DNA from: Haliotis asinina
Taxonomy: Eukaryota; Mollusca; Gastropoda; Lepetellida; Haliotidae
Direction of reading: 5' to 3'
DNA length: 64,000 bases
NCBI RefSeq assembly: GCF_037392515.1
Contig: NC_090291.1
Coordinates: forward strand, 37,099,001-37,163,000
A model generated the notes under the pieces. The model saw only the letters and a list, made by a program, of their open reading frames with translations, was not told the origin of the DNA and ran no database searches. Below are positions 1-64,000 of the stretch, one piece after another; position 1 is the first letter of the stretch; each line of letters starts with the position of its first letter. The translations under genes were made by a program, and so were the position numbers.

Positions 1-569
1 TAATGACCCGAAAGGTTTAGAGAATCGTACATATTTCAGGAAATGTATTTTTTAAAATTGTTGCGAAGTCTTCACTGTTAAAAGAAACGTTTCCCCAAAT
101 ATTAATGTTTCGTAACGTTTTTGGTCAGTATGTATGAATCAAGTTTTGTTTGAAAAGTTAATTACGACAATCTGGGCTACAACTGTGGCTATGTAGCTAT
201 CGGTAGCAATTAGATCTATCAAGCAATTAAATCTGTCTAACGACGGTCGCCTTTGCACAACGACTGTTAAAAAGACTTTATGGATGACAGTTAAGGGAGC
301 TCACTTCTAATACACGTATATCCCGTTGCTAACTTGAGCAGGATGATCTCATCTGAAACATGATAGTCTTAATTTTGTGAGAAGAACCTCTAACAGAGCG
401 ATACCTCTGCACGCGAATGTTGTCACTGAACTGAGAAGTGGTGACAGGTCGCTCGAGGTATTGGTCGATTACTTTGTTATTGTATATATTACCTGAGTTG
501 AAGTTGAATAACAGTACAACTACTGATGTGTGTTCAACAGTAAGTTCTCATGACGTCATTCTTTTGTAG
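1..569. other. ESRP intron sequence, nothing else seen
   Basis: AT-rich intron upstream of the first visible ESRP exon. I see no exon, repeat or RNA gene that I can support. The acceptor of the next exon (TTTTGTAG) ends at 569. Confidence 0.6.
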
Positions 570-3500
570 GTCACGTGTTAGTGGAGCCAGAAATTATCAG
601 TGAGCGTCTGGAACCAGGGATATGGTAAGCGTAACTTTCAACAGTTTCGATTAATTCCTTTAAGTCAGAATTAAATACTAATTGACACATTTTTGTCTTG
701 ACGTACAACGTCCGATATCCGGGCTCTCAAGAAGCGGCGTTTTTCTATAGATCAGCTTCCGGTATTTGCCGCGAGACACTTGTGGCTATTTAATTGTCTC
801 TGTCAGGGCGCGCGCTCCCGTTTCCAGGAGACAAGGCATCGGAAATTCTATCAGAATTAATAAAAGATGGAATTAGCGATAAGGCGCAATAGAATTACCA
901 TTGTTTGCTAAAGTAACGACATTCTTCTTTTTCCCGAATGACAATATTAAAACAAGTCCACTCATGCCGTTGTTCGACGTCTTATCAAGTTGGATTCTCG
1001 CATCACTTGTCTCTCTGTCCACAGCAGCAAGACCGACATCGTCGACGACAATACGGTTGTCAGGGCACGTGGGTTGCCATGGCAATCGTCAGACCAGGAC
1101 ATTGCACGTTTCTTCAAGGGCTTGAATATAGCAAAGTGAGTTTGAGTACATGAAGCTATATTTCTAATAAAAACAACGTTCGTGTAATAAAGCACAACGC
1201 AGCAAGGAAGCAATTCCTAACCAGTAGAAAACTATTGTTGGAAACTGTTTGAAATCCGACTGAAGAGATTGCTGACATGATACCTGTCCTATACATTTGA
1301 CTTTTAACTACATGCAGTCGGTCGGGTCGCCGCGGGTAAAGCGTTAGTTTGTCAAGCTGAATACATGGTTGAGCTCACCATATGTTTATAATGTGGTGTC
1401 TTAATATTGCTGGAATATTGCTTGAACAAAGCGGCGTAAAACGTCACTCACTCGCACTATGTGGGCACTATACATGAAGGTCGTCTCGAGTCTCAGGTCG
1501 TGATACCCATGGAATATATCTAGGAGATTGCTGACGGCAGCATGAAAACGAAACCAAACTCCCAGTTGCAAACAAAAGGGAAAAAGGAGAAAGTATCTAA
1601 CTACCCGTACACAATGTTCGTATGAGCACCTGTACCTAAATGACTTCATTGTCGCTATGACAGTGGTGGGCAACGTTAAACACTGAGCGACAATAACAGC
1701 GGTGTGAGGAGATTTAGTCTGTCAGGCTCTACACAGATGCTGTGTATTTACAGGGGTGGTGTGGCGCTGTGCTTGAGCCCTCAGGGACGACGGAATGGTG
1801 AAGCCCTCGTGAGATTTGATGGCGAAGTTCATCGTGATTTAGCGCTCAAGCGCCACAAACATCACATAGGGCAGCGTTACATCGAGGTGTACAAGGCAAC
1901 AGGAAAAGACTTCGTCAACGTGGCAGGAGGTAAGACCCTTTGGGTTTCACGAGTTACCTCCCCTGTCGCCTTTTACCAAGTTTGTGTCGTAAGGTTGTTG
2001 TGGATCATCCGTAAACCATTCCCACTCATAAGGTTTATAAAAACAGCTGTATCTGACTATTACTGGCTACAATAATGAGTGTACCTGAATGTCCGGATTA
2101 AAACTGATCTTTGGCCACTCTTGCTTCTCAAGACACCATTAACAGGATCCAGTGGTCTGGCTCGCTGACTCGGTTTAGCCATGTTTCACGTAGATTGATG
2201 CTCATTTTGTCAGTCACAGGAATGTCTAGTCAAGACTCGATCATTTAACTCAGGCATCTGGCGCGGAACTTGCTGGGTGCGTTGTCAAGGAAACACAGAA
2301 TGTATGGAATCTATTCAAATGTTTGTGGTATAATCTTGAACAGCATAATACAGGGGAAAGAGTAAAAGATCTGGTTGCCATACTAAGGCTTTGCTGTTGT
2401 TCTGAATAAAATTTCTGATCGGTTGGTGTTATTTCTTCAACAGGGAGTAACTCTGAGGCACAAGCTTTTCTTTCGCGAGGAGGACAAGTCATCATACGCA
2501 TGCGCGGACTTCCATTTACGGCAACTTCTCAACAAGTGGTGAGTACCAACACTTTGGAATTGTTTGCGGTGTAGAAATATGGAATAGTTATCTGTGAAAG
2601 GTACTTGCAGATGCACACACGAAGACACATTACAGTGTTCACATATAAACTGTAGCCATGGTGACTGGGATGGTGCAAATAGAGTACAGACTGCACGCCA
2701 CATCATTCTGTCTGTGTTATTTTCAGCAGCGCTGTGTATGATCACGTGACCTAGTGGCTCCCCCTGGAGGTAAGTTTTGGGAAAGGCTAGTAACAGACCT
2801 GGCGTGTGGTGATTCTTGTTTGGTTGGTCGCATCCACGGTGTTAATGGTCCACTCGAATTGCAGGTGTTTTGGATTTGGGCGGTGCGGGGCGGTTGCTGG
2901 CTATTTTCAATTACCTCTTTCACTTCCGACGTCCATTTCTCACTGGTGGTGCCTTTCAGTCGTGGATGTGGGCGTGTCTCACGAGTAGTGGGCGGGGTCG
3001 GGTGGGGGTGCTGCATGTCGGTGTAATGTCCATGTCATCTACTAGCCATGCTATTTCCTGTGTTTGCGCTTGCAGCTGGAGTTCTTCGCGAGAGAGCCGA
3101 ATCCATGTCAAGTTTTGGACGGAGAGGACGGTATCCTGTTCGTCCACTACCCTGACGGGCGCTCTACCGGAGATGCCTTTGTACTGTTTACATCCGAAGA
3201 CGAGTCTAACAAAGCCCTCAAGAAGCACCGAGAGATCATGGGCACTCGATACATCGAGCTGTTTAAGAGCACAACAGCGGAAGTCCAGCAGGTAGCTCTC
3301 CTGCTTAAGAGACCCAAAGCTGCTTCACTTCCGGATAGTTCGCGCCGCCGATACAAATAACACGTGGAGTAACTGTCATAGTAATGTAGACACGCGAGAG
3401 AAGACCCATGGAGGATATGTTAAATTGAGGAGGAAGAACCGGCAACAACCCTAGGGTCAGCCCCCAACACCGACCATCTGCTTCCTACTTACCCTTTATA

Positions 3501-6500
3501 TGTCAGTTAACCCTCAGCAGCATTTTGTATATTTTGTGGTTTGAGGTATTTTAGAATATTTGGTTGAGAGGTGGTGACAGGGCGTCTGCTCGCAATGTGG
3601 TTTTGGGACTGTTTGTTTACTATTTGGTTTGAAGTGTTACCATAATGAGATGAAATGATTCACAATGTCTAACTACCCATATTTTTTCATTGTTCAGACA
3701 TCATTCATGATCTGTCATCCTTTTTGTGAAAAGAAACTCTCGAAAAAGTAAAATATAATTGAACAATTATCGAATGGTATGCTGATGCCATTTGAGATAC
3801 CGTAAACGTGGGTACACACTTGAACCACATGTGTAGCAGTATTGTTATATAACGTATATATAGACACACGAGGGTGTAGCATAACATACCGCACTTAGTG
3901 ACACTACATGACAAGGTGCTCGTCACGGGACGATCTATGCACCACATACGCGCTCAGCTTTTGGTCTCTTGGCAAATATCTGTCTGTCTTTCCACTCTTT
4001 TCATGACCCATATCTCCATTTAATTGTAAAGATTAATATTTTCATTTTTTTTATCACTTTGTTTATGGTAAAAGAGAAATAATTTTCCTTATTTTTTCAA
4101 GAAACATTTTGACATTTCTAATTCATTTTACACAAGTCAACTAATCTGGTTTTGTTAACATTTGTTTGTGTTCTAGTAACGAATTTTGTGTGTTTAATTG
4201 GTTGGAGGAGTCTCTCGTCACTAACCCTGTGCAGTAACTGTAGCTGTGTAATGTCCTCAACAGGTTCTCAACAGGAGCATGGATCCCCGCAACCCCGAAC
4301 AGCAAGACGGACAACTTCCGCCTCTCATTGCGCAACTTCCGGCGCAAGCAACGACAGTGCCTACCATCATTCCACAAAACCTAATCACTGCTGGAACAAG
4401 GAAAGACTGTGTGCGCCTGCGCAACTTACCTACCATAGCACAAGTGACTGATATTCTAACATTCCTAGGCGAATATTCTCAGTTTATTGTGTATCAAGGA
4501 GTACACATGGTTTACACAGCTCAGGTTGGTATACTTCTTCCTGTGTAGGGGAGATAATCCATTATTGGTCTAGAATTGTTTATTTATATCGTTTGTAAAA
4601 TTTTGCATGTCACACATTGTTTTTCTTTCACATTTAATACTTTCACTTTGAACCCATTTGGTTTTAATCGTCTTGGATTCTGCACATAAATGCATGATTA
4701 TTGATGTGTAATATGTTAAAGGTCCCTGTCCTTTAATTGTAATTATATAAACTCGCGTGGTAATTATACACGCTTAGTCTAGGCCACCGAGTAAAGCCTG
4801 TGGGACAGTCGACATTCAAAGTTACGGATGGGTATTGGCTAGCAGAGGGGTTAAAGCGGTCGCTCGTTACGCCGAAACCTGGGTTCGACTCCCCATATGT
4901 TGAGCCCATTTTTGGTTTCTCCCGCTGTGATATTGCTGGAATATTGCTAAAGGCAGTGTAAAGCCATACTCACACACATACTGTCGTTTTAATAAGTAAA
5001 CGGGCAATTGTTCATTATGGTTCGTCAAACCCGCAATCACTGTATGTAGTTAATCGCGTGATTTATACTGTACGACGTGTCTCCAGTAATTAATCAACAG
5101 GCCTAATGCCTCGTATCAGTGAGGCTGAAGATATTAATGCTGTCAGCAGTGACACGATGTATAACACTGACTCCCGTGTACTATGTTTAGGGCGAGCCAT
5201 CGGGAGAGGCTTTCATTCAGATGGACTCGGAAGAAGCATCGAGCATGACCGCTATCAACCGACACCGTCGACCTATGACGTTTGCCAACAAGAAGCGCTT
5301 GATTGACGTCATACAGTGCTCTGGCGATGACATGAGCCTCGTTCTGACCAATGGCATGCCAATGGCCACCATTCCCCAAGCACCTGCACAGATGATACAG
5401 AGACAGATTATAACACCAGGTGAGTGTCTCAGTACCCTGACCCAATATTGTCTTTATCCAACTACATTTTACCCGCGAAGATCCGGGTTAGAATTGATCT
5501 TCAGCAACCCCGTGCTTGTCGTAAGAGGCGACTAACGGGATCGGGTGGTCAAGCTCGTTAACTTGGTTGACTCGTCATGGTATCCCAATTTCGTAGACTG
5601 ATGTTGATCATAGTTTTGATCACTGAATTATATGACCCAGACTTAATTATTTACAGACCACCATCATATAGACGGAATATTGCTGAGTGTGGTGTAAAAC
5701 TAAACTCACTTGTTTACACAGTTACATTTTGTTATGTAATCATTCAAAACATGTAAGGAAATGGTCTGAAACCGTTATCTCTGCTTCAAAATGTGTCAAA
5801 ATTTAACTTAATACTTCTAGATATTTTTAATAATGTGTTATCATGGTTAAAACATCGTCGAAAACCCGGTTTCCATTCCCTCCATAATTCCAATGTGTAA
5901 AGTTCATTTGTGATGTACCTGTCCACGATCTTGCTTAATAAATGGGGTAGAATATGCCTTCAGCAACCCATGCTTGCCATAAAAGGCGACTATGCTTGTC
6001 GTAAGAAGCGACTAACGGGATCGGGTGGTCAGGCACGCTGACTTGGTTGACACATGTCATCGGTTTCCAATTGCACAGATCGATGCTCATGTTGGTCACT
6101 GGATTGTCTGGTACAGACTCGATTATTTACAGACCGCCGCCATATAGCTGGAATATTGCTGAGTGCGGCGTTAAACTTAACTCACTTACTCACTGCTTAA
6201 TACATGCTGCAAGCGGCGTGAAAGCATACTCACTCATTCATGTCGATTACAGGCTTCCTGGAGGGAGTATTAACCCCATGGCTGATCTCTTGCGTACAGC
6301 ACTCAATACGTTATGACCACAACAATAAACTTTGCATTTGTCTCTTTTTCCTAGTAACAGCACCGACCATCATGCCTTCACTGGGGACGTTGCCGTATGC
6401 CCAGTTGCCACAGCCACTGCCAGCCGCCTTTCCCCCGACGATGACTCACATCCCCCAGCGTCCGGCGACGTCCTTCTACCCTCCCATCCTCTACTGGTAC

Positions 6501-7710
6501 CCCAGCCCCCCTGTCTCCCCTCAGACTTATCTCACCCATACTGGCCCCTCGGTCATCGTAATGAGAGGCCTGCCTTATAATGTAACCGTCCAGGACATTA
6601 TCAATTACTTCCAAGGATTCCCAGAGGTATTTAAACTCTCTTACACTGCCTCTTGCCGAACACGGACAAACTGCCCCTTCACGACCAGCCTGAAACACGC
6701 AGTAACGTGTCATGCATATCTCGCCGTGCCGTTACATACTAAAGATATATTATTGTTAAATGTATATCTGATAGTTATATGCAGTATGTTAGTCACTGCT
6801 TGGATGATGGTGGTCGCGAGGGTATTGGACGCTCGCTCTCTCCTTGTTATTCAAAAGACGGGGTCTTTTGATTCCGGGTAGACCCAGATTGTCTGTGTTC
6901 GGCACATCGGGATGTTGTCGGCCGCAAGTGCTCCGAGTTCCTGCAGCTTGGGACCATGTGTCGTAGTGATATCCCAGTCCGCCTATCTTTCGCTTGCCTC
7001 CGTTTTTGTTGGTAATGGTTCTGTCTATACTGGGTATTCCTGTCCCCAGCGCCTGTGCCTCTCATTACCCGAGGTGGTCTGAACACACCACACAGCAACT
7101 CTGCGTGTCACACGTGACAATCAAGTGATCTCGCGTCACCCACAGGTCTCGCGAGATTCATTTGTTAAAGATGGATATCGCAGACTTGTATTGGCAAGCT
7201 TTGTTGCGCGTGTTGGGTATGAGGTTAAATTTATAGCCTGTATGTTTACATGTCAAAACATTGCTTCACAGTTTTGGTTTTATTTCAAACTTTTGGTTTC
7301 GTTGCTCCGTATTTCCCTGCCTGATGTTTTGTTTTGGTTCTTATTCTTGTAAAGATATCTTTTTGCATGTTGCACAACCCCGCAGTAGAGTAAATACGAC
7401 ATAAAACGATAATGATAATAATATTAATAGTAACTTGTGATATGCTAAGGATTGTCCTGGCGTTAATTTGTAGAAACCAAATGTAAACATACTTAAGAAG
7501 ATTAACTTTTCGTTGAGCTCTTGAACCTAATTTTATGGGTTTTGTTTGCAGGTGAGTCCAGAGACGGTCCAACTCCAACACAGCGCTGACGGGAAGCCAA
7601 ACGGCGATGCTTTGATCACGTTCTCGTCACGTGCTGAAGGCGAAAGAGCAATCATCGAGAAAAACAGGCGCCATTTGGGCAACCGCTTCATAGAGCTTTT
7701 CATGGCATGA
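570..7710 (+). CDS. ESRP: Epithelial splicing regulatory protein (ESRP/fusilli), 3' nine coding exons; 5' part outside window
   Basis: Nuclear RNA-binding regulator of epithelial alternative splicing (family knowledge). Exons: 570-624, 1025-1135, 1754-1929, 2444-2538, 3076-3291, 4264-4524, 5191-5419, 6355-6626, 7552-7710. All have AG/GT borders and phases that join without a break, giving 523 residues to the TGA at 7708. RRM1 spans exons 2-3 ([18 protein letters not shown], then [11 protein letters not shown] and [17 protein letters not shown]). RRM2 spans exons 4-5 ([35 protein letters not shown]). RRM3 spans exons 6-7 ([24 protein letters not shown]). A fourth RRM-like unit closes the protein in exons 8-9 ([23 protein letters not shown]). 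A Pro/Tyr-rich linker precedes it in exon 8. The exonuclease-like N-terminal half of ESRP is not in the window. RRM1 is near-identical to the vertebrate ESRP sequence I remember, so the family call is firm; vertebrate ESRP1/ESRP2 split after the invertebrate lineage. Confidence 0.95.
1335..1460 (+). repeat. Degraded tRNA-derived SINE (family A)
   Basis: The 3' half is recognisable: an AATATTGCTGGAATATTGCT core followed by AAAGCGGCGTAAAACG and TCACTCACTCGC. The tRNA-like head is badly worn. It lies in the ESRP intron between the first and second RRM1 exons. Confidence 0.55.
2078..2240 (+). repeat. Degraded SINE, family B
   Basis: Matches the middle of family B (CTCGCTGACTCGGTTTAGCC, GATTGATGCTCAT, GACTCGATCATTTA) with many differences; the 3' tail is missing. 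It lies in the ESRP intron after exon 1754-1929. Confidence 0.5.
4829..4980 (+). repeat. tRNA-derived SINE, family A
   Basis: A-box-like segment (TGGCTAGCAGAGGGGTTAAA) and B box (GGGTTCGACTCCCC), then the body GAGCCCATTTTTGGT and the tail GGAATATTGCTAAAGGCAGT. It lies in the ESRP intron 4525-5190. Confidence 0.8.
5463..5712 (+). repeat. SINE, family B
   Basis: Nearly full copy: GATCCGGGTTAGAATT head, AGGCGACTAACGGGATCGGG, ATTTACAGACCACCATCATA, and the common 3' tail GGAATATTGCTGAGTGTGG ending in AAACTCACT. It lies in ESRP intron 5420-6354. Confidence 0.85.
5946..6225 (+). repeat. SINE, family B, with small internal duplication
   Basis: Second family B copy in the same ESRP intron, better preserved than its neighbour. 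Near the head the GGCGACTATGCTTG/GTAAGAAGCGACTA motif is partly duplicated. The tail GGAATATTGCTGAGTGCGGC is typical. Confidence 0.85.
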
Positions 7711-8714
7711 CGACCACGTGATGGGAGTCCATGACAGCAGACCTGCGCATTATGACTGAAAATGGTGACATGAATTCTGCCCCGGCCTGGCAATCGTGCT
7801 GCTTGACGTTGTTTTAGTAATATTTTACGTCCCCTCCACATGCCAATATGGCCGACCTGGGAGGAAAAACACGCCAGCTTTTAGTTTACTAGACTAAAAA
7901 GGGTACTTTTATTGTGTAATTTGAGAGATTTATTGTGCTTTCTGTACAGTGTCGACTGTCGCAATGTTGGAGAATAAGCTGAACCAGATCTTATTTATTT
8001 TGTGTTGAAATTTTAACACATATTTTTCTAGTTGTAAAATATTAAAACCACTTTTCATATTTATATACACTGTCAACCATGCATTCCTCATCATGTCGAC
8101 TTGTAGACAATGAAAATTGTAACTATTTATTCGATGTCGATATTACTGTTGTATTTGTAAAATAACGTGTTTTATCTTGTTACTGAATAGATGAATTATA
8201 TATACATATACATTAATTTAGAATATTTTAACGAGCGGTCTTCTACAGACCCCTCCAGTGTTGTACATAGAGACTTGTATAGGATTTGTTGTGTACATAT
8301 TTTGATGACGTCATTGTTATTTGTTATGTCTGTTGATGACGTCGCGTTTTGACGACGGCCTTATTTTGTATAAGCCCTCTGCGCAACTGGTTATCTAGTC
8401 ACTTACACGTTACCACACCCTGGCTGCAAGTAGCCGCTCTCTGGCCCCTACCGTGGATACATAAGCTTGTTTACGTGATGAAACGATTTAGTCATTTTGC
8501 CCTGCAGGTGACAGAATGTTCTACGTGTCCGATTTTGTATACCATCTTCAATACGTGTACCGTATTAACTTGACTTCCATGAATATTGCTCTATTTTGGA
8601 AATGTGCCTTACTTACAAAACGCCAAAATATCTGCGATTTGAACCAAATTATTTTTCGAGGATCGAGCTCCTGTTACGACTTTGCAATAAAACTCTATGC
8701 ATTTGATAAATAAA
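7711..8714 (+). other. ESRP 3' UTR (probable)
   Basis: AT-rich sequence after the ESRP stop, with no coding signal, ending at two canonical poly(A) signals 18 bases apart. It is free of the SINEs that crowd the introns, which fits a transcribed UTR. The transcript could end later; another AATAAA lies near 11034. Confidence 0.6.
8686..8714 (+). terminator. Tandem AATAAA poly(A) signals, ESRP
   Basis: AATAAA at 8686-8691 and again at 8709-8714. A GT-rich downstream element is not obvious. These are the first canonical signals after the ESRP stop. Confidence 0.5.
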
Positions 8715-9197
8715 AACCACATTGGCCGAGTCTCCCTCAATCTGGACTTCCGCTTGGACCAAAGATTAGGTAATATGTTCGCCATTGCGGCATAGACGTG
8801 TATAGACCAAGAGGGTTCCACTCGAAATCAAACTTAAGAGCTGCAATTATTTTCTAGTTATTTGTGATGTATTTCATCACAAGAGTGAATGTGCCTTTAC
8901 GTCATATTTATTGTTTTTTGCCATATTGCAAACATATAGATTGAATATTATATCTCTGGCTGATGATTGTAGTTATAATGTCGGTGTAGATGACGTGGGG
9001 TGGGGTCCAGATGCCGGGGCTCACCTCAGTTATTGACGGGCTGAAAGGAACGAGAACACAAGGGATCTGTCCTTATATCTTTACCTTATGAGTAGAGGCT
9101 GCGGTATTTCATTTGCATGTTATTCGTATCCTGTTAATATTTATTAATATACGCACGAAAGCAACGTTTGAGAGATAGGCCATTATGAAAATGTTTC

Positions 9198-9342
9198 GGT
9201 GGGGTAGCCTAGTGGTTAAAGTGTTCGCTCATCACGCCAAAGACCCGGGTTCGATTCCCCCAGATGGGTACAATGAGTGAAGCCCATTTCTGGTGTCCCC
9301 CGCCAGTTATTGCTAAAAGCGGCGTAAGACTTAACTCACTCG
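9198..9342 (+). repeat. tRNA-derived SINE, family A
   Basis: GGTGGGGTAGCCTAGTGGTT (A box) and CCGGGTTCGATTCCCC (B box), body AGCCCATTTCTGGTGTCCCC, tail TTGCTAAAAGCGGCGTAAGA. The copy lacks part of the usual AATATTGCTGGA segment. Confidence 0.85.
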
Positions 9343-12109
9343 TTCTGAAACTTGAGTTCTCGATGTCTTCAGTATTATAACGCCCACATTGGCAGTGCAA
9401 CGAAACGTGACATTCTGGATCCATCCCAGAAACATTCCTTGAGCCCACAGTGACTGCGGTGAGCAAGTCTGGAGGTTATTGTATCAGTTCTTGCTTCCTC
9501 GGTTAGTGTGCACAACTCAAATATTTGATACCAGCTTGCTCAATGTTTGACTGTTTGAAATAGGTACACGTATCGTACTCGGAAACAATAGAAAATAAGT
9601 AATGGCGAATTGTCAAGTGCCATTGTCTAGCCTGTCTCACCGGAAGTGCGATCTTGCCATGCGTCAGCCGAGGAAGCAGTTCCGGGTCACGGTTCGTAGG
9701 GTATGGGCACTGTGATGCATTTTTGAAGCAATCTCATTTTACTGTCTGACGTCGTTGCGGGTGTTAAAACACCAACTAAATGGCGATATTATTGAGTAAT
9801 AAGTATAATGTTATGGCACAGTCGTGCAGGTAGATGTTGGATATGTTGGCACCCATAGGGTGCCGTTCTTGTCTATTGGATCTACATTATTTTAATGTGC
9901 AATATCATTTGTCAACAGTGCATGCGAAATGTGCAGGTTGCTGCGCAATGTATATTTACTTGGGTTTTGTAGATCTGTGCTTTATCACTGACAGCAATCA
10001 CGAGTCCTGACGTCATGGAGTCGTCACCTAGATTTTCGTATATGATTGTATTTTTTGCGGGCACCTGCCCATCTGATTGTACTAAGTGTAGTTAGTAAGC
10101 TGATACTCCTGAATAAACTCCCTTCATACACTTGGTGGTGGTGCCGATGCTTTTATCATGGTGATGGTTCGAAACTATCTTTACTGCTGACTCTACTCGT
10201 CAACGAAAATGGCGTTGTCAACACTTCCTCTTCCGGGATGAAGCCAATAAACCCGTTTATCCAGCCCCTCCTCCTACTAACTGTCTCCCTAAACCCTTTG
10301 CTCATGCGTGGGACTGGAAAGCGACTGAATGATACTCTTTCGTGACAACGTGGCGTTGCTTTAACTATGTAACAGAATGATCCGTTTTGATCAAGCTAAA
10401 TACAAATATATTCTATCAGCCAACGATGGAAACGTAAGTTATGGGTGTCGCAATATCATGTATAGATATTAACGGTTGCTATAGTGATGATTGCTACAAC
10501 AGCATATCTCTCCCAGTTTTGACCTAATCCAGTGGTGGTGGGATGCGCACGCAGCTTTCTGCGGTGAACGGGACTTATGTCAGTGTCAACATTGCCGACG
10601 TGTGAGATGCAAAACCCTCACGTTAACTTCTAACAGACCACTGATTTGCTTATATTTGTGCTATGTCCGTCCCATTAACAGGTCTCCATACTTTTTAATC
10701 ACTCACCCCTTCCAGCCCCGTCCAGATCACGTGATGATCATGTGACGGTTTGGCATAGGCTGGTCAGTGCTGCTGTTTTCAGAAGATAGGAGAGATACGT
10801 GCCAGAGAAACTAGTCATATTTATCTGATCTTAATATTTTTAAGCGATGCCTCCATGCCCTGTCTGGAGCTCAGGCCACTTGTCCTGGAGACATGGCCGC
10901 CATTGTACGCCATCACTCATGTCAAGATTTTATCTTGTCTTCTATTTTCATAGATTTATTTAGAAGTCGCCACGTTTGGCAGTTATAATGTATTCTATTC
11001 GTGTAAGTATTGCCCTTTTAATTTATTTCGTGAAATAAACGTATCGATCGTTAGTTAAAATATGAAATATAACAGTGTATTGGCTTTGCTTATTTTCCGA
11101 GCACGTCTTCAACCATACTCAGAACGGCCACTATAAATTCCGTGGCTTTCCATACAAATCAGCGCTTGATTAACTCAAGTGGTTAAGGCCAAGTGAAATG
11201 GTGGAAATTCGAATTTCATTTCTGTGTTTACGAATATGGCGGGTAGTGCGAAATATTGAGCAGTTTATGAAGGGAGACGTTGCGTCTGCGACAGGTTCAG
11301 AACATTACTTCTCAAACGGAAGTAAGGATAAACAAGAATCCCTTTTTTCTCTGCTTTTCCTTTTCGAGTTGATAATGTTCGAACAAACCTGTAAATGTTG
11401 ATGATTCTTTGAAGAGAGGCACGGGGAGAGAGTTTATTTTCAGCATTACTGACACCTGACATGATTTCTATGCAGTAGTGAAGCGTAATGATAAGAGAGG
11501 GTGTAAGAAACCAGGCTTCGCCAATGACACGCAAATGCTACGATTTCCGGGGTAAGGAAAATGCGGAAATTATGTCAGATAGTCAGAAAAACGTATGAGC
11601 TAAGATGGTGTCGCCATTCATTCCACAATTTGCCACAAACCGCCCAGCTGAAGTGCGAAGTGGTAGTTGAAACATTGGCCATTGTCACTTGTGGCGCGGG
11701 TTCGACTCCCCATGGGAAATGCCCAAGGATTATTCCGCATGACCCTCCGGGCAACAGAGGTAAATGCTATTCTATTGTAAACATAAACAATACTTATTTC
11801 GTTCCTGTTTGATCGCCGCGGAAGTCATAATGGATAGGAGATAAACCATAACACTCTTTGTTCACACACGTTACGGCAAAGCTTGCTTCACGCGTGTAGT
11901 CAACACTTTGGGCATACTCGAATGCATGCTACCTGAGAACCTCGTTCAAACACACATGCCTGTTTTTCACATTGTTTTAACACCATATCCATAATACGTT
12001 ATTCACCATGCATGCACGCCACGATATATTAAATATTGTTCTGGCACACGTGGGTTTCATGGCATATATCTATCGCTGGAACACGTGGATGCCAGAACAA
12101 CACACTCTC

Positions 12110-12725
12110 AAACATATGGACGACAGGGTAACGTGTTCAAACTTATGCACTTGAGGCTGACATGTTCAAAAACACGAACGCCTCGATAACAAATGCATAT
12201 GTACACGAGGATAACATGTTCAAAATACGGGCGTCGCGATAACGTCTAAATACATGCACGTAAAAATAACATGTTCAAATGAATGGATGCCACGATAAGG
12301 TTCAAATACACGCACGTAAAAATAACATGTTCAAACATATGGGCGTTATGATACCGTTTGAATTCATGCACATGAAGATAACATGTTCAACCATATGCCA
12401 TATGAACGTCATGATAACGTTCAAATACATGCATGTAAAGATAGCGTGTTCAAATAAATGGGCGCCATGATAATGTTGTTCAGGTACATAGACGCGAGGA
12501 TAGCATGTTCAAACATGGATGTCATGACAGCATGTCGTTCAAACATATGGACATGAGCACAACATTGTTTAAACGCACGTTTACTGTTCTTGTTCAAACA
12601 TATTGGATAACGTAATATATATCTGCAACATATGTTGTTAAACAGCAAAGGACGTTATGAGAACAATGTTCAAACATACATGAGCGTCATGACAACTTAT
12701 TGTTCAAACATACATGAAGGGAACG
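12110..12725. repeat. Degenerate minisatellite, about 60-bp period with about 30-bp half-units
   Basis: Irregular tandem copies around ATAACATGTTCAAA and CATATGGACGTCATGATAAC; the two half-units alternate. Divergence between copies is high, so the array is old. It lies in the ESRP-protease intergenic region. Confidence 0.75.
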
Positions 12726-12785
12726 AACACATGTCACGTCATGTCATGTCACTGTTATCAATCCGCGACCCGTTCTGTTTCGGTT

Positions 12786-12937
12786 CGGTGGGGTAGCCTA
12801 GTGGTTAACGTGTTCGCTCGCCATGCCGAAGACCCGGGTTCGATTCCCCACATGGGTACAATGTGTGGAGCCCATTTTCTGGTGTCCCCTCCGTGGAATA
12901 TTGCTAAAAGCGGCGTAAAACTAAACTCACTCACTCG
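12786..12937 (+). repeat. tRNA-derived SINE, family A (well preserved)
   Basis: Head GTGGGGTAGCCTAGTGGTTA, B box CCGGGTTCGATTCCCC, body GAGCCCATTTTCTGGTGTCC, tail AAAAGCGGCGTAAAACTAAA and TCACTCACTCG. This is one of the cleanest copies for defining the family. Confidence 0.9.
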
Positions 12938-13243
12938 TCTTGTTTCAATCCAGATCAAACGTGTCAGAAATATAAAAACAAACGCTACACATGCTAACAT
13001 GCACACATGTTTGTATGTAAGTAATTTTTTTCTGTTGCATGCTCAATATGTCCTAATTATACCGTGTACACCACCTCCCACACACTGTCATGTGAGTATT
13101 GACAAGAAGGACACCGGATGTACATACAGGATATGGATGTTGGTTGAGTTATGTGTCAAAGAACAAATATGCTACGCGACACACATGCAACATATGTCCT
13201 GTAAGATAACATGAAAATATGAAATATTTTCCATTGTTTACTT

Positions 13244-13387
13244 TGGGGCGGTCGTTAAAGCGTTCGTTAGTCACGCCGAAGACCCGGGTTCGATTCCACA
13301 CCTTAGCTCAACGAGTGAAACCCATTTCTGGTGTCCCTCGCCATGATGTTACTGGAATATTGCTAACTCATCCACTCACTCACTCGC
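13244..13387 (+). repeat. tRNA-derived SINE, family A
   Basis: Partial A box, B box CCCGGGTTCGATTCC, body AACCCATTTCTGGTGTCC, tail ACTGGAATATTGCTAACTCA; the GCGGCGTAAAAC segment is deleted. Confidence 0.85.
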
Positions 13388-13686
13388 TGTCAAGTACACG
13401 CCATAAATTCGTTTTTTAAGATAGTTGGCTATGGCGTATATGCATCGAAAATAATAACAGTAGCCATTTGATATGTCAATGCATTTTCGTCTTGTTTACA
13501 TGATTCAAAACAGAACTTAACGCGGCACATATAATATAAACTCGTTTGCCACAACGTTACACAATAATATGTGCCATTACATATACAAAAACAGTATGGC
13601 TTATTATGAAGTGTTATTATTGGTATTGGCGCCAAGGTATGAAACCTCAAATCATTAGCACGCCGATTTTCCTCGTATACAGAAGC

Positions 13687-13840
13687 CGTAGGGTAGCCAA
13701 GTGGTTAAAGCGTTCACTTGTCAAGCCAAAGACCCAGGTTCGATTCCCGAAATCTGTGAAACACATTTCTGGTGTTCCCCACCGTAATATGGCTTGATCA
13801 TTGCTAAAAGCGGCGTAAAACTAAATACACTCACGCACAC
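13687..13840 (+). repeat. tRNA-derived SINE, family A
   Basis: Head TAGGGTAGCCAAGTGGTTAA, B box CCAGGTTCGATTCCCG, tail AAAAGCGGCGTAAAACTAAA. It lies just outside the 3' end of the protease coding region and may be part of that gene's 3' UTR. Confidence 0.85.
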
Positions 13841-13879
13841 AGTGATGACACATTGCGATCCTGGTGTCGTATCTGCTCT

Positions 13880-16800
13880 TCACATTGTTACCGATAGCCA
13901 AATGGCGAGAGGAAGTATGACAATACATCCCGCCAGCCCCTCGCCGTTGATGAGCCACTGGTGACCGACAATGATACCTGGTGCTTGAGTGTAAATGCTG
14001 CCCAAGATGACTGGGTTCACCTGGTTCCACACTGTATGCATCAGGCCACTCGCCCATACTGAGTATCTGAAACAAAAGTGTAGGGATTGTAGCACACACA
14101 GGCACGCCGATCATAACACGGGGATTATCCGAGCGCCACGACCTTTTTAGGAAACCAATATATTTTAGGGTATTTCTGTAGATAATTCAAGATGCTCTGG
14201 ATGTTTTTCCTGACCATTTATTGGACTGACACATACTAATGATATATACTGATTTATCTTAATATTCATCCGTGAAGACAAATTGTAGGATTAATGATAA
14301 CTTTCAACAGAAATTCAAAAACAACATCAATATGTGCAGATGCTGAAATGATATTGAAGTGTGAATCATCTTTGAACTCAAAACAGATACAAAGTTTCTA
14401 CAGTGAAAGTCATTTAATACAGTTTGAAAGTTCAAACTACTAACATAGTGACCTCAAAAGACAATAATGGCCGACTAAGCAAAACTAATGCTAGTCGTCT
14501 GTCAACCATCCTCGATATCCCCCGGGTATACGTTCCGACAAGTCTGTACTATACCCTGCTAGTCGTCTGTCAACCATCCTCGATATCCCCCGGGTATACG
14601 TTCCGACAAGTCTGTACTATACCCTGCTAGTCGTCTGTCAACCATCCTCGATATCCCCCGGGTATACGTTCCGACAAGTCTGTACTATACCCTGCTAGTC
14701 GTCTGTCAACCATCCTCGATATCCCCCGGGTATACGTTCCGACAAGTCTGTACTATACCCTGCTAGTCGTCTGTCAACCATCCTCGATATCCCCCGGGTA
14801 TACGTTCCGACAAGTCTGTACTATACCCTGCTAGTCGTCTGTCAACCATCCTCGATATCCCCAGGGTATACGTTCCGACAAGTCTGTACTATACCCTGCT
14901 AGTCGTCTGTCAACCATCCTCGATATCCCCCGGGTATACGTTCCGACAAGTCTGTACTATACCCTGCTAGTCGTCTGTCAACCATCCTCGATATCCCCAG
15001 GGTATACGTTCCGACAAGTCTGTACTATACCCTGCTAGTCGTCTGTCAACCATCCTCGATATCCCCAGGGTATACGTTCCGACAAGTCTGTACTATACCC
15101 TGCTAGTCGTCTGTCAACCATCCTCGATATCCCCAGGGTATACGTTCCGACAAGTCTGTACTATACCCTGGATGCATCCACCTCCTCCCTTGGCTGGCTT
15201 TTTATTCAGTCAGGTGTCTACGCTGGGAACTTGAGCGAACCAATTACAACTCGCTTTCGCTTTTCAAATTATCTAACACATTAAACTTTTTTTAAAAAGT
15301 TTCGGGCCTAAAAATATGTCTGTATGATTTCCCCAAAATATGAGTCGCACTGCGGACAAACTTTCGCGACCGCTACCTTCCTTGACACTGGCAAGCTCGG
15401 TTACAACGACGGCTTAGCTGATTGGCTATTGTGAGAATGCGAAGCCAGCAAAGGGAGGTAATAAAATTATCGGGCCGACCCGTAGATGCGTCCAGAGTAT
15501 AGTGGAGACTTATCGGAACGTATAACCTGGAGATATCGAGGATGTCTGTCAGCCTGACCAACAAATTCATCGATGACTTACAATGCTGACGTTACGGTGA
15601 ATATTAAGCAAAGCCAAAGATGTCAGTCGGTTTTCAGTCATAGTGTTTCGAAGCCAAGTTTTGATCCTCTTCATAGAATTGGATGTTGTCACGGGGGTTG
15701 TTTTTGAAACAGGCATGGCAAGACGAGTCTTCAAGGAAATGTGGTTTGGCGGATACAGAACCGGATCTGCTTCTTCAAGTGCTCCACAAAGACTATCACT
15801 ATTGCGTCACCTCTCCTTCCAGCGCCTGAGCTCAGAGGCTTGCAGAAGTTGATCAGCAGGGGAAATGTCGTGCTGAAGGCTTTCAAACACATCTGTTCCA
15901 AGGTCTCGTGACATGTTTTTTTTTTATTTGAATGGAATAACCTAGTGTATCCGGAACCGACTTTCATTGAGCGCAAGTCTCTGTTGCAATTCAGAGATCA
16001 GATGGTCAACGAATGGATAGAACAGTGCTCTCTTCCGATATTGAAAGGGCGCATCAGCAGGAACATTACCCCTGTGGCTGAATGTCATGCTTATAGCTGC
16101 CAGAGCACAGGCGTCATCGGGAATGTCCAGAAAGAGATGCACATCATCCCGTACACTTCGCAAAGTCTGACGTAAGAGGATTCATCAAGTGCACCAAGGA
16201 GGCCTGTTTTCGCGAACTGCAGTTTCTTGCACAAAGGCACTGTGTACTGCAGAATTTGTTCCACGGTCAACAAACCCACCATGAAGTCAAACGTAAGGAC
16301 CGAGTGGACACGGGCTCTTGCGTTAGAACCTACACCATCCTGCATTAAAATGAGAGCTTCCACAACAACCTAAAAGCATGCTTTGAAAGTAGTCAGTGCA
16401 TCTGTACGTGCACTCCACCGTGTTACCTTAGTGCAGTGTTAAAGAATGGGGATTAAGGTTAACATTAGCAAAGGTTGCTCTCGTGAAAGAAGCCCCTGGA
16501 CTGTGAACGTAGTTCGCCAAAGGATAATGTTCCCTTATCCGTGCCTGCAACCCCTCATTGCAAGCACTCGCATTGCTTGCCCCATCGTACCCCTGACCCC
16601 GAAATTAGCGGCAGTCAATCTAATAGGGTATCAATCAACAGATTAGCAAGATGTTCTCCAGAAATTCCTCACTTACACAGGTATTACCTTTCTTATCATC
16701 CAGTGTTCTGCGCATCCATAGAGAATAACGAGGTTTGCATGGTATTTTAGTCAATAAATGGCATCATTCGTTTATTGTCTATGTATTTCGTTGTAAACGA

Positions 16801-19800
16801 TCAGAAATTGTTTTAGTTAGTTGCAAAACATAGCAACTTTAACCCGGCTGATCCTTTCCAAGTAACGGGCCAGTGTATTTATGACTCAGGTCCCAGATGT
16901 CCACAGCTGTCTTGGCGCTAAGATGATCGTTAGTCCCATACATTAACAATGACTTACGATTATCATAGTGCGGAGACGGTAACGAAAATCTACGGCGAAT
17001 TCTTTAAATGAGAGAACATGAGAGAAATATTCAAACCTTTTGAATGTACATGATGTGTGAACCTTCTTTGGGGCAGCTCTCACGGCTTTGCGTTTGAAAT
17101 AAGTTTCAGTTTTATGTGTTACGGCCGCTGCACGCTTCATTTTGCTGAGTCATTAACGGAGAGTAACGACCCCTGATGTCTTGTAAGGGGCACAACTCTA
17201 TTGACATTGAGCATGCTACTGATAACAGCGGACCCGATGACACTGACATGAGCCAGACGTATACCAGTGTATGGAGTATGTGGTACTCTCAGTGGCCTTG
17301 TGAAATCACACCGACAGGGATTGATGTATACACAGACACACTCACAGGGATTGATGTATACACAGACACACTCACAGGGATTGATGTATACACAGACACA
17401 CCCACAGGGATTGATGTATAAACAGACACACCCATAGGGATTGATGTATATACAGACACACCTATAGGGACTGATGTATACACAGACACACCGACAGGAA
17501 TTGATGTATACACAGACACACCCACAGGGATTGATGTATACATAGACACAGGGATTGATGTATACACAGACACACCAACAGGGACTGATGTATACATAGA
17601 CACAGGGACTGATGTATACACAGACACACTCACAGGGATTGATGTATACACAGACACTCACAGGGATTGATGTATACACAGACACACCAACAAAGATTGA
17701 TGTCTACACAGACACAGTCATTGATGTATACACAGACGCACCCACAGGGATTGATGTATACACAGACACATGGATTGATGTACATACAGACACACCCACA
17801 GGGATTGATGTATAAACAGACACACCCACAGGGATTGATGTATAAGCAGGCACACCCATAGGGATTGATGTATACACAGACACACCCACAAGGATTGATG
17901 TATACACAGACACACCCACAGGGATTGATGTATACACACCCGCAATGGTTGAAGTATACAGAGACACACCAACAAGTATTGAGGTATACATAGACACACC
18001 CACACCGAGATCTGAAACACTGAGCGTACCGAGTGAGCTATGAACAGATACTGTGTCTCAGATCGTGTATCCCAAACACGGAGACTGGGCGAGATACACA
18101 TGAAGAGATACGTGAACATGATCTGTTAAGGTTGACCGATCCATTTTGAACCTCTTATAGAACGACTTGGGGTGAGAGTGAAATCTTGCGTTGTTGACAC
18201 GTCATTAGTCACAGAGGCGCATACTTAAATACTCTAATCTGAACAACTCCTTTCGCTCTGGAAGTGGGCCAGATAAACATGGCCCATGGGTCTGTGACAT
18301 TTGGCCAACTGACAAACACGAAGAACGTGCTGTGGTCAAGTACTTGGAGAAAAGACAGGCTCCAACGCCAGAGACAGATGTCCTTCCTAACGTGAAGAGT
18401 TGGTCAACAGAGTTCAACCGTGGATCTGAAAGCTTAAAAGACGATCTCCGTCTCCATCACTCCGCCTGAGGGTGACTGAGCGTCATCTTGGTATTTCAGA
18501 CGACGCTTTCCAGAAATGAGTACATTCCATTATCAAAAGAACTTGGGTATTGAAATGGTAGCTGTTTTAGTTCCAAGGCTTTTGAAGTCTGATAGAAAAG
18601 CAACAGGCACAAAGACTCAACGATTAGTTTTAAGCTCAATCAGAGAGTCTCTGGTAGCGATTTGTGTCTATGGATGATACCTTAGTTCGCCATTTCAAAA
18701 TAATATATAGACACGTTGTGGCCTCTCTGTTCTGGGAAAGATTTAATGATGGTAGACTATCTTCCCAAAGACCACACAGTAAACGCTAACTGAGGCGCTC
18801 TTTTCAGACTGTGAACTTACGAATAACGATGTGCGGATCATAGAAATTATGAATCATTGCACCAGTGAACACTGTCTTTTATATGGCTAGAATCCACAGT
18901 TGTGGGTTTGAACTGCTTCTGATAGCTCTGCATTCTCCAGATATGACTCCCACAGATGTCCCTGTTCCCAGGGATTCAATTCTGACGATGTCGTCACAGC
19001 AGTAATGAGGAACTGGTTTGTCAACCCAGATGTGGACGTTCAAAGATGCTAGGACAAAATTCTCAAACATCGCTTACACAAACTGAAATAAATTTAAGTG
19101 TAAATATGCGAAGAGTTTACTTACGCACGCCCCGTATTTCGCAATGACAAGTTTTCAGCACGTACACAGAACTTCTCGTAGTGTAGTGACAACAATGGAA
19201 AAATGTGAGTTTTTCTGAGCCTTATGATCCTTGGCTCATAAAAAACGACTAAATGATGTTGATTTTATGATGATAGTTGCTCATTTGAAAAACCATGACT
19301 GTGCAAGTGTGGCCCTGGAATGTATGATATTGATTTTGTTGGTGAATGTGCACCTACAAAAAATGTCAGTTTCCGTGTCTTCAACGATTCAAGGTCGGTT
19401 CCGACTGTAACCTCCACGTGACTTTACGACAACCAGCACTCTCCTCCTCACACACCCTGTCATCCTCCTGATCCTCTGTAGGGACAGTCTGTGCCATTCC
19501 TCCTGTAAAGTATCTTCCAACTGGGTGAGGTTCTGTATAGGAGGATCCCTATGTTACACATGGCGACCAATCATGTCCCAAGGGGTTTAGATCGGGACTC
19601 ATTCAATCGTGAGATATGTCAGAGAGTGCCTAACTAAGTTCTTGTGGGTGTATATCGTTTTAATGCGATGTAAATCATCCCTCATACCAGTCACGCCCGT
19701 GAAGATCTGGGTTACAACTGGTCTCCACCATTCCATGCTTGTCCTAAGAGGCGACAACCAGGATCGGGTGGTCAGGTTCGTTGACAGGTCATCGTTTTCC

Positions 19801-22800
19801 AGCTCCGGTGGATGGATGCTCATGATGTCAATCACTGGTTTGTCTGGCCCAGACTACTGTCCAGATAGCCGTCATATATCTGGAATATTGCTGACTGTGG
19901 CTTTAAACAACAAACAAACAAACAAGCAATTATATCGGTCACAAATCAACCACAACATTCCTAGAGACCAGCTCACGCCATATCTATCTGGTATCCTTAT
20001 CTACAACCGCACTCGTTGTACAGAAACACACCTACCCTGACTTGATTGCCACCCAGCCATGGGGAAACGCCGACAACGTGACCGATAAACACTGTACGAG
20101 TACGGTCATGCGTGGCCTAGGGGGTGACAGTCGTGACGTCATTAGTATCAACACGGGCACGTGGAACAGTCCCCAAGCTACACCGCTGGAAAATTGAAGA
20201 GGCCACAATGTTGCACACATGTCTCCACAAATAAACATATGCACAGTACTACTTAGTATATAAATCTGTATACACCCATATTGCGTTCGTTGACGCTCAT
20301 GATGTCAATCACGGGATTGTCTGTACTAGACTCGGATATTTTACAGACCGCGGTCCTATAGTTATATCCTGCACGAAATATGCTGATTAAAAAAGATATA
20401 CCCCAAAGCATGAGGGGAACAAGGGGAGACAACTGGCAGCGGGAAACAGTGACGTGAGAAAGAGTAGGAAACACAGTGACGAATCAAAAAGTAAGGGAAC
20501 ATAGTGACGTGCAAATTAGAGAGAATATGGTGAACTACATTAGCTGATTAGTGCAATGGGGGAGAAGGCATTAACATACCAAGAACGCGAACAAAGTGAT
20601 TAATGTAATAGCGGGGGTGCATTAACGTACCATGAACGCGAACAAAGTGATTAATGTAATAGCTGGGGTGCATTAACTTATCAAGAGCAGGGGAACACAG
20701 TTATTAATGTGATAGCAGGGGTGCATTAACGTACCAAGAACGCGAACAAAGTGATTAATGTAATAGCTGGGGTGCATTAACTTATCAAGAGCAGGGGAAC
20801 ACAGTTATTAATGTGATAGCAGGGGTGCATTAACGTACCAAGAACGCGAACAAAGTGATTAATGTAATAGCTGGGGTGCATTAACTTATCAAGAGCAGGG
20901 GAACACAGTTATTAATGTGATAGCAGAGGTGCATTAACTTACCAAGAGCAGGGGAACACAGTTATTAATGTGATAGCAGGGGTGCATTAACTTACCAACA
21001 GCAGGGAACACAGTTATTAATGTGATAGCTGGGGTGCATTAACGTACCAAGAGCAGGGGAACAAAGTGATTAATGTAATATCGGAGGACGCATTAACGTA
21101 CCAGTTAAGACCAGGGGAACACAGTGATGTACCCTCGGGGAATACAGTAAATAACCTCAATGGCAGCGTCAGACATCTTTTCTTTAACGTTTCGAACTTC
21201 CAGCGTTACGTACCTAAGTAACAGAGCGACACCTGGCGTGAAGTGGGACATCAGTGACGGCAGCAAGAAGCATCGCCATCCAACTTCTTCCCCTGCCGCC
21301 CTGAGGAAGCTGCTCAAGAAGGTGCCGTTGAAAAAGGTGCCGTTCAAAACGTCCACTTGGAGGTCAGGCTGGTGATCTGCCACACGGGAGTGGATAAGTC
21401 AGGCTGACTTTTCTTGATGAGAATAAATGCTTCATACATTAAATACATACTGAAATACCCTTTACACAATTATTTGACAACCCAACATGACCTCAGTGTC
21501 ATGCGGATCATACAGTGAGCGAGCTCAGTTTCAAGCCGATTTTAGCAATATTCCTGCAGCATCACGGTGAGGGCACCAGAAATGGGTTTCACACATTGTA
21601 CCATGTGAGAAATCGAACCCGGGTGTCTGGATGACGAGCGAACACTTTAACAACTAGGCTACCTAACCGCCCCCAGGTCATACAGATGTAGGCCATCACA
21701 GCCGTAATTTTCAAGAGGTACCTGACAGATAGACCCATCGTCAGGGAGCACAACAGCATTAGCCACGGGGTCGGGGAGTGCCAGAATCAAACGCAGTACT
21801 CCATCAACGTCAATGATGACCGCAGAATTACTCCAACGACGTTTGGAACCTGATGCTGGTGTGAATGTAATCAACAGGTCATGGAACTGATACAGACATT
21901 GGACTTTCCACCACACAGCAAGAAAACATGCTCTCTTTATCGCAGAAGACACCTTCACTTGTCCGTTAGCGTATATCTCCCCCCATTTGCGAATTCGACT
22001 CCGTGAGGCTGTCATTGGGGTCCATCAACTTGCATTCGGAAGTGTGTCATATATGTCTTCATCATCAAATGATTGTTTTAATAGTTATCTATTTTCCGTT
22101 TTCACAAAAGCAGCCAATCTGTATGACACAGTCATCACCTTAGCAATATACTCAGACCTCATGACACGTGTTGGCATATGTGCGTGTTTTATTTCCTATA
22201 CAACTAGGTTTCCATTGAATTATGGCGCTATATTAGTGCACATGTACCACCGAAATCATATTCATGTACGCTGAATCTGTCTAGTGACAGAGGAAATGTT
22301 TAGGGAGTGGATAATACCAACAGCAAGCAGCCCCTAGTTGCATACCCAAGTATCAGTGTTACCCTGAAAACTTGAAGCTATTATTTTATTTAAGGCTTCC
22401 AATCGGATTGGTTGATGCACACCACCGATATAGTAACGAAACATAGAAACAAGCTCCTCACAGGGGTAACCCGCCTCCTACCGAGAGCTTAACCTCTTTG
22501 GCATTGGTTGCTGCGCGATTCATGGATATGATGCTGCCATATAGATATAGGACGGTATTTCTACACAAGCTCCTCACAGCCATATCACTTGTCCTGTTGG
22601 GAGCGTGACGTATTTGTCACACACGGCCATGGCGCTCCTCCTACACAATACTGCATGACATGCGTGACAGCGTCTGGAGACGAATTCAGATCACGAAATG
22701 TACTGATGACTTGTGGGGATTCTACCTGCCTATGTATGATGTCGTTTCGACTAAGCTGTATGATGTGAATGGCCAGACCGCTGATTCTTGAAGTGAGTAC

Positions 22801-23151
22801 CTGTTGAGCTTGTCAATCAAGTTTTTTGGGGGGTCGATATTGAATTATTAACGGATCTCCTTGAAAGAGATGTGTTTGCCCTTTGTGACGCCAGTCAACA
22901 TTTATTCCTTCACTAATACATATACTTTATGCCAACGTATGGGGCTTTTTTTTATTTTGCAAGACATATACTCACTGGGTTGTGCCCATCCGAAGAGGAG
23001 GTCAATGACGGCACAGGCTCCCACCAGGGCGGCGACACTGTATACTGCTACCGCCGAGAAGGCCACAGCTTCCAAGGGCTAGATAGAAAAAGAAGCATGC
23101 GACAAAGTACAAAGTAGTATTCCATATTGTAGTACTGGAGAGAGAGAGAGG

Positions 23152-23185
<34 letters not shown>

Positions 23186-24693
23186 GTAAAACGTCATATG
23201 CCACACTTGCTCGTGTCAATCCCTATTTATTGAACCAAGTTACTTGTATATTCATAAATACACACCACCAAATGAAACGCGAAATCCATCAATATCTACT
23301 GTGAAGTACATCAACAGTGTTAAATAGGTTTCTGGTGTATAATTAATTCCGTTAATACTGTTTTGCACGGCAAATGAAATATTCCCACAAACGCCGTGAA
23401 CTCAGTGGTCTCCATTTTGTCCGTGCAGGGTCAGGTCGTGAAGTTAGAAATAAATTCTTTGCATGATGTTTGTGCTCTTACGATGCTAATTAAGGAACGG
23501 ATACTGCTTAACGTCTGTGCAACAGTGAGCATTCCACGTTTTAGTGCTAACGTCAGAGAGCAATAGGGAATATTGAGGCAGGTTGAAGCATCCTACGAGT
23601 CGCCAGGCATAATGGAACACACCAGTCCACCATCTACAGGCTGCTAGACCGCTAACAGCAGACAAACACCGTCGCTGACCACTCTTGTTGCGGACGTTCA
23701 CGTGTCACGTCATACCGGCAAGACCGCTACATTGTGACCTCTCATTTGAAAAATCGCTTCATACCAGCTACCACAACAGACCGTGACACTACTGGAAGAC
23801 AGAACAGACCCACGACAATACTGTACGTCACCGTCTTACTCAGGCTGGTTCACGTTGCCGTCGACAATACGTTGGTTCTTCAACATGTAATATTTCAGAA
23901 CAATGGGCAAGGTCGTGGTAGGGGTGTTCCTGCGCAGCGCTTTCGCTCGTTTGATACCAAATCATTAACTCGTTTAATAAAAATGGTATTGCACGGAAGG
24001 CCGGTTAGTATCCTCTATATATATCCGTAAAGCCTACGTAGAAAACACCCACTAAACTACTGTACATCATGAACATTTCTTTATTAAATACTTTTTGCAC
24101 ACGTTTTGACCGTGTCTTTTCTTCAAGTGAGTGAGTGAGTGAGTTTAGTTTTACGCCGCACTCAGCAATATTCCAGCTATATGGTGGCGGTCTGTAAATA
24201 ATCGAGTCTGGACCAGACAATCCAGTGATCAACTACATGAGCATCGATCTGCGCAATTGGGAACCGATGACATGCATCAACCAAAACAGCGAGCCTGACC
24301 ACCCGATCCCGTTAGTCGCCTCTAACGACAAGCATAGTCGCCTCTTTTCTTCAAGTAACACAATGATCTAAGATGATATATCACGTGAACCGCTCAGATC
24401 TGGTTCACGGCACAGCACGATGTTAGGGTGTGACATACTTAGATAACATGGCGGAGCACGTGACCTACCTGGCGCACTCCGAGTATTCGAACAGCCAAGG
24501 ACCATAAATCGTCCGTGAAATACAGCGTCATCACTGTCGGTAGGAACATCGCTTTTGCCAGCGTCTGGAAGCTCAGCCTCTTCACGTGACCCACGTACAC
24601 CCATGCTGTCGTAACGACGTTGACTGCGAGGACGTAAGAAAGACACTGATACACAGTCATCGAAGCCATGACCAGGCGTCTATGCTGTTGCAA
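13880..24693 (-). CDS. CPBP-family intramembrane metalloprotease (CAAX protease / LyrA-like), complete, 5 exons, 275 aa
   Basis: Membrane-embedded protease of the CPBP (Rce1-like) family; substrates in animals are unknown. Exons in transcript order: 24469-24693, 22976-23078, 21214-21376, 20036-20185, 13880-14066. Phases 0/1/2/2 join cleanly, 828 nt in total. All three family motifs are present and split by introns: AAGEEVGWRCFLLP (EExxxR) in exon 3, SGVAWGLFHVPVLIL (the FxxxH region) in exon 4, and GLMHTVWNQVNP (HxxxN) in exon 5. Exons 1 and 2 encode hydrophobic helices (for example VAFSAVAVYSVAALVGACAV), and the C-terminus is also hydrophobic (LAGCIVILPLAIWL). The start is the first ATG of the exon-1 frame; a second in-frame ATG eight codons on is possible. 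It is not the ER Rce1 itself: the motif spacing and WR/FHVP/WN residues look like the prokaryote-type branch. Introns rule out bacterial contamination. Confidence 0.87.
14491..15562. mobile_element. Foldback-type DNA element with a 68-bp tandem array in its left arm
   Basis: Ten 68-bp units start at 14491, 14559, 14627, 14695, 14763, 14831, 14899, 14967, 15035 and 15103. They are nearly identical; copies differ mainly at one CCCCCGGG/CCCCAGGG position. The sequence at about 15420-15562 is the inverted counterpart of the last unit and what follows it: GGATATCGAGGATG versus GAGATATCGAGGATG, and GGATGCATCCACC versus the inverse of GTAGATGCGTCC. Inverted TGGCTGGCTTTTTATT-like segments extend the match. 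The centre (15265-15420) has no coding signal. It lies in the last intron of the protease gene. No target-site duplication was identified. Confidence 0.75.
15640..16720 (-). mobile_element. hAT-like transposase fossil (ZMYM1/P52rIPK-type)
   Basis: Pieces of a hAT-like transposase appear in order on the minus strand in different frames: GYDGASNASACNEGLQARIR near 16570, RWSARTDALTTFKACF near 16400, FDFMVGLLTVEQILQYTVPL near 16270, and RGNVPADAPFQYRKRALFYP with FVDHLISELQQRL near 16010-16060. The GYDGAS and FDF...L motifs are typical of ZMYM1-like and 52-kDa-repressor-like proteins. Several frame changes and stops separate the pieces, so it is dead. It lies in the protease gene's last intron. 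Confidence 0.7.
17311..18005. repeat. 30-bp minisatellite, about 23 copies
   Basis: Unit close to GGGATTGATGTATACACAGA plus CACACCCACA. Some copies are shortened by 8 or more bases. Because the unit is a multiple of three, long artefactual reading frames (repeating VSVYTSIPVG) run through it on the minus strand. It lies in the last intron of the protease gene. Confidence 0.92.
18300..19095 (+). pseudogene. Mariner-family transposase fossil
   Basis: Fragments line up with mariner transposase in order. The N-terminal helix-turn-helix part is at 18328-18470 (ERAVVKYLEKRQAPTPE, WSTEFNRGSESLKDD). A central segment is at 18500-18560 (HLGISDDAF). The catalytic core is around 18715-18785 (ASLFWE, then in another frame MMVDYLPKDHTVNAN). 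The C-terminal part is at 18930-19080 (HSPDMTPTD, SDDVVTAVMRNWFVNPD). At least two frameshifts and several stops break it. Terminal inverted repeats were not recognised. It lies in the protease gene's last intron. Confidence 0.75.
19395..19605 (-). pseudogene. Tc1-like transposase C-terminal fragment
   Basis: The minus strand encodes NLTQLEDTLQEEWHRLSL followed by QRIRRMTGCVRRRVLVVV, which matches the C-terminal end of Tc1-like transposases (EEW...IP...I.SM.RR). An upstream SPDLNPL-like remnant sits in another frame. Only the tail of the gene remains. It lies in the protease gene's last intron. Confidence 0.6.
19693..19905 (+). repeat. SINE, family B
   Basis: GAAGATCTGGGTTACAACTG head, AGGATCGGGTGGTCAGGTTC, TCACTGGTTTGTCTGG, tail CTGGAATATTGCTGACTGTGG. 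It lies just inside the protease gene's last intron, 130 bases from exon 4. Confidence 0.8.
20292..20372 (+). repeat. SINE family B fragment
   Basis: GACGCTCATGATGTCAATCA, GGGATTGTCTG and ATTTTACAGACCGCGGTC match the middle of family B; both ends are missing. Confidence 0.6.
20560..21105. repeat. 51-53 bp minisatellite with dimeric higher-order structure
   Basis: GCATTAAC marks each unit (20568, 20619, 20670, 20723, 20774, 20827 and on). Two unit types alternate in the middle: one with ACGCGAACAAAGTGATTA, one with GCAGGGGAACACAGTTATTA, making a repeat of about 104 bp. It lies in the protease gene intron between exons 3 and 4, ending about 110 bases from exon 3. Confidence 0.88.
21515..21674 (-). 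repeat. tRNA-derived SINE, family A
   Basis: Reverse copy: TTTTAGCAATATTCCTGCAG, CACCAGAAATGGGTTTCACA, B box GAATCGAACCCGGGT inverted, ending ACTAGGCTACCTAACCGCCC. Confidence 0.85.
21675..22015 (-). other. Unidentified open reading frame inside a protease-gene intron
   Basis: An open frame of 118 codons (21659-22015), of which about 112 lie outside the adjoining SINE. It reads like ordinary protein (FHDLLITFTPASGSKRRW, AVIIDVDGVLRLILALPD, VVLPDDGSICQVPLENYG), with regular hydrophobic/polar alternation as in beta-rich folds. I do not recognise the family. It may be a fragment of a retrocopied or transposon-borne gene, or an unspliced exon of a nested gene; a chance frame is less likely at this composition. 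Confidence 0.35.
23130..23185. repeat. (GA)n microsatellite
   Basis: A run of GAGAGA interrupted by GGGG, 52 bases outside protease exon 2. Confidence 0.9.
23875..24025. repeat. Partial MITE copy related to 55868-56012
   Basis: GATACCAAATCATTAACTCG and ATAAAAATGGTATTGCACGG match the palindromic element at 55.9 kb; the left arm is missing. It lies in protease intron 1. Confidence 0.6.
24121..24345 (-). repeat. SINE, family B
   Basis: Reverse copy, well preserved: (GTGA)n, TTTAGTTTTACGCCGCACTC, AGCAATATTCCAGCTATATG, ATCCAGTGATCAACTACATG, CCCGATCCCGTTAGTCGCCT. Confidence 0.9.
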
Positions 24694-24844
24694 ACCAAGG
24701 TATGCTAGCTGACTGACCGAGAAATATTGCTATGCGGGTTGGTGTGTTGCTGTGGTTTGCTCGAACGCGTTGTTTTCGAGGTGAGAACAGATCGATAACA
24801 CACACGTTACATGGATTTGGATATAGCGTAATCATATCGCAGCG

Positions 24845-25040
24845 GTTGGTTGTTTGATTTGATGTTTAATGGTGTACCCGGCAATATTCCAGCTATGTGT
24901 GGCGGTGGTCTTTGAATAATCGTGTTTGGAGCAGACAGTCCGGAGATGAACAGCATGAGCATCGCTCTACACAGTTGGGATACGATGACATGCCAGCGAG
25001 CCTGACCACCCGATCACCATTTACTACAAGCATGGGTTAC
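24845..25040 (-). repeat. SINE, family B
   Basis: Reverse copy: CGGCAATATTCCAGCTATGT, CAGACAGTCCGGAGATGAAC, GAGCCTGACCACCCGATCAC. It ends close to the CT microsatellite. Confidence 0.8.
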
Positions 25041-25094
25041 TCAATACACATTAGTCTCTCTCTCTCTCTCTCTCTGAGGTCTATACATTATTTA

Positions 25095-25255
25095 AAATAT
25101 AGATCAGACGGTCCTGTGATCAACAGCATGAGCATCGATATGTGCTAGTGGGATACTTCGACATGTGTCAACCAAATCAGCGAGCCTGACCATCTGGTCC
25201 AGTTAGTCGCCTCTTACAAGAAGTACTGAGCCTCTATTGTAACCCGGATCTTCGC
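25095..25255 (-). repeat. SINE family B, 5' two thirds
   Basis: Reverse copy: ATCAGACGGTCCTGTGATCA, CAACCAAATCAGCGAGCCTG, AACCCGGATCTTCGCGGGTT. The 3' tail is absent. Confidence 0.8.
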
Positions 25256-25317
25256 GGGTTACAGAGAACACAGTTAACTTAGACTACTTCCCAAGCTGTC
25301 TAAACGCGAAGCTATAA

Positions 25318-25475
25318 AATTTGACTTGGTTAACACATGTCATCTGTTCGCAGTTGCGCAGATCGATGCTCATGTTGTTGATCACTGGATTGTCTGATCC
25401 AGACTCGATTATTTACTGACCGCCGCCATATAGCTGGAATATTGCTGAGTGCGACGTAAAACTAAACTCACTCAC
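25318..25475 (+). repeat. SINE family B, 3' two thirds
   Basis: Forward copy beginning at TTGACTTGGTTAACACATGT, with TAGCTGGAATATTGCTGAGT and AAACTCACTCACTCACTC. It faces the reverse copy at 25095-25255. Confidence 0.85.
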
Positions 25476-25500
25476 TCACTCTTGCACTTTCAAACATGAA

Positions 25501-25635
25501 ATATTAGCAATATTCCAGCAGTATCACGGCGGGCGACACCAGAAATGGGCTCCACAAATTGCACCCAAGTACTGAATCGAACCCAGGTCTTCGGCGAGAT
25601 GAGCGAAAGCATTATCCACAAGATTACCCCGCTTC
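25501..25635 (-). repeat. tRNA-derived SINE, family A
   Basis: Reverse copy: AGCAATATTCCAGCAGTATC, ACCAGAAATGGGCTCCACAA, inverted B box GAATCGAACCCAGGTC, ending AAGATTACCCCGC. Confidence 0.85.
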
Positions 25636-25896
25636 TTCCATATGCTAGAAGACACGTAAATACTACATATTTACCGATTATCGGCCGAAGATATCACGGC
25701 AATGATCTCATGCAATCAAAGTAAATATATAATTTGATGGGGTTTTTTCTTGTTAGTTTTTGGGTTGTCGTACATTTCATTTCCGACTAATGAAATCTGA
25801 ATCAATTCAGCAGGATTGTGTATATTTTGTGGGAAACAATATATATACTTAATCCATTTGCATACAAAAGCCACGAAAATTCTTTCTATAAATTGC

Positions 25897-26035
25897 AGAC
25901 CGATCTTATGTTGGTGTGCAGGTTCATATCTAACATCTACAACACCGATCTTATGTTGGTGTGCAGGTTCATATCTAACATCTACAACACCGATCTTATG
26001 TTGGTGTGCAGGTTCATATCTAACATCTACAACAC
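25897..26035. repeat. 45-bp tandem triplicate
   Basis: Three copies, almost identical, of a unit beginning CCGATCTTATGTTGGTGTGC and ending ATCTAACATCTACAACA. A recent local duplication. Confidence 0.93.
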
Positions 26036-26066
26036 CTGATGGGAGATTTGCCATCATGAGTAAGTT

Positions 26067-26180
26067 CTGCGTAGGTTTAGTTCTACGCCAGAAATGTCCT
26101 TCACACATTGCACCCAGGTGGGCGATGGATCTTCGTTGTGACGAGCGAACACTTGTGCCAGTAGGCTACCCCATCGCCCC
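26067..26180 (-). repeat. Shortened tRNA-derived SINE, family A
   Basis: Reverse copy with an internal deletion: GTTTAGTTCTACGCC joins directly to AGAAATGTCCTTCACACATT; the inverted A box GTAGGCTACCCCATCGCCCC is intact. Confidence 0.75.
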
Positions 26181-26774
26181 TACGTAAACTATGAAAAATT
26201 GTTCATATTTATTTTCATTTTATCTTTAAGGATATATATCTTGTATGCGTGTGACGCAATATGTTTTTTGGACACATATCTCAAGCAACATCCGTGTCTG
26301 GCAGTTAGATCCGGTTTGAGTCTTGTCACATCCCACACATCTATAGTGACAGCGTGTAGGAGATGGGGTACACGGTAGTATTAAGACATCCTCGACATAC
26401 AACAGAAAAAGATCACTTACATCCAACACGTATACTTGCAGTGGATTAAACTTTCGTTGTTTTCTTTTTGTTTAACGCTGCGCCTTTATCCCATCCGTAT
26501 TGCGGTGTAATTTTATAACTTGAGAGTGACCTTAGAAGCCTGCGTAATATATATGAACAGAAATAGTTTAAGGTGAGGAGTGTACAGTTGTACGTATATG
26601 AATGAGCGAGTTTAGTTCGACGCCATATTTGGCAATTTTCCAGCATTATCATTACGAGGCAATATCCACGTTCAAGGCCGAGGATATAAGGGGATCCATC
26701 TGGGGGCATACTCCCCTGGAGTGCTGATATTACAGTTCGTAGTTGTAGTTCGTACAAGCAACTTCCTGCTTTCT

Positions 26775-26975
26775 GAAGGTAAAAGGACTCCTATTTTGTA
26801 TATTTTCTCCTGCCAGTCCTTGTAACCATTAATGCCGAGCGCCAGACAGGGTCCAACAAGTACCTTACTTTAACGTCTTTTGGGATAACGTGGTCGAGGA
26901 TGGAACCCGCGACCTTCAGCTCTCCGGGGGACGCTTTAACCTCCATTCCACAGAGGTGGCCCTTTTAACCAGCAA
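26775..26975 (-). repeat. Third tRNA-derived SINE-like repeat (family C)
   Basis: The minus strand carries GGAGGTTAAAGCGTCCCCCG, then TCGCGGGTTCCATCCTCGAC (B-box-like), then an unrelated body. The spacing of the two boxes fits a tRNA-derived pol III promoter. Its body and tail differ from families A and B. Confidence 0.55.
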
Positions 26976-27021
26976 TCCTCATGAGGCCAACATGTAACAA
27001 CACTCACTTTAGTAAACGTAT

Positions 27022-27027
27022 TTTATT
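27022..27027 (-). terminator. Distal AATAAA poly(A) signal, E2 gene
   Basis: TTTATT on the plus strand. It is the last canonical signal before the SINE-rich spacer; choice among several signals is not resolved by sequence alone. Confidence 0.4.
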
Positions 27028-28339
27028 ACAATGTAAGTAAGTACAATAAATTACATTATAAAAGTCACAGATGCCAAAAGGACCAACTGTGCCCAAACTG
27101 AGAAGCACAGGAACTCAAAGAGAATGACTCTTTGTCAGTCTTCAGAAAATGCTTTCATGACTATCAGTGATCTCAATCTGTTATGATAAATAACCTGGTC
27201 CCATTCCATTTCATTTTCAACCAGATTTGAGAAACGGTTTTCCCATCAACATATTTTCCAGAGAGACAAATTGTGTCTTGTTGGTGTTGGTGAATATGAA
27301 GAAATACAGACAATGACGGTGACGTCACTACCCAAACGAAGCTAAGATGGCAAAAGGGTCCACGTCTTTTATCAAAACAGACTGGAGATGGAATATACAT
27401 CTAAAAATATGTCATCAGGGAACAGGGATCCTTTCATATTACTATGCTCTGTCATGGCATGAAAGGGTAACTGTACAGTATGAAAGAATCAGATGTAGCA
27501 TGAGTGAACAATTACCACAGTGAACCAGACGTTGACATATTAACAAAGAGGTATGAAATGAGTGTGTGTTCTTAAGTTCCTTTGATTAGTACACAAAGGT
27601 TTCCCACAAATTACTCACTATGTTAGGGCAGAGACGAGGCAGGATAGACAGGAAAGAGGTAGGATGATGGCCAGCATGGAGGCTGGTTGGACCATCTGTG
27701 ACTTTCTAAAGTTGTCACACCCAACCATGGTATGTATGTGCACAACAGGTGGATCCAGAGAGGGTGAATCTACAGGGATGCAGAGGGGACCCATCCTCAT
27801 CGATTAAACTAATCACACTGTTGTATTAAAGCATTTAAGTACGTTGTATTACAAAATCTATATTAACTACTTTTACCAAAATCCCTGATTCACATGCTTT
27901 TTTGTACTTCAAGTGCCCCATTTGTACAAAAATGAATGGAATGATTTTGGTACATTTACATCCTGCTCTGGTGGGTTAACTTGCCAAGAAAGTTCTCAGA
28001 AATTAACCGTTTTGGTCACAACAGTATGGCATGGCAGTCTATGAATCCAGCCCAAGATGTTAAGTTTCTGGAGGGACACAAGTTTACATAATGAACTGTG
28101 GAGGTGGGGCGTCTCAGCAACACCTCAGGTTTAAAACACACAGGTTGTCAGGATGCATCACCACACAACTGGTTTTAACTTTCTTTTTTTAAATAAACAC
28201 AACCCACACACAACATTTGTATTTACAGTTTCATATCTGATACTTACATGTAATCTGAACATAATATTCTGAGTAAAAATCATCTATATACAGATTTACG
28301 GATAACTAATCAAGGGTACTTGACAGGGCATTTAGAAGT

Positions 28340-28480
28340 CGGTATTCTAATATACGACAAAATGTTAAGGATGTCAAGTTCTTTATTGTTTTCACAACGT
28401 TTCTAGCCCAGAAACGTTTTGAAAACAATAAAGAAGAAGTTGACATACATACTCGTAACAGTTTGTCGTATATAACCAAG
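28340..28480. repeat. Palindromic element (hairpin) in the E2 3' UTR
   Basis: Inner arms: TTCTTTATTGTTTTCACAAC pairs with the inverse of TTTTGAAAACAATAAAGAA around a short GCCCA turn near 28410. Outer arms: TATACGACAAAATGTTA pairs with TAACAGTTTGTCGTATA. Either a MITE or an RNA hairpin; AATAAA occurs within both arms. Confidence 0.75.
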
Positions 28481-28811
28481 GGTAGTTAGAACTATCTCTT
28501 TAGTCCTGGACATACGTCTCCAACTTAAAAGATTGCAAGGTGACAGGATAAATGGATACATAGGTCACAATAAATAACTACAGAAAACATTCTACTTTGG
28601 CATGAATAAATACATGATTATATTTTATTATGACGAAGATTTTGCCTTTTCATAGTTCCCTCAAAGATATAATTTTAGATGTCCTATCAGGAGCATAAGA
28701 GTTGTAGTCAAACCTACAGTGCATGCATGCACTTAATGAAGACAGAATACCATCAAACATAATTATATTGCTGACTGTACACAGAAGGATACTGATTTCT
28801 TGATTTGTAAC

Positions 28812-29095
28812 TGAAATGTCTACAATACACCAACATTCTATGAATGAAATGGAAGTATTTAAAAAAAGCCAAAAAAAATACCCCCAAACCCCAAATAAAC
28901 ACAAAAAAAACACAAAAAAGACAAAAATGCATACAATACACCAACATCCTACCTCTGAAATGAATTTATTTAAAAGAGAAAAAAAAGTGTAATAGAAAAA
29001 AATAAATAAAAAATCTAAACCCCCGCTCCCCCCACCCCCCCAACCCAAAATCCCAAATAAACCTAAAAAAAAAAAAAAAAGAACAAAAAAGACAA
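28812..29095. repeat. Duplicated A-rich block
   Basis: TACAATACACCAACAT-led segments at 28811 and 28931 are each followed by A-rich, CCCC-containing tracts and AACAAAAAAGACAAAAATG. A tandem duplication of about 120 bp that later diverged. Confidence 0.7.
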
Positions 29096-29396
29096 AAATG
29101 GTGTCTAAATTATGTTAACAAAACACAACAAAGAGGAATCTCCTTACTTTCTTTATTTTCAGTCTGTTGTTATCTAGACTTGCCACACATTCTAGACTTG
29201 CATGGGCTTCATTGTGTTTGTTTCAGGGTCTATAGACTCTGACTACAACACAGATCTCAGTTACCTGTTATATTGCTGCTACCTGGGTTTCACAAATATC
29301 TGCAACGCAGGGTAAATATAGTCTGAATTCTGAAGTTGATCTGGACAGACTAAACTTCAAGTAACTAATTCATCATCAAAAGCACTTTCAGAAAGT

Positions 29397-29515
29397 AATG
29401 TTGGTTGGTTTGCTGTTTAATGCTGCACTCAGCAATATTCAAGCTATTATACAGCAGTCCGTAAATAATGTCTTGACCAAACAATTCAGTAATCAACAGC
29501 ATGAATATCTTCACG
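29397..29515 (-). repeat. SINE family B, 3' part
   Basis: Reverse, worn: TTTAATGCTGCACTCAGCAA, TATTCAAGCTATTATACAGC, CAATTCAGTAATCAACAGCA. Confidence 0.7.
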
Positions 29516-30227
29516 GGTACATATGAATGAAAATACACATGATCAATAAATCATGCTGCTTACATTTTCATGGATCTTAACGGGTCAGAAAGTACTGACA
29601 AACAAAATGCACACATACCATCAGCCTCCATCATTAGCCTAAATCTGCAATATTCGTGTGCAAGATCACAACTGTACATCAACAGTTAGCTGGATTTCCT
29701 TGTCTTGTCACAGAGATTAGACAGACATCCAAAAATTTCATTTAAATGAGACCTGTTTAGTGTTAGCAAGAACTCAGATCTCATTTGAATGACGTGTGTG
29801 TTAAATATGTGAGAGATCAAATGTCCATCCAAAACATCCAATTTAGTTGGATTAAATAAACTTTGAAAAAAATACAACCCTAAGCAGTTAAATGAACAAA
29901 TACCATTCAGTATCAGCCTGGCCTTTATATGTCAGTTGTATTTCAGCATTTTACATGTCTGGCAGCCATGTTGAATTTTTCAATTAAAACACAATACTAG
30001 TATTTTACACTAATAGGTAACACTACAACGTAGTTTTGGACAGGCTCGTATCAAGAAGGATGATAAGGAAACCCATGGAATGAACATATATCATACTTCA
30101 AGACAGGAGCTTAGCTGAGGTAGGAAATAACAACCAAAATGTATACTTTCAATGAAACGTAATGTGCACAGTATTTTATCTACGGCACACCAGTTTCATG
30201 ACCAATGTGAGTGAGCATAATTATGTT

Positions 30228-30361
30228 ACTTTTAGCAATATTCCAGCAATAACATAGCAGGGGACACCAGAAATGGGTTTCACTCATTGTTTCCAAGTGG
30301 AAAACTGAACCTGGGCCTTCAGTGTGGTGAACAAATGCTTTAACCACTAGGCTACCCCAGC
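30228..30361 (-). repeat. tRNA-derived SINE, family A
   Basis: Reverse copy: TTTTAGCAATATTCCAGCAA, ACCAGAAATGGGTTTCACTC, ending TTAACCACTAGGCTACCCCA. It lies within the probable E2 3' UTR. Confidence 0.85.
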
Positions 30362-30445
30362 ATTCTCCTCTGGTCAGTAAGTTGATATGTAATACCTTGC
30401 TGGTTGATGCCAACTGTCGTGACAAGGTGATCAATAACATCCAGA

Positions 30446-30545
30446 GTCTTGATTTTCAAACCTCTCAGAGTCGACATGGTCGTAAGTCAAGGTTAACGTA
30501 TGGCCCTTATGACTATCTTAGTGCTAAGGGAGCTTTGAAAATCTC
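30446..30545. repeat. Palindromic MITE, GCTAAG family
   Basis: GATTTTCAAACCTCTCAGAG and its partner GGGAGCTTTGAAAATC are inverted, with GTCGTAAGTCAA and TGACTATCTTAGTGCTAAG inside. It is one of six copies in the window. Confidence 0.7.
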
Positions 30546-31064
30546 AAAGCTCTTGACTGTAAGTAGAAATTGAATAATTAACTGGTCGAAAATAACTGTC
30601 CATTTTGCAGAAACACAAATATGTGGTCTACAGATGGAGAAATCACAATTAGCTAATCAACCCTAACGCCCAAGTAAGTGTTGAGTCTATGATAACTAGC
30701 TGGTCCACAGTACATACATCATAACAATGGGTTGGTTGTACATTTTATTACACAAACCATTATATTATTGTGAAATAAACTCTCACCAAAATATGTGAAA
30801 CAAAACAGTGTTTGTTTTTCAGTTGACATTCAAAGGAGAATATCCTACATTTACAAAAAAAAAGAAGAGTTTGCTTTTAGTAATGAAAAAAATAACAAGT
30901 TTGGAGGAAAACACCCCACAGTCAACAATGTTTGTTTGCATATTAGAAATAAATAAATTGTATAACTTCCCAGTCAGTTAAGACTTTGTTCCATTCAGCT
31001 GGGTTAAAAATGTATACCCTTTCTGCTAGCCTTCCTGAATTTGTAAATTTGAGAATGTATGGTT

Positions 31065-31120
31065 TTAGGCCGCTTTTAGTAATACCCCAACAATATCACG
31101 GCAGACTGACATCAGAAACG
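31065..31120 (-). repeat. SINE family A fragment
   Basis: GGCCGCTTTTAGTAATACCC and CATCAGAAACGGGTTTAAC match the tail and body of family A; the tRNA part is missing. Confidence 0.55.
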
Positions 31121-31485
31121 GGTTTAACGGAAGGAAGATGTACCCTTAAAACACTTTATGGAACACCTCCTGTCATAGAGTAGGAAACATCTTGCCCAAG
31201 AAGAGCATATGGAACAATATTTACACCTACAGGTATTCACAGTGTTTGAAGTTCAGCATGTGTATTAAATGAAGTAACTCTATGCTATGCACACAGTGTC
31301 ATACAGGTTTGTGTTCTACAGTTGCAGACAGTATCCCAATATACCTACTTCAGTACCGATACATACTGCCATGTTTAATACAAAATCCTAGTACAACTTT
31401 ACAATCAAGCAGTTTGTGTTTACCATATATAACTGTTTATTGGTTCATTCTGATTAATATAGTGGTTGGATTTGGAATCTTGTTT

Positions 31486-31780
31486 TGTGATAGGCAGTAA
31501 GGCAATGCTGATGTAATAGCTACCTGATTCAGTTACTGGAAACATTACTCTTTGAAAACTGACACAGACTTGATACATGTGTAGGTCTATCTGTGTGACA
31601 GGCAGTAATGCAACGCTAGACTAAAAGGTTATCTGGCTCAGATACAGAAAACATTACTCTTTGAAAACTGACTCAGACTTGATACATGTGTAGGTCTATC
31701 TGTGTGACAGGCAGTAAGGCAATGCTAGCCTCAAAGGTTATCTGGCTCAGATACAGAAAACATTACTCTTGGAAAATTGA
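31486..31780. repeat. 108-109 bp tandem repeat, 2.7 copies
   Basis: GGCAGTAA at 31493, 31601 and 31710 marks the units; each contains GAAAACATTACTCTTTGAAA and GATACATGTGTAGGTCTATC. It lies in the E2 3' UTR. Confidence 0.9.
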
Positions 31781-32078
31781 CATAGAATTAATGGTATTCT
31801 TGCATGGTATTGCCATGTGTATATTTGATGTAGTAATGGCATATCTAGAGACATGAAGTGACATGAAGTGGCATGAATGCTCCCTGTCTATATCACAGTT
31901 TCAAGTCTTCCATAGGTTTGGACAGACAGGCATTGATGTAAAAAAATAACTGTACGACATGAACACCTGGATAATACTAGTCATTGCAGGGAGTTGTCAT
32001 GGTGACTGATGAGATGAACACGATCGTGATGTCCAGGTGGCTGTCTTGCAAGAAGTCTGTCCTGGTCACATGACCCTT

Positions 32079-35000
32079 TCATTTGTTCCAGCCATACCTG
32101 CTGACCATTCTGTTGAAAGCATCGCGGGCTTCCCGTTCTGTGTAGGCTTCATTAGGTCTGGTGCTGTCAAGACTGGCATTCGGATCGGACATGATCTCCG
32201 CTCTCACTTGAACCAAGATGCTCTGTAACCATGGTGACAAGAAACATTATCATTTCTGTATATTTATGACACAAATAAAATACACAAATTCACAACAGAT
32301 ATGAGAGTTTTCAAGTACCAATAAATACAACATTTGATTTGTGAATTATTTTAAAGTATTACTGGGTCCTGTTCAACATGTGACTACTATCTCTGATTCA
32401 CGGACATAGCCTTCTGAATTTCAAGATTCCATATTCTGTATCAAAGGCCTTCAGCCATAAGTACATGTATGTAGAGTGTACCAGTATATATAGTCAAACC
32501 ACAGTATATATCATTAATGATCATAATAATTAAGTTTTCTAGCACAAAAAAGTTAATAAAGCATAAGTAAAATTGTCAGCTGTCTCCCTTACCTGTTAAC
32601 ATACAGCTGTCTCATTTGCGTGTACTTTAGAATATACAGTGCTAGAGATTCTGACACAGTATAATCTCCCATAACTTTCTTAAATTTGTCTACATTACAT
32701 AGAAAACTACAATACTTGGTAAAAAATATTTCTCAACTAGTTATTAGTATATAATTGACATGAAATAATATAGTGCACTTTGTCTTCAAGTGCAGGTACA
32801 TTCAAATTATGAAAACAATATTTACACATTCTGTCCTCTCTCCCCATAGGCCTGTTTCAACAGCCAACTTCTGATTATCACACCTGAATCTGCTAAGGGC
32901 AATTTTTACTTTTCAAGTATTACAGATACCTTTTGATTATGAAATAATTATCACGCTTACTGGTTTCACCTGTGGCATGTGCCCATGTAAGTTTCCAGCA
33001 GTCCTGCATCTATTCCTTACAACCTCTAAGAAAATGGAAGACATCACCAACACCTTGTTGCAAACGAGTGAGTGAGTGAGTGAGTGAGTGAGTGAGTGAG
33101 TGAGTGAGTGAGTTTACTTGTACGCTGCACTCAGCAATATTCCAGCTATATGGCAGCGATCTGTAAATAATCGAGTCTGGACCAGACAATCCAGTGATCA
33201 ACAACATGAACGTCGATCTGTGCAATTGGGAACTGATGACATGTGTCAACCAAGTCAGCGAGACTGACCACCTGATCCCGTTAGTTATCTCTTATGACAA
33301 GCATAGTCGCCTTTCATGGCAAGCATGGGTTGCTGAAAGCCTATTCTACCTTGGACCTAGCTCTGTTGCAAACGAATGATACCAAATCCATTCTTATGCA
33401 ACAAATGATGTAATTTTTATGGCAATCTTGATATTTTACACTTATCTTGACTCACCGGCTAGGGGTGCTCCCAACCATCCCCTCTCACCACCTTCTAGCC
33501 TCCCTTCAAGTCTTAGTGGGGGCAGATTTCAGAAAGGGTGGCAATAAGGCCACATGTCACATGCAGTACAACCAACTTAGTCACAGTATTATTCATTACA
33601 CTCCTCAACTGATTCTAACAAACCCGAGTAGGAGGTTGCATAACATGTTCCTTTAACCCAGAGAAAAAACCACAGACATACTAATGTCTCACCTCAATGT
33701 CATTAGATGGAACCCAGCCCGACTTAGTCAGCATCTCCATGCAAATACTGCCTCCTATTGTCACATGACCTGGAATACACAGAACAATGTCAGCAGCATT
33801 GGGACGAGGGTACAGGTCAAAGGTCAAGGATGAGAGAAACATGAGAGGCATGTCAGACTAAGTAAACTTATCCTCAGTACTTTTCGCTACACTCTACAAC
33901 TGAGTCTAACAAAACCTTATGGGAGGTCGCGTCAGGTAACCTTTGAGACTGGCCAATCAGAACAGAACACAGCTTACCAAATCGCGAAAGAGCATACTCG
34001 CACATACCTTTTGAAAATTTTATCTCGAAAAGATTCGTACCCGAACGATTCCGAATGCTATTTAGCGTATGCTCGCTTCAGGGTGAAGCACACAGTATAA
34101 GTACAACCATGACAACGGTGAGTCGCTGAAAATAGTGTTTTTAGCAACATTCTAGGATGTTATCTTGCGGAAATATTAGCTGATGGTAACCATGTCAACA
34201 CAAACCCCAAAGCGTATATACAGCTGGTCAAATAACTGTATTACATGCAGATTTTTGTTTGTGGAGAGATCTGTGTCAGTGACCTGAATATTTTGAAAGT
34301 CCCTCCAATTCCTAAATAGTAGTTGTTGTCTGATTCGTTAAATCTATTTGACGTCTCGTGTTTTATTGGACGGTCATTGGTCGCTCAAAGGTTACCTGAC
34401 GCAACCTTCTGCTAGGTTTTGTGAAAATCAGTGATGGAGTGTAACAAAATACACTGAGAGTGAGAGGCATGTATGGGTAAGATTTAAACAATTACCCATA
34501 AAACTGCTGGCAACTTGAACCATGACCTGATGACTCTGATGAATGGTGGGTACCTACCTGTCAGGAACTTGAACTGCGGTCTGATGACTCTGATGAATGG
34601 TGGGTACCTATCTGTCAGGAACTTGAACTGCGGTCTGATGACTCTGATGAATGGTGGGTACCTACCTGTCAGGAACTTGAACTACGGTCTGATGACTCTG
34701 ATGAATGGTGGGTACCTGTCAGGAACTTGAACTGCAGTCTGATGACTCTGATGAATGGTGGGTACCTATCTGTCAGGAACTTGAACTGCGGTCTGATGAC
34801 TTTGATGAATGGTGGGTACCTACCTGTCAGGAACTTGAACTGCGGTCTGATGACTCTGATGAATGGTGGGTACCTGTCAGGAACTTGAACTGCAGTCTGA
34901 TGACTCTGATGAATGGTGGGTACCTACTTGTCAGGAACTTGAACTGCGGTCTGATGACTCTGATGAATGGTGGGTACCTACTTGTCAGGAGCTTGAACTG

Positions 35001-38000
35001 TGGTTGGATGACTCTGATGAATGGTGGGTACCTACCTGTCAGGGACTTAAAACGTGGTCTGATGACTCTGATGAACGGTGGGTACGTACCTGTCAGGAAC
35101 TTGAACCGTGGTCTGATGACTCTGATGAATGGTGGCGTGTAGGGATAGTCCTGAGGAAACTGCATCTCCAGTGTCACAACCGGCTGTCAAAGAAAGGCCA
35201 TTAGTTCATAACCACAAAATGTCTGAAAGGATCTTACCAGGATTCAGATGAAATTTCATACATAGAATGTCAAGCTTTGCATTTAAATATCAGTTTAATT
35301 CAATAGCACATAAGTAATAAAAAAATATACGAATAAATAATGATATCATAGTACTACTTCAGGCAATTTGCAGGCACTGCCTGAAAGGGCTTCACACCAA
35401 CCATCCCAGTGATGGTGGCTGAGCAACACCAACCTCCTGCTTGTACTTGGTGGAGTACTGCTGGAGATCCTTGCCAAGGCGACTGTCAGTCGGGACATCA
35501 GTCAGCTTTACGTCCTGGAACAGGGAAACTAAAGATGAAATAGTGCTCCTTGATCGAAGCGATCCATACACATAAATTCACAGTAACTATTCATGTCTTC
35601 CACTTCATCAAAGCCAATAGTGGCCATCTTCAACCACATCCATATGTCATCACCCTATATAACTCCACTGACACCAACCTCGCCAATCATTACATCCACC
35701 CCTATTAACATCACCATTCATTACATCCACCCCATTAACATTGCCATTCATTACTTTCACCCCTAGCAACACTGTCATTCATTACATCTACCCCTACTGA
35801 CATCATCATTCATTACATCCACCCCTATTACCATCATCATTCATTACATCCACCCCTATTACCATCATCATTCATTACATCCACCCCCACTGACAAGGCT
35901 AAGTCAAGCATCAGATACTTAAATCACTGTTGGACTCACCCACATAAACAAGTTGTCTCCCCTTGGGTTTGCTACAATGCCATACTGTGGGCCAACTTTG
36001 AGAATATTCTTTAAATCTGCAACATCAGGTGAAATGTTCAAGGCCTACATTTAATGTCCTGGCCCACATGCCTATAATGAAATAGCTTCGTATAGCTCTT
36101 ATTTATTTTTTTATTATATCAGTCTTCTTCAGTAAACATGTCATCAGTTATGAATACATAATGATGTTTGGAAAGTGGTCAAAGGTAGCATACTTGGGGT
36201 TACACTTTCTCAGTAAAGTACAGATTCCTAGTAAAATCTTGATATTGGCAGTTTCCTTCCCAAAGGATCTTCAATGCTGAATTCTTCAAAACCTGTTCCA
36301 GGGCCCTGAGGGTCGTGTCATCACAGGGGAAAGCAGAGACATGGGAGTGTGTATTGGAAACCTCCCCATTAAACGGGGAGGGAGCAGACCATGGTTGACG
36401 CAAACAATTAGCGTTTAAATTCAGAATTGTAGTCTGAAAGTTCGAAATATCCAAGGCATTTAGTAGATGTGATCTCAACTGCCGCCTTCAAATAATTGCT
36501 CATATGTTCAATCTGCCTCTGTTTAAAAGTCATCACAGTACGGAGATGATCTATACCTGCTGGATTTGTTAGAGGAGCCTGTGATACGATGTAAGTCCTC
36601 ATCAAGTGCATGAGGCAAATCCACCACCTCAAGTGTAGGAACAAAAAAGTCATCCTTACGAAAACATGGCACCGTATTGGATGGAGTGAGAGATAACCTG
36701 GCAAAATACTTTCTAGAGCCGTTATCAAATCCTAAATCAGTGAATCCTGAGAGATAGAATTTGGGTTTGACCAAATCCCTCTTATCAAGGAGACACCTGA
36801 GACAATTAATCGGTCATCCAATCGGGAACTTGTCAAAGTCCCAAATGAGTATTTACTTCCGGAGAGGAGTCCTCATAACCTGGAACGAAAGCACCTTCCA
36901 ATGAATCAGAATGGTAGCTGTAAGGTTGCTGAACTGGAGAACGACTCCTTGATCTATGTCTCTGTGTAGAAGATTTCCTGCTATTGCATATACTGGCACC
37001 AGGTGAAGCCAAATCGTGATAAGAAGTAGCCCTAGAAGTAGACGATGCCACAAACATTGACGGAGTCGGAGGAAATACAGATGATGGAGGGTCGGGAGTA
37101 CAAATGGCGCGCCAGCACAAGTATGATCAGTGCTGACTGTGTAGTTGGTAACAGAGGTATGAGGTGCGTGGGAGGAATGGCCACAGAGATAGTGCCCCAG
37201 GTGCTGCAAATGCTGTCTGTCCTGGGGATCCTCGAAGGTGCCATCCTCTGCTGAAACATAGACTGTATAAATGGCTGCATGTAAGGTGCCAGAGGCGCAC
37301 CATAGTCATCAAGCACAAAAAACGTTGAGGTAGACACTAAAGGCACCAGAAACGGACACAGATTCGGTGCACCAAGAGTCAATGCCGTAGCAAATGAAGT
37401 CACAGACACTGCAAGAGGAGTCAACAATCCTCTAAAGCAACCCAGATACTGCTGAAGTTGTGGAGGTGTAGTCTCCTGTGAGGAACCACACCAGTCCACA
37501 TTAGTCCAGGAAACAACAGAGTTCTGAGAAGCGAACATCCTACGCCTATATGCTTGCTGCTTCCTTGAAACCCGCAGGTACATACTGAAAGCTGAGGGGG
37601 CAAGTTGGAGACAATGAGAACAGTTGATGTCAGTGAACAATGCCGAGTACAATCGATGGGGGTCTCGGCCTGATTTGCTGCCATTACAGCCAATACAACG
37701 TGGCATAAATCTGCAACATAAGCAGCAGCCCACAATAATAAAGTGCGCAACAAAAGAGTACAAACACACGTATAATTAGACAAACATGATTTCCCGCCAA
37801 CCACGAACGGTTAAGGGTTCATCTTGTAATATTATTGGATATTTAACTACATCACAGGTAGATTGCTGGAACGTGTGCACAGCTGATTGCTATTACTGGC
37901 TTTATATATACAAGACAAACACACACAATAATCTTAAACGATACATATAACATAATCCCAACCAAAAACAAATTAGAACAGATATGGTAAATAAACTAGT

Positions 38001-41000
38001 GATGTTTAGTTGCAAATTCGGCGTCATTTACCAAGTTGTTTTCTCTTGTGCAATCATACAAAGACATATGATGTTGTTTTCTTACCACCAGAAAAAAAAT
38101 TTTGATGAAAGTGCTACCCATAGATATGCTGACTCCCTTCCACAGGCTGTTTTTTTCATCTTCAAAATCCAGCCTATCTACGGTAATATGTAGCAATTAA
38201 CAGTGTCATTTTTTCAGTTTCAATCCTACAAATGTTGGCGAGCATGTAAGACTCACCCCTTTTCAATCTCTGTATGGCAGTGCTTGTTGCTGTGTTCATT
38301 GGGCCAAAGAATCCTGGTTCATCGTCTGGATCCACATCACTGAAAGAAATCCATTTCTTAACTATTTGCTGAGGTGATGGTCAAAGACACTGAATGTCTC
38401 AAAATTTTTCCACCTAAAAATATAGAGATTATAAAACATACACCAGATGGGAAAACAGTGTGAGCCATGCAGTGTATGAAAGTCCTACAAAAAGACAGGA
38501 GGCCCACAGGGCCGATGACTGAAAAATGTTGCTGGACCTGTAAACATATAACCAGCCTTGTATTAAATAAAAGATATTGAGACAAGGTGTTAAAAGAAAT
38601 TAATTAATGAATTACTTACAGTGAGGCAAACTTAAACAGTGTGCAAAAGCAAATTTAATAAAACCATGACTTAGTGGTCACTGTCAATTCATTTAGTGTC
38701 ACTGCCATCAGAAAAGAACGACATTATTCATTGGCTGAAAGCATTCTCTAGACCAGTCACGTTTAGTGTTAGATAAATGGGTAGGTTGATGTGTGAAAGT
38801 TACAGTTTGGTTGATCACGAATTATACAGACATCATATATTTACCACAGCTGTAAATTATTTTCTAAATATTCCCCGTAGTCAATGACACTGTCAAATGT
38901 ATACCCTTGGAAAATGTATTGGCACACAAGGATGGCTATAAAATAAAGTTGTAAGCCTGTCATGTAACTAGCAAGCAACGGGCAGCCGGACAGATGCTAT
39001 TTCATACACTGGAGCCATGATGACAAATCAAGCAGATGATGTCGGATGTAAACGAATGAAAGTGGGATAACTCTATCATGACTACTTTATAAATGAAAAC
39101 AAACAATTAAAAAATTTGCACTTAAAAACATAGCAATTACAAAACAAGTGGATGTTGAATGTAAAATATTCCAATGAGCTATTTTTGGAGATTTTGATGT
39201 ATTCACGGGCTTTCGCTCAAACGTTCACAGATACCTCACTGGAATATTCGCTCATAAATCAATCAAAAGGTTTAAAAATATTTCAGAATATTTTCCATAT
39301 TAAACAACCATAAACTCTGTGATATATTTTATTACTCACAGGATGGGAAAACAGTGTGAGCCATGATGACAAATCAAACAGATGATGCCGCATGCAAACA
39401 AAATAAAAGGGAGATAAATCTGTCAAGACTACTTTATACATGAACATAAACATAAAAAATATTCAACTGGAAAGTAATACATGTACTAATCCCAAGGACA
39501 CAGAAAATGAATTTTCATTTTCCACAAACCTAATGTTTTGATTGGCTGACATTTTTGGGTCAAAAACTGCTTGAATGACCTTGAAAGTTAATATGAAATA
39601 TTTATTTGGCAACAGAAAGTTCATCATTATGATGTCATTAGCATTGAAAAACCTAGTTTGGTTACACAACACTCATTAGGTAACTTCCAACTGGTTACAC
39701 AACACCTGTTTCAAATAACCAAAATGATTCCAAAAAGATATTCAGAACATATGTACAACACAAGACAACAACCATCGGCGCATCACTTCTATTTGTGCGT
39801 TTAACAATTTTTCATTGCCATTTAAAAAAATAATTTTGACCTTGCTACGTCCTGATCACCCATTTGTCCACTATAAAGCACTTGCAACACCAGACAACAG
39901 CCACTGTATGTTTGAGTCTTTGATCAGGAAGTGTTCTACCTACTTCAGGTGTACCACAGAAAACTATTATAGATGGAATATATCCCCACTTAGAAATAGA
40001 CACACTGATTATAAACAAGACACAATCCCCATAATATGTACACTATAGTGATTAAAACCTGCCACAAATTCAAAACGTAACAGACTGGCACTTTCTATGT
40101 AGGATATGTACATATTCCATAATTCTGATTGCTCTCTTGTTGAATATGATCTACCCATCAAAAGTTTAGACTCACTAGTATAAATATAGCCACTTACTGC
40201 AGGCAACTGCTCTTAACTATATTTTCCAAAATATTCCATTCTATTTAAAGGTACTGTTCCCCATGAACATTTGTAGCGTTGAAATAGGAGAGTGTATTTT
40301 CTGTAAATTGTAATACTGATAAAGTGATAATTATTATTTGGGTCACAATGTTTAAAGTTTTGAGTGATAATTATTATGAATCACATTTCATATAATAAAT
40401 GTTTAGTGCTTTTTGTACTTTGGCAGCAGGTTGTGCTTTAGAGGTACCCCCCTTGAGTAAGTGTTTTGATTAGTTGTCGATACTTCCAGGAGACTAAGAG
40501 AGAATTCTATGTCAATGGTCGCATTGTGCTTGAATATTCTGGAATCAGTGACTTCGTAAATAAATGGTGGTTGTCGTGTTGACGAAATGGACACACACAA
40601 TTAGCTGGAGTACACCAATCTGAATGCCTCCGTCAACGCTTGAACTACATGACCGCTGCCTGACCACTCACCATGTTACAATAAGTATAACTGTTTATCA
40701 TTCTCAAACCAAGACTTTGGTGAGTTGATATTATATTTGTGACCCATTACTCTAGTTTGACTCAGTTCCATTGTACATAAAACCTCTGTTGTGAATGTTT
40801 GTATCTTGCACTCTGCTCAAAACAAAAATATTTAATATTTTAAACTTATCTGTGTTATACTTTGCTGGTTCTGAGGGCATTTCTTACACTTTTTGTCACA
40901 GCAAATTTTTAACGGTAACATCATGAGTTCAATACATAATCAAACTCAGAGAAAATTGGTGGCGTCTTAACAAAAGTACAAAAAACAGTTGTTCACATGC

Positions 41001-44000
41001 ATGATATTTGCAAATGCTTTTTACCAATTTCATGCATAATCCTTGAGCATTCTCCTGCATAAGGTTTGCAGTCCGATAAGTTGGTGGAAAAATTCATCAT
41101 TGATGTAACCATATATGTAGACATAACGTACACTGAATGCTTTAAGTGAGTCTAAACTTTTGATGGGTAGTATACATGGAGTCTAGACTTCACTGATTGT
41201 ATTGACGTAGGGAATAGAACTCAAGTTTTTGGTATGATGAGCAAAACTTTAACCAGCAAGGTTCTTACCAGAGTAGGCTTGGGTGGGTGGGTGGGTGCAT
41301 GCAGGCATGCACATGCACATGTGCAAGTGTGCATGATAGAGAAAGGGAGTAATTGACTCATTCCACACATCAGACCTAAATTGTGATTCAGCAATGCTAC
41401 ATCAATATCATCAGGGCAGTAAATAATGAAGTCTCCCCAAACCTCACTAGACCACACTTTTTGTGTCTTAATGCAAATGTGTTCCACCTACCTGTCCTCG
41501 TGATTACCAGGGTTGATTGCCTCCTGAATGTCTTCCATGAAACCTTCAGACTCATTATAGTAATCATCATCACCATCATCATCATCATCATCATCATTGT
41601 CGTCGTCGTCTCCCTCCTCCTCTACTTCATCATTTTGGTCTCTCTTAGTCTGGTGTTAAATGGGACACACGCAACAAGACAGTAATGAGGTGAACTTAGC
41701 TGAGAACAAGATATCTTGTGAGATGTTTGTTTGGTTATTGCTTAATGCCAGCACACAGCAATTTTCGAGCTATGTGACGCTGGGAATAGATTTTCGAAGC
41801 TCTCTAAGATAATCATAAGTGCCATACATTAACTTACGACTATCTTAGCCCTGAGAGCTTCAGAAATCTAGTCACTGGTTTGTTAATAATCATGTCTGGA
41901 TAACAAAGTCCAGTGACGGACATTATGAGCATCAATCTATGCATTTTGGATATTATGATGCGTCAACCAAGACCACCTGTGCCCTAATTCACAACGCTCT
42001 CCTAAGCCAAAGAGTAAAACTTTTCTCTTAGCATTTGTACCTTCCATACTATAAAACTGACTTACGATGGTCGTAGTGCTACGAGAGCTTTGTGAACTGG
42101 GACTTTAATCCTTTTCGTCTCTTCTTATTATAAGCATGAGGTGCTGAAGATTTCTTCTAATTTTGTTTGCTTGATCCACGATGACTGAATTAATTAGGGT
42201 GTAATGCTTCAGTTAGTATTGCGGAGCACACCTGTCTCGCATACAATAGGCCGTCTTGCATACACATTATGTCTCTGACTATTAATGTTGTACACAGCAA
42301 TGTTCCAGCTAAATGAGTCTGGAAATAATCCAGTAAAGGAATCATGAGAATTCATCTATGCATTCTTGATACAGTCGAACCCCGTTTACTCGGACCCCAC
42401 ATATCCGGGAACCCTGCCTTCCGGACGATTTTTATGTGAAACGAAACTTACATTCATTAATTGTACTCGCTTAACCAGACCCCACGCTTCCGCGAATTTT
42501 AAAACCATTCCTACAGATTTCCATTGAAAAATGATCCAGTTATACGGACGGAGAGATGTGTGCAACGTGCATGTGTATGTGTCACGTCAATACTGTTTAC
42601 CCCACAACTATGTGTTTTTATTCTTAATCTATCGGAAGGCATTTGGTGTGAATTGATTAATTGGCCATCAACACACTAGTGATGCGTGGCACTCATTAGA
42701 AATTGGGGTGTGTGAGAACATCTCATCAGTAACGAAAACACATGACAAATGCCTACCTGCGTTCCGCCTGCCATGTTTTATCAGTACACTTATATGTTAT
42801 GATGATTCAGTGAGTGAGTGAGTGAGTTTAGTTTTACGATGCACTCAGCAATATTCCAGCATTATAAATAATCGAATCTGGACCAGATAATGCAGTGATC
42901 AACAACATGAGCATCATCGATCTGCTCAACTGTGAACCGATGACATGTGTCAACCAAGTCAGCGAGTCTGACCACCCGATCCCATTAGTAGCCTCTTACG
43001 ACAAGCACAGTCACCTTTTTATGGCAAGCATGGGTTGCTAAAGGCCTTCACGGGTCTATGATGATTCACTGTTATTACTATTGACAGTTGATTTATTGCT
43101 ATACGTACATGAAATTTTTTTTACTTCCACCTGATTTTCATGTTTTGCTTGTTTGATCCAGTTACCTTGATGTCTCGCTATCCGGACGATTTTCAAGTGA
43201 AACCAAAACGTCTGGATAAATGGGGTTCGACTGTATACAGATACTAATTAATAAAATCAACAAGCCTGACCACCCAATCCTGTTAGTTGCCTCTTACAAC
43301 CAAAGGTTGTTAATGACCAATTCTAACCTAGATCTTAACAGGTCCAATACCTCTTGAAATGTACATGCGGCTGTTGATACTAGGACAGGTTATCTACATT
43401 GATAACAGGAATTGATATTCAAAGATAATTATTAATGAAATAATAAGATATAAAATACTGGAGATGTAACTTCGAGCAAAACAGCCAAACAGTCCTGAAA
43501 TAAATGACTATATGGTCGAACCTCAATGTCTCAAAATCAGTTACCATATTTATTTTTCAGATCAATAATATTTCCAACTATCGAATATTTTAGCCAGGCC
43601 TAGTTGATATACAGTACTACTGGAAAACAAGGATAAGTTGAGCACCGACATGACAACTGACCCGTATACCATGTATGAGTGTCAGCCACTGGCGCTTGCC
43701 ATTGAGAGTGAAGGCCCCATGTTGTATGAGATCAAGTGTACTGTGATGGGTGAAGCCTGTTTTGTGAGCAGGGTGTGTGCTGCTATGAGCGAAATCAATT
43801 TCATCATCATGCACTGCATGTGCACTAGCCTACATCTGCTCTCCCTTTCACAAACCAAATGGGTTTGCTCACTGCCATGCACTGCCTACTTCATGTAAAC
43901 ATGTTCTCTGTGCCGGCCCAGCTTATCCTTGTTTGCCAGTAACTGGTGAGTAACACTGAGTAATCAGGAGGTAGACGGCTAACCCAGCCACTGGGTTGGG

Positions 44001-46922
44001 GACAAATCAGCATGATGTCACTGTAGGAAAGTCCTGAAGTTTCTTGTTGCTATGTTTTAGAAATGTTAGAAATGAATGTACGCCACATGATACAGGATGA
44101 CCAGACACAGAAGCAAGGGCCAGCCTACCTGCTCTATGTCTTTACAACAGCTGGTCAGGATATCAGACAGTGACATCACTTTGCCGCTTGTCACTGACTC
44201 TATACTTGGCTGAAGCTGCACCAAGACTGACTCGCTCTCACTCCACAAATGCTGAAACATAGTTGTGAAAGATAATATTAACAACTTCTGTGTAACACTG
44301 TTCAAGTGAGTGAGCGAGTTAATTTTTACGTCACACTCAGCAATACGCCACCTATATGGCGAAGGCCTGTAAATAATCAACTCCAGACCAGACAATCCAG
44401 TGATCGACAGCATACACATCGATCTGCACAACTGGGAACTGATGACATGTGTCAACCAAGTCAGTGAGTTTGACCACCTGATCCCGTTAGTTGCCTCTTA
44501 CAACAAGTATAGTCACCTTTTATGGCAAGCATGGGTTGCTGGAGGCCTCTTACGACAAGCACTTTGTTTCAGGACCTTGATCCATGAACGGGAAAGTGGT
44601 GTTGATTATGCCACCATTCAAATAGCCATCATAAGTGTACAATCTGAGATTACTGAAAGTGAATCATTAATTTCATCAGATTCCAGTCTGGAAGAGTTTT
44701 GCATCCCTCCCTGGAGGCTGTTCCTGCAACAGTAGTACTTTTACCCTACACTGATATTTTCATTACATTCTACACTGATTTGAATGCTTTATCATGAATC
44801 CATTTGGGTGAGTGAGTTCAGTTTTACGCCACACTCCACACATATTCCAGCTATATGGCAGAGGTCTGTAAATAATCGAGTTCAGATCAGACAATCCAGT
44901 GATCATCAGCATGAGCACTGACCTGCACATTTGGGAACTGATGACATGTGTCAGCTAAGTCATACGAGGCTGACCACCCGATCCCGTTAGTTGCCTCTTA
45001 CGATAAGCATAGTCACCTTTTATGGCGAGCATGGGTTGCTGAAGCCCTAATCTACCCCCGACCTTCACAGGTAGAATCAATTTGGAGTTAGATTGTGACC
45101 CATTATTTTTTTTTACTGAAACAGACTACAGTTGGCTAGACCGACTTCTAAACTGTGCTCAGGACACATGAAAATTCAAAGATATAGTCCCCATTGACTA
45201 GTAGGATGTGAAACATAAAAGACAAAAAAGTCTGAACCAGTTTTCATTGCCTATATTTTGCTACAAATTGAAACAGGAAAAAGGCCATCCCTCCTGACAG
45301 ATAAACAAATGCTTAAGCTTGTGGAACAGTGTACATGTACTAGTTGCCAAACAGTTATCGTTGCATATCAGTTATTGCCAAACCATCAGTATCATGCATG
45401 CACAGTTCTCGTGAATTACAATAATGGCCCTGGATTTCGAAGCTGTCTTAGTGCTAAGATAGTTGTTGGTTAATGCTAATGTATGGCAATTACGACTATC
45501 TTAGCACTAAGAGAGCTTCGAAAATCTAGGCCCAGGTAAATTTTAACCATGATATTTGACAACAATAATGGATAGCAAAAGACATTCCTTCACGGTAAGT
45601 AACATAAGAGAAAAATTACAGGTAAAATTATGAACCCCATAAACTTAGTCGAAGTGATGTCACAAGACCTATATGATAGCAAGAACAAGTTCACAAGTCA
45701 TTCATTGGTTTATTCCCTATCAGTCTACTGTAAACATGGTAAACAATCACTCTACTTGTCACACAATCAATCATTAGGGGTTACTTTATGACATTAATAT
45801 ATTTTCTTCATGAATAACATGGGAAATTCTGAAATAGCAAAAAATGTTACAGGTAGTTGTGAGTAACGATGTATATACAGTCAAGCCTTGTTAATACATC
45901 ATCCGTTGCACAGTAAATTGTCAGATTAATGAGAATGTCAGATTAAATAAATCAGACTAAAATGTTTATTCAATTTCTTACCAACAGAAACATCAGATAG
46001 AGCTGATTGTTGGATAAACTGAGGTTGGATTAACGAGACTTGACTGTACATCTTTGGTTGTGTGAAAACACCAATTTGTACTGCCATGATTCCTTTCCGC
46101 TGCATTACCGTACATAAAAGCATGACAGACGGGACACGTTTGTGAATAGCTGATGATGTATCATAATTAATTCTGTATCATTAAAGTAGTGCACAGCAGA
46201 GTAATTCTGTAATTATCGCTATGATATCTGTTCAGCAGCAAGTGGACACTCAACATTTTGGATTAGTGTTACAAGGAAGTAATTTCCTCATTATGCTGAT
46301 AGTGACATATTTGAGTTCACAATTGTTTAAGTGTATAATTACTCAGCATTTTCCAGTCCTCCCAAAATATACCCTGACCTGACATTGAAGTGAGTCTACT
46401 TTTTGCAGCACACCAAATTCACTTATGTATATATGCAATAATGCATACAAAAATATAGTCCCAAGGTACACTTCTGTGTGTAATGATGATTGTGTATGAA
46501 TTTGGTACTGAGATTGGAAAGTATAAGGTAAAGTGACCATCTCAAAGTAGTCTGACGTTACATTCATTCCAAAAACACTGGCTAATGCCTCATATATGCC
46601 AAAGTTGTGCCAAAAATCTTGGGACAATCTTGGTTATATGGCATTCATAGGAATAATAAACTGATTATACAGATGTTGAGCATCACATGATTGAATGATC
46701 ATGATGACTAACACGACAGTCTTACTAATACTAATATATATATGTAATTACCCATTTCGTCGGACTGTCGTCAGCTGTGACATCAACATAAAATCTTGTA
46801 TCTGTATTCTGTTGTTGAAAATTTAGTCTCCTCAGTTTAATGTCAATATCAACCAGATCGAGGTGGGAGTTGTTCGTTGTTTTCCACTCCTGAAACTCTT
46901 TGCTTAAAGAATCACCATCCAT
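32079..46922 (-). CDS. UBE2Q-like: UBE2Q-like E2 ubiquitin-conjugating enzyme, complete, 9 exons, 335 aa
   Basis: Transfers ubiquitin from E1 to substrates or E3 through a catalytic cysteine. Exons in transcript order: 46752-46922, 44129-44251, 41492-41649, 38257-38339, 35940-36016, 35434-35514, 35090-35183, 33693-33769, 32079-32222. Together 1008 nt, all phases consistent. Residues 1-98 form an N-terminal region (FQEWKTTNNSHLDLVDIDI, SVLVQLQPSIESV). An acidic linker near 105-127 contains a GAT-coded Asp run. The UBC domain follows: IQRLKRDLKNILKV, LFMWDVKLTDVPTDS, TLEMQFPQDYPYTPPFIRVI. The active site is GHVTIGGSICMEML with Cys272; the usual HPN tripeptide is replaced, as in the Q family. 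SGWVPSNDIE and FNRMVSRYGWNK-stop close it. One donor (exon 35434-35514, GTTGGT) is weak. The exon 35090-35183 donor is embedded in a tandem array (see separate entry). Confidence 0.92.
33063..33355 (-). repeat. SINE, family B, with expanded (GTGA)n tail
   Basis: Reverse copy with 12 or so GTGA units, ACTCAGCAATATTCCAGCTA, TCTGGACCAGACAATCCAGT, GACAAGCATAGTCGCCTTTC. It lies in the last intron of the E2 gene. Confidence 0.92.
33580..33650. repeat. Fragment of the MITE at 33872-34461
   Basis: TACACTCCTCAACTGATTCT and AACAAACCCGAGTAGGAGGT match the left terminal repeat of that element. Confidence 0.6.
33872..34461. mobile_element. MITE with about 80-bp terminal inverted repeats
   Basis: Left end CCTCAGTACTTTTCGCTACA through GTCGCGTCAGGTAACCTTTG pairs with the right end (CAAAGGTTACCTGACGCAAC through GGAGTGTAACAAAATACACT). 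The centre has no frame. TGAGAGGCATGT occurs on both sides (about 33841 and 34461) but is separated from the left end, so it may be coincidental. It lies in the E2 intron next to the exon array. Confidence 0.8.
34519..35150. repeat. 54-bp tandem array made from the end of an E2 coding exon and its splice donor, 12 copies
   Basis: GATGACTCTGATGAA-type starts at 34529, 34583, 34637, 34691, 34741, 34795, 34849, 34899, 34953, 35007, 35061 and 35115. Ten steps or so are 54 bp and two are 50 bp. Read on the minus strand each unit is TTCATCAGAGTCATCAGACC (FIRVIRP), then AGTTCCTGACAG (KFLT) and a GTAGGTACC donor. The last copy is the true 3' part of exon 35090-35183. The reading frame stays open through the first four or five copies, then a 50-bp unit breaks it. 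Confidence 0.93.
35680..35890. repeat. About 32-bp minisatellite
   Basis: Repeated CATTCATTACATCCACCCCT with variable ATTAACATCACCAT spacers, about seven units, in the E2 intron between exons 35434-35514 and 35940-36016. Confidence 0.85.
36140..36235 (-). repeat. Repeat shared with the SINE at 50255-50455
   Basis: GGAAAGTGGTCAAAGGTAGC and ACACTTTCTCAGTAAAGTAC recur at 50278-50340. Here it lies directly 3' of the retroelement ORF1 remnant. Confidence 0.65.
36190..37710 (-). mobile_element. DIRS-like (tyrosine-recombinase retroelement) ORF1 remnant, fossil
   Basis: The minus strand shows a Cys-bearing RCIGCNGSKSGRDPHRL motif near 37670, a Pro/Met-rich middle near 37200-37300, an Arg/Ser-rich RHRSRSRSPVQQPYSYH stretch near 36930, and further ORF1-like sequence to 36200. 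The SGRDPH motif is what I associate with ORF1 of DIRS-type elements in molluscs. No reverse transcriptase or recombinase domain is in the window. The copy is broken, with a handful of interruptions, and looks moderately old. It sits inside the E2 intron 36017-38256. Other gag-like origins are possible. Confidence 0.5.
39014..39450. repeat. Direct repeat of about 90 bp, two copies
   Basis: GAGCCATGATGACAAATCAA begins copies at about 39011 and 39357; both run on to GACTACTTTATA-AATGAA. A third partial match (GGGAAAACAGTGTGAGCCAT) is at 38447. A dispersed local duplication in the E2 intron. Confidence 0.75.
41725..41985 (-). repeat. Old SINE family B copy interrupted by a palindromic MITE
   Basis: TTAATGCCAGCACACAGCAA and TTTTCGAGCTATGTGACGCT match the 3' part of family B. 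AAAGTCCAGTGACGGACATT and GATGCGTCAACCAAGACCAC match the rest. The MITE lies at 41786-41871 between them. Confidence 0.7.
41786..41871. repeat. Palindromic MITE, GCTAAG family
   Basis: GATTTTCGAAGCTCTCTAAG inverted to TAGCCCTGAGAGCTTCAGAAATC, with CATACATTAACTTACGACTA in the centre. Confidence 0.75.
41980..42106. repeat. Palindromic MITE, GCTAAG family, diverged
   Basis: GCCCTAATTCACAACGCTCT and CTACGAGAGCTTTGTGAACTGGGAC are inverted; TTACGATGGTCGTAGTG marks the core. The arms differ in length. Confidence 0.65.
42372..43233. mobile_element. Pogo/Tigger-like non-autonomous element with TA target duplication
   Basis: Left end CAGTCGAACCCCGTTTACTC and right end, inverted, CAGTCGAACCCCATTTATCC, both flanked by TA. 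CGGACGATTTTTATGTGAAA and its inverted partner extend the terminal repeats. No transposase remains; without the inner SINE it is about 600 bp. Confidence 0.88.
42810..43056 (-). repeat. SINE family B with perfect 12-bp target-site duplication
   Basis: TATGATGATTCA at 42798-42809 and again at 43057-43068 flank the copy. The reverse-oriented element runs from (GTGA)n to GAAGGCC. This shows the element's full extent, about 250 bp, and LINE-type insertion. Confidence 0.93.
44306..44560 (-). repeat. SINE, family B
   Basis: Reverse copy: TTTTTACGTCACACTCAGCA, GACAATCCAGTGATCGACAG, TTATGGCAAGCATGGGTTGC. It lies 54 bases from E2 exon 44129-44251. Confidence 0.88.
44808..45070 (-). repeat. SINE, family B
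   Basis: Reverse copy: AGTTTTACGCCACACTCCAC, CAATCCAGTGATCATCAGCA, GCATGGGTTGCTGAAGCCCT, CCGACCTTCACAGGTAGAAT. Full length. Confidence 0.9.
45427..45534. repeat. Palindromic MITE, GCTAAG family (best copy)
   Basis: CCCTGGATTTCGAAGCTGTC with TTAGTGCTAAGATAGTTGT pairs with ACGACTATCTTAGCACTAAG and AGAGCTTCGAAAATCTAGGC. About 50-bp arms around TAATGCTAATGTATGG. Confidence 0.88.
45878..46046. mobile_element. Short TA-flanked MITE
   Basis: Left CAGTCAAGCCTTGTTAATAC and right, inverted, CAGTCAAGTCTCGTTAATCC, each next to TA. 169 bp; the ends resemble but are distinct from the pogo/Tigger-like element at 42.4 kb. Confidence 0.8.
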
Positions 46923-47266
46923 TGTAACGGTGCGCAACAAGAAACCCTCAGCGTTAGAGCAGATACAACTCCCAAGTGATAACCTTGAATCCGATGAGGA
47001 AGTTTCTCTCTATCAAATAGTATGTGTTACTAACTATAACTCATGGGTATTTCTTACACCATTACTTGGAAATACTCGCGATCGCTTACGGTATACAATA
47101 TTATGTGTGGTTGCTCTAAACTGTATTTGAGTTATATTATAAGCGTTTTATACATCTCACTTATTACGGAAATGCTTCATGTATTTTACATGTGGCTTAC
47201 ACGACACAATATGATATTTTCAGTGTTATCAACTTTTGTGATTGAGGCAAGGGGAAATATGTCAAA
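46923..47266. promoter_or_regulatory. Head-to-head promoter interval, E2 gene and ZC3H3
   Basis: Only 344 bases separate the two divergent start codons. It contains no SINE or MITE. It is not GC-rich, and no clear TATA box is placed for either gene. By position it must hold both promoters and 5' UTRs unless an upstream non-coding exon exists. Confidence 0.6.
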
Positions 47267-50200
47267 ATGGCCGCTGCTCCATCCGAAGCAGACAAATTGC
47301 GTCAACAAATTGCATTTCTAACAAGTTAGTACATTAAATTTATTTACTATTACTGGTTGTAGAGACACTATTGCGACGCAATCAGGCACTGTGATTCTGC
47401 AACGAGTGAGTCATGGTCACATTGTGGTGCAGGTGTTCATAAATGACCACAGTCTTCAGTGTCATTGTTTAACGTTATGTCTTGATTAGCTGTATATTCC
47501 GTAGTCAAGAACGCTCATTATTACAGACGCCCTCACATCGACCGTTGTTTCGAGTTACGGGAATATGAGCTGACTTTGTCACGTGAAACGCGGATCTTAT
47601 TTAAGTTTGGAATAACTATAGATCTGAAGACAACCTGTCGTAAGTCGACTCGGATTTATTGCATTATGGAGATACGCCCCGCCCGCCTCTTCTCCAACAT
47701 GTTACAGAATGACAAGGAAATTATAGTGAATTGTTACAGGATAGTTGAAATCGTTGTAAGAAAGCTATAACATGTTTCCACTTTTATCACTGACTATTTG
47801 TTCAAACTGAAAGTGTCATGCATTTTACAGTGGAACACCTTCGGTATTGAACCAGGGATGGAAAGCAGCAGGGGGGTGGTTTTCGAAAGTGTCAATGTTG
47901 TACAGGTCTTAGGTAAAATGTATGCAAAATTGGACCAGTTTTCTAGTTTAAAAATTATTTTGTATTTGGAATAATTTTGCCAAATTAATAAAACAAAAGA
48001 GTAAGAACTAGGATGACATTTATTTTGTCAGTCAGTATTAGGAGTGAAAACATTTGTACCAGTGTTGACTTCTGCATGATCAGTATGTTTTGTAACTGGT
48101 AATGTGTACATATTTTTCATGTAATATGGAATTTGATCTTAAGCATGCAAGATCTGGGACTTTATCTGAGAATTTTAAATGCTCTGAAGTGTTCCTATTG
48201 AACATTATTAACCTATGTCAGAACATAATGGAAAATATCACTGTTAAAGATATGATCTGGTAATGATTATTTTTGCTTCCACCAGATCTGATAAATTCTG
48301 CTCGGGCTCCAGGACAACCAGCTGTTCATGGCTTGAGACATCCATCTCAAACTTCACTAAGCTATGGGCAAGTCAGAGGTCAGATGCGGCCACAGTGGAA
48401 CAACTCTTTCAATATTGGAAGGCCCACATATAATCGGTCAAGATTTCCTTCAAGTCATCCATATGGTATTTCCAATCGCACCACTGCTGTTGCAACACCA
48501 TCTCGTGTGATGATGGGAGCAGGTAATCGTCAGTTCCCACTTGCCAACTCAGCTCCTGTTGTTTCTCATCAGGCCCACAGAGCTGCTGGAACTTCTGTCT
48601 TTAATAGACCAACACAAATTAACAATTCCAGGACAGTTTATCAGCCAAACGTAAACCAACCAAGCAATCAAAATATACCCGTTAGTTCCAATAATATCAG
48701 GAATGTTATAGGATCGCCTATTGTTCAGCAGCAGCAACAACAACAGCAACAACTTCTATCACATGCTCGGATGCTTCAGCAGGATGTGTTACAAAGACAA
48801 GGAGTTCCACAAGATGCAAAGATTGGTGCTAATTATATGCAGATGTCTCGCCATAATGCAGATATATGTGTCAATGCATCACAAGCAACACACACTGGAA
48901 TGCTACCTGGAAATGTATCTGCTTCTTCACAAATGCTGTCTTTACAGACAAACACCACCTCCCACGATGTGCTTACACCAGATAACCCTAGATCTGCCCT
49001 GGTTCCGTCAAGACCTGGGGATTCTGCATCAGCCTCCAGTTCTAATGAAGAACCTAAAATGCAGCAGATGGCTGTATTAATGGAGGAATTACAAAAAACA
49101 CAAACCAAGATCCAAGCTCTACAAAATCAACTAATGAATACCTCTCAGAACACTCAGCCTCCTCCTCCTCCTCCGCAGCAGCAACAACCTGCTGCTTTCC
49201 AGTCTCAGGTTGCCATTCAGTCCATTGCTACACCTGGGGGAGTTGCAATGAGGATGCAGTCAGCAATGGTGAATCCAGCTTCTGGAATTTCAGCAGTGCA
49301 TGCCTCCTCTGTGATAGGTCACCCACTGGCCCAGACAAACAAAGTGTGGTCAAGATATGGAACTGGTCAGCCTCTACAGTTTGTTAGGAACATGTCAACC
49401 CAACAGGTAGTTGGGAGGCCCATTACTGCAGCACCTGTTTGGAGCAAATTCCATGCTGCTCGTCAGGTTTCTCAGCACACATCAGCTCTGACAGGTTCCG
49501 GTTTAGTGAAACCTTTACATAGACATATGTCCCCAGCAGTCGTCAACACCAGGTTTCAGTCTCAGGTGATGGCGAATAACATGCAGCAATCAGTGCAAGC
49601 TGCCCAGACACACAGTGTTCAGCAGGCAGGTACATCTCAAGTGTTGATGAGTAAGTACAAGCTGCAGAAAACAGTGCCAGGTATTGGTACTGCACACACT
49701 ATTGTCAGCAAGTACAAGATAGAAAAGTCAGACATGTATGGTAACAGAAGCATACAGATGAACTACTTCAACAGTAAGTACATGATCCAGCCTGCTCGAT
49801 ACAGACCCAGCTATGTACCCCGGTACATGTCTCGATATGCTCTCCCACCCACCATGTACAGGTACCCCAGACGCTACATGTGGAGAGGAGTTCCTAGATT
49901 ATGGCAGACCTATCAACAGAGGGCAGCACCGTGGAACACACAAGCAGCTTCATCGTACCAGCATGTTGGAGGTAGGTCTTTCAGTGGCAAATCTAAACTC
50001 ATTTTGAGAACAAGAACTGTTTCCAAAATGATGAAGTCTGAATGCCCTTTGAATCAGCAAAATATGTCTGTGCCAGTTGTGGTGCCGTAACAATGTATCA
50101 AACCATCAGTGGGTTCCAACTGTTTATCTGAGAAAAGAAAAACTATCAATAGTATGTGTGACTGTCATTAGTTAAGTAACTGACTTCACTGATAAATGTG

Positions 50201-53200
50201 CAGAATAAGATACAGGAAATGAGAGGGTCCGATTGATTAGATCAATGCTCATGATGTTATGATTACACGATGCCATTTAGAAAGTGGTCAAATGCAACAT
50301 ATGTCATATTGGGGATTTCACTTTCTTAGTAAAGTACAGATTCTAGTACTTTTTTGTTTGAGTTCCATGTTTCGAACCCCCACCCTCAGAGTCAGGCACC
50401 TAATCGCCAGCACGCAAAGTCAGCCGCCTAGCCAGCTCAGCCACCACGACTTTCACAATGAAAGTCGGACATCTGGTAGTCTAGACTGCGTACATTGTGT
50501 ACCCCTTTGATGAGTGTAAATTGGCAATGCGTGGGTGCGTGTGTGCGTGCGTGCGTGCAAGCGTATTCTGTAATCTGTTTGGTTGAAAAACATGATCAAA
50601 TGGTATTCAATTCCTGGAAGCAGTGTATTGACCATGTGTTGACATGCAGAAACATTGCAAACAGTTGTTTTGTTGTGTCATCAACAGTCATCATTCAAAT
50701 CATATTTGTGACGTTAAGTTAAAATGACATCACAAATGAGCAACTCCAGATGCTACCATGGGAACCAGCTGAAACGGACAGCAGATGACACTTCGCTGCT
50801 GTACCCGTACTCGATGTAAATGAGAGCAGACAGCAAAAACCCTTTGGTTTTCTTTTTTTGTTTACAGTGTCAATGGAATATTTCATTTGAAACTTCCGGC
50901 TGATGTTGTCGGTTCCAAATGTATTCCCATGCTTCAAATACTCAATAACATCTGGCCAACACATTATCTCCTAATTCATATCTGTTTACCTAATTGTAGT
51001 TATGAACATGGTAATCAAGTTTTCACTGTTTGAGCAAATAATGATAATCACAGTATCCAACACTCACTGATTAACAACAATTAGGAGAATATCTTTGAAT
51101 GATTTGGATATCACTATTGATAGTTATACAGACAATTTGAAGATGCTTTGATTTATCATGTTTACAATATACCAAGACACACTGGGCATTTTCATTGGAG
51201 TTTCTTGTACTTTACTTATTGTGCATATGGTTGTCACTGCAGGCTATACAGGCAGGTATCCGCAATCAACATCACGAGTCTGGAAAAAGCACCAGTGGTT
51301 GTCATGGAAACAGAAATCTCGTCTGACCATGAAAAACATTTTGCAGAAGAGGTTACATCTTCTGAGGAGATCCAACAAGCACCGTGCATCTCGGTAAGTG
51401 TTGGTGTGATCATAGTGATACTGAGATATTAGGACTCTGACGATGTATTGTAGTCTGTGATACTTTTTTCATATCGTGATACGTATCGTTGACCTTAAAA
51501 TTGTTAATGTTCATCAGAAATTAACAGTTATGTCAAACTTAACACTGTTGCTTGATATCAAAGTACACGTTCTTAAAGAAAATAACTAAAGATAGCATAT
51601 CGTGATGTGAATCAAATTGTATCGTATCATTTCAAAATATCATGATACGTATCGTTTCATGAATTTTCTGTATCATCACACCTTTATGAGAAGTATATTT
51701 ATCATTCAAAACTTTGCTCCTCAGGAGATATTGTTTGAGAGTAGATTTGTACAATGCCCAGACTATGCCATGACATCATGAACAATGCCATGACATCATG
51801 AACAATGCTATGACATCACTGCACTGCAGGTCTAATGGCGGTACCGTGTTCAGAGTTGTACATTTTCATTGAAAACTAAAGAGTGATTTTTAATGATAAC
51901 TAGAATGTGTCTTGTGTCTTTTGATATCAAATTGATAAAAGTACAAATATTGTCGGCAAGCTCACAGATATTTGTAACTTTAGCAACTTGTGGTGATATA
52001 TTTGATATCAAAAGACAGTTGTGCGAGATTCTCTGTATATGTGGAGCGTGTTAAGGAATGGCATGTTCCTATGTCATTGTATCCCAATTGTGTAGGTCGA
52101 TGCTCATGATGTTGATCACTAAAGGTGTGATGATACAGAAATTTCATGGTATGGTACATATCACGATGTCTTGTAATGATACGGACATCACATTATGTTA
52201 TCTTCAGTTGTTTCCTTAAAAACATATTTTTTTATAGCAAGTAGCAGTGTAAATTTTGACATAAACGTTAATTTCTAGTGAAACTTAACAAGTTTTAGCT
52301 CAATAATATGTATTCTAAGATGCTTCGGTGAAAGATTAAAGGCGCCGACAATACTTTATCAGACGATAATGTGCACTTTTTGCATTACGTCACAATGTGT
52401 TGACGTCACTGCGCCATTCCAGTCTGCCCCGCCTTAATCGAACTTTTTTGCATTACGTCACAATGTAACCGACGTCACGATGAATGTCAGCTGCCATCGC
52501 CTCGTACAGCCTTCCACAGTAAACTGCTTCATCGCATCCCGTTTCTTGGTTTGCAGTGGCACCACACAGCCAACACCACTTTGGAAACATTACGTTTATG
52601 TTTTCCGACGGATAAAATGTCTCATAGTTCGACTCAAAATCTTACAGAGGCACTGTAATGTTGGCAATGTTTATATTCCCACAATGCAATCGTGGAATGT
52701 CGCTTGACTTGTCACCTTCCTCTGAATGTACTGATCTAAATGTTCGTTGGTAGTAGAAATGAATCACGGATGTAATTAAAATGATCTAGAGAAGACATTT
52801 AACCCGAACATAAGCCATCACCAAACTGTTCATCATTTGTTTTTCTAGTAACCTTTGTCTTAACGTAGAGGGCTGACACGTTAAAATAACAGCGCGTCAG
52901 TTAGCCCTGTGTGAGGATTCTTAATTTAGGTCACAGACACCGTCGTTTGTTTTCTGCCATAGATTAATCGAAATTAGGCTTAGAAGTCATTGAATACGGC
53001 ATCTTAGAAAAGAAATACAGTTCACTCTACCGCCATGTTTAGTGTAATAAAGCATATTTTCTTCCTGAATTGTTATAGTTAAAGCACGAGGACGCTTGCG
53101 TCAGAGTGCTTTAACGTTATAATAGTTCAGGGTGAAAGTGTGCTTTATTACACTATACATGGTGGTAGAACGAACTGTATTTCTTAATCACTATGCGAAA

Positions 53201-56200
53201 AAAGTATCAATATATTTATCGTCCAATAAATGTCACAATTATGGATACTATGATATATCGTTACAGCACTGTTGATCACAGGATTGTCTGGTCTAGACTT
53301 CATTATTTATAGATTGCCACCATATGGCTGGAATATTGCTTTGTGTGGCGTCAAACACCAAACAAACAACTGAAACTAGTGAAACATTAACCTTTTGCCA
53401 TGAATAATGTACAATATGATAAATTATACTACAGTCCTGGGCCCCATTCCTCTAGGTGATTGTAGTGCTACTATAGTCGTAACTCCCATGCTGTAACATT
53501 GACTTACGACTTTCGTAGTGTAATGATTGTCTTGAGGAATGAGGCCCTGATTTTGTTGCATCACTAGTAGTTATAGTGTTTGCTAATCAATATATAAACC
53601 AATGTTAGATTCCCCTCATGCATGAAGCCAATTCCTGGTATTCTTTGTCATGATTTAAAAATGGCATAGAACCCTCCTCACTCACTCAATAACATGATAA
53701 TGTCAATTGTCACTTTGTCAACTAGTGCTTATTAATATATTGCGGTTAAAATTAACATGAATAACTCTCTTCTTCAGACTGAAATTTGATCGCCGTCAAA
53801 AAGCCACTGTGAGAAGACTAGCCATTAAAGACAGTCCAAGGCTGGCCATTAAAGATGGCCCAAGGCAGAGCTCCTCCTCCAGACATGTTCTCATTAATGG
53901 CATACTATATAAGTCTTCCAGTACCACTCTGACCAAAGCAGTACCCCCTCAGAAAGCTCTGGCAGCAACGGTAAGGGGAACAAAAACCCAACCCCTCACT
54001 GGCAAGAAGAGATCAGTTGTTGTCAAACGTGAGTATGTGATTGGAGATTGACATTACAGGTATAGTAGGAGAAGGTCACCATGAGACTCATGTATTATGA
54101 AAAGAAGATTCCAGAGCCTGAGTTGCATAGTTAAAGTGTCGCGGTACATGCTAGGAACCTATTCTGGATTTGAATCCTGGTTTGCCCATCCCAGGTTCAT
54201 GTTTCTTGTTCTGTCTACAACCAAAGTGATAATCATCTGAGTACTTCATTACACTAACTTTCCTGCCATGTCAAGGCGACACCAAGATAAGACTAGAATA
54301 CAGCTCACGATTCATGAATTCATAAATCTTGTTACAAGTCGTAATATTGGGAGGCATTCCCAAACATGTTTCTACAATGTCAGCAGTAAAATTTTCAAAA
54401 GTAGTGTGGTAAATGAGAATACCTTGTCTTTGATATGAAGCCCAATTTTGGTGTCCGTCGCCATGATAATTCTGGAATATTGCTAAAAGCAGCGTAAAAA
54501 CATACTTACACACTCACACACTCTATGGACTTCATTTATATTCAACTGAGAATGTACACACTGAAAGTGAGCTGTGCCATGTGTACCGCTGTCATTACTG
54601 TGTGACAAGGTCATGTATATTGTGGTTCATTCTTCGACAGAGCTGAATGCAGCTGCAATGAAAACCATCTCTGTGAGGGGAGTCAAGTTCCGTATGGATT
54701 CCTCAGGACGCAGTCTGCAGCGTATTGACCAGAGTAAGTGCCTTTGCCTTTGCTTATGTCCTTGCTGATTAATGTACTTTTTGCATTTGTTTTTTGTTAT
54801 CTCAAACTCTTTGAGCCTGATGATACTGTTGTGATGCCCGTACAGACATAAACATGAAAAGTTCATTAGCCTCAGTGACTAGTAATCAGATGAACAGGAT
54901 CTAACGCTGATGGTTATTAACTAGCTGTGATGAACATGATCTTTGTTCTGAATGTGGCCTGATAAACTCAATGGGAATGAACTAGCCCATCTAAATATGA
55001 TATAACCAAGATGAATACAGCTCTTCCTCACAAAGATGAACTAATCAAGATGAAATGGAGGTAACCCTGATGAACAGTAGCCCTGATTACAGTTACTTGC
55101 TCTGATGAAAGTGAGCTATCTCTTAACAACAGGAACTAACCCTTATGAACAGGAATAGCCCGATTACATATTTACTTGCTCTGATGAAAGTGAGCTATCT
55201 CTTAACAACAGGAACTAACCCTTATGAACAGGAATAGCCCGATTACACATTTACTTGCTCTGATGAAAAAGAGCTATCTCTTAACAACAGGAACTAACCC
55301 TTATGAACAGGAATAGCCCGATTACACATTTACTTGCTCTGAGTAAAGAGCTAGCTCTGAATAGCAGGTACAATTCCTAATGTATAAACCTGAAATCTGA
55401 TGACAGGTACTAGCTCTAACAGGAACCAGCCCTGATGAACACATGTTGCTTTTCATAAGAGATGATGAAATCAGATCAGATGGTAAGGATAGGTAACAGC
55501 ATGGGATCTCATTAAATATTTGAGAGCTCATAATATCAGCCATGATTTGAAATCAAGGCAGAAAATACAGCTAACTGAGTAAATGAAACAAACTTTCATG
55601 CTGATGTATCTCTCTTACAGCCCAGTCCCCGACCAAGTCTGTTGGTAGGAAGCAGCACAGAGCCGAGATCAAACGCGTGGACATTGGTGGAGTTACATTC
55701 ATACAGACGAAACCAGGGACCCTTGTACGATCTACAACAGTCCGAACCAGAGCTGTTGCTAGGTAATGTTGTCTTGGCAAAATGCTTCATTGCTTCAGGT
55801 CCTAAAAATATGTTACCATGGTTACCATGGATATGTGTGAATGTTTAACTTCTTTTGAGTAGTAATCGAGGATACTAAACAACCTTCCATGTAATACCAT
55901 TTTTGTCAAACGAGTTAATGATTTGGTATCAAACGATTGAAAGCGAGTTTGATGCTGAATCTTTCACAAGTTCAATAAAAATGGTATTTCATGGAAGCGA
56001 TTCTAGTATTCTGTTTATTATTCTCCAACATAAATTGACAGAAACTGTGGTGAAATTGCCTATAGTATGATGACTCAGCTTTCTGCGAGTTAAGCAAGGT
56101 CCAGTACCACTGTGACAGCAATATTAGCATTGTGATGTCATAACTGTGAACCATTATGATGTCATACATCTAGCGGTAGTATACTAGTGTAATATTACAT

Positions 56201-59200
56201 ATCTTCCACAGGCGAGTAATAATATCCCATGTCTGTCAGTTAAACACAAACTCCTAAAATGTCCATCAAAGAAGTATACAGTTTTTCATAATTTTTTGAA
56301 CTAGCTCACTTATTGTGTCTAACACTGAGAGCTGTCTGTCATAATGCGAAGGCACAGGTTTAAGCTTTCAGTACTTACCTGTGTGTTTCTCCTTTGTACT
56401 TTAGTCGAGTGAAGAGTCGAGTCATCATAGCTGCGACAAACAGCCTGCATAAGGACAACACCAAGTCTGTGAATGGTTACTGTGTCTTCTATAACAAGTT
56501 TGGTCGGTGCAGGCTGGGAACAAGGTGTCCTTATAAGCATGATCCAAGCAAAGTTGCTGTCTGTACACGGTAGGAGTGATAACACATGTCACCTATTATT
56601 ATTGTGGAAGATCCATGATGATATCTTGAAGATGAACCAAATTTGTCTGATATAATTGAGTGAAATATCTTTATGAATTTGTCCTGAAACATCAAATGTA
56701 ATTTGTACTAGATATTTGGTGCAGCCATTTAGATGCTCTTGACTAATTAGTGATCGATTTATTATCATATGTGCTAAGGTTTCGAGTTGTGATTATAATG
56801 AACACAAATCATAATGTATAATCCTCAAAACCATGCCATCACACTGAGAAATGCTAGTTTAAGTTTTGTACATTGAATTACTAGTTGGAGATATTCCTAT
56901 CTGCCTCTTGGCAGACACACCCACTTCCCCACCCAATCTGTCCTCTATAAAGGAAACATCCTGCCACCTTCATTTAACATAATGAATTACGTCTCAGTGG
57001 CTTTGGAATCTTATATTTTTTAATTTTTAAAGAACATTGTGTTGTATTGTGTTGTACCCATGCTTGCTGTAAGAGGTGACTGAAGGGATCAGGTGGTCAG
57101 ACCTGGTTGACATGTCATTGTACTCCAGTTGCATGGATCAGTGCTCATGCTGTTGATCACTGGATTGTCTGGTCCAGGCTCATGTCATGTAATGGATTAA
57201 GTGAGCTACAGTGTGAGTGACTGTTGCAGGTTTCTTCGGGGAACATGCAAGGTGGATTCCTGTCCCTTCTCACACAAAGTGGCACGGGATAAGATGCCAG
57301 TGTGCTCGTACTTCTTACGTGGCTTGTGTAACCGTGACAACTGCCCTTACTTACATGTCAAGGTCAGCAAAGATGCAGAGGTGTGCCAAGATTTTGTTCG
57401 CGGCTTCTGTCCACGTGGGGAGCAGGTGAGATTTGCCAGGAATGGGTTCTTAGTAGTCTGTCATAGTATTTGTATGAGTTTGTCAGTGATTTGGTGGTGA
57501 GGCTCACTGACTTGCCTGAGAGATGTAATCTCAGTTGTGTAGATCAATGCTCATGATGTTGATCACTGGATTGTCTGCTCCAGACTTGATTATATACGGA
57601 CCGCTGCTGTATGGCTGGAATATTGCAGAGTCTGGCATGAAACAACAATAAAACAAGTCATTGATTCAATATGGTCAAATTGTTGGTGGGTGAATGTTTG
57701 TTACTGTGTTGCATGACTGATTACGTCATGATGGTGGCTAGCCCTCTGGGTAAAGAGAAAAACATCTATACAATCATTACAATCCAATGACCAGTGTGAA
57801 ACATATAATGCTTTCCAATTCAGGGTTTTGGAGTAATGTACATGTAACCATGAGCCATATTTTGATAGTGATAGAAAACAGTGTATCAGACGCTGGTAAT
57901 GGTGATAACACTGCATGATTTGACATCTCTGTTTCTAGTGTTCAAAGAAGCACACCCTGAGATGTCCAACATTTGCTGAATCAGGGTCGTGTCCTCGAGG
58001 CAAGAAGTGCCCCATGCTGCACAAGAGAAGTGCCAAGAGACTACAGACGAACAGGTAACGTAGCCCCACATTGTTACGGCCTTTGACAGTCTGACGATGC
58101 AGGTCTATTTTTCCCTATGATTCCAGTATGTAAAGTTTGCGTTCCTAGAATATTTTTGCCAAGGAAGGCCATGTCTGGCTGATCGAGCGACTTTGCTATA
58201 ATGGTTTGAATTATTGCTCATGTCAACCAGTGGCATGCTGACAAGAGGTGTGATGATAATTTGTGACATCTTGGAATGATACGATACAGTTTGATTCACA
58301 TCATGATATGCTATATTTAGTTATTTTCTTTAAAAACGTATATTTTGATATCAAGTAACAGTGTAAAGTTTAGCATAACCGTCAATTTCTGATGAAAATT
58401 AACCATTATTAGGTCAACAATACATATCACGATATGAAAAAGGTATCGATATCTATTTATCATCTGAAAAAATATCACGATTGTCGATACTATGATATAT
58501 CATTGCAGCTGTAATGCTGACTGATCAATTATTTAGAGGCCACAGTTGATAGAGCTTGAGTATTGGTGTTGGAATTGTTCTTCACAAGCTCATGTTGTTC
58601 GCAACAGGTGACAAAAGAGATTTGGTCATCAAGACTGCTTCTTGTTCAATTATGCAGGTCAATGTGATGTCAAGCTCTATATTTTCTGATCAAGACTTGA
58701 TAGTTTACAGACCTCTGTTTTATAGCTGGAACAATACTCAGTGGCATGGTCATCAACAAACAGTCCTAAGGTGTCCAATGTGTTTTAAGGTTTGATTGAT
58801 GTTTATTATCCCCTGCCATCAAGTGGGAGGGGGATATCAGTTTGAGCTCCATCTATCCATTTGTCCAAGATGTGGAAACTGATTTTTCTGAAAAAGGACA
58901 CCCTTTTTTGATGTGTGCTTTCATCATGCATGATGGAGGGAAACTGAAACTGTTTTGCAATTTGCAAACAGAGTTATGGCCCTTGTCATGGGTTTTTTGA
59001 CTCAGTGCATGGTATCCCCAATGGGGACAGATTTTCCCAGAAATCGTTAAAGATCGGAAAAACAAATTTTTGCGTTTTCAGGACGTGAATGTCTTGATGG
59101 AGATAAAAACCAGGAACAGAATTGGATCAAAACACTGTGGTGGGGGATATTGATGACCATGCCTCCTTCTTAATGTTATTTGTCTAACAATGCTTAAAAT

Positions 59201-61112
59201 ATTTTGTCCCATGAAGATTTTGCAGGGCTGTGTTTCTTGGTCTGTGATCAGGTTATCTGCTGTTGGCTGGTACAGAATTTTTGTATGGATTATAGTGATG
59301 GTTTTTGCTCACAATGCGCAGATTGATAATTGGAGCTCAGTAGTCCATCATTGATCTGTTGTAATTATAAACCCTGCTAAACTCATGTGGACAACAATAG
59401 GACAGTGGTCGTAACATTGTGGAAATGAAACAGGCACTGATTAATACCACGATCGAGATGATTGACGATACTTACTGATCAAGTGAGATCAATCAACTGA
59501 CAATTACTCGATCAGTCACTCCAGCATTAACGGATATCATGCTATTTTCAGGTCAAATGGTTCACCAAAGAGTGGCGAACAGAGACAAACTGAGGATGTG
59601 ACACCTGCTTCAGATCAAACAACTTCAATGACTGCTGATGTTACTGCCAGAGAGACAGTAAAGGCAGTTGGAAGCACAAACACATATATAGGCTCTAGTC
59701 AAAAGACATCTGTTGATGCCTCTACCATGGTATGTGATAATTTGCAGGATTTAACCTCAACTGCTGGCACGTTAATAGATTCCCAGTCTGGGCCCAGTAC
59801 TGCTCCTGTACTTGAAGATAGGTCTGAAATTGATTCTGTGAATGTGTCCAAGCACAGCACTCTTGACAGTGAGAGTACACGTTCCTCATCATCAGTCACT
59901 GCTGATGGAAAGGCAAATGATGCTGGATCAGAACAGAAGACTCTGACGGCACCAACAGAGGTTGCGAACAGCGATACAACATCAGGTGACCGTGGTGTTC
60001 CAGCAAATGGCATGAAAACCACAGCAGAAGCTTGTGTTCAGACCACATCAGACATGTGTGTTCAGACAGACGATCCCAACTCCCCTTCTCCAGAGAAGTT
60101 GCCTTCGTTCATATCCCTTGCAGATATCAGTATGAATGAGGAAAACCTCGGGAGCAAGTCAGATGGAGGACAGTCCAGCACAGGTGAGTTATGTGATTAT
60201 GGATTGTGTTACATCTCTTCATGCAACACCAACAATTCTAATCTTGCAGATACTTGAAAAGGGCAGATATGCTAGTGAGTGAGTATGGGTTTTGGCTGCT
60301 TTTAACAATATTCTGGCAATATGGCAGGCGAGACGAGAAATGGGCCTCACACACTGCTCCCATGTGGGGAATCGAACCCAGGTTTTGAACATCAGCAGAT
60401 ATTCTAAACGGCAAAATCTCATGAGCTAGCTGAAGATTACATGAGATGCCAGTTATTCCGGTTAACACACTGAGCTTAGGGCCTATCCAGAGCTGCCTCC
60501 TCTACCATGCAGGGGGTAGTCAGGGGTCCTTTACGCCCAAATCATCATTCCCTCTGTTGTTAATAGGTTTTTAATCCATGTTTTTGGATAAATGTTTTAT
60601 GTGAACACAAACGTATTGTCAACACAATGTTTTTTATGGATCTAATAATAACATGTTATTAAACATACGATGAAAGTGTTTACCATGGTATTAGTAGAAC
60701 TGCAGTGTTTTCCCTCCAGTTATGTATGCTGTAATGCATTTAAAGAAATCAGTATTTTCAGTTTTCGTACTGTCATTTTGTTAACCATTTTATACCTTTT
60801 AAAAAGAGTCTAAATGTCAAACCATTTTGTCAAATCTGTCTAGATTTGGCTCTTCTTGTCTGTTTTCTGCATGATCATATTTCATGTACTGAACCGTTCT
60901 GCATGATCATATTTCATGTACTGAACCGAAACGGTCCAAAATAAAGGTCTTGTAGTTGTACCACAATACATACCATACCGTGATATGAGCATACTGTTTT
61001 CCCCCCTTGTTAATCATGTTACTTCAATCATCAAATTACCAAGGATAAGTTGTCTCAAAATTCTTTTCCGCATGTTTCAGAGTCTTCACTACACATCCGG
61101 CCTCGCTTGTGA
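47267..61112 (+). CDS. ZC3H3: Zinc finger CCCH domain-containing protein 3 (ZC3H3/SMICL), complete, 11 exons, 1173 aa
   Basis: Nuclear protein linked to mRNA polyadenylation and export (family knowledge). Exons: 47267-47324, 48286-49971, 51243-51393, 53778-54028, 54641-54733, 55621-55762, 56405-56569, 57230-57425, 57939-58054, 59552-60183, 61081-61112; 3522 nt, phases consistent. A short leucine-rich N-terminus (KLRQQIAFL) precedes a long Gln/Ser/Pro region with poly-Gln near residue 170 and SKYK motifs (LMSKYKLQKT, VSKYKIEKS). RHVLINGILYKSS matches the conserved GVLYK block. Five CCCH fingers lie at C820-C829-C835-H839, C847-C855-C860-H864, C874-C882-C887-H891, C901-C909-C915-H919 and C923-C932-C938-H942, all intact. 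The Ser/Thr-rich tail contains KLPSFISLADIS, and the C-terminus SSLHIRPRL matches the vertebrate LHIKPRL ending, which fixes the last exon. Confidence 0.96.
50255..50455 (-). repeat. tRNA-derived SINE with long-variable-arm-like head
   Basis: The minus strand reads GGTGGCTGAGCTGGCTAGGC, then GGGGGTTCGAAACATGG, resembling a Ser/Leu-type tRNA with a long spacer between boxes. The body contains TACTTTACTAAGAAAGTGAA and TGACCACTTTCTAAATGGC. It lies in ZC3H3 intron 2. It is unlikely to be a working tRNA gene because the acceptor stem does not close. Confidence 0.6.
51440..51685 (-). mobile_element. hAT-type MITE, GGTGTGATGATAC family
   Basis: Reverse copy: ATCGTGATACGTATCGTTGA, GCATATCGTGATGTGAATCA, ending TCTGTATCATCACACCTTT. 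It lies in ZC3H3 intron 3. Confidence 0.7.
51765..51828. repeat. 21-bp tandem repeat, 3 copies
   Basis: CAATGCCATGACATCATGAA units, the last one slightly changed (GCTATGACATCAC). Intronic. Confidence 0.85.
52045..53372 (+). mobile_element. Nested stack: SINE B split by a hAT-type MITE carrying a further 0.85-kb insertion
   Basis: The SINE halves are 52045-52118 and about 53269-53372. GTTGATCA occurs at both breakpoints (8-bp duplication). The MITE begins AAAGGTGTGATGATACAG and ends GATATATCGTTACAGCACT. Against the 58.2-kb copy it carries about 0.85 kb of extra DNA (roughly 52308-53187). ZC3H3 intron 3. Confidence 0.82.
53010..53185. repeat. Near-perfect palindrome, about 80-bp arms
   Basis: AAGAAATACAGTTCACTCTA through TATAGTTAAAGCAC pairs with GTGCTTTAACGTTATAATAG through GAACTGTATTTCTT around a loop of about 19 bases (GAGGACGCTTGCGTCAGAG). 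No coding content. It is the right part of the extra DNA inside the hAT-type MITE. Confidence 0.9.
53436..53550. repeat. Palindromic MITE, GCTAAG family, diverged
   Basis: GGGCCCCATTCCTCTAGGTG and GAGGAATGAGGCCC are inverted; TAGTCGTAACTCCCATG and TTACGACTTTCGTAGTG mark the arms. Confidence 0.7.
54440..54522 (+). repeat. SINE family A, 3' half
   Basis: AAGCCCAATTTTGGTGTCCG, ATTCTGGAATATTGCTAAAA, GCAGCGTAAAAACATAC; the tRNA head is missing. It lies in ZC3H3 intron 4. Confidence 0.75.
55083..55345. repeat. 78-80 bp tandem repeat, 3.3 copies
   Basis: ACTTGCTCTGATGAA starts at 55095, 55175, 55253 and, altered, 55332; each unit contains AGCTATCTCTTAACAACAGG. The flanks carry looser GATGAAC-rich relatives. 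ZC3H3 intron 5. Confidence 0.9.
55868..56012. repeat. Palindromic MITE
   Basis: GATACTAAACAACCTTCCAT with GTAATACCATTTTTGTC pairs with AAAAATGGTATTTCATGGAA and GATTCTAGTATTC. A partial relative is at 23.9 kb. ZC3H3 intron 6. Confidence 0.8.
57050..57190 (+). repeat. SINE family B, 5' part
   Basis: ACCCATGCTTGCTGTAAGAG, GGGATCAGGTGGTCAGACCT, ATCACTGGATTGTCTGGTCC. It ends 40 bases before ZC3H3 exon 8, so it may abut or include the branch-point region. Confidence 0.8.
57487..57650 (+). repeat. SINE family B, 3' part
   Basis: GGTGGTGAGGCTCACTGACT, GATCAATGCTCATGATGTTG, TGGCTGGAATATTGCAGAGT. It starts 62 bases after ZC3H3 exon 8; with the copy before it, the exon is bracketed by this family. Confidence 0.8.
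58243..58518 (+). mobile_element. hAT-type MITE with 8-bp target duplication
   Basis: ATGCTGAC lies on both sides (about 58235 and 58518). Left end AAGAGGTGTGATGATA, right end inverted TACAGCTGCAATGATA. This intact 275-bp copy defines the family. ZC3H3 intron 9. Confidence 0.82.
58600..58760 (+). repeat. Worn SINE family B fragment
   Basis: CAATTATGCAGGTCAATGTG, GATCAAGACTTGATAGTTTA and TATAGCTGGAACAATACTCA match with many changes. Confidence 0.5.
58810..59170. repeat. Possible interspersed repeat of unknown family
   Basis: CCATCAAGTGGGAGGGGGAT opens and TGTGGTGGGGGATATTGATG closes this block, with simple-looking sequence between. The paired GGGGGATAT motifs suggest a defined unit, but no second copy is in the window. 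Confidence 0.3.
60272..60420 (-). repeat. tRNA-derived SINE, family A
   Basis: Reverse copy: GGCTGCTTTTAACAATATTC, GAGAAATGGGCCTCACACAC, inverted B box GAATCGAACCCAGGTT; the A-box end is worn. ZC3H3 intron 10. Confidence 0.8.
60864..60928. repeat. 33-bp tandem duplication
   Basis: TCTGCATGATCATATTTCAT with GTACTGAACCG occurs twice back to back. Intronic. Confidence 0.92.
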
Positions 61113-61133
61113 TGATTCACCGACTGTACTTAA

Positions 61134-63139
61134 AGGGGCACTGATGCGGAGCAATTTCCGTGGACTGGTGTAAACTTTTGTTATTGTTTTTCTTCCGTGA
61201 GTACCCGGATGATATCACAGAATTCGTGACTGGTTCGTGACCTCTGCTGCGCAGTCCGTAAGCGCAATTGATAGTTTAATTATAGACAGATCAACTGAGG
61301 TGAAGTCATTTGTACTTCATTACAAATGTATTAGGAAAACAAATGAAACACTTTGAAGGTTAATCATCTGCCAGTGGTAGAAATGGTAAAAAACTATTAG
61401 GACGGAAAAATAACGAAGCCAATGCACGTCTCTATATTTTGTCTCATAACCCTAATTAGTTTATTGTCGTATTTGTATGATTCTGAAAATTAATAAAAGA
61501 ACACACGATTTGCTTATACTCATAGTAAATTTCTAACATAACAGCAACATTTATACAGTGTATAGATTGCCAATGTGGATCCTATTTCACACACATACGC
61601 GATCTAGTGTGTGTTTTCTGTCATACAGATTCTGCTGAATGCTACAACAAATAAATTAAAACAAAATGCAAATAATGAATGTAAAACAGACTAATAATAT
61701 AGCAACAATGTCAGGCTACTACCTTGTTCAGGAATGTATCCATCAATATCCACGTAAAAGAAATCGTATTCCATTCATCTGCAGCTGGTAAATAATCCTG
61801 CTCTATGTCGCGTGTCTTACAACTGTCTAGTTTGCGAAAAAGTAACACATCGTTTCACGTCTTTCGTTGGTGAAAACTAGATAAACCTCTGATTGGTCTC
61901 CCAAGATAGCACACCTGGCAACTAATTGTATGATGTCCATTATTCTAAGTAATTTAGTTAACCAATATTGAGCAATCAATCAATCAACGCAAGGGTGGTT
62001 AATTCTTTGAAGGGAGGATGTTGTTTTTGCACTCACACTTTACGACAGGGTGTAGTCATCTACACACTCTGCCTTTTGACAAATCCGCTAGAAGATAAAA
62101 GTAATTAATCAATCAGTGTGTTATCGGTTAATCCTTTGATCGATGTTTGTTTTTGTAACTCAGCTGATAAACCCTCTTGCATCACTTACATGCACATATT
62201 ACATAACATACAACACATTTGCCATTACAGACCTTAATTTATAATGTTGAGTATTTACTCCAGACAGGAGAAATGCCAAATGGGAACCTGTGTTGAGTAA
62301 CCGAAGTGGTGTTGCTACTAATTATACCTGTTATAAATTCATGAATTGACCATCAAGAGAATGATGACAAATGACACGTGTAGGTTTACACCATCAAACG
62401 TGAGTTACAGCAAGGAAGATGTAATCTCTGTGTCGCAGCCTGAAAACACTTATGGGCCGAAACTGTTTTGAGGATACCAACGGAATTTCGTTACATAAGG
62501 AATACACACAGGCATTTGCTGTGTACTTTGGTAAATAGGTGAAATAAGTTTTTTTTACGTAAGACAATTTTCAGATTTCTCTACCAAAGGCAAAGTCATC
62601 GTTTTTTTTTTGTTTACGAATTCAAATAAATCAACTGTGTGTTTTATTATCATAAATAATAAACCATTGTAGCTACTATAGCTACCAGAATTTACGTATG
62701 CTATTTGCTATCACAGCTCAACCAACACTCAAAACTACCTAAATATAAAGCTTTGCAATCTTCCGTACTGAAACAAATGGCTTGCTACGTGCCTGTAGAC
62801 ATCATATTTGCATGTAACATGATTAAATATCGAGGTTAAAAACACAGAAATAGGATCAAATTGGATCAGTAAGTATACCATCCAAGCATCCGAAAAGAAC
62901 TACACTGCTGGGATATATGGTTACGATCAGACAAGGAATATCATGGATATTTTAAACAAATGGCATGTGATGGGCATCCGGCCTCCTGACTGTTTAGGTG
63001 AAGAAATTCTGCTAATATGGACAGGTGCCCAGTTCCTTTGTCCGTCACGGTCGAAGGAGTGGGCGCTGACCAATTTGCGGTCTGCTTTCATAATTAGACC
63101 GTTGGCGAGAAGCATTATTCGCTCCGCATCAGTGCCCCT
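61134..63139. mobile_element. TTAA-flanked non-autonomous DNA transposon, 2.0 kb, in the ZC3H3 3' UTR
   Basis: TTAA at 61130-61133 and 63140-63143. Terminal inverted repeat of 19 bases: AGGGGCACTGATGCGGAGC at the left and the same inverted at the right. No transposase frame is recognisable inside. TTAA duplication fits piggyBac or Kolobok relatives; the ends alone do not decide. AATAAA at 61492-61497 inside the element could end the ZC3H3 transcript. Confidence 0.85.
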
Positions 63140-63143
63140 TTAA

Positions 63144-64000
63144 CCAAGGACTGTCATTCTAGCGCTTTATGGAAGCAAGAAAGTGCATGACGAAAAACTT
63201 CTGTATACATTAGAGTCAAATATCTGTGCAGATACTAGCTCTGCTATGAAGCATGAGCACTTGAGCCACATTTTGCTGTCGACGCTTATGAAGTATGCAT
63301 GGACCAAGTATGTGTATCAGATTGTTGGTGAAGTTGTCATTCATGCTGTTTCTTGTTACATGCAGTGTTTGTGATGAGAAACTTATATTTCAAGACAGTG
63401 TGAGTGTGTATAATATTATGTAAATTATTTGTAACGAAAAGTGATTATTTGTGTCTCTGTATTGGCATTGCTGAACATGGTCCAAGTTTGTTAAATGATT
63501 TGGACGGGTAAACTAACTTGTATATTCAGTGGTAAAGGACACTGTAGACATGTTTCCTGTTGTGAAGATGTGTGGAGATGATGTGTTGTACGAGAGTGGC
63601 TGGTTGTTTGTGATGCATACTGATGTAACTCATCTGGGATACACACCTGGATGAAAATTTCATCTAGACTGTTCCTCTTTCTGAAATCTTTCACTTACTT
63701 GTGAGTTATGTTGTTGAACTAAAGAAATTTGTGTTGATGTGTTGTGGCTTCAGTTTAATCAGATGTATCCATGCCATTGAGTTGTGATGTTCAGTTTAGA
63801 TCTGAATAACTTAACATAAAAATATGCCTGTACTTTGATAGATGTTTTCAGTTTAAAAACAGCCCCTGTGTTCTTATTAGCCACCTTGAAATAGAAATAC
63901 AGTGACTGTTTTGTCAAACTTGTACAGAGTGGTTAAGAAAGCTATAGAATGTCTTTACAGATATGGGCCCTCGTGAAATAGTACACTCTTACACGGCATG
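63144..64000 (+). other. Sequence downstream of the transposon, probably the original ZC3H3 3' UTR
   Basis: It resumes 17 bases' worth of 3' UTR interrupted by the transposon. AT-rich, no exon or repeat seen, and no AATAAA in the part visible. The transcript end, if it reads through the element, lies beyond the window. Confidence 0.4.

Follow-up and report, generated by a model that had tools for sequence, protein, structure and literature searches.

A minisatellite spanning a splice junction repeats the exon end and donor of a UBE2Q-like gene in Haliotis asinina

In the window analyzed here, 64,000 nucleotides of the Haliotis asinina assembly GCF_037392515.1 (contig NC_090291.1, positions 37,099,001 to 37,163,000), the end of a coding exon of a predicted E2 gene is repeated, together with its splice donor, into the following intron. 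Does such an array make the exon variable in length, does it buffer splicing or is it neutral? The original prediction had left these three options side by side. On the sequence evidence of this one assembly, nothing was found that prefers a functional length-variable exon or a splicing buffer over the neutral option, and neutral growth of a minisatellite over the splice junction, with exon definition favoring the first donor, is the likely explanation.

The host gene was traced on the minus strand through the following features, in which a slash within a splice site marks the exon–intron junction.

35434..35514, minus strand: upstream coding exon (DVKLTDVPTDSRLGKDLQQYSTKYKQE) with donor GAG/GTTGGT, placed by open frame and splice motifs
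35184-35433, minus strand: upstream intron of 250 bases, placed by splice motifs and homology
35090..35183, minus strand: exon with the multiplied end (PVVTLEMQFPQDYPYTPPFIRVIRPRFKFLT, split codon G), placed by homology
33770..35089, minus strand: host intron of 1320 bases, array included, placed by splice motifs and a homology match that spans the junction
33693..33769, minus strand: next exon, with the catalytic GGSICME strand, placed by homology
32079..32222, minus strand: terminal coding exon (SILVQVRAEIMSDPNASLDSTRPNEAYTEREARDAFNRMVSRYGWNK, stop), placed by open frame, Pfam and splice motifs

When exon 35090..35183 was joined to the next exon, the pair matched UBE2Q1 (2qgx, E 1.8e-10), the closest PDB match of the host gene, and three joined exons scored 51.5 bits against Pfam UQ_con (cut-off 27). 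These two matches revealed a UBC fold with the GG-(S/A)-ICME-(L/M)-LT active-site stretch of the UBE2Q type, in agreement with the UBE2Q-like host that had been proposed. The gene is thus predicted to encode an E2 nearest to UBE2Q1, an assignment that refers to the exons traced in 32079-35514. The sole other match of the exon pair in the genome was a 49% identical paralog. A UBE2Q-like paralog at C3:62514161 was ruled out as a comparison for the donor, as its reading frame runs through the site uninterrupted by an intron. No known structured RNA was detected at the gathering threshold in positions 32000-37800.

As expected, exon 35183-35090 runs directly into a GT donor, ending in ...FIRVIRPRFKFLT followed by GTACGTACC. 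The repeated unit (54 bp, minus strand) consists of the last 46 bases of the exon and eight intron bases, and units of this kind, tens of bases long and head to tail, overlap the coding exon end as in a boundary minisatellite. TRF returned a score of 1015 with period 54, 11.4 copies and 91% matches, values that exclude a chance arrangement, and it agreed with unit mapping on the 12-fold repetition into the intron that had been claimed, with unit 12 partial and diverged. The array is therefore genuine. Its units start at 35135, 35081, 35027, 34973, 34919, 34869, 34815, 34761, 34711, 34657, 34603 and 34549, all of 54 bp except units 5 and 8 (50 bp) and the partial unit 12, and fall into three parts.

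35082..35135, minus strand: unit 1, the exon end and authentic donor CAG/GTACGT
34874..35081, minus strand: units 2-5 up to donor 5, open in the exon frame; donor 2 strong, donors 3 and 4 weakened, donor 5 weak
34481..34873, minus strand: tail of unit 5, then units 6-12, all out of the exon frame; donors strong in 6, 9 and 11, weak in 8 and without GT in 7 and 10, with unit 12 diverged

Units 4-11 differ pairwise by zero to three bases (ignoring the four bases missing from units 5 and 8), unit 12 stands 13-18 bases apart from the rest, and a 158-bp block comprising units 5-7 recurs as units 8-10. Divergence is thus higher in the exon-adjacent and far-edge copies, and the middle copies are homogenized. 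The array probably began when a stretch covering the exon end and its donor was duplicated in tandem; unequal exchange or slippage would then have extended it into the intron, and the middle units were homogenized, the 158-bp block being copied as one. Arrays are hard to assemble, and an assembly artifact might be invoked; the distinct private variants of the units, the block structure and the many similar arrays across the assembly make this extremely improbable. The array was also rejected as a dispersed repeat, as all six genome matches, from a search that skips very common words, lay inside the array itself.

Every downstream donor had been predicted to be as good as or better than the first. 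Donors were scored with a donor matrix and paired with the U1 5′ end ATACTTACCTG, taken from the U1 genes of the same genome. The first donor scored 9.81 bits with a U1 pairing of −9.3 kcal/mol, and the prediction held for four of the 11 downstream copies: units 2, 6, 9 and 11 carry CAG/GTAGGT (10.58 bits, −13.2 kcal/mol). It failed for the other seven, in which the donor is weakened at −1 (units 3 and 4, CAA/GTAGGT, 6.66 bits), reduced to 5.05 bits (units 5 and 8, CAG/GTACCC), changed from GT to AT (units 7 and 10, CAG/ATAGGT) or lost (unit 12). With the same matrix, the donor of the upstream exon scored 5.5 bits.

An open reading frame (35186-34830) continues through four units past the exon, and the first 50-bp unit (unit 5) breaks it, consistent with the suggestion that the frame ends within the array. 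Splicing at donors 2, 3 and 4 would insert 18, 36 and 54 residues in frame ahead of the catalytic strand, so the predicted arithmetic holds, and donor 5 would insert 72. Donors beyond 5, including the strong donors 6, 9 and 11, lead to premature stops. Open copies are to be expected in any case, because 46 bases of each 54-base unit derive from coding sequence and the unit length is divisible by 3.

If donor 2, or rarely donors 3-5, were used in some transcripts, the resulting E2 isoforms would carry at least 18 extra residues before the catalytic strand and differ in activity. Donor 2 lends itself to this use, as it is in frame, open, the strongest in-frame site and paired more strongly with U1 than donor 1; three of the four private exonic changes of unit 2 are also synonymous (P=0.07). 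We nevertheless consider a length-variable exon unlikely, although donor 2 may be used at a low level. The insert would duplicate the FIRVIRP strand in the conserved stretch before the active site, probably disturbing the fold, the remaining in-frame donors 3-5 are weakened, and similar arrays at other genes ignore the reading frame. Across the in-frame copies 2-5, three of eight changes are synonymous (P=0.41), or four of ten (P=0.31) once two columns whose direction is uncertain are counted, and the donor region holds four of 16 variant events (P=0.27). On these small counts, the donor is no better preserved than the rest of the unit and the in-frame copies give no departure from neutrality. 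The same comparison bears on a role in splicing control, in which extra U1 sites would secure the exon, or the out-of-frame donors 6, 9 and 11 would lower output through nonsense-mediated decay. Stops do follow these three strong donors; a buffer or set of decoys is, however, very unlikely given a donor conserved no better than its surroundings and weakened or dead in six of the ten copies among units 2-11.

Under neutral growth, the splicing machinery would pair the exon acceptor with the nearest donor, that is, the first copy, and the array would leave with the intron, so that the gene stays functional. The array may be tolerated because exon definition favors the first donor: in PMC9225289, minigenes with identical competing donors under exon definition used the upstream donor exclusively. 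The two systems are alike in placing several near-equal donors downstream of a single acceptor and differ in that the minigenes carry two engineered donors, whereas the E2 gene has a natural run with five strong ones. Two points temper a predominant use of donor 1. In 86% of the human events assessed in the same study, the stronger site prevailed, which counts against a first-donor preference here, and exon definition is not assured because the upstream intron has only 250 bases.

Tandem duplication at splice junctions has precedents. Zhuo et al. reportedly described in 2007 how AGGT segments duplicated in tandem can create introns. Such gain is covered in a review (PMC3443670) and, as presented there, shares with the E2 array a tandemly duplicated segment containing AG/GT; in the E2 gene, however, the AG/GT belongs to a donor already in place, and its copies lengthen an existing intron, with no new one seen. 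Internal tandem repeats at exon–intron boundaries occur in human genes within segmental duplications, according to PMC2812944, where units likewise span the boundary and copies can supply splice sites. Transcripts back the exon or intron changes in those recent paralogs, whereas the E2 array is known from its DNA and the one further match of its exon pair is the 49% identical paralog. The human polyubiquitin gene UBC (PMC10809524) is also a tandem array with AG/GT in most units, and by analogy each E2 unit might act as both donor and acceptor and be excised in multiples of 54. The AG/GT units read ...CCTGACAG/GT, and the preceding 20 bases contain 55-60% pyrimidines, compared with 60 and 65% in two true acceptors. 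This dual use is nonetheless highly improbable, as AG dinucleotides lie close upstream in every unit, no long pyrimidine run is present and the intron has its own acceptor at 33769; the UBC repeats are coding, whereas the E2 array is intronic and its use as acceptors unlikely.

The array is not isolated, as comparable ones are found at other genes in this genome. Minisatellites are dense, with nine arrays across the window and 25 among 20 gene regions (~5-6% of sequence). On contig C1, eight of the 20 other tandem-donor arrays inspected, from 24 listed in our own grouping, were judged to repeat an exon end into its intron. Among the sister exons, an ABCC1/MRP1-like exon was matched clearly (PDB E 2.4e-33), a GH31 exon (Pfam 0.0032, under the curated cut-off) and a GABA-B-like receptor exon (PDB 0.0067) more modestly. 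Several sister exons are less secure, either because their matches are weak (L034, L047) or because they were called from an open frame and splice motifs, no family being matched (L037, L038, L051, L055 and L057). A PAICS exon with an array (SAICAR_synt 8.4e-15) came from a further set chosen by eye, outside the 20 C1 arrays. Array L017 begins 47 bases beyond the point where the match of a UBC-domain exon ends and showed no exon-end repeat by eye.

Sister unit lengths (49, 54, 49, 32, 57, 27, 41, 44, 46 and 53) are divisible by 3 in three of ten cases and are not tied to the reading frame. One of nine readable sister cases has an open, in-frame donor 2; most of the arrays break the frame by unit length or bring a stop. 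At the MRP1 array, an in-frame stop precedes the second usable donor, so the first donor must serve there.

On its own, the E2 gene neatly illustrates how a minisatellite can take in a splice junction. Across the genome, such arrays would as a class provide many natural contests between near-identical donors at 27-57 base spacing. They would put to the test the exon-definition rule, which the minigenes of PMC9225289 demonstrate for two donors, and would reveal how often repeat growth becomes new protein length. A more speculative proposal, which we regard as doubtful, is that the genome amounts to a natural library of tandem-repeated donors at exon ends, with perhaps around 200 loci, where living cells test the choice among near-identical copies many times over and a minority including the E2 gene yield unit-lengthened proteins and array length sets the number of isoforms in each individual. 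Counts of tandem splice-site patterns, rejected as a measure of enrichment since they are driven by a few very large arrays, were 4206 for CAGGTRNGT versus 2767 for the reversed control, 426 versus 450 for AAGGTRAGT and its control, 334 versus 63 for CAGGTAAGT (with the places listed mostly in two C2 arrays) and 244 versus 175 for the acceptor pattern and its control.

The UBE2Q-like E2 gene that hosts the array comes from a eukaryotic genome (159 contigs, 1.14 Gb), and its exons were placed as follows.

Exon A, 35514-35434, minus strand, first exon traced of the E2 gene
Exon B, 35183-35090, minus strand, E2 gene
Exon C, 33769-33693, minus strand, E2 gene, bearing the catalytic GGSICME strand
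Terminal exon, 32222-32079, minus strand, E2 gene

Against Pfam UQ_con, whose cut-off is 27 bits, three joined exons of this gene scored 51.5, and a search of solved structures with exons B and C joined gave UBE2Q1 as the best match (2qgx, E 1.8e-10). The UBE2Q1 alignment spans the 35090/33769 junction, where the query is two residues longer; as this excess is far smaller than one 18-residue unit, the comparison identifies donor 1, at 35090, as the authentic donor of exon B. The introns around exon B measure 250 bases upstream and 1320 bases downstream. Another minisatellite (31 bp, 6.5 copies) occupies 35687-35887, about 170 bases upstream of exon A.

As the original prediction held, the exon end and its donor are repeated 12-fold into the intron, in units running from 35135 to near 34481 on the minus strand. 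Each unit comprises the final 46 bases of exon B and the initial 8 of the intron, except that 4 bases directly following the donor GT are absent from units 5 and 8. Pairwise differences amount to 0-3 bases within units 4-11 (gaps not counted), to 3 between units 1 and 6, and to 13-18 between unit 12 and the others. The block of units 5-7 recurs as units 8-10 (5 and 8 identical; 6 and 9, and 7 and 10, each one difference apart), which accounts for the 158-bp period reported by TRF. Diverged edges and a homogenised middle are the expected outcome of unequal exchange or slippage.

Donors were scored with a donor matrix and by pairing energy with the 5' end of this genome's own U1. Donor 1 scored 9.81 bits and −9.3 kcal/mol, compared to 10.58 bits and −13.2 kcal/mol for donors 2, 6, 9 and 11. 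By the same matrix, donors 3 and 4 scored 6.66 bits and donors 5 and 8 scored 5.05; the GT is gone at donors 7 and 10, and unit 12 has no donor. The expectation that every copy would carry a donor at least as good as the first therefore fails, as strong donors are found in only 4 of the 11 downstream copies. The predicted insertion of 18, 36 or 54 residues through donors 2, 3 or 4 was borne out in silico: joined to exon C, donors 2, 3, 4 and 5 gave open products with +18, +36, +54 and +72 residues, and donors 6-12 gave stops. Among the best U1 snRNA candidates scored, 39 of 42 matches lie in tandem at G000:C13:43860295-43885421 (G000, the Haliotis asinina genome), mostly at 635-base spacing.

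Older experiments with duplicated sites are reported to have favoured the intron-proximal site. Under exon definition, minigenes with two identical donors were spliced exclusively at the upstream donor, as described by Carranza and co-workers (PMC9225289). The same report gives the stronger site as dominant in 86% of the events assessed in human (PMC9225289), so the better U1 pairing of donor 2 is a real reservation.

Departure from neutrality was sought in the synonymous share and in donor variants, and none was found at these small numbers. Within the copied exon, three of the four private variants of unit 2 are synonymous (P = 0.07; 28% expected). Pooling the in-frame copies 2-5 gave 3 synonymous changes of 8 (P = 0.41), excluding the split codon and two columns of unclear direction, or 4 of 10 with those columns added (P = 0.31). 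The 9-base donor holds 4 of 16 variant events (P of 4 or more = 0.27), from the comparison of units other than unit 12. All of these counts were made by hand.

Minisatellites (TRF period of at least 20, at least 2.8 copies) are so abundant here that some must land on splice junctions. Nine such arrays cover 3,753 bases (5.9%) of the window, and 25 cover 9,608 of 198,020 bases (4.9%) in 20 fetched gene regions, two of which had no TRF rows and are absent from the script-computed total length. A tandem-donor pattern of three CAGGTRNGT sites 39-69 bases apart gave 4206 genome matches compared to 2767 for the reversed pattern, an excess that is not safe because with other patterns it was missing or single arrays made up most of the matches. 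Among the matches listed, the first 48.7 Mb of contig C1 held 24 arrays by our grouping, and 20 were fetched (all but C1:3726845, 4363416, 31854160 and 35466776). Eight of these (L034, L036, L037, L038, L041, L043, L047 and L051) were judged exon-end arrays, the first unit being the end of an open exon at its donor and the intronic units repeating that exon end. Extrapolating 8 per 48 Mb among the matches listed gives a crude figure of ~190 genome-wide. A second set of five places was chosen for an exon-like look and is not a fair sample; L055, L057 and L058 were judged exon ends and L056 was not. The matches listed for another pattern include very large arrays, many of whose units carry CAGGTAAGT, at G000:C2:71626440-71629856 and C2:77714655-77717477.

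Family support was firm for one C1 locus, L041 (MRP1/ABCC1, E 2.4e-33; Pfam ABC_tran 4.9e-6).

L041, G000:C1:4722300-4723460, ABCC1/MRP1-like exon whose end IAHRLNTIMDYDR and donor are repeated along the intron, period 57

L058 is PAICS (SAICAR_synt 8.4e-15). Support was modest for L043 (GH31 0.0032, under the curated cut-off), whose neighbour L044 has an exon with GH31 at 3.8e-7, and for L036 (GABA-B receptor 0.0067; 7tm_3 0.0097, under cut-off). It was weak for L034 (ABC_export 0.048, SNF 0.059, dopamine transporter 0.94) and L047 (MFS 0.015; no match in a PDB search up to E 1). Family searches, run on the exon-end sisters other than L051 and L057, gave no match for L037 and L038, nor did a Pfam search for L055.

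Among the 11 exon-end sisters, unit lengths of 49, 54, 49, 32, 57, 27, 41, 44, 46 and 53 were measured (all but L058), three of the ten being multiples of 3. Donor 2 was in frame and open in one (L036) of nine sisters with a readable later donor, as was the third donor of L034; the next usable donor lay two units further in L041 and L043. For L037 the frame script took a later copy of the unit as its starting point, with no effect on the 49-base step. These lengths and frames indicate that exon-end arrays are in general not maintained for reading frame. The MRP1-like gene, at least, must rely on its first donor to keep its end, since an in-frame stop precedes the second usable donor.

Exon-intron boundary minisatellites have been published for human segmental-duplication genes (PMC2812944), the sole paper on point in the open-access literature searched for tandem repeats and splice sites. 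AGGT tandem duplication has been reviewed as an intron source (PMC3443670), and an array of dual-specific sites has been described in UBC (PMC10809524). Among the open-access matches listed, titles and abstract openings held no abalone or mollusc equivalent on point. The E2 array belongs to an already known kind; its genome-wide setting is interesting.

A mirror case was read by eye as the start of an SLC22-like exon on the opposite strand (PDB 0.0018); its sole Pfam match was DUF2474 (0.00013, under the family's cut-off).

L054, G000:C1:74718700-74719200, complement, exon start and acceptor multiplied into the upstream intron

At L057 (G000:C2:15536480-15536980) and C2:15536238-15536511, period-53 units carry an exon-like piece of 18 bases along with an acceptor-like stretch and a donor, which gives the look of a small exon in tandem copies. 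Tandem acceptor-like sites (TTTTTCAGG) also occur at G000:C4:63663349-63663552, ~130 bases ahead of a Pkinase match at C4:63663680.
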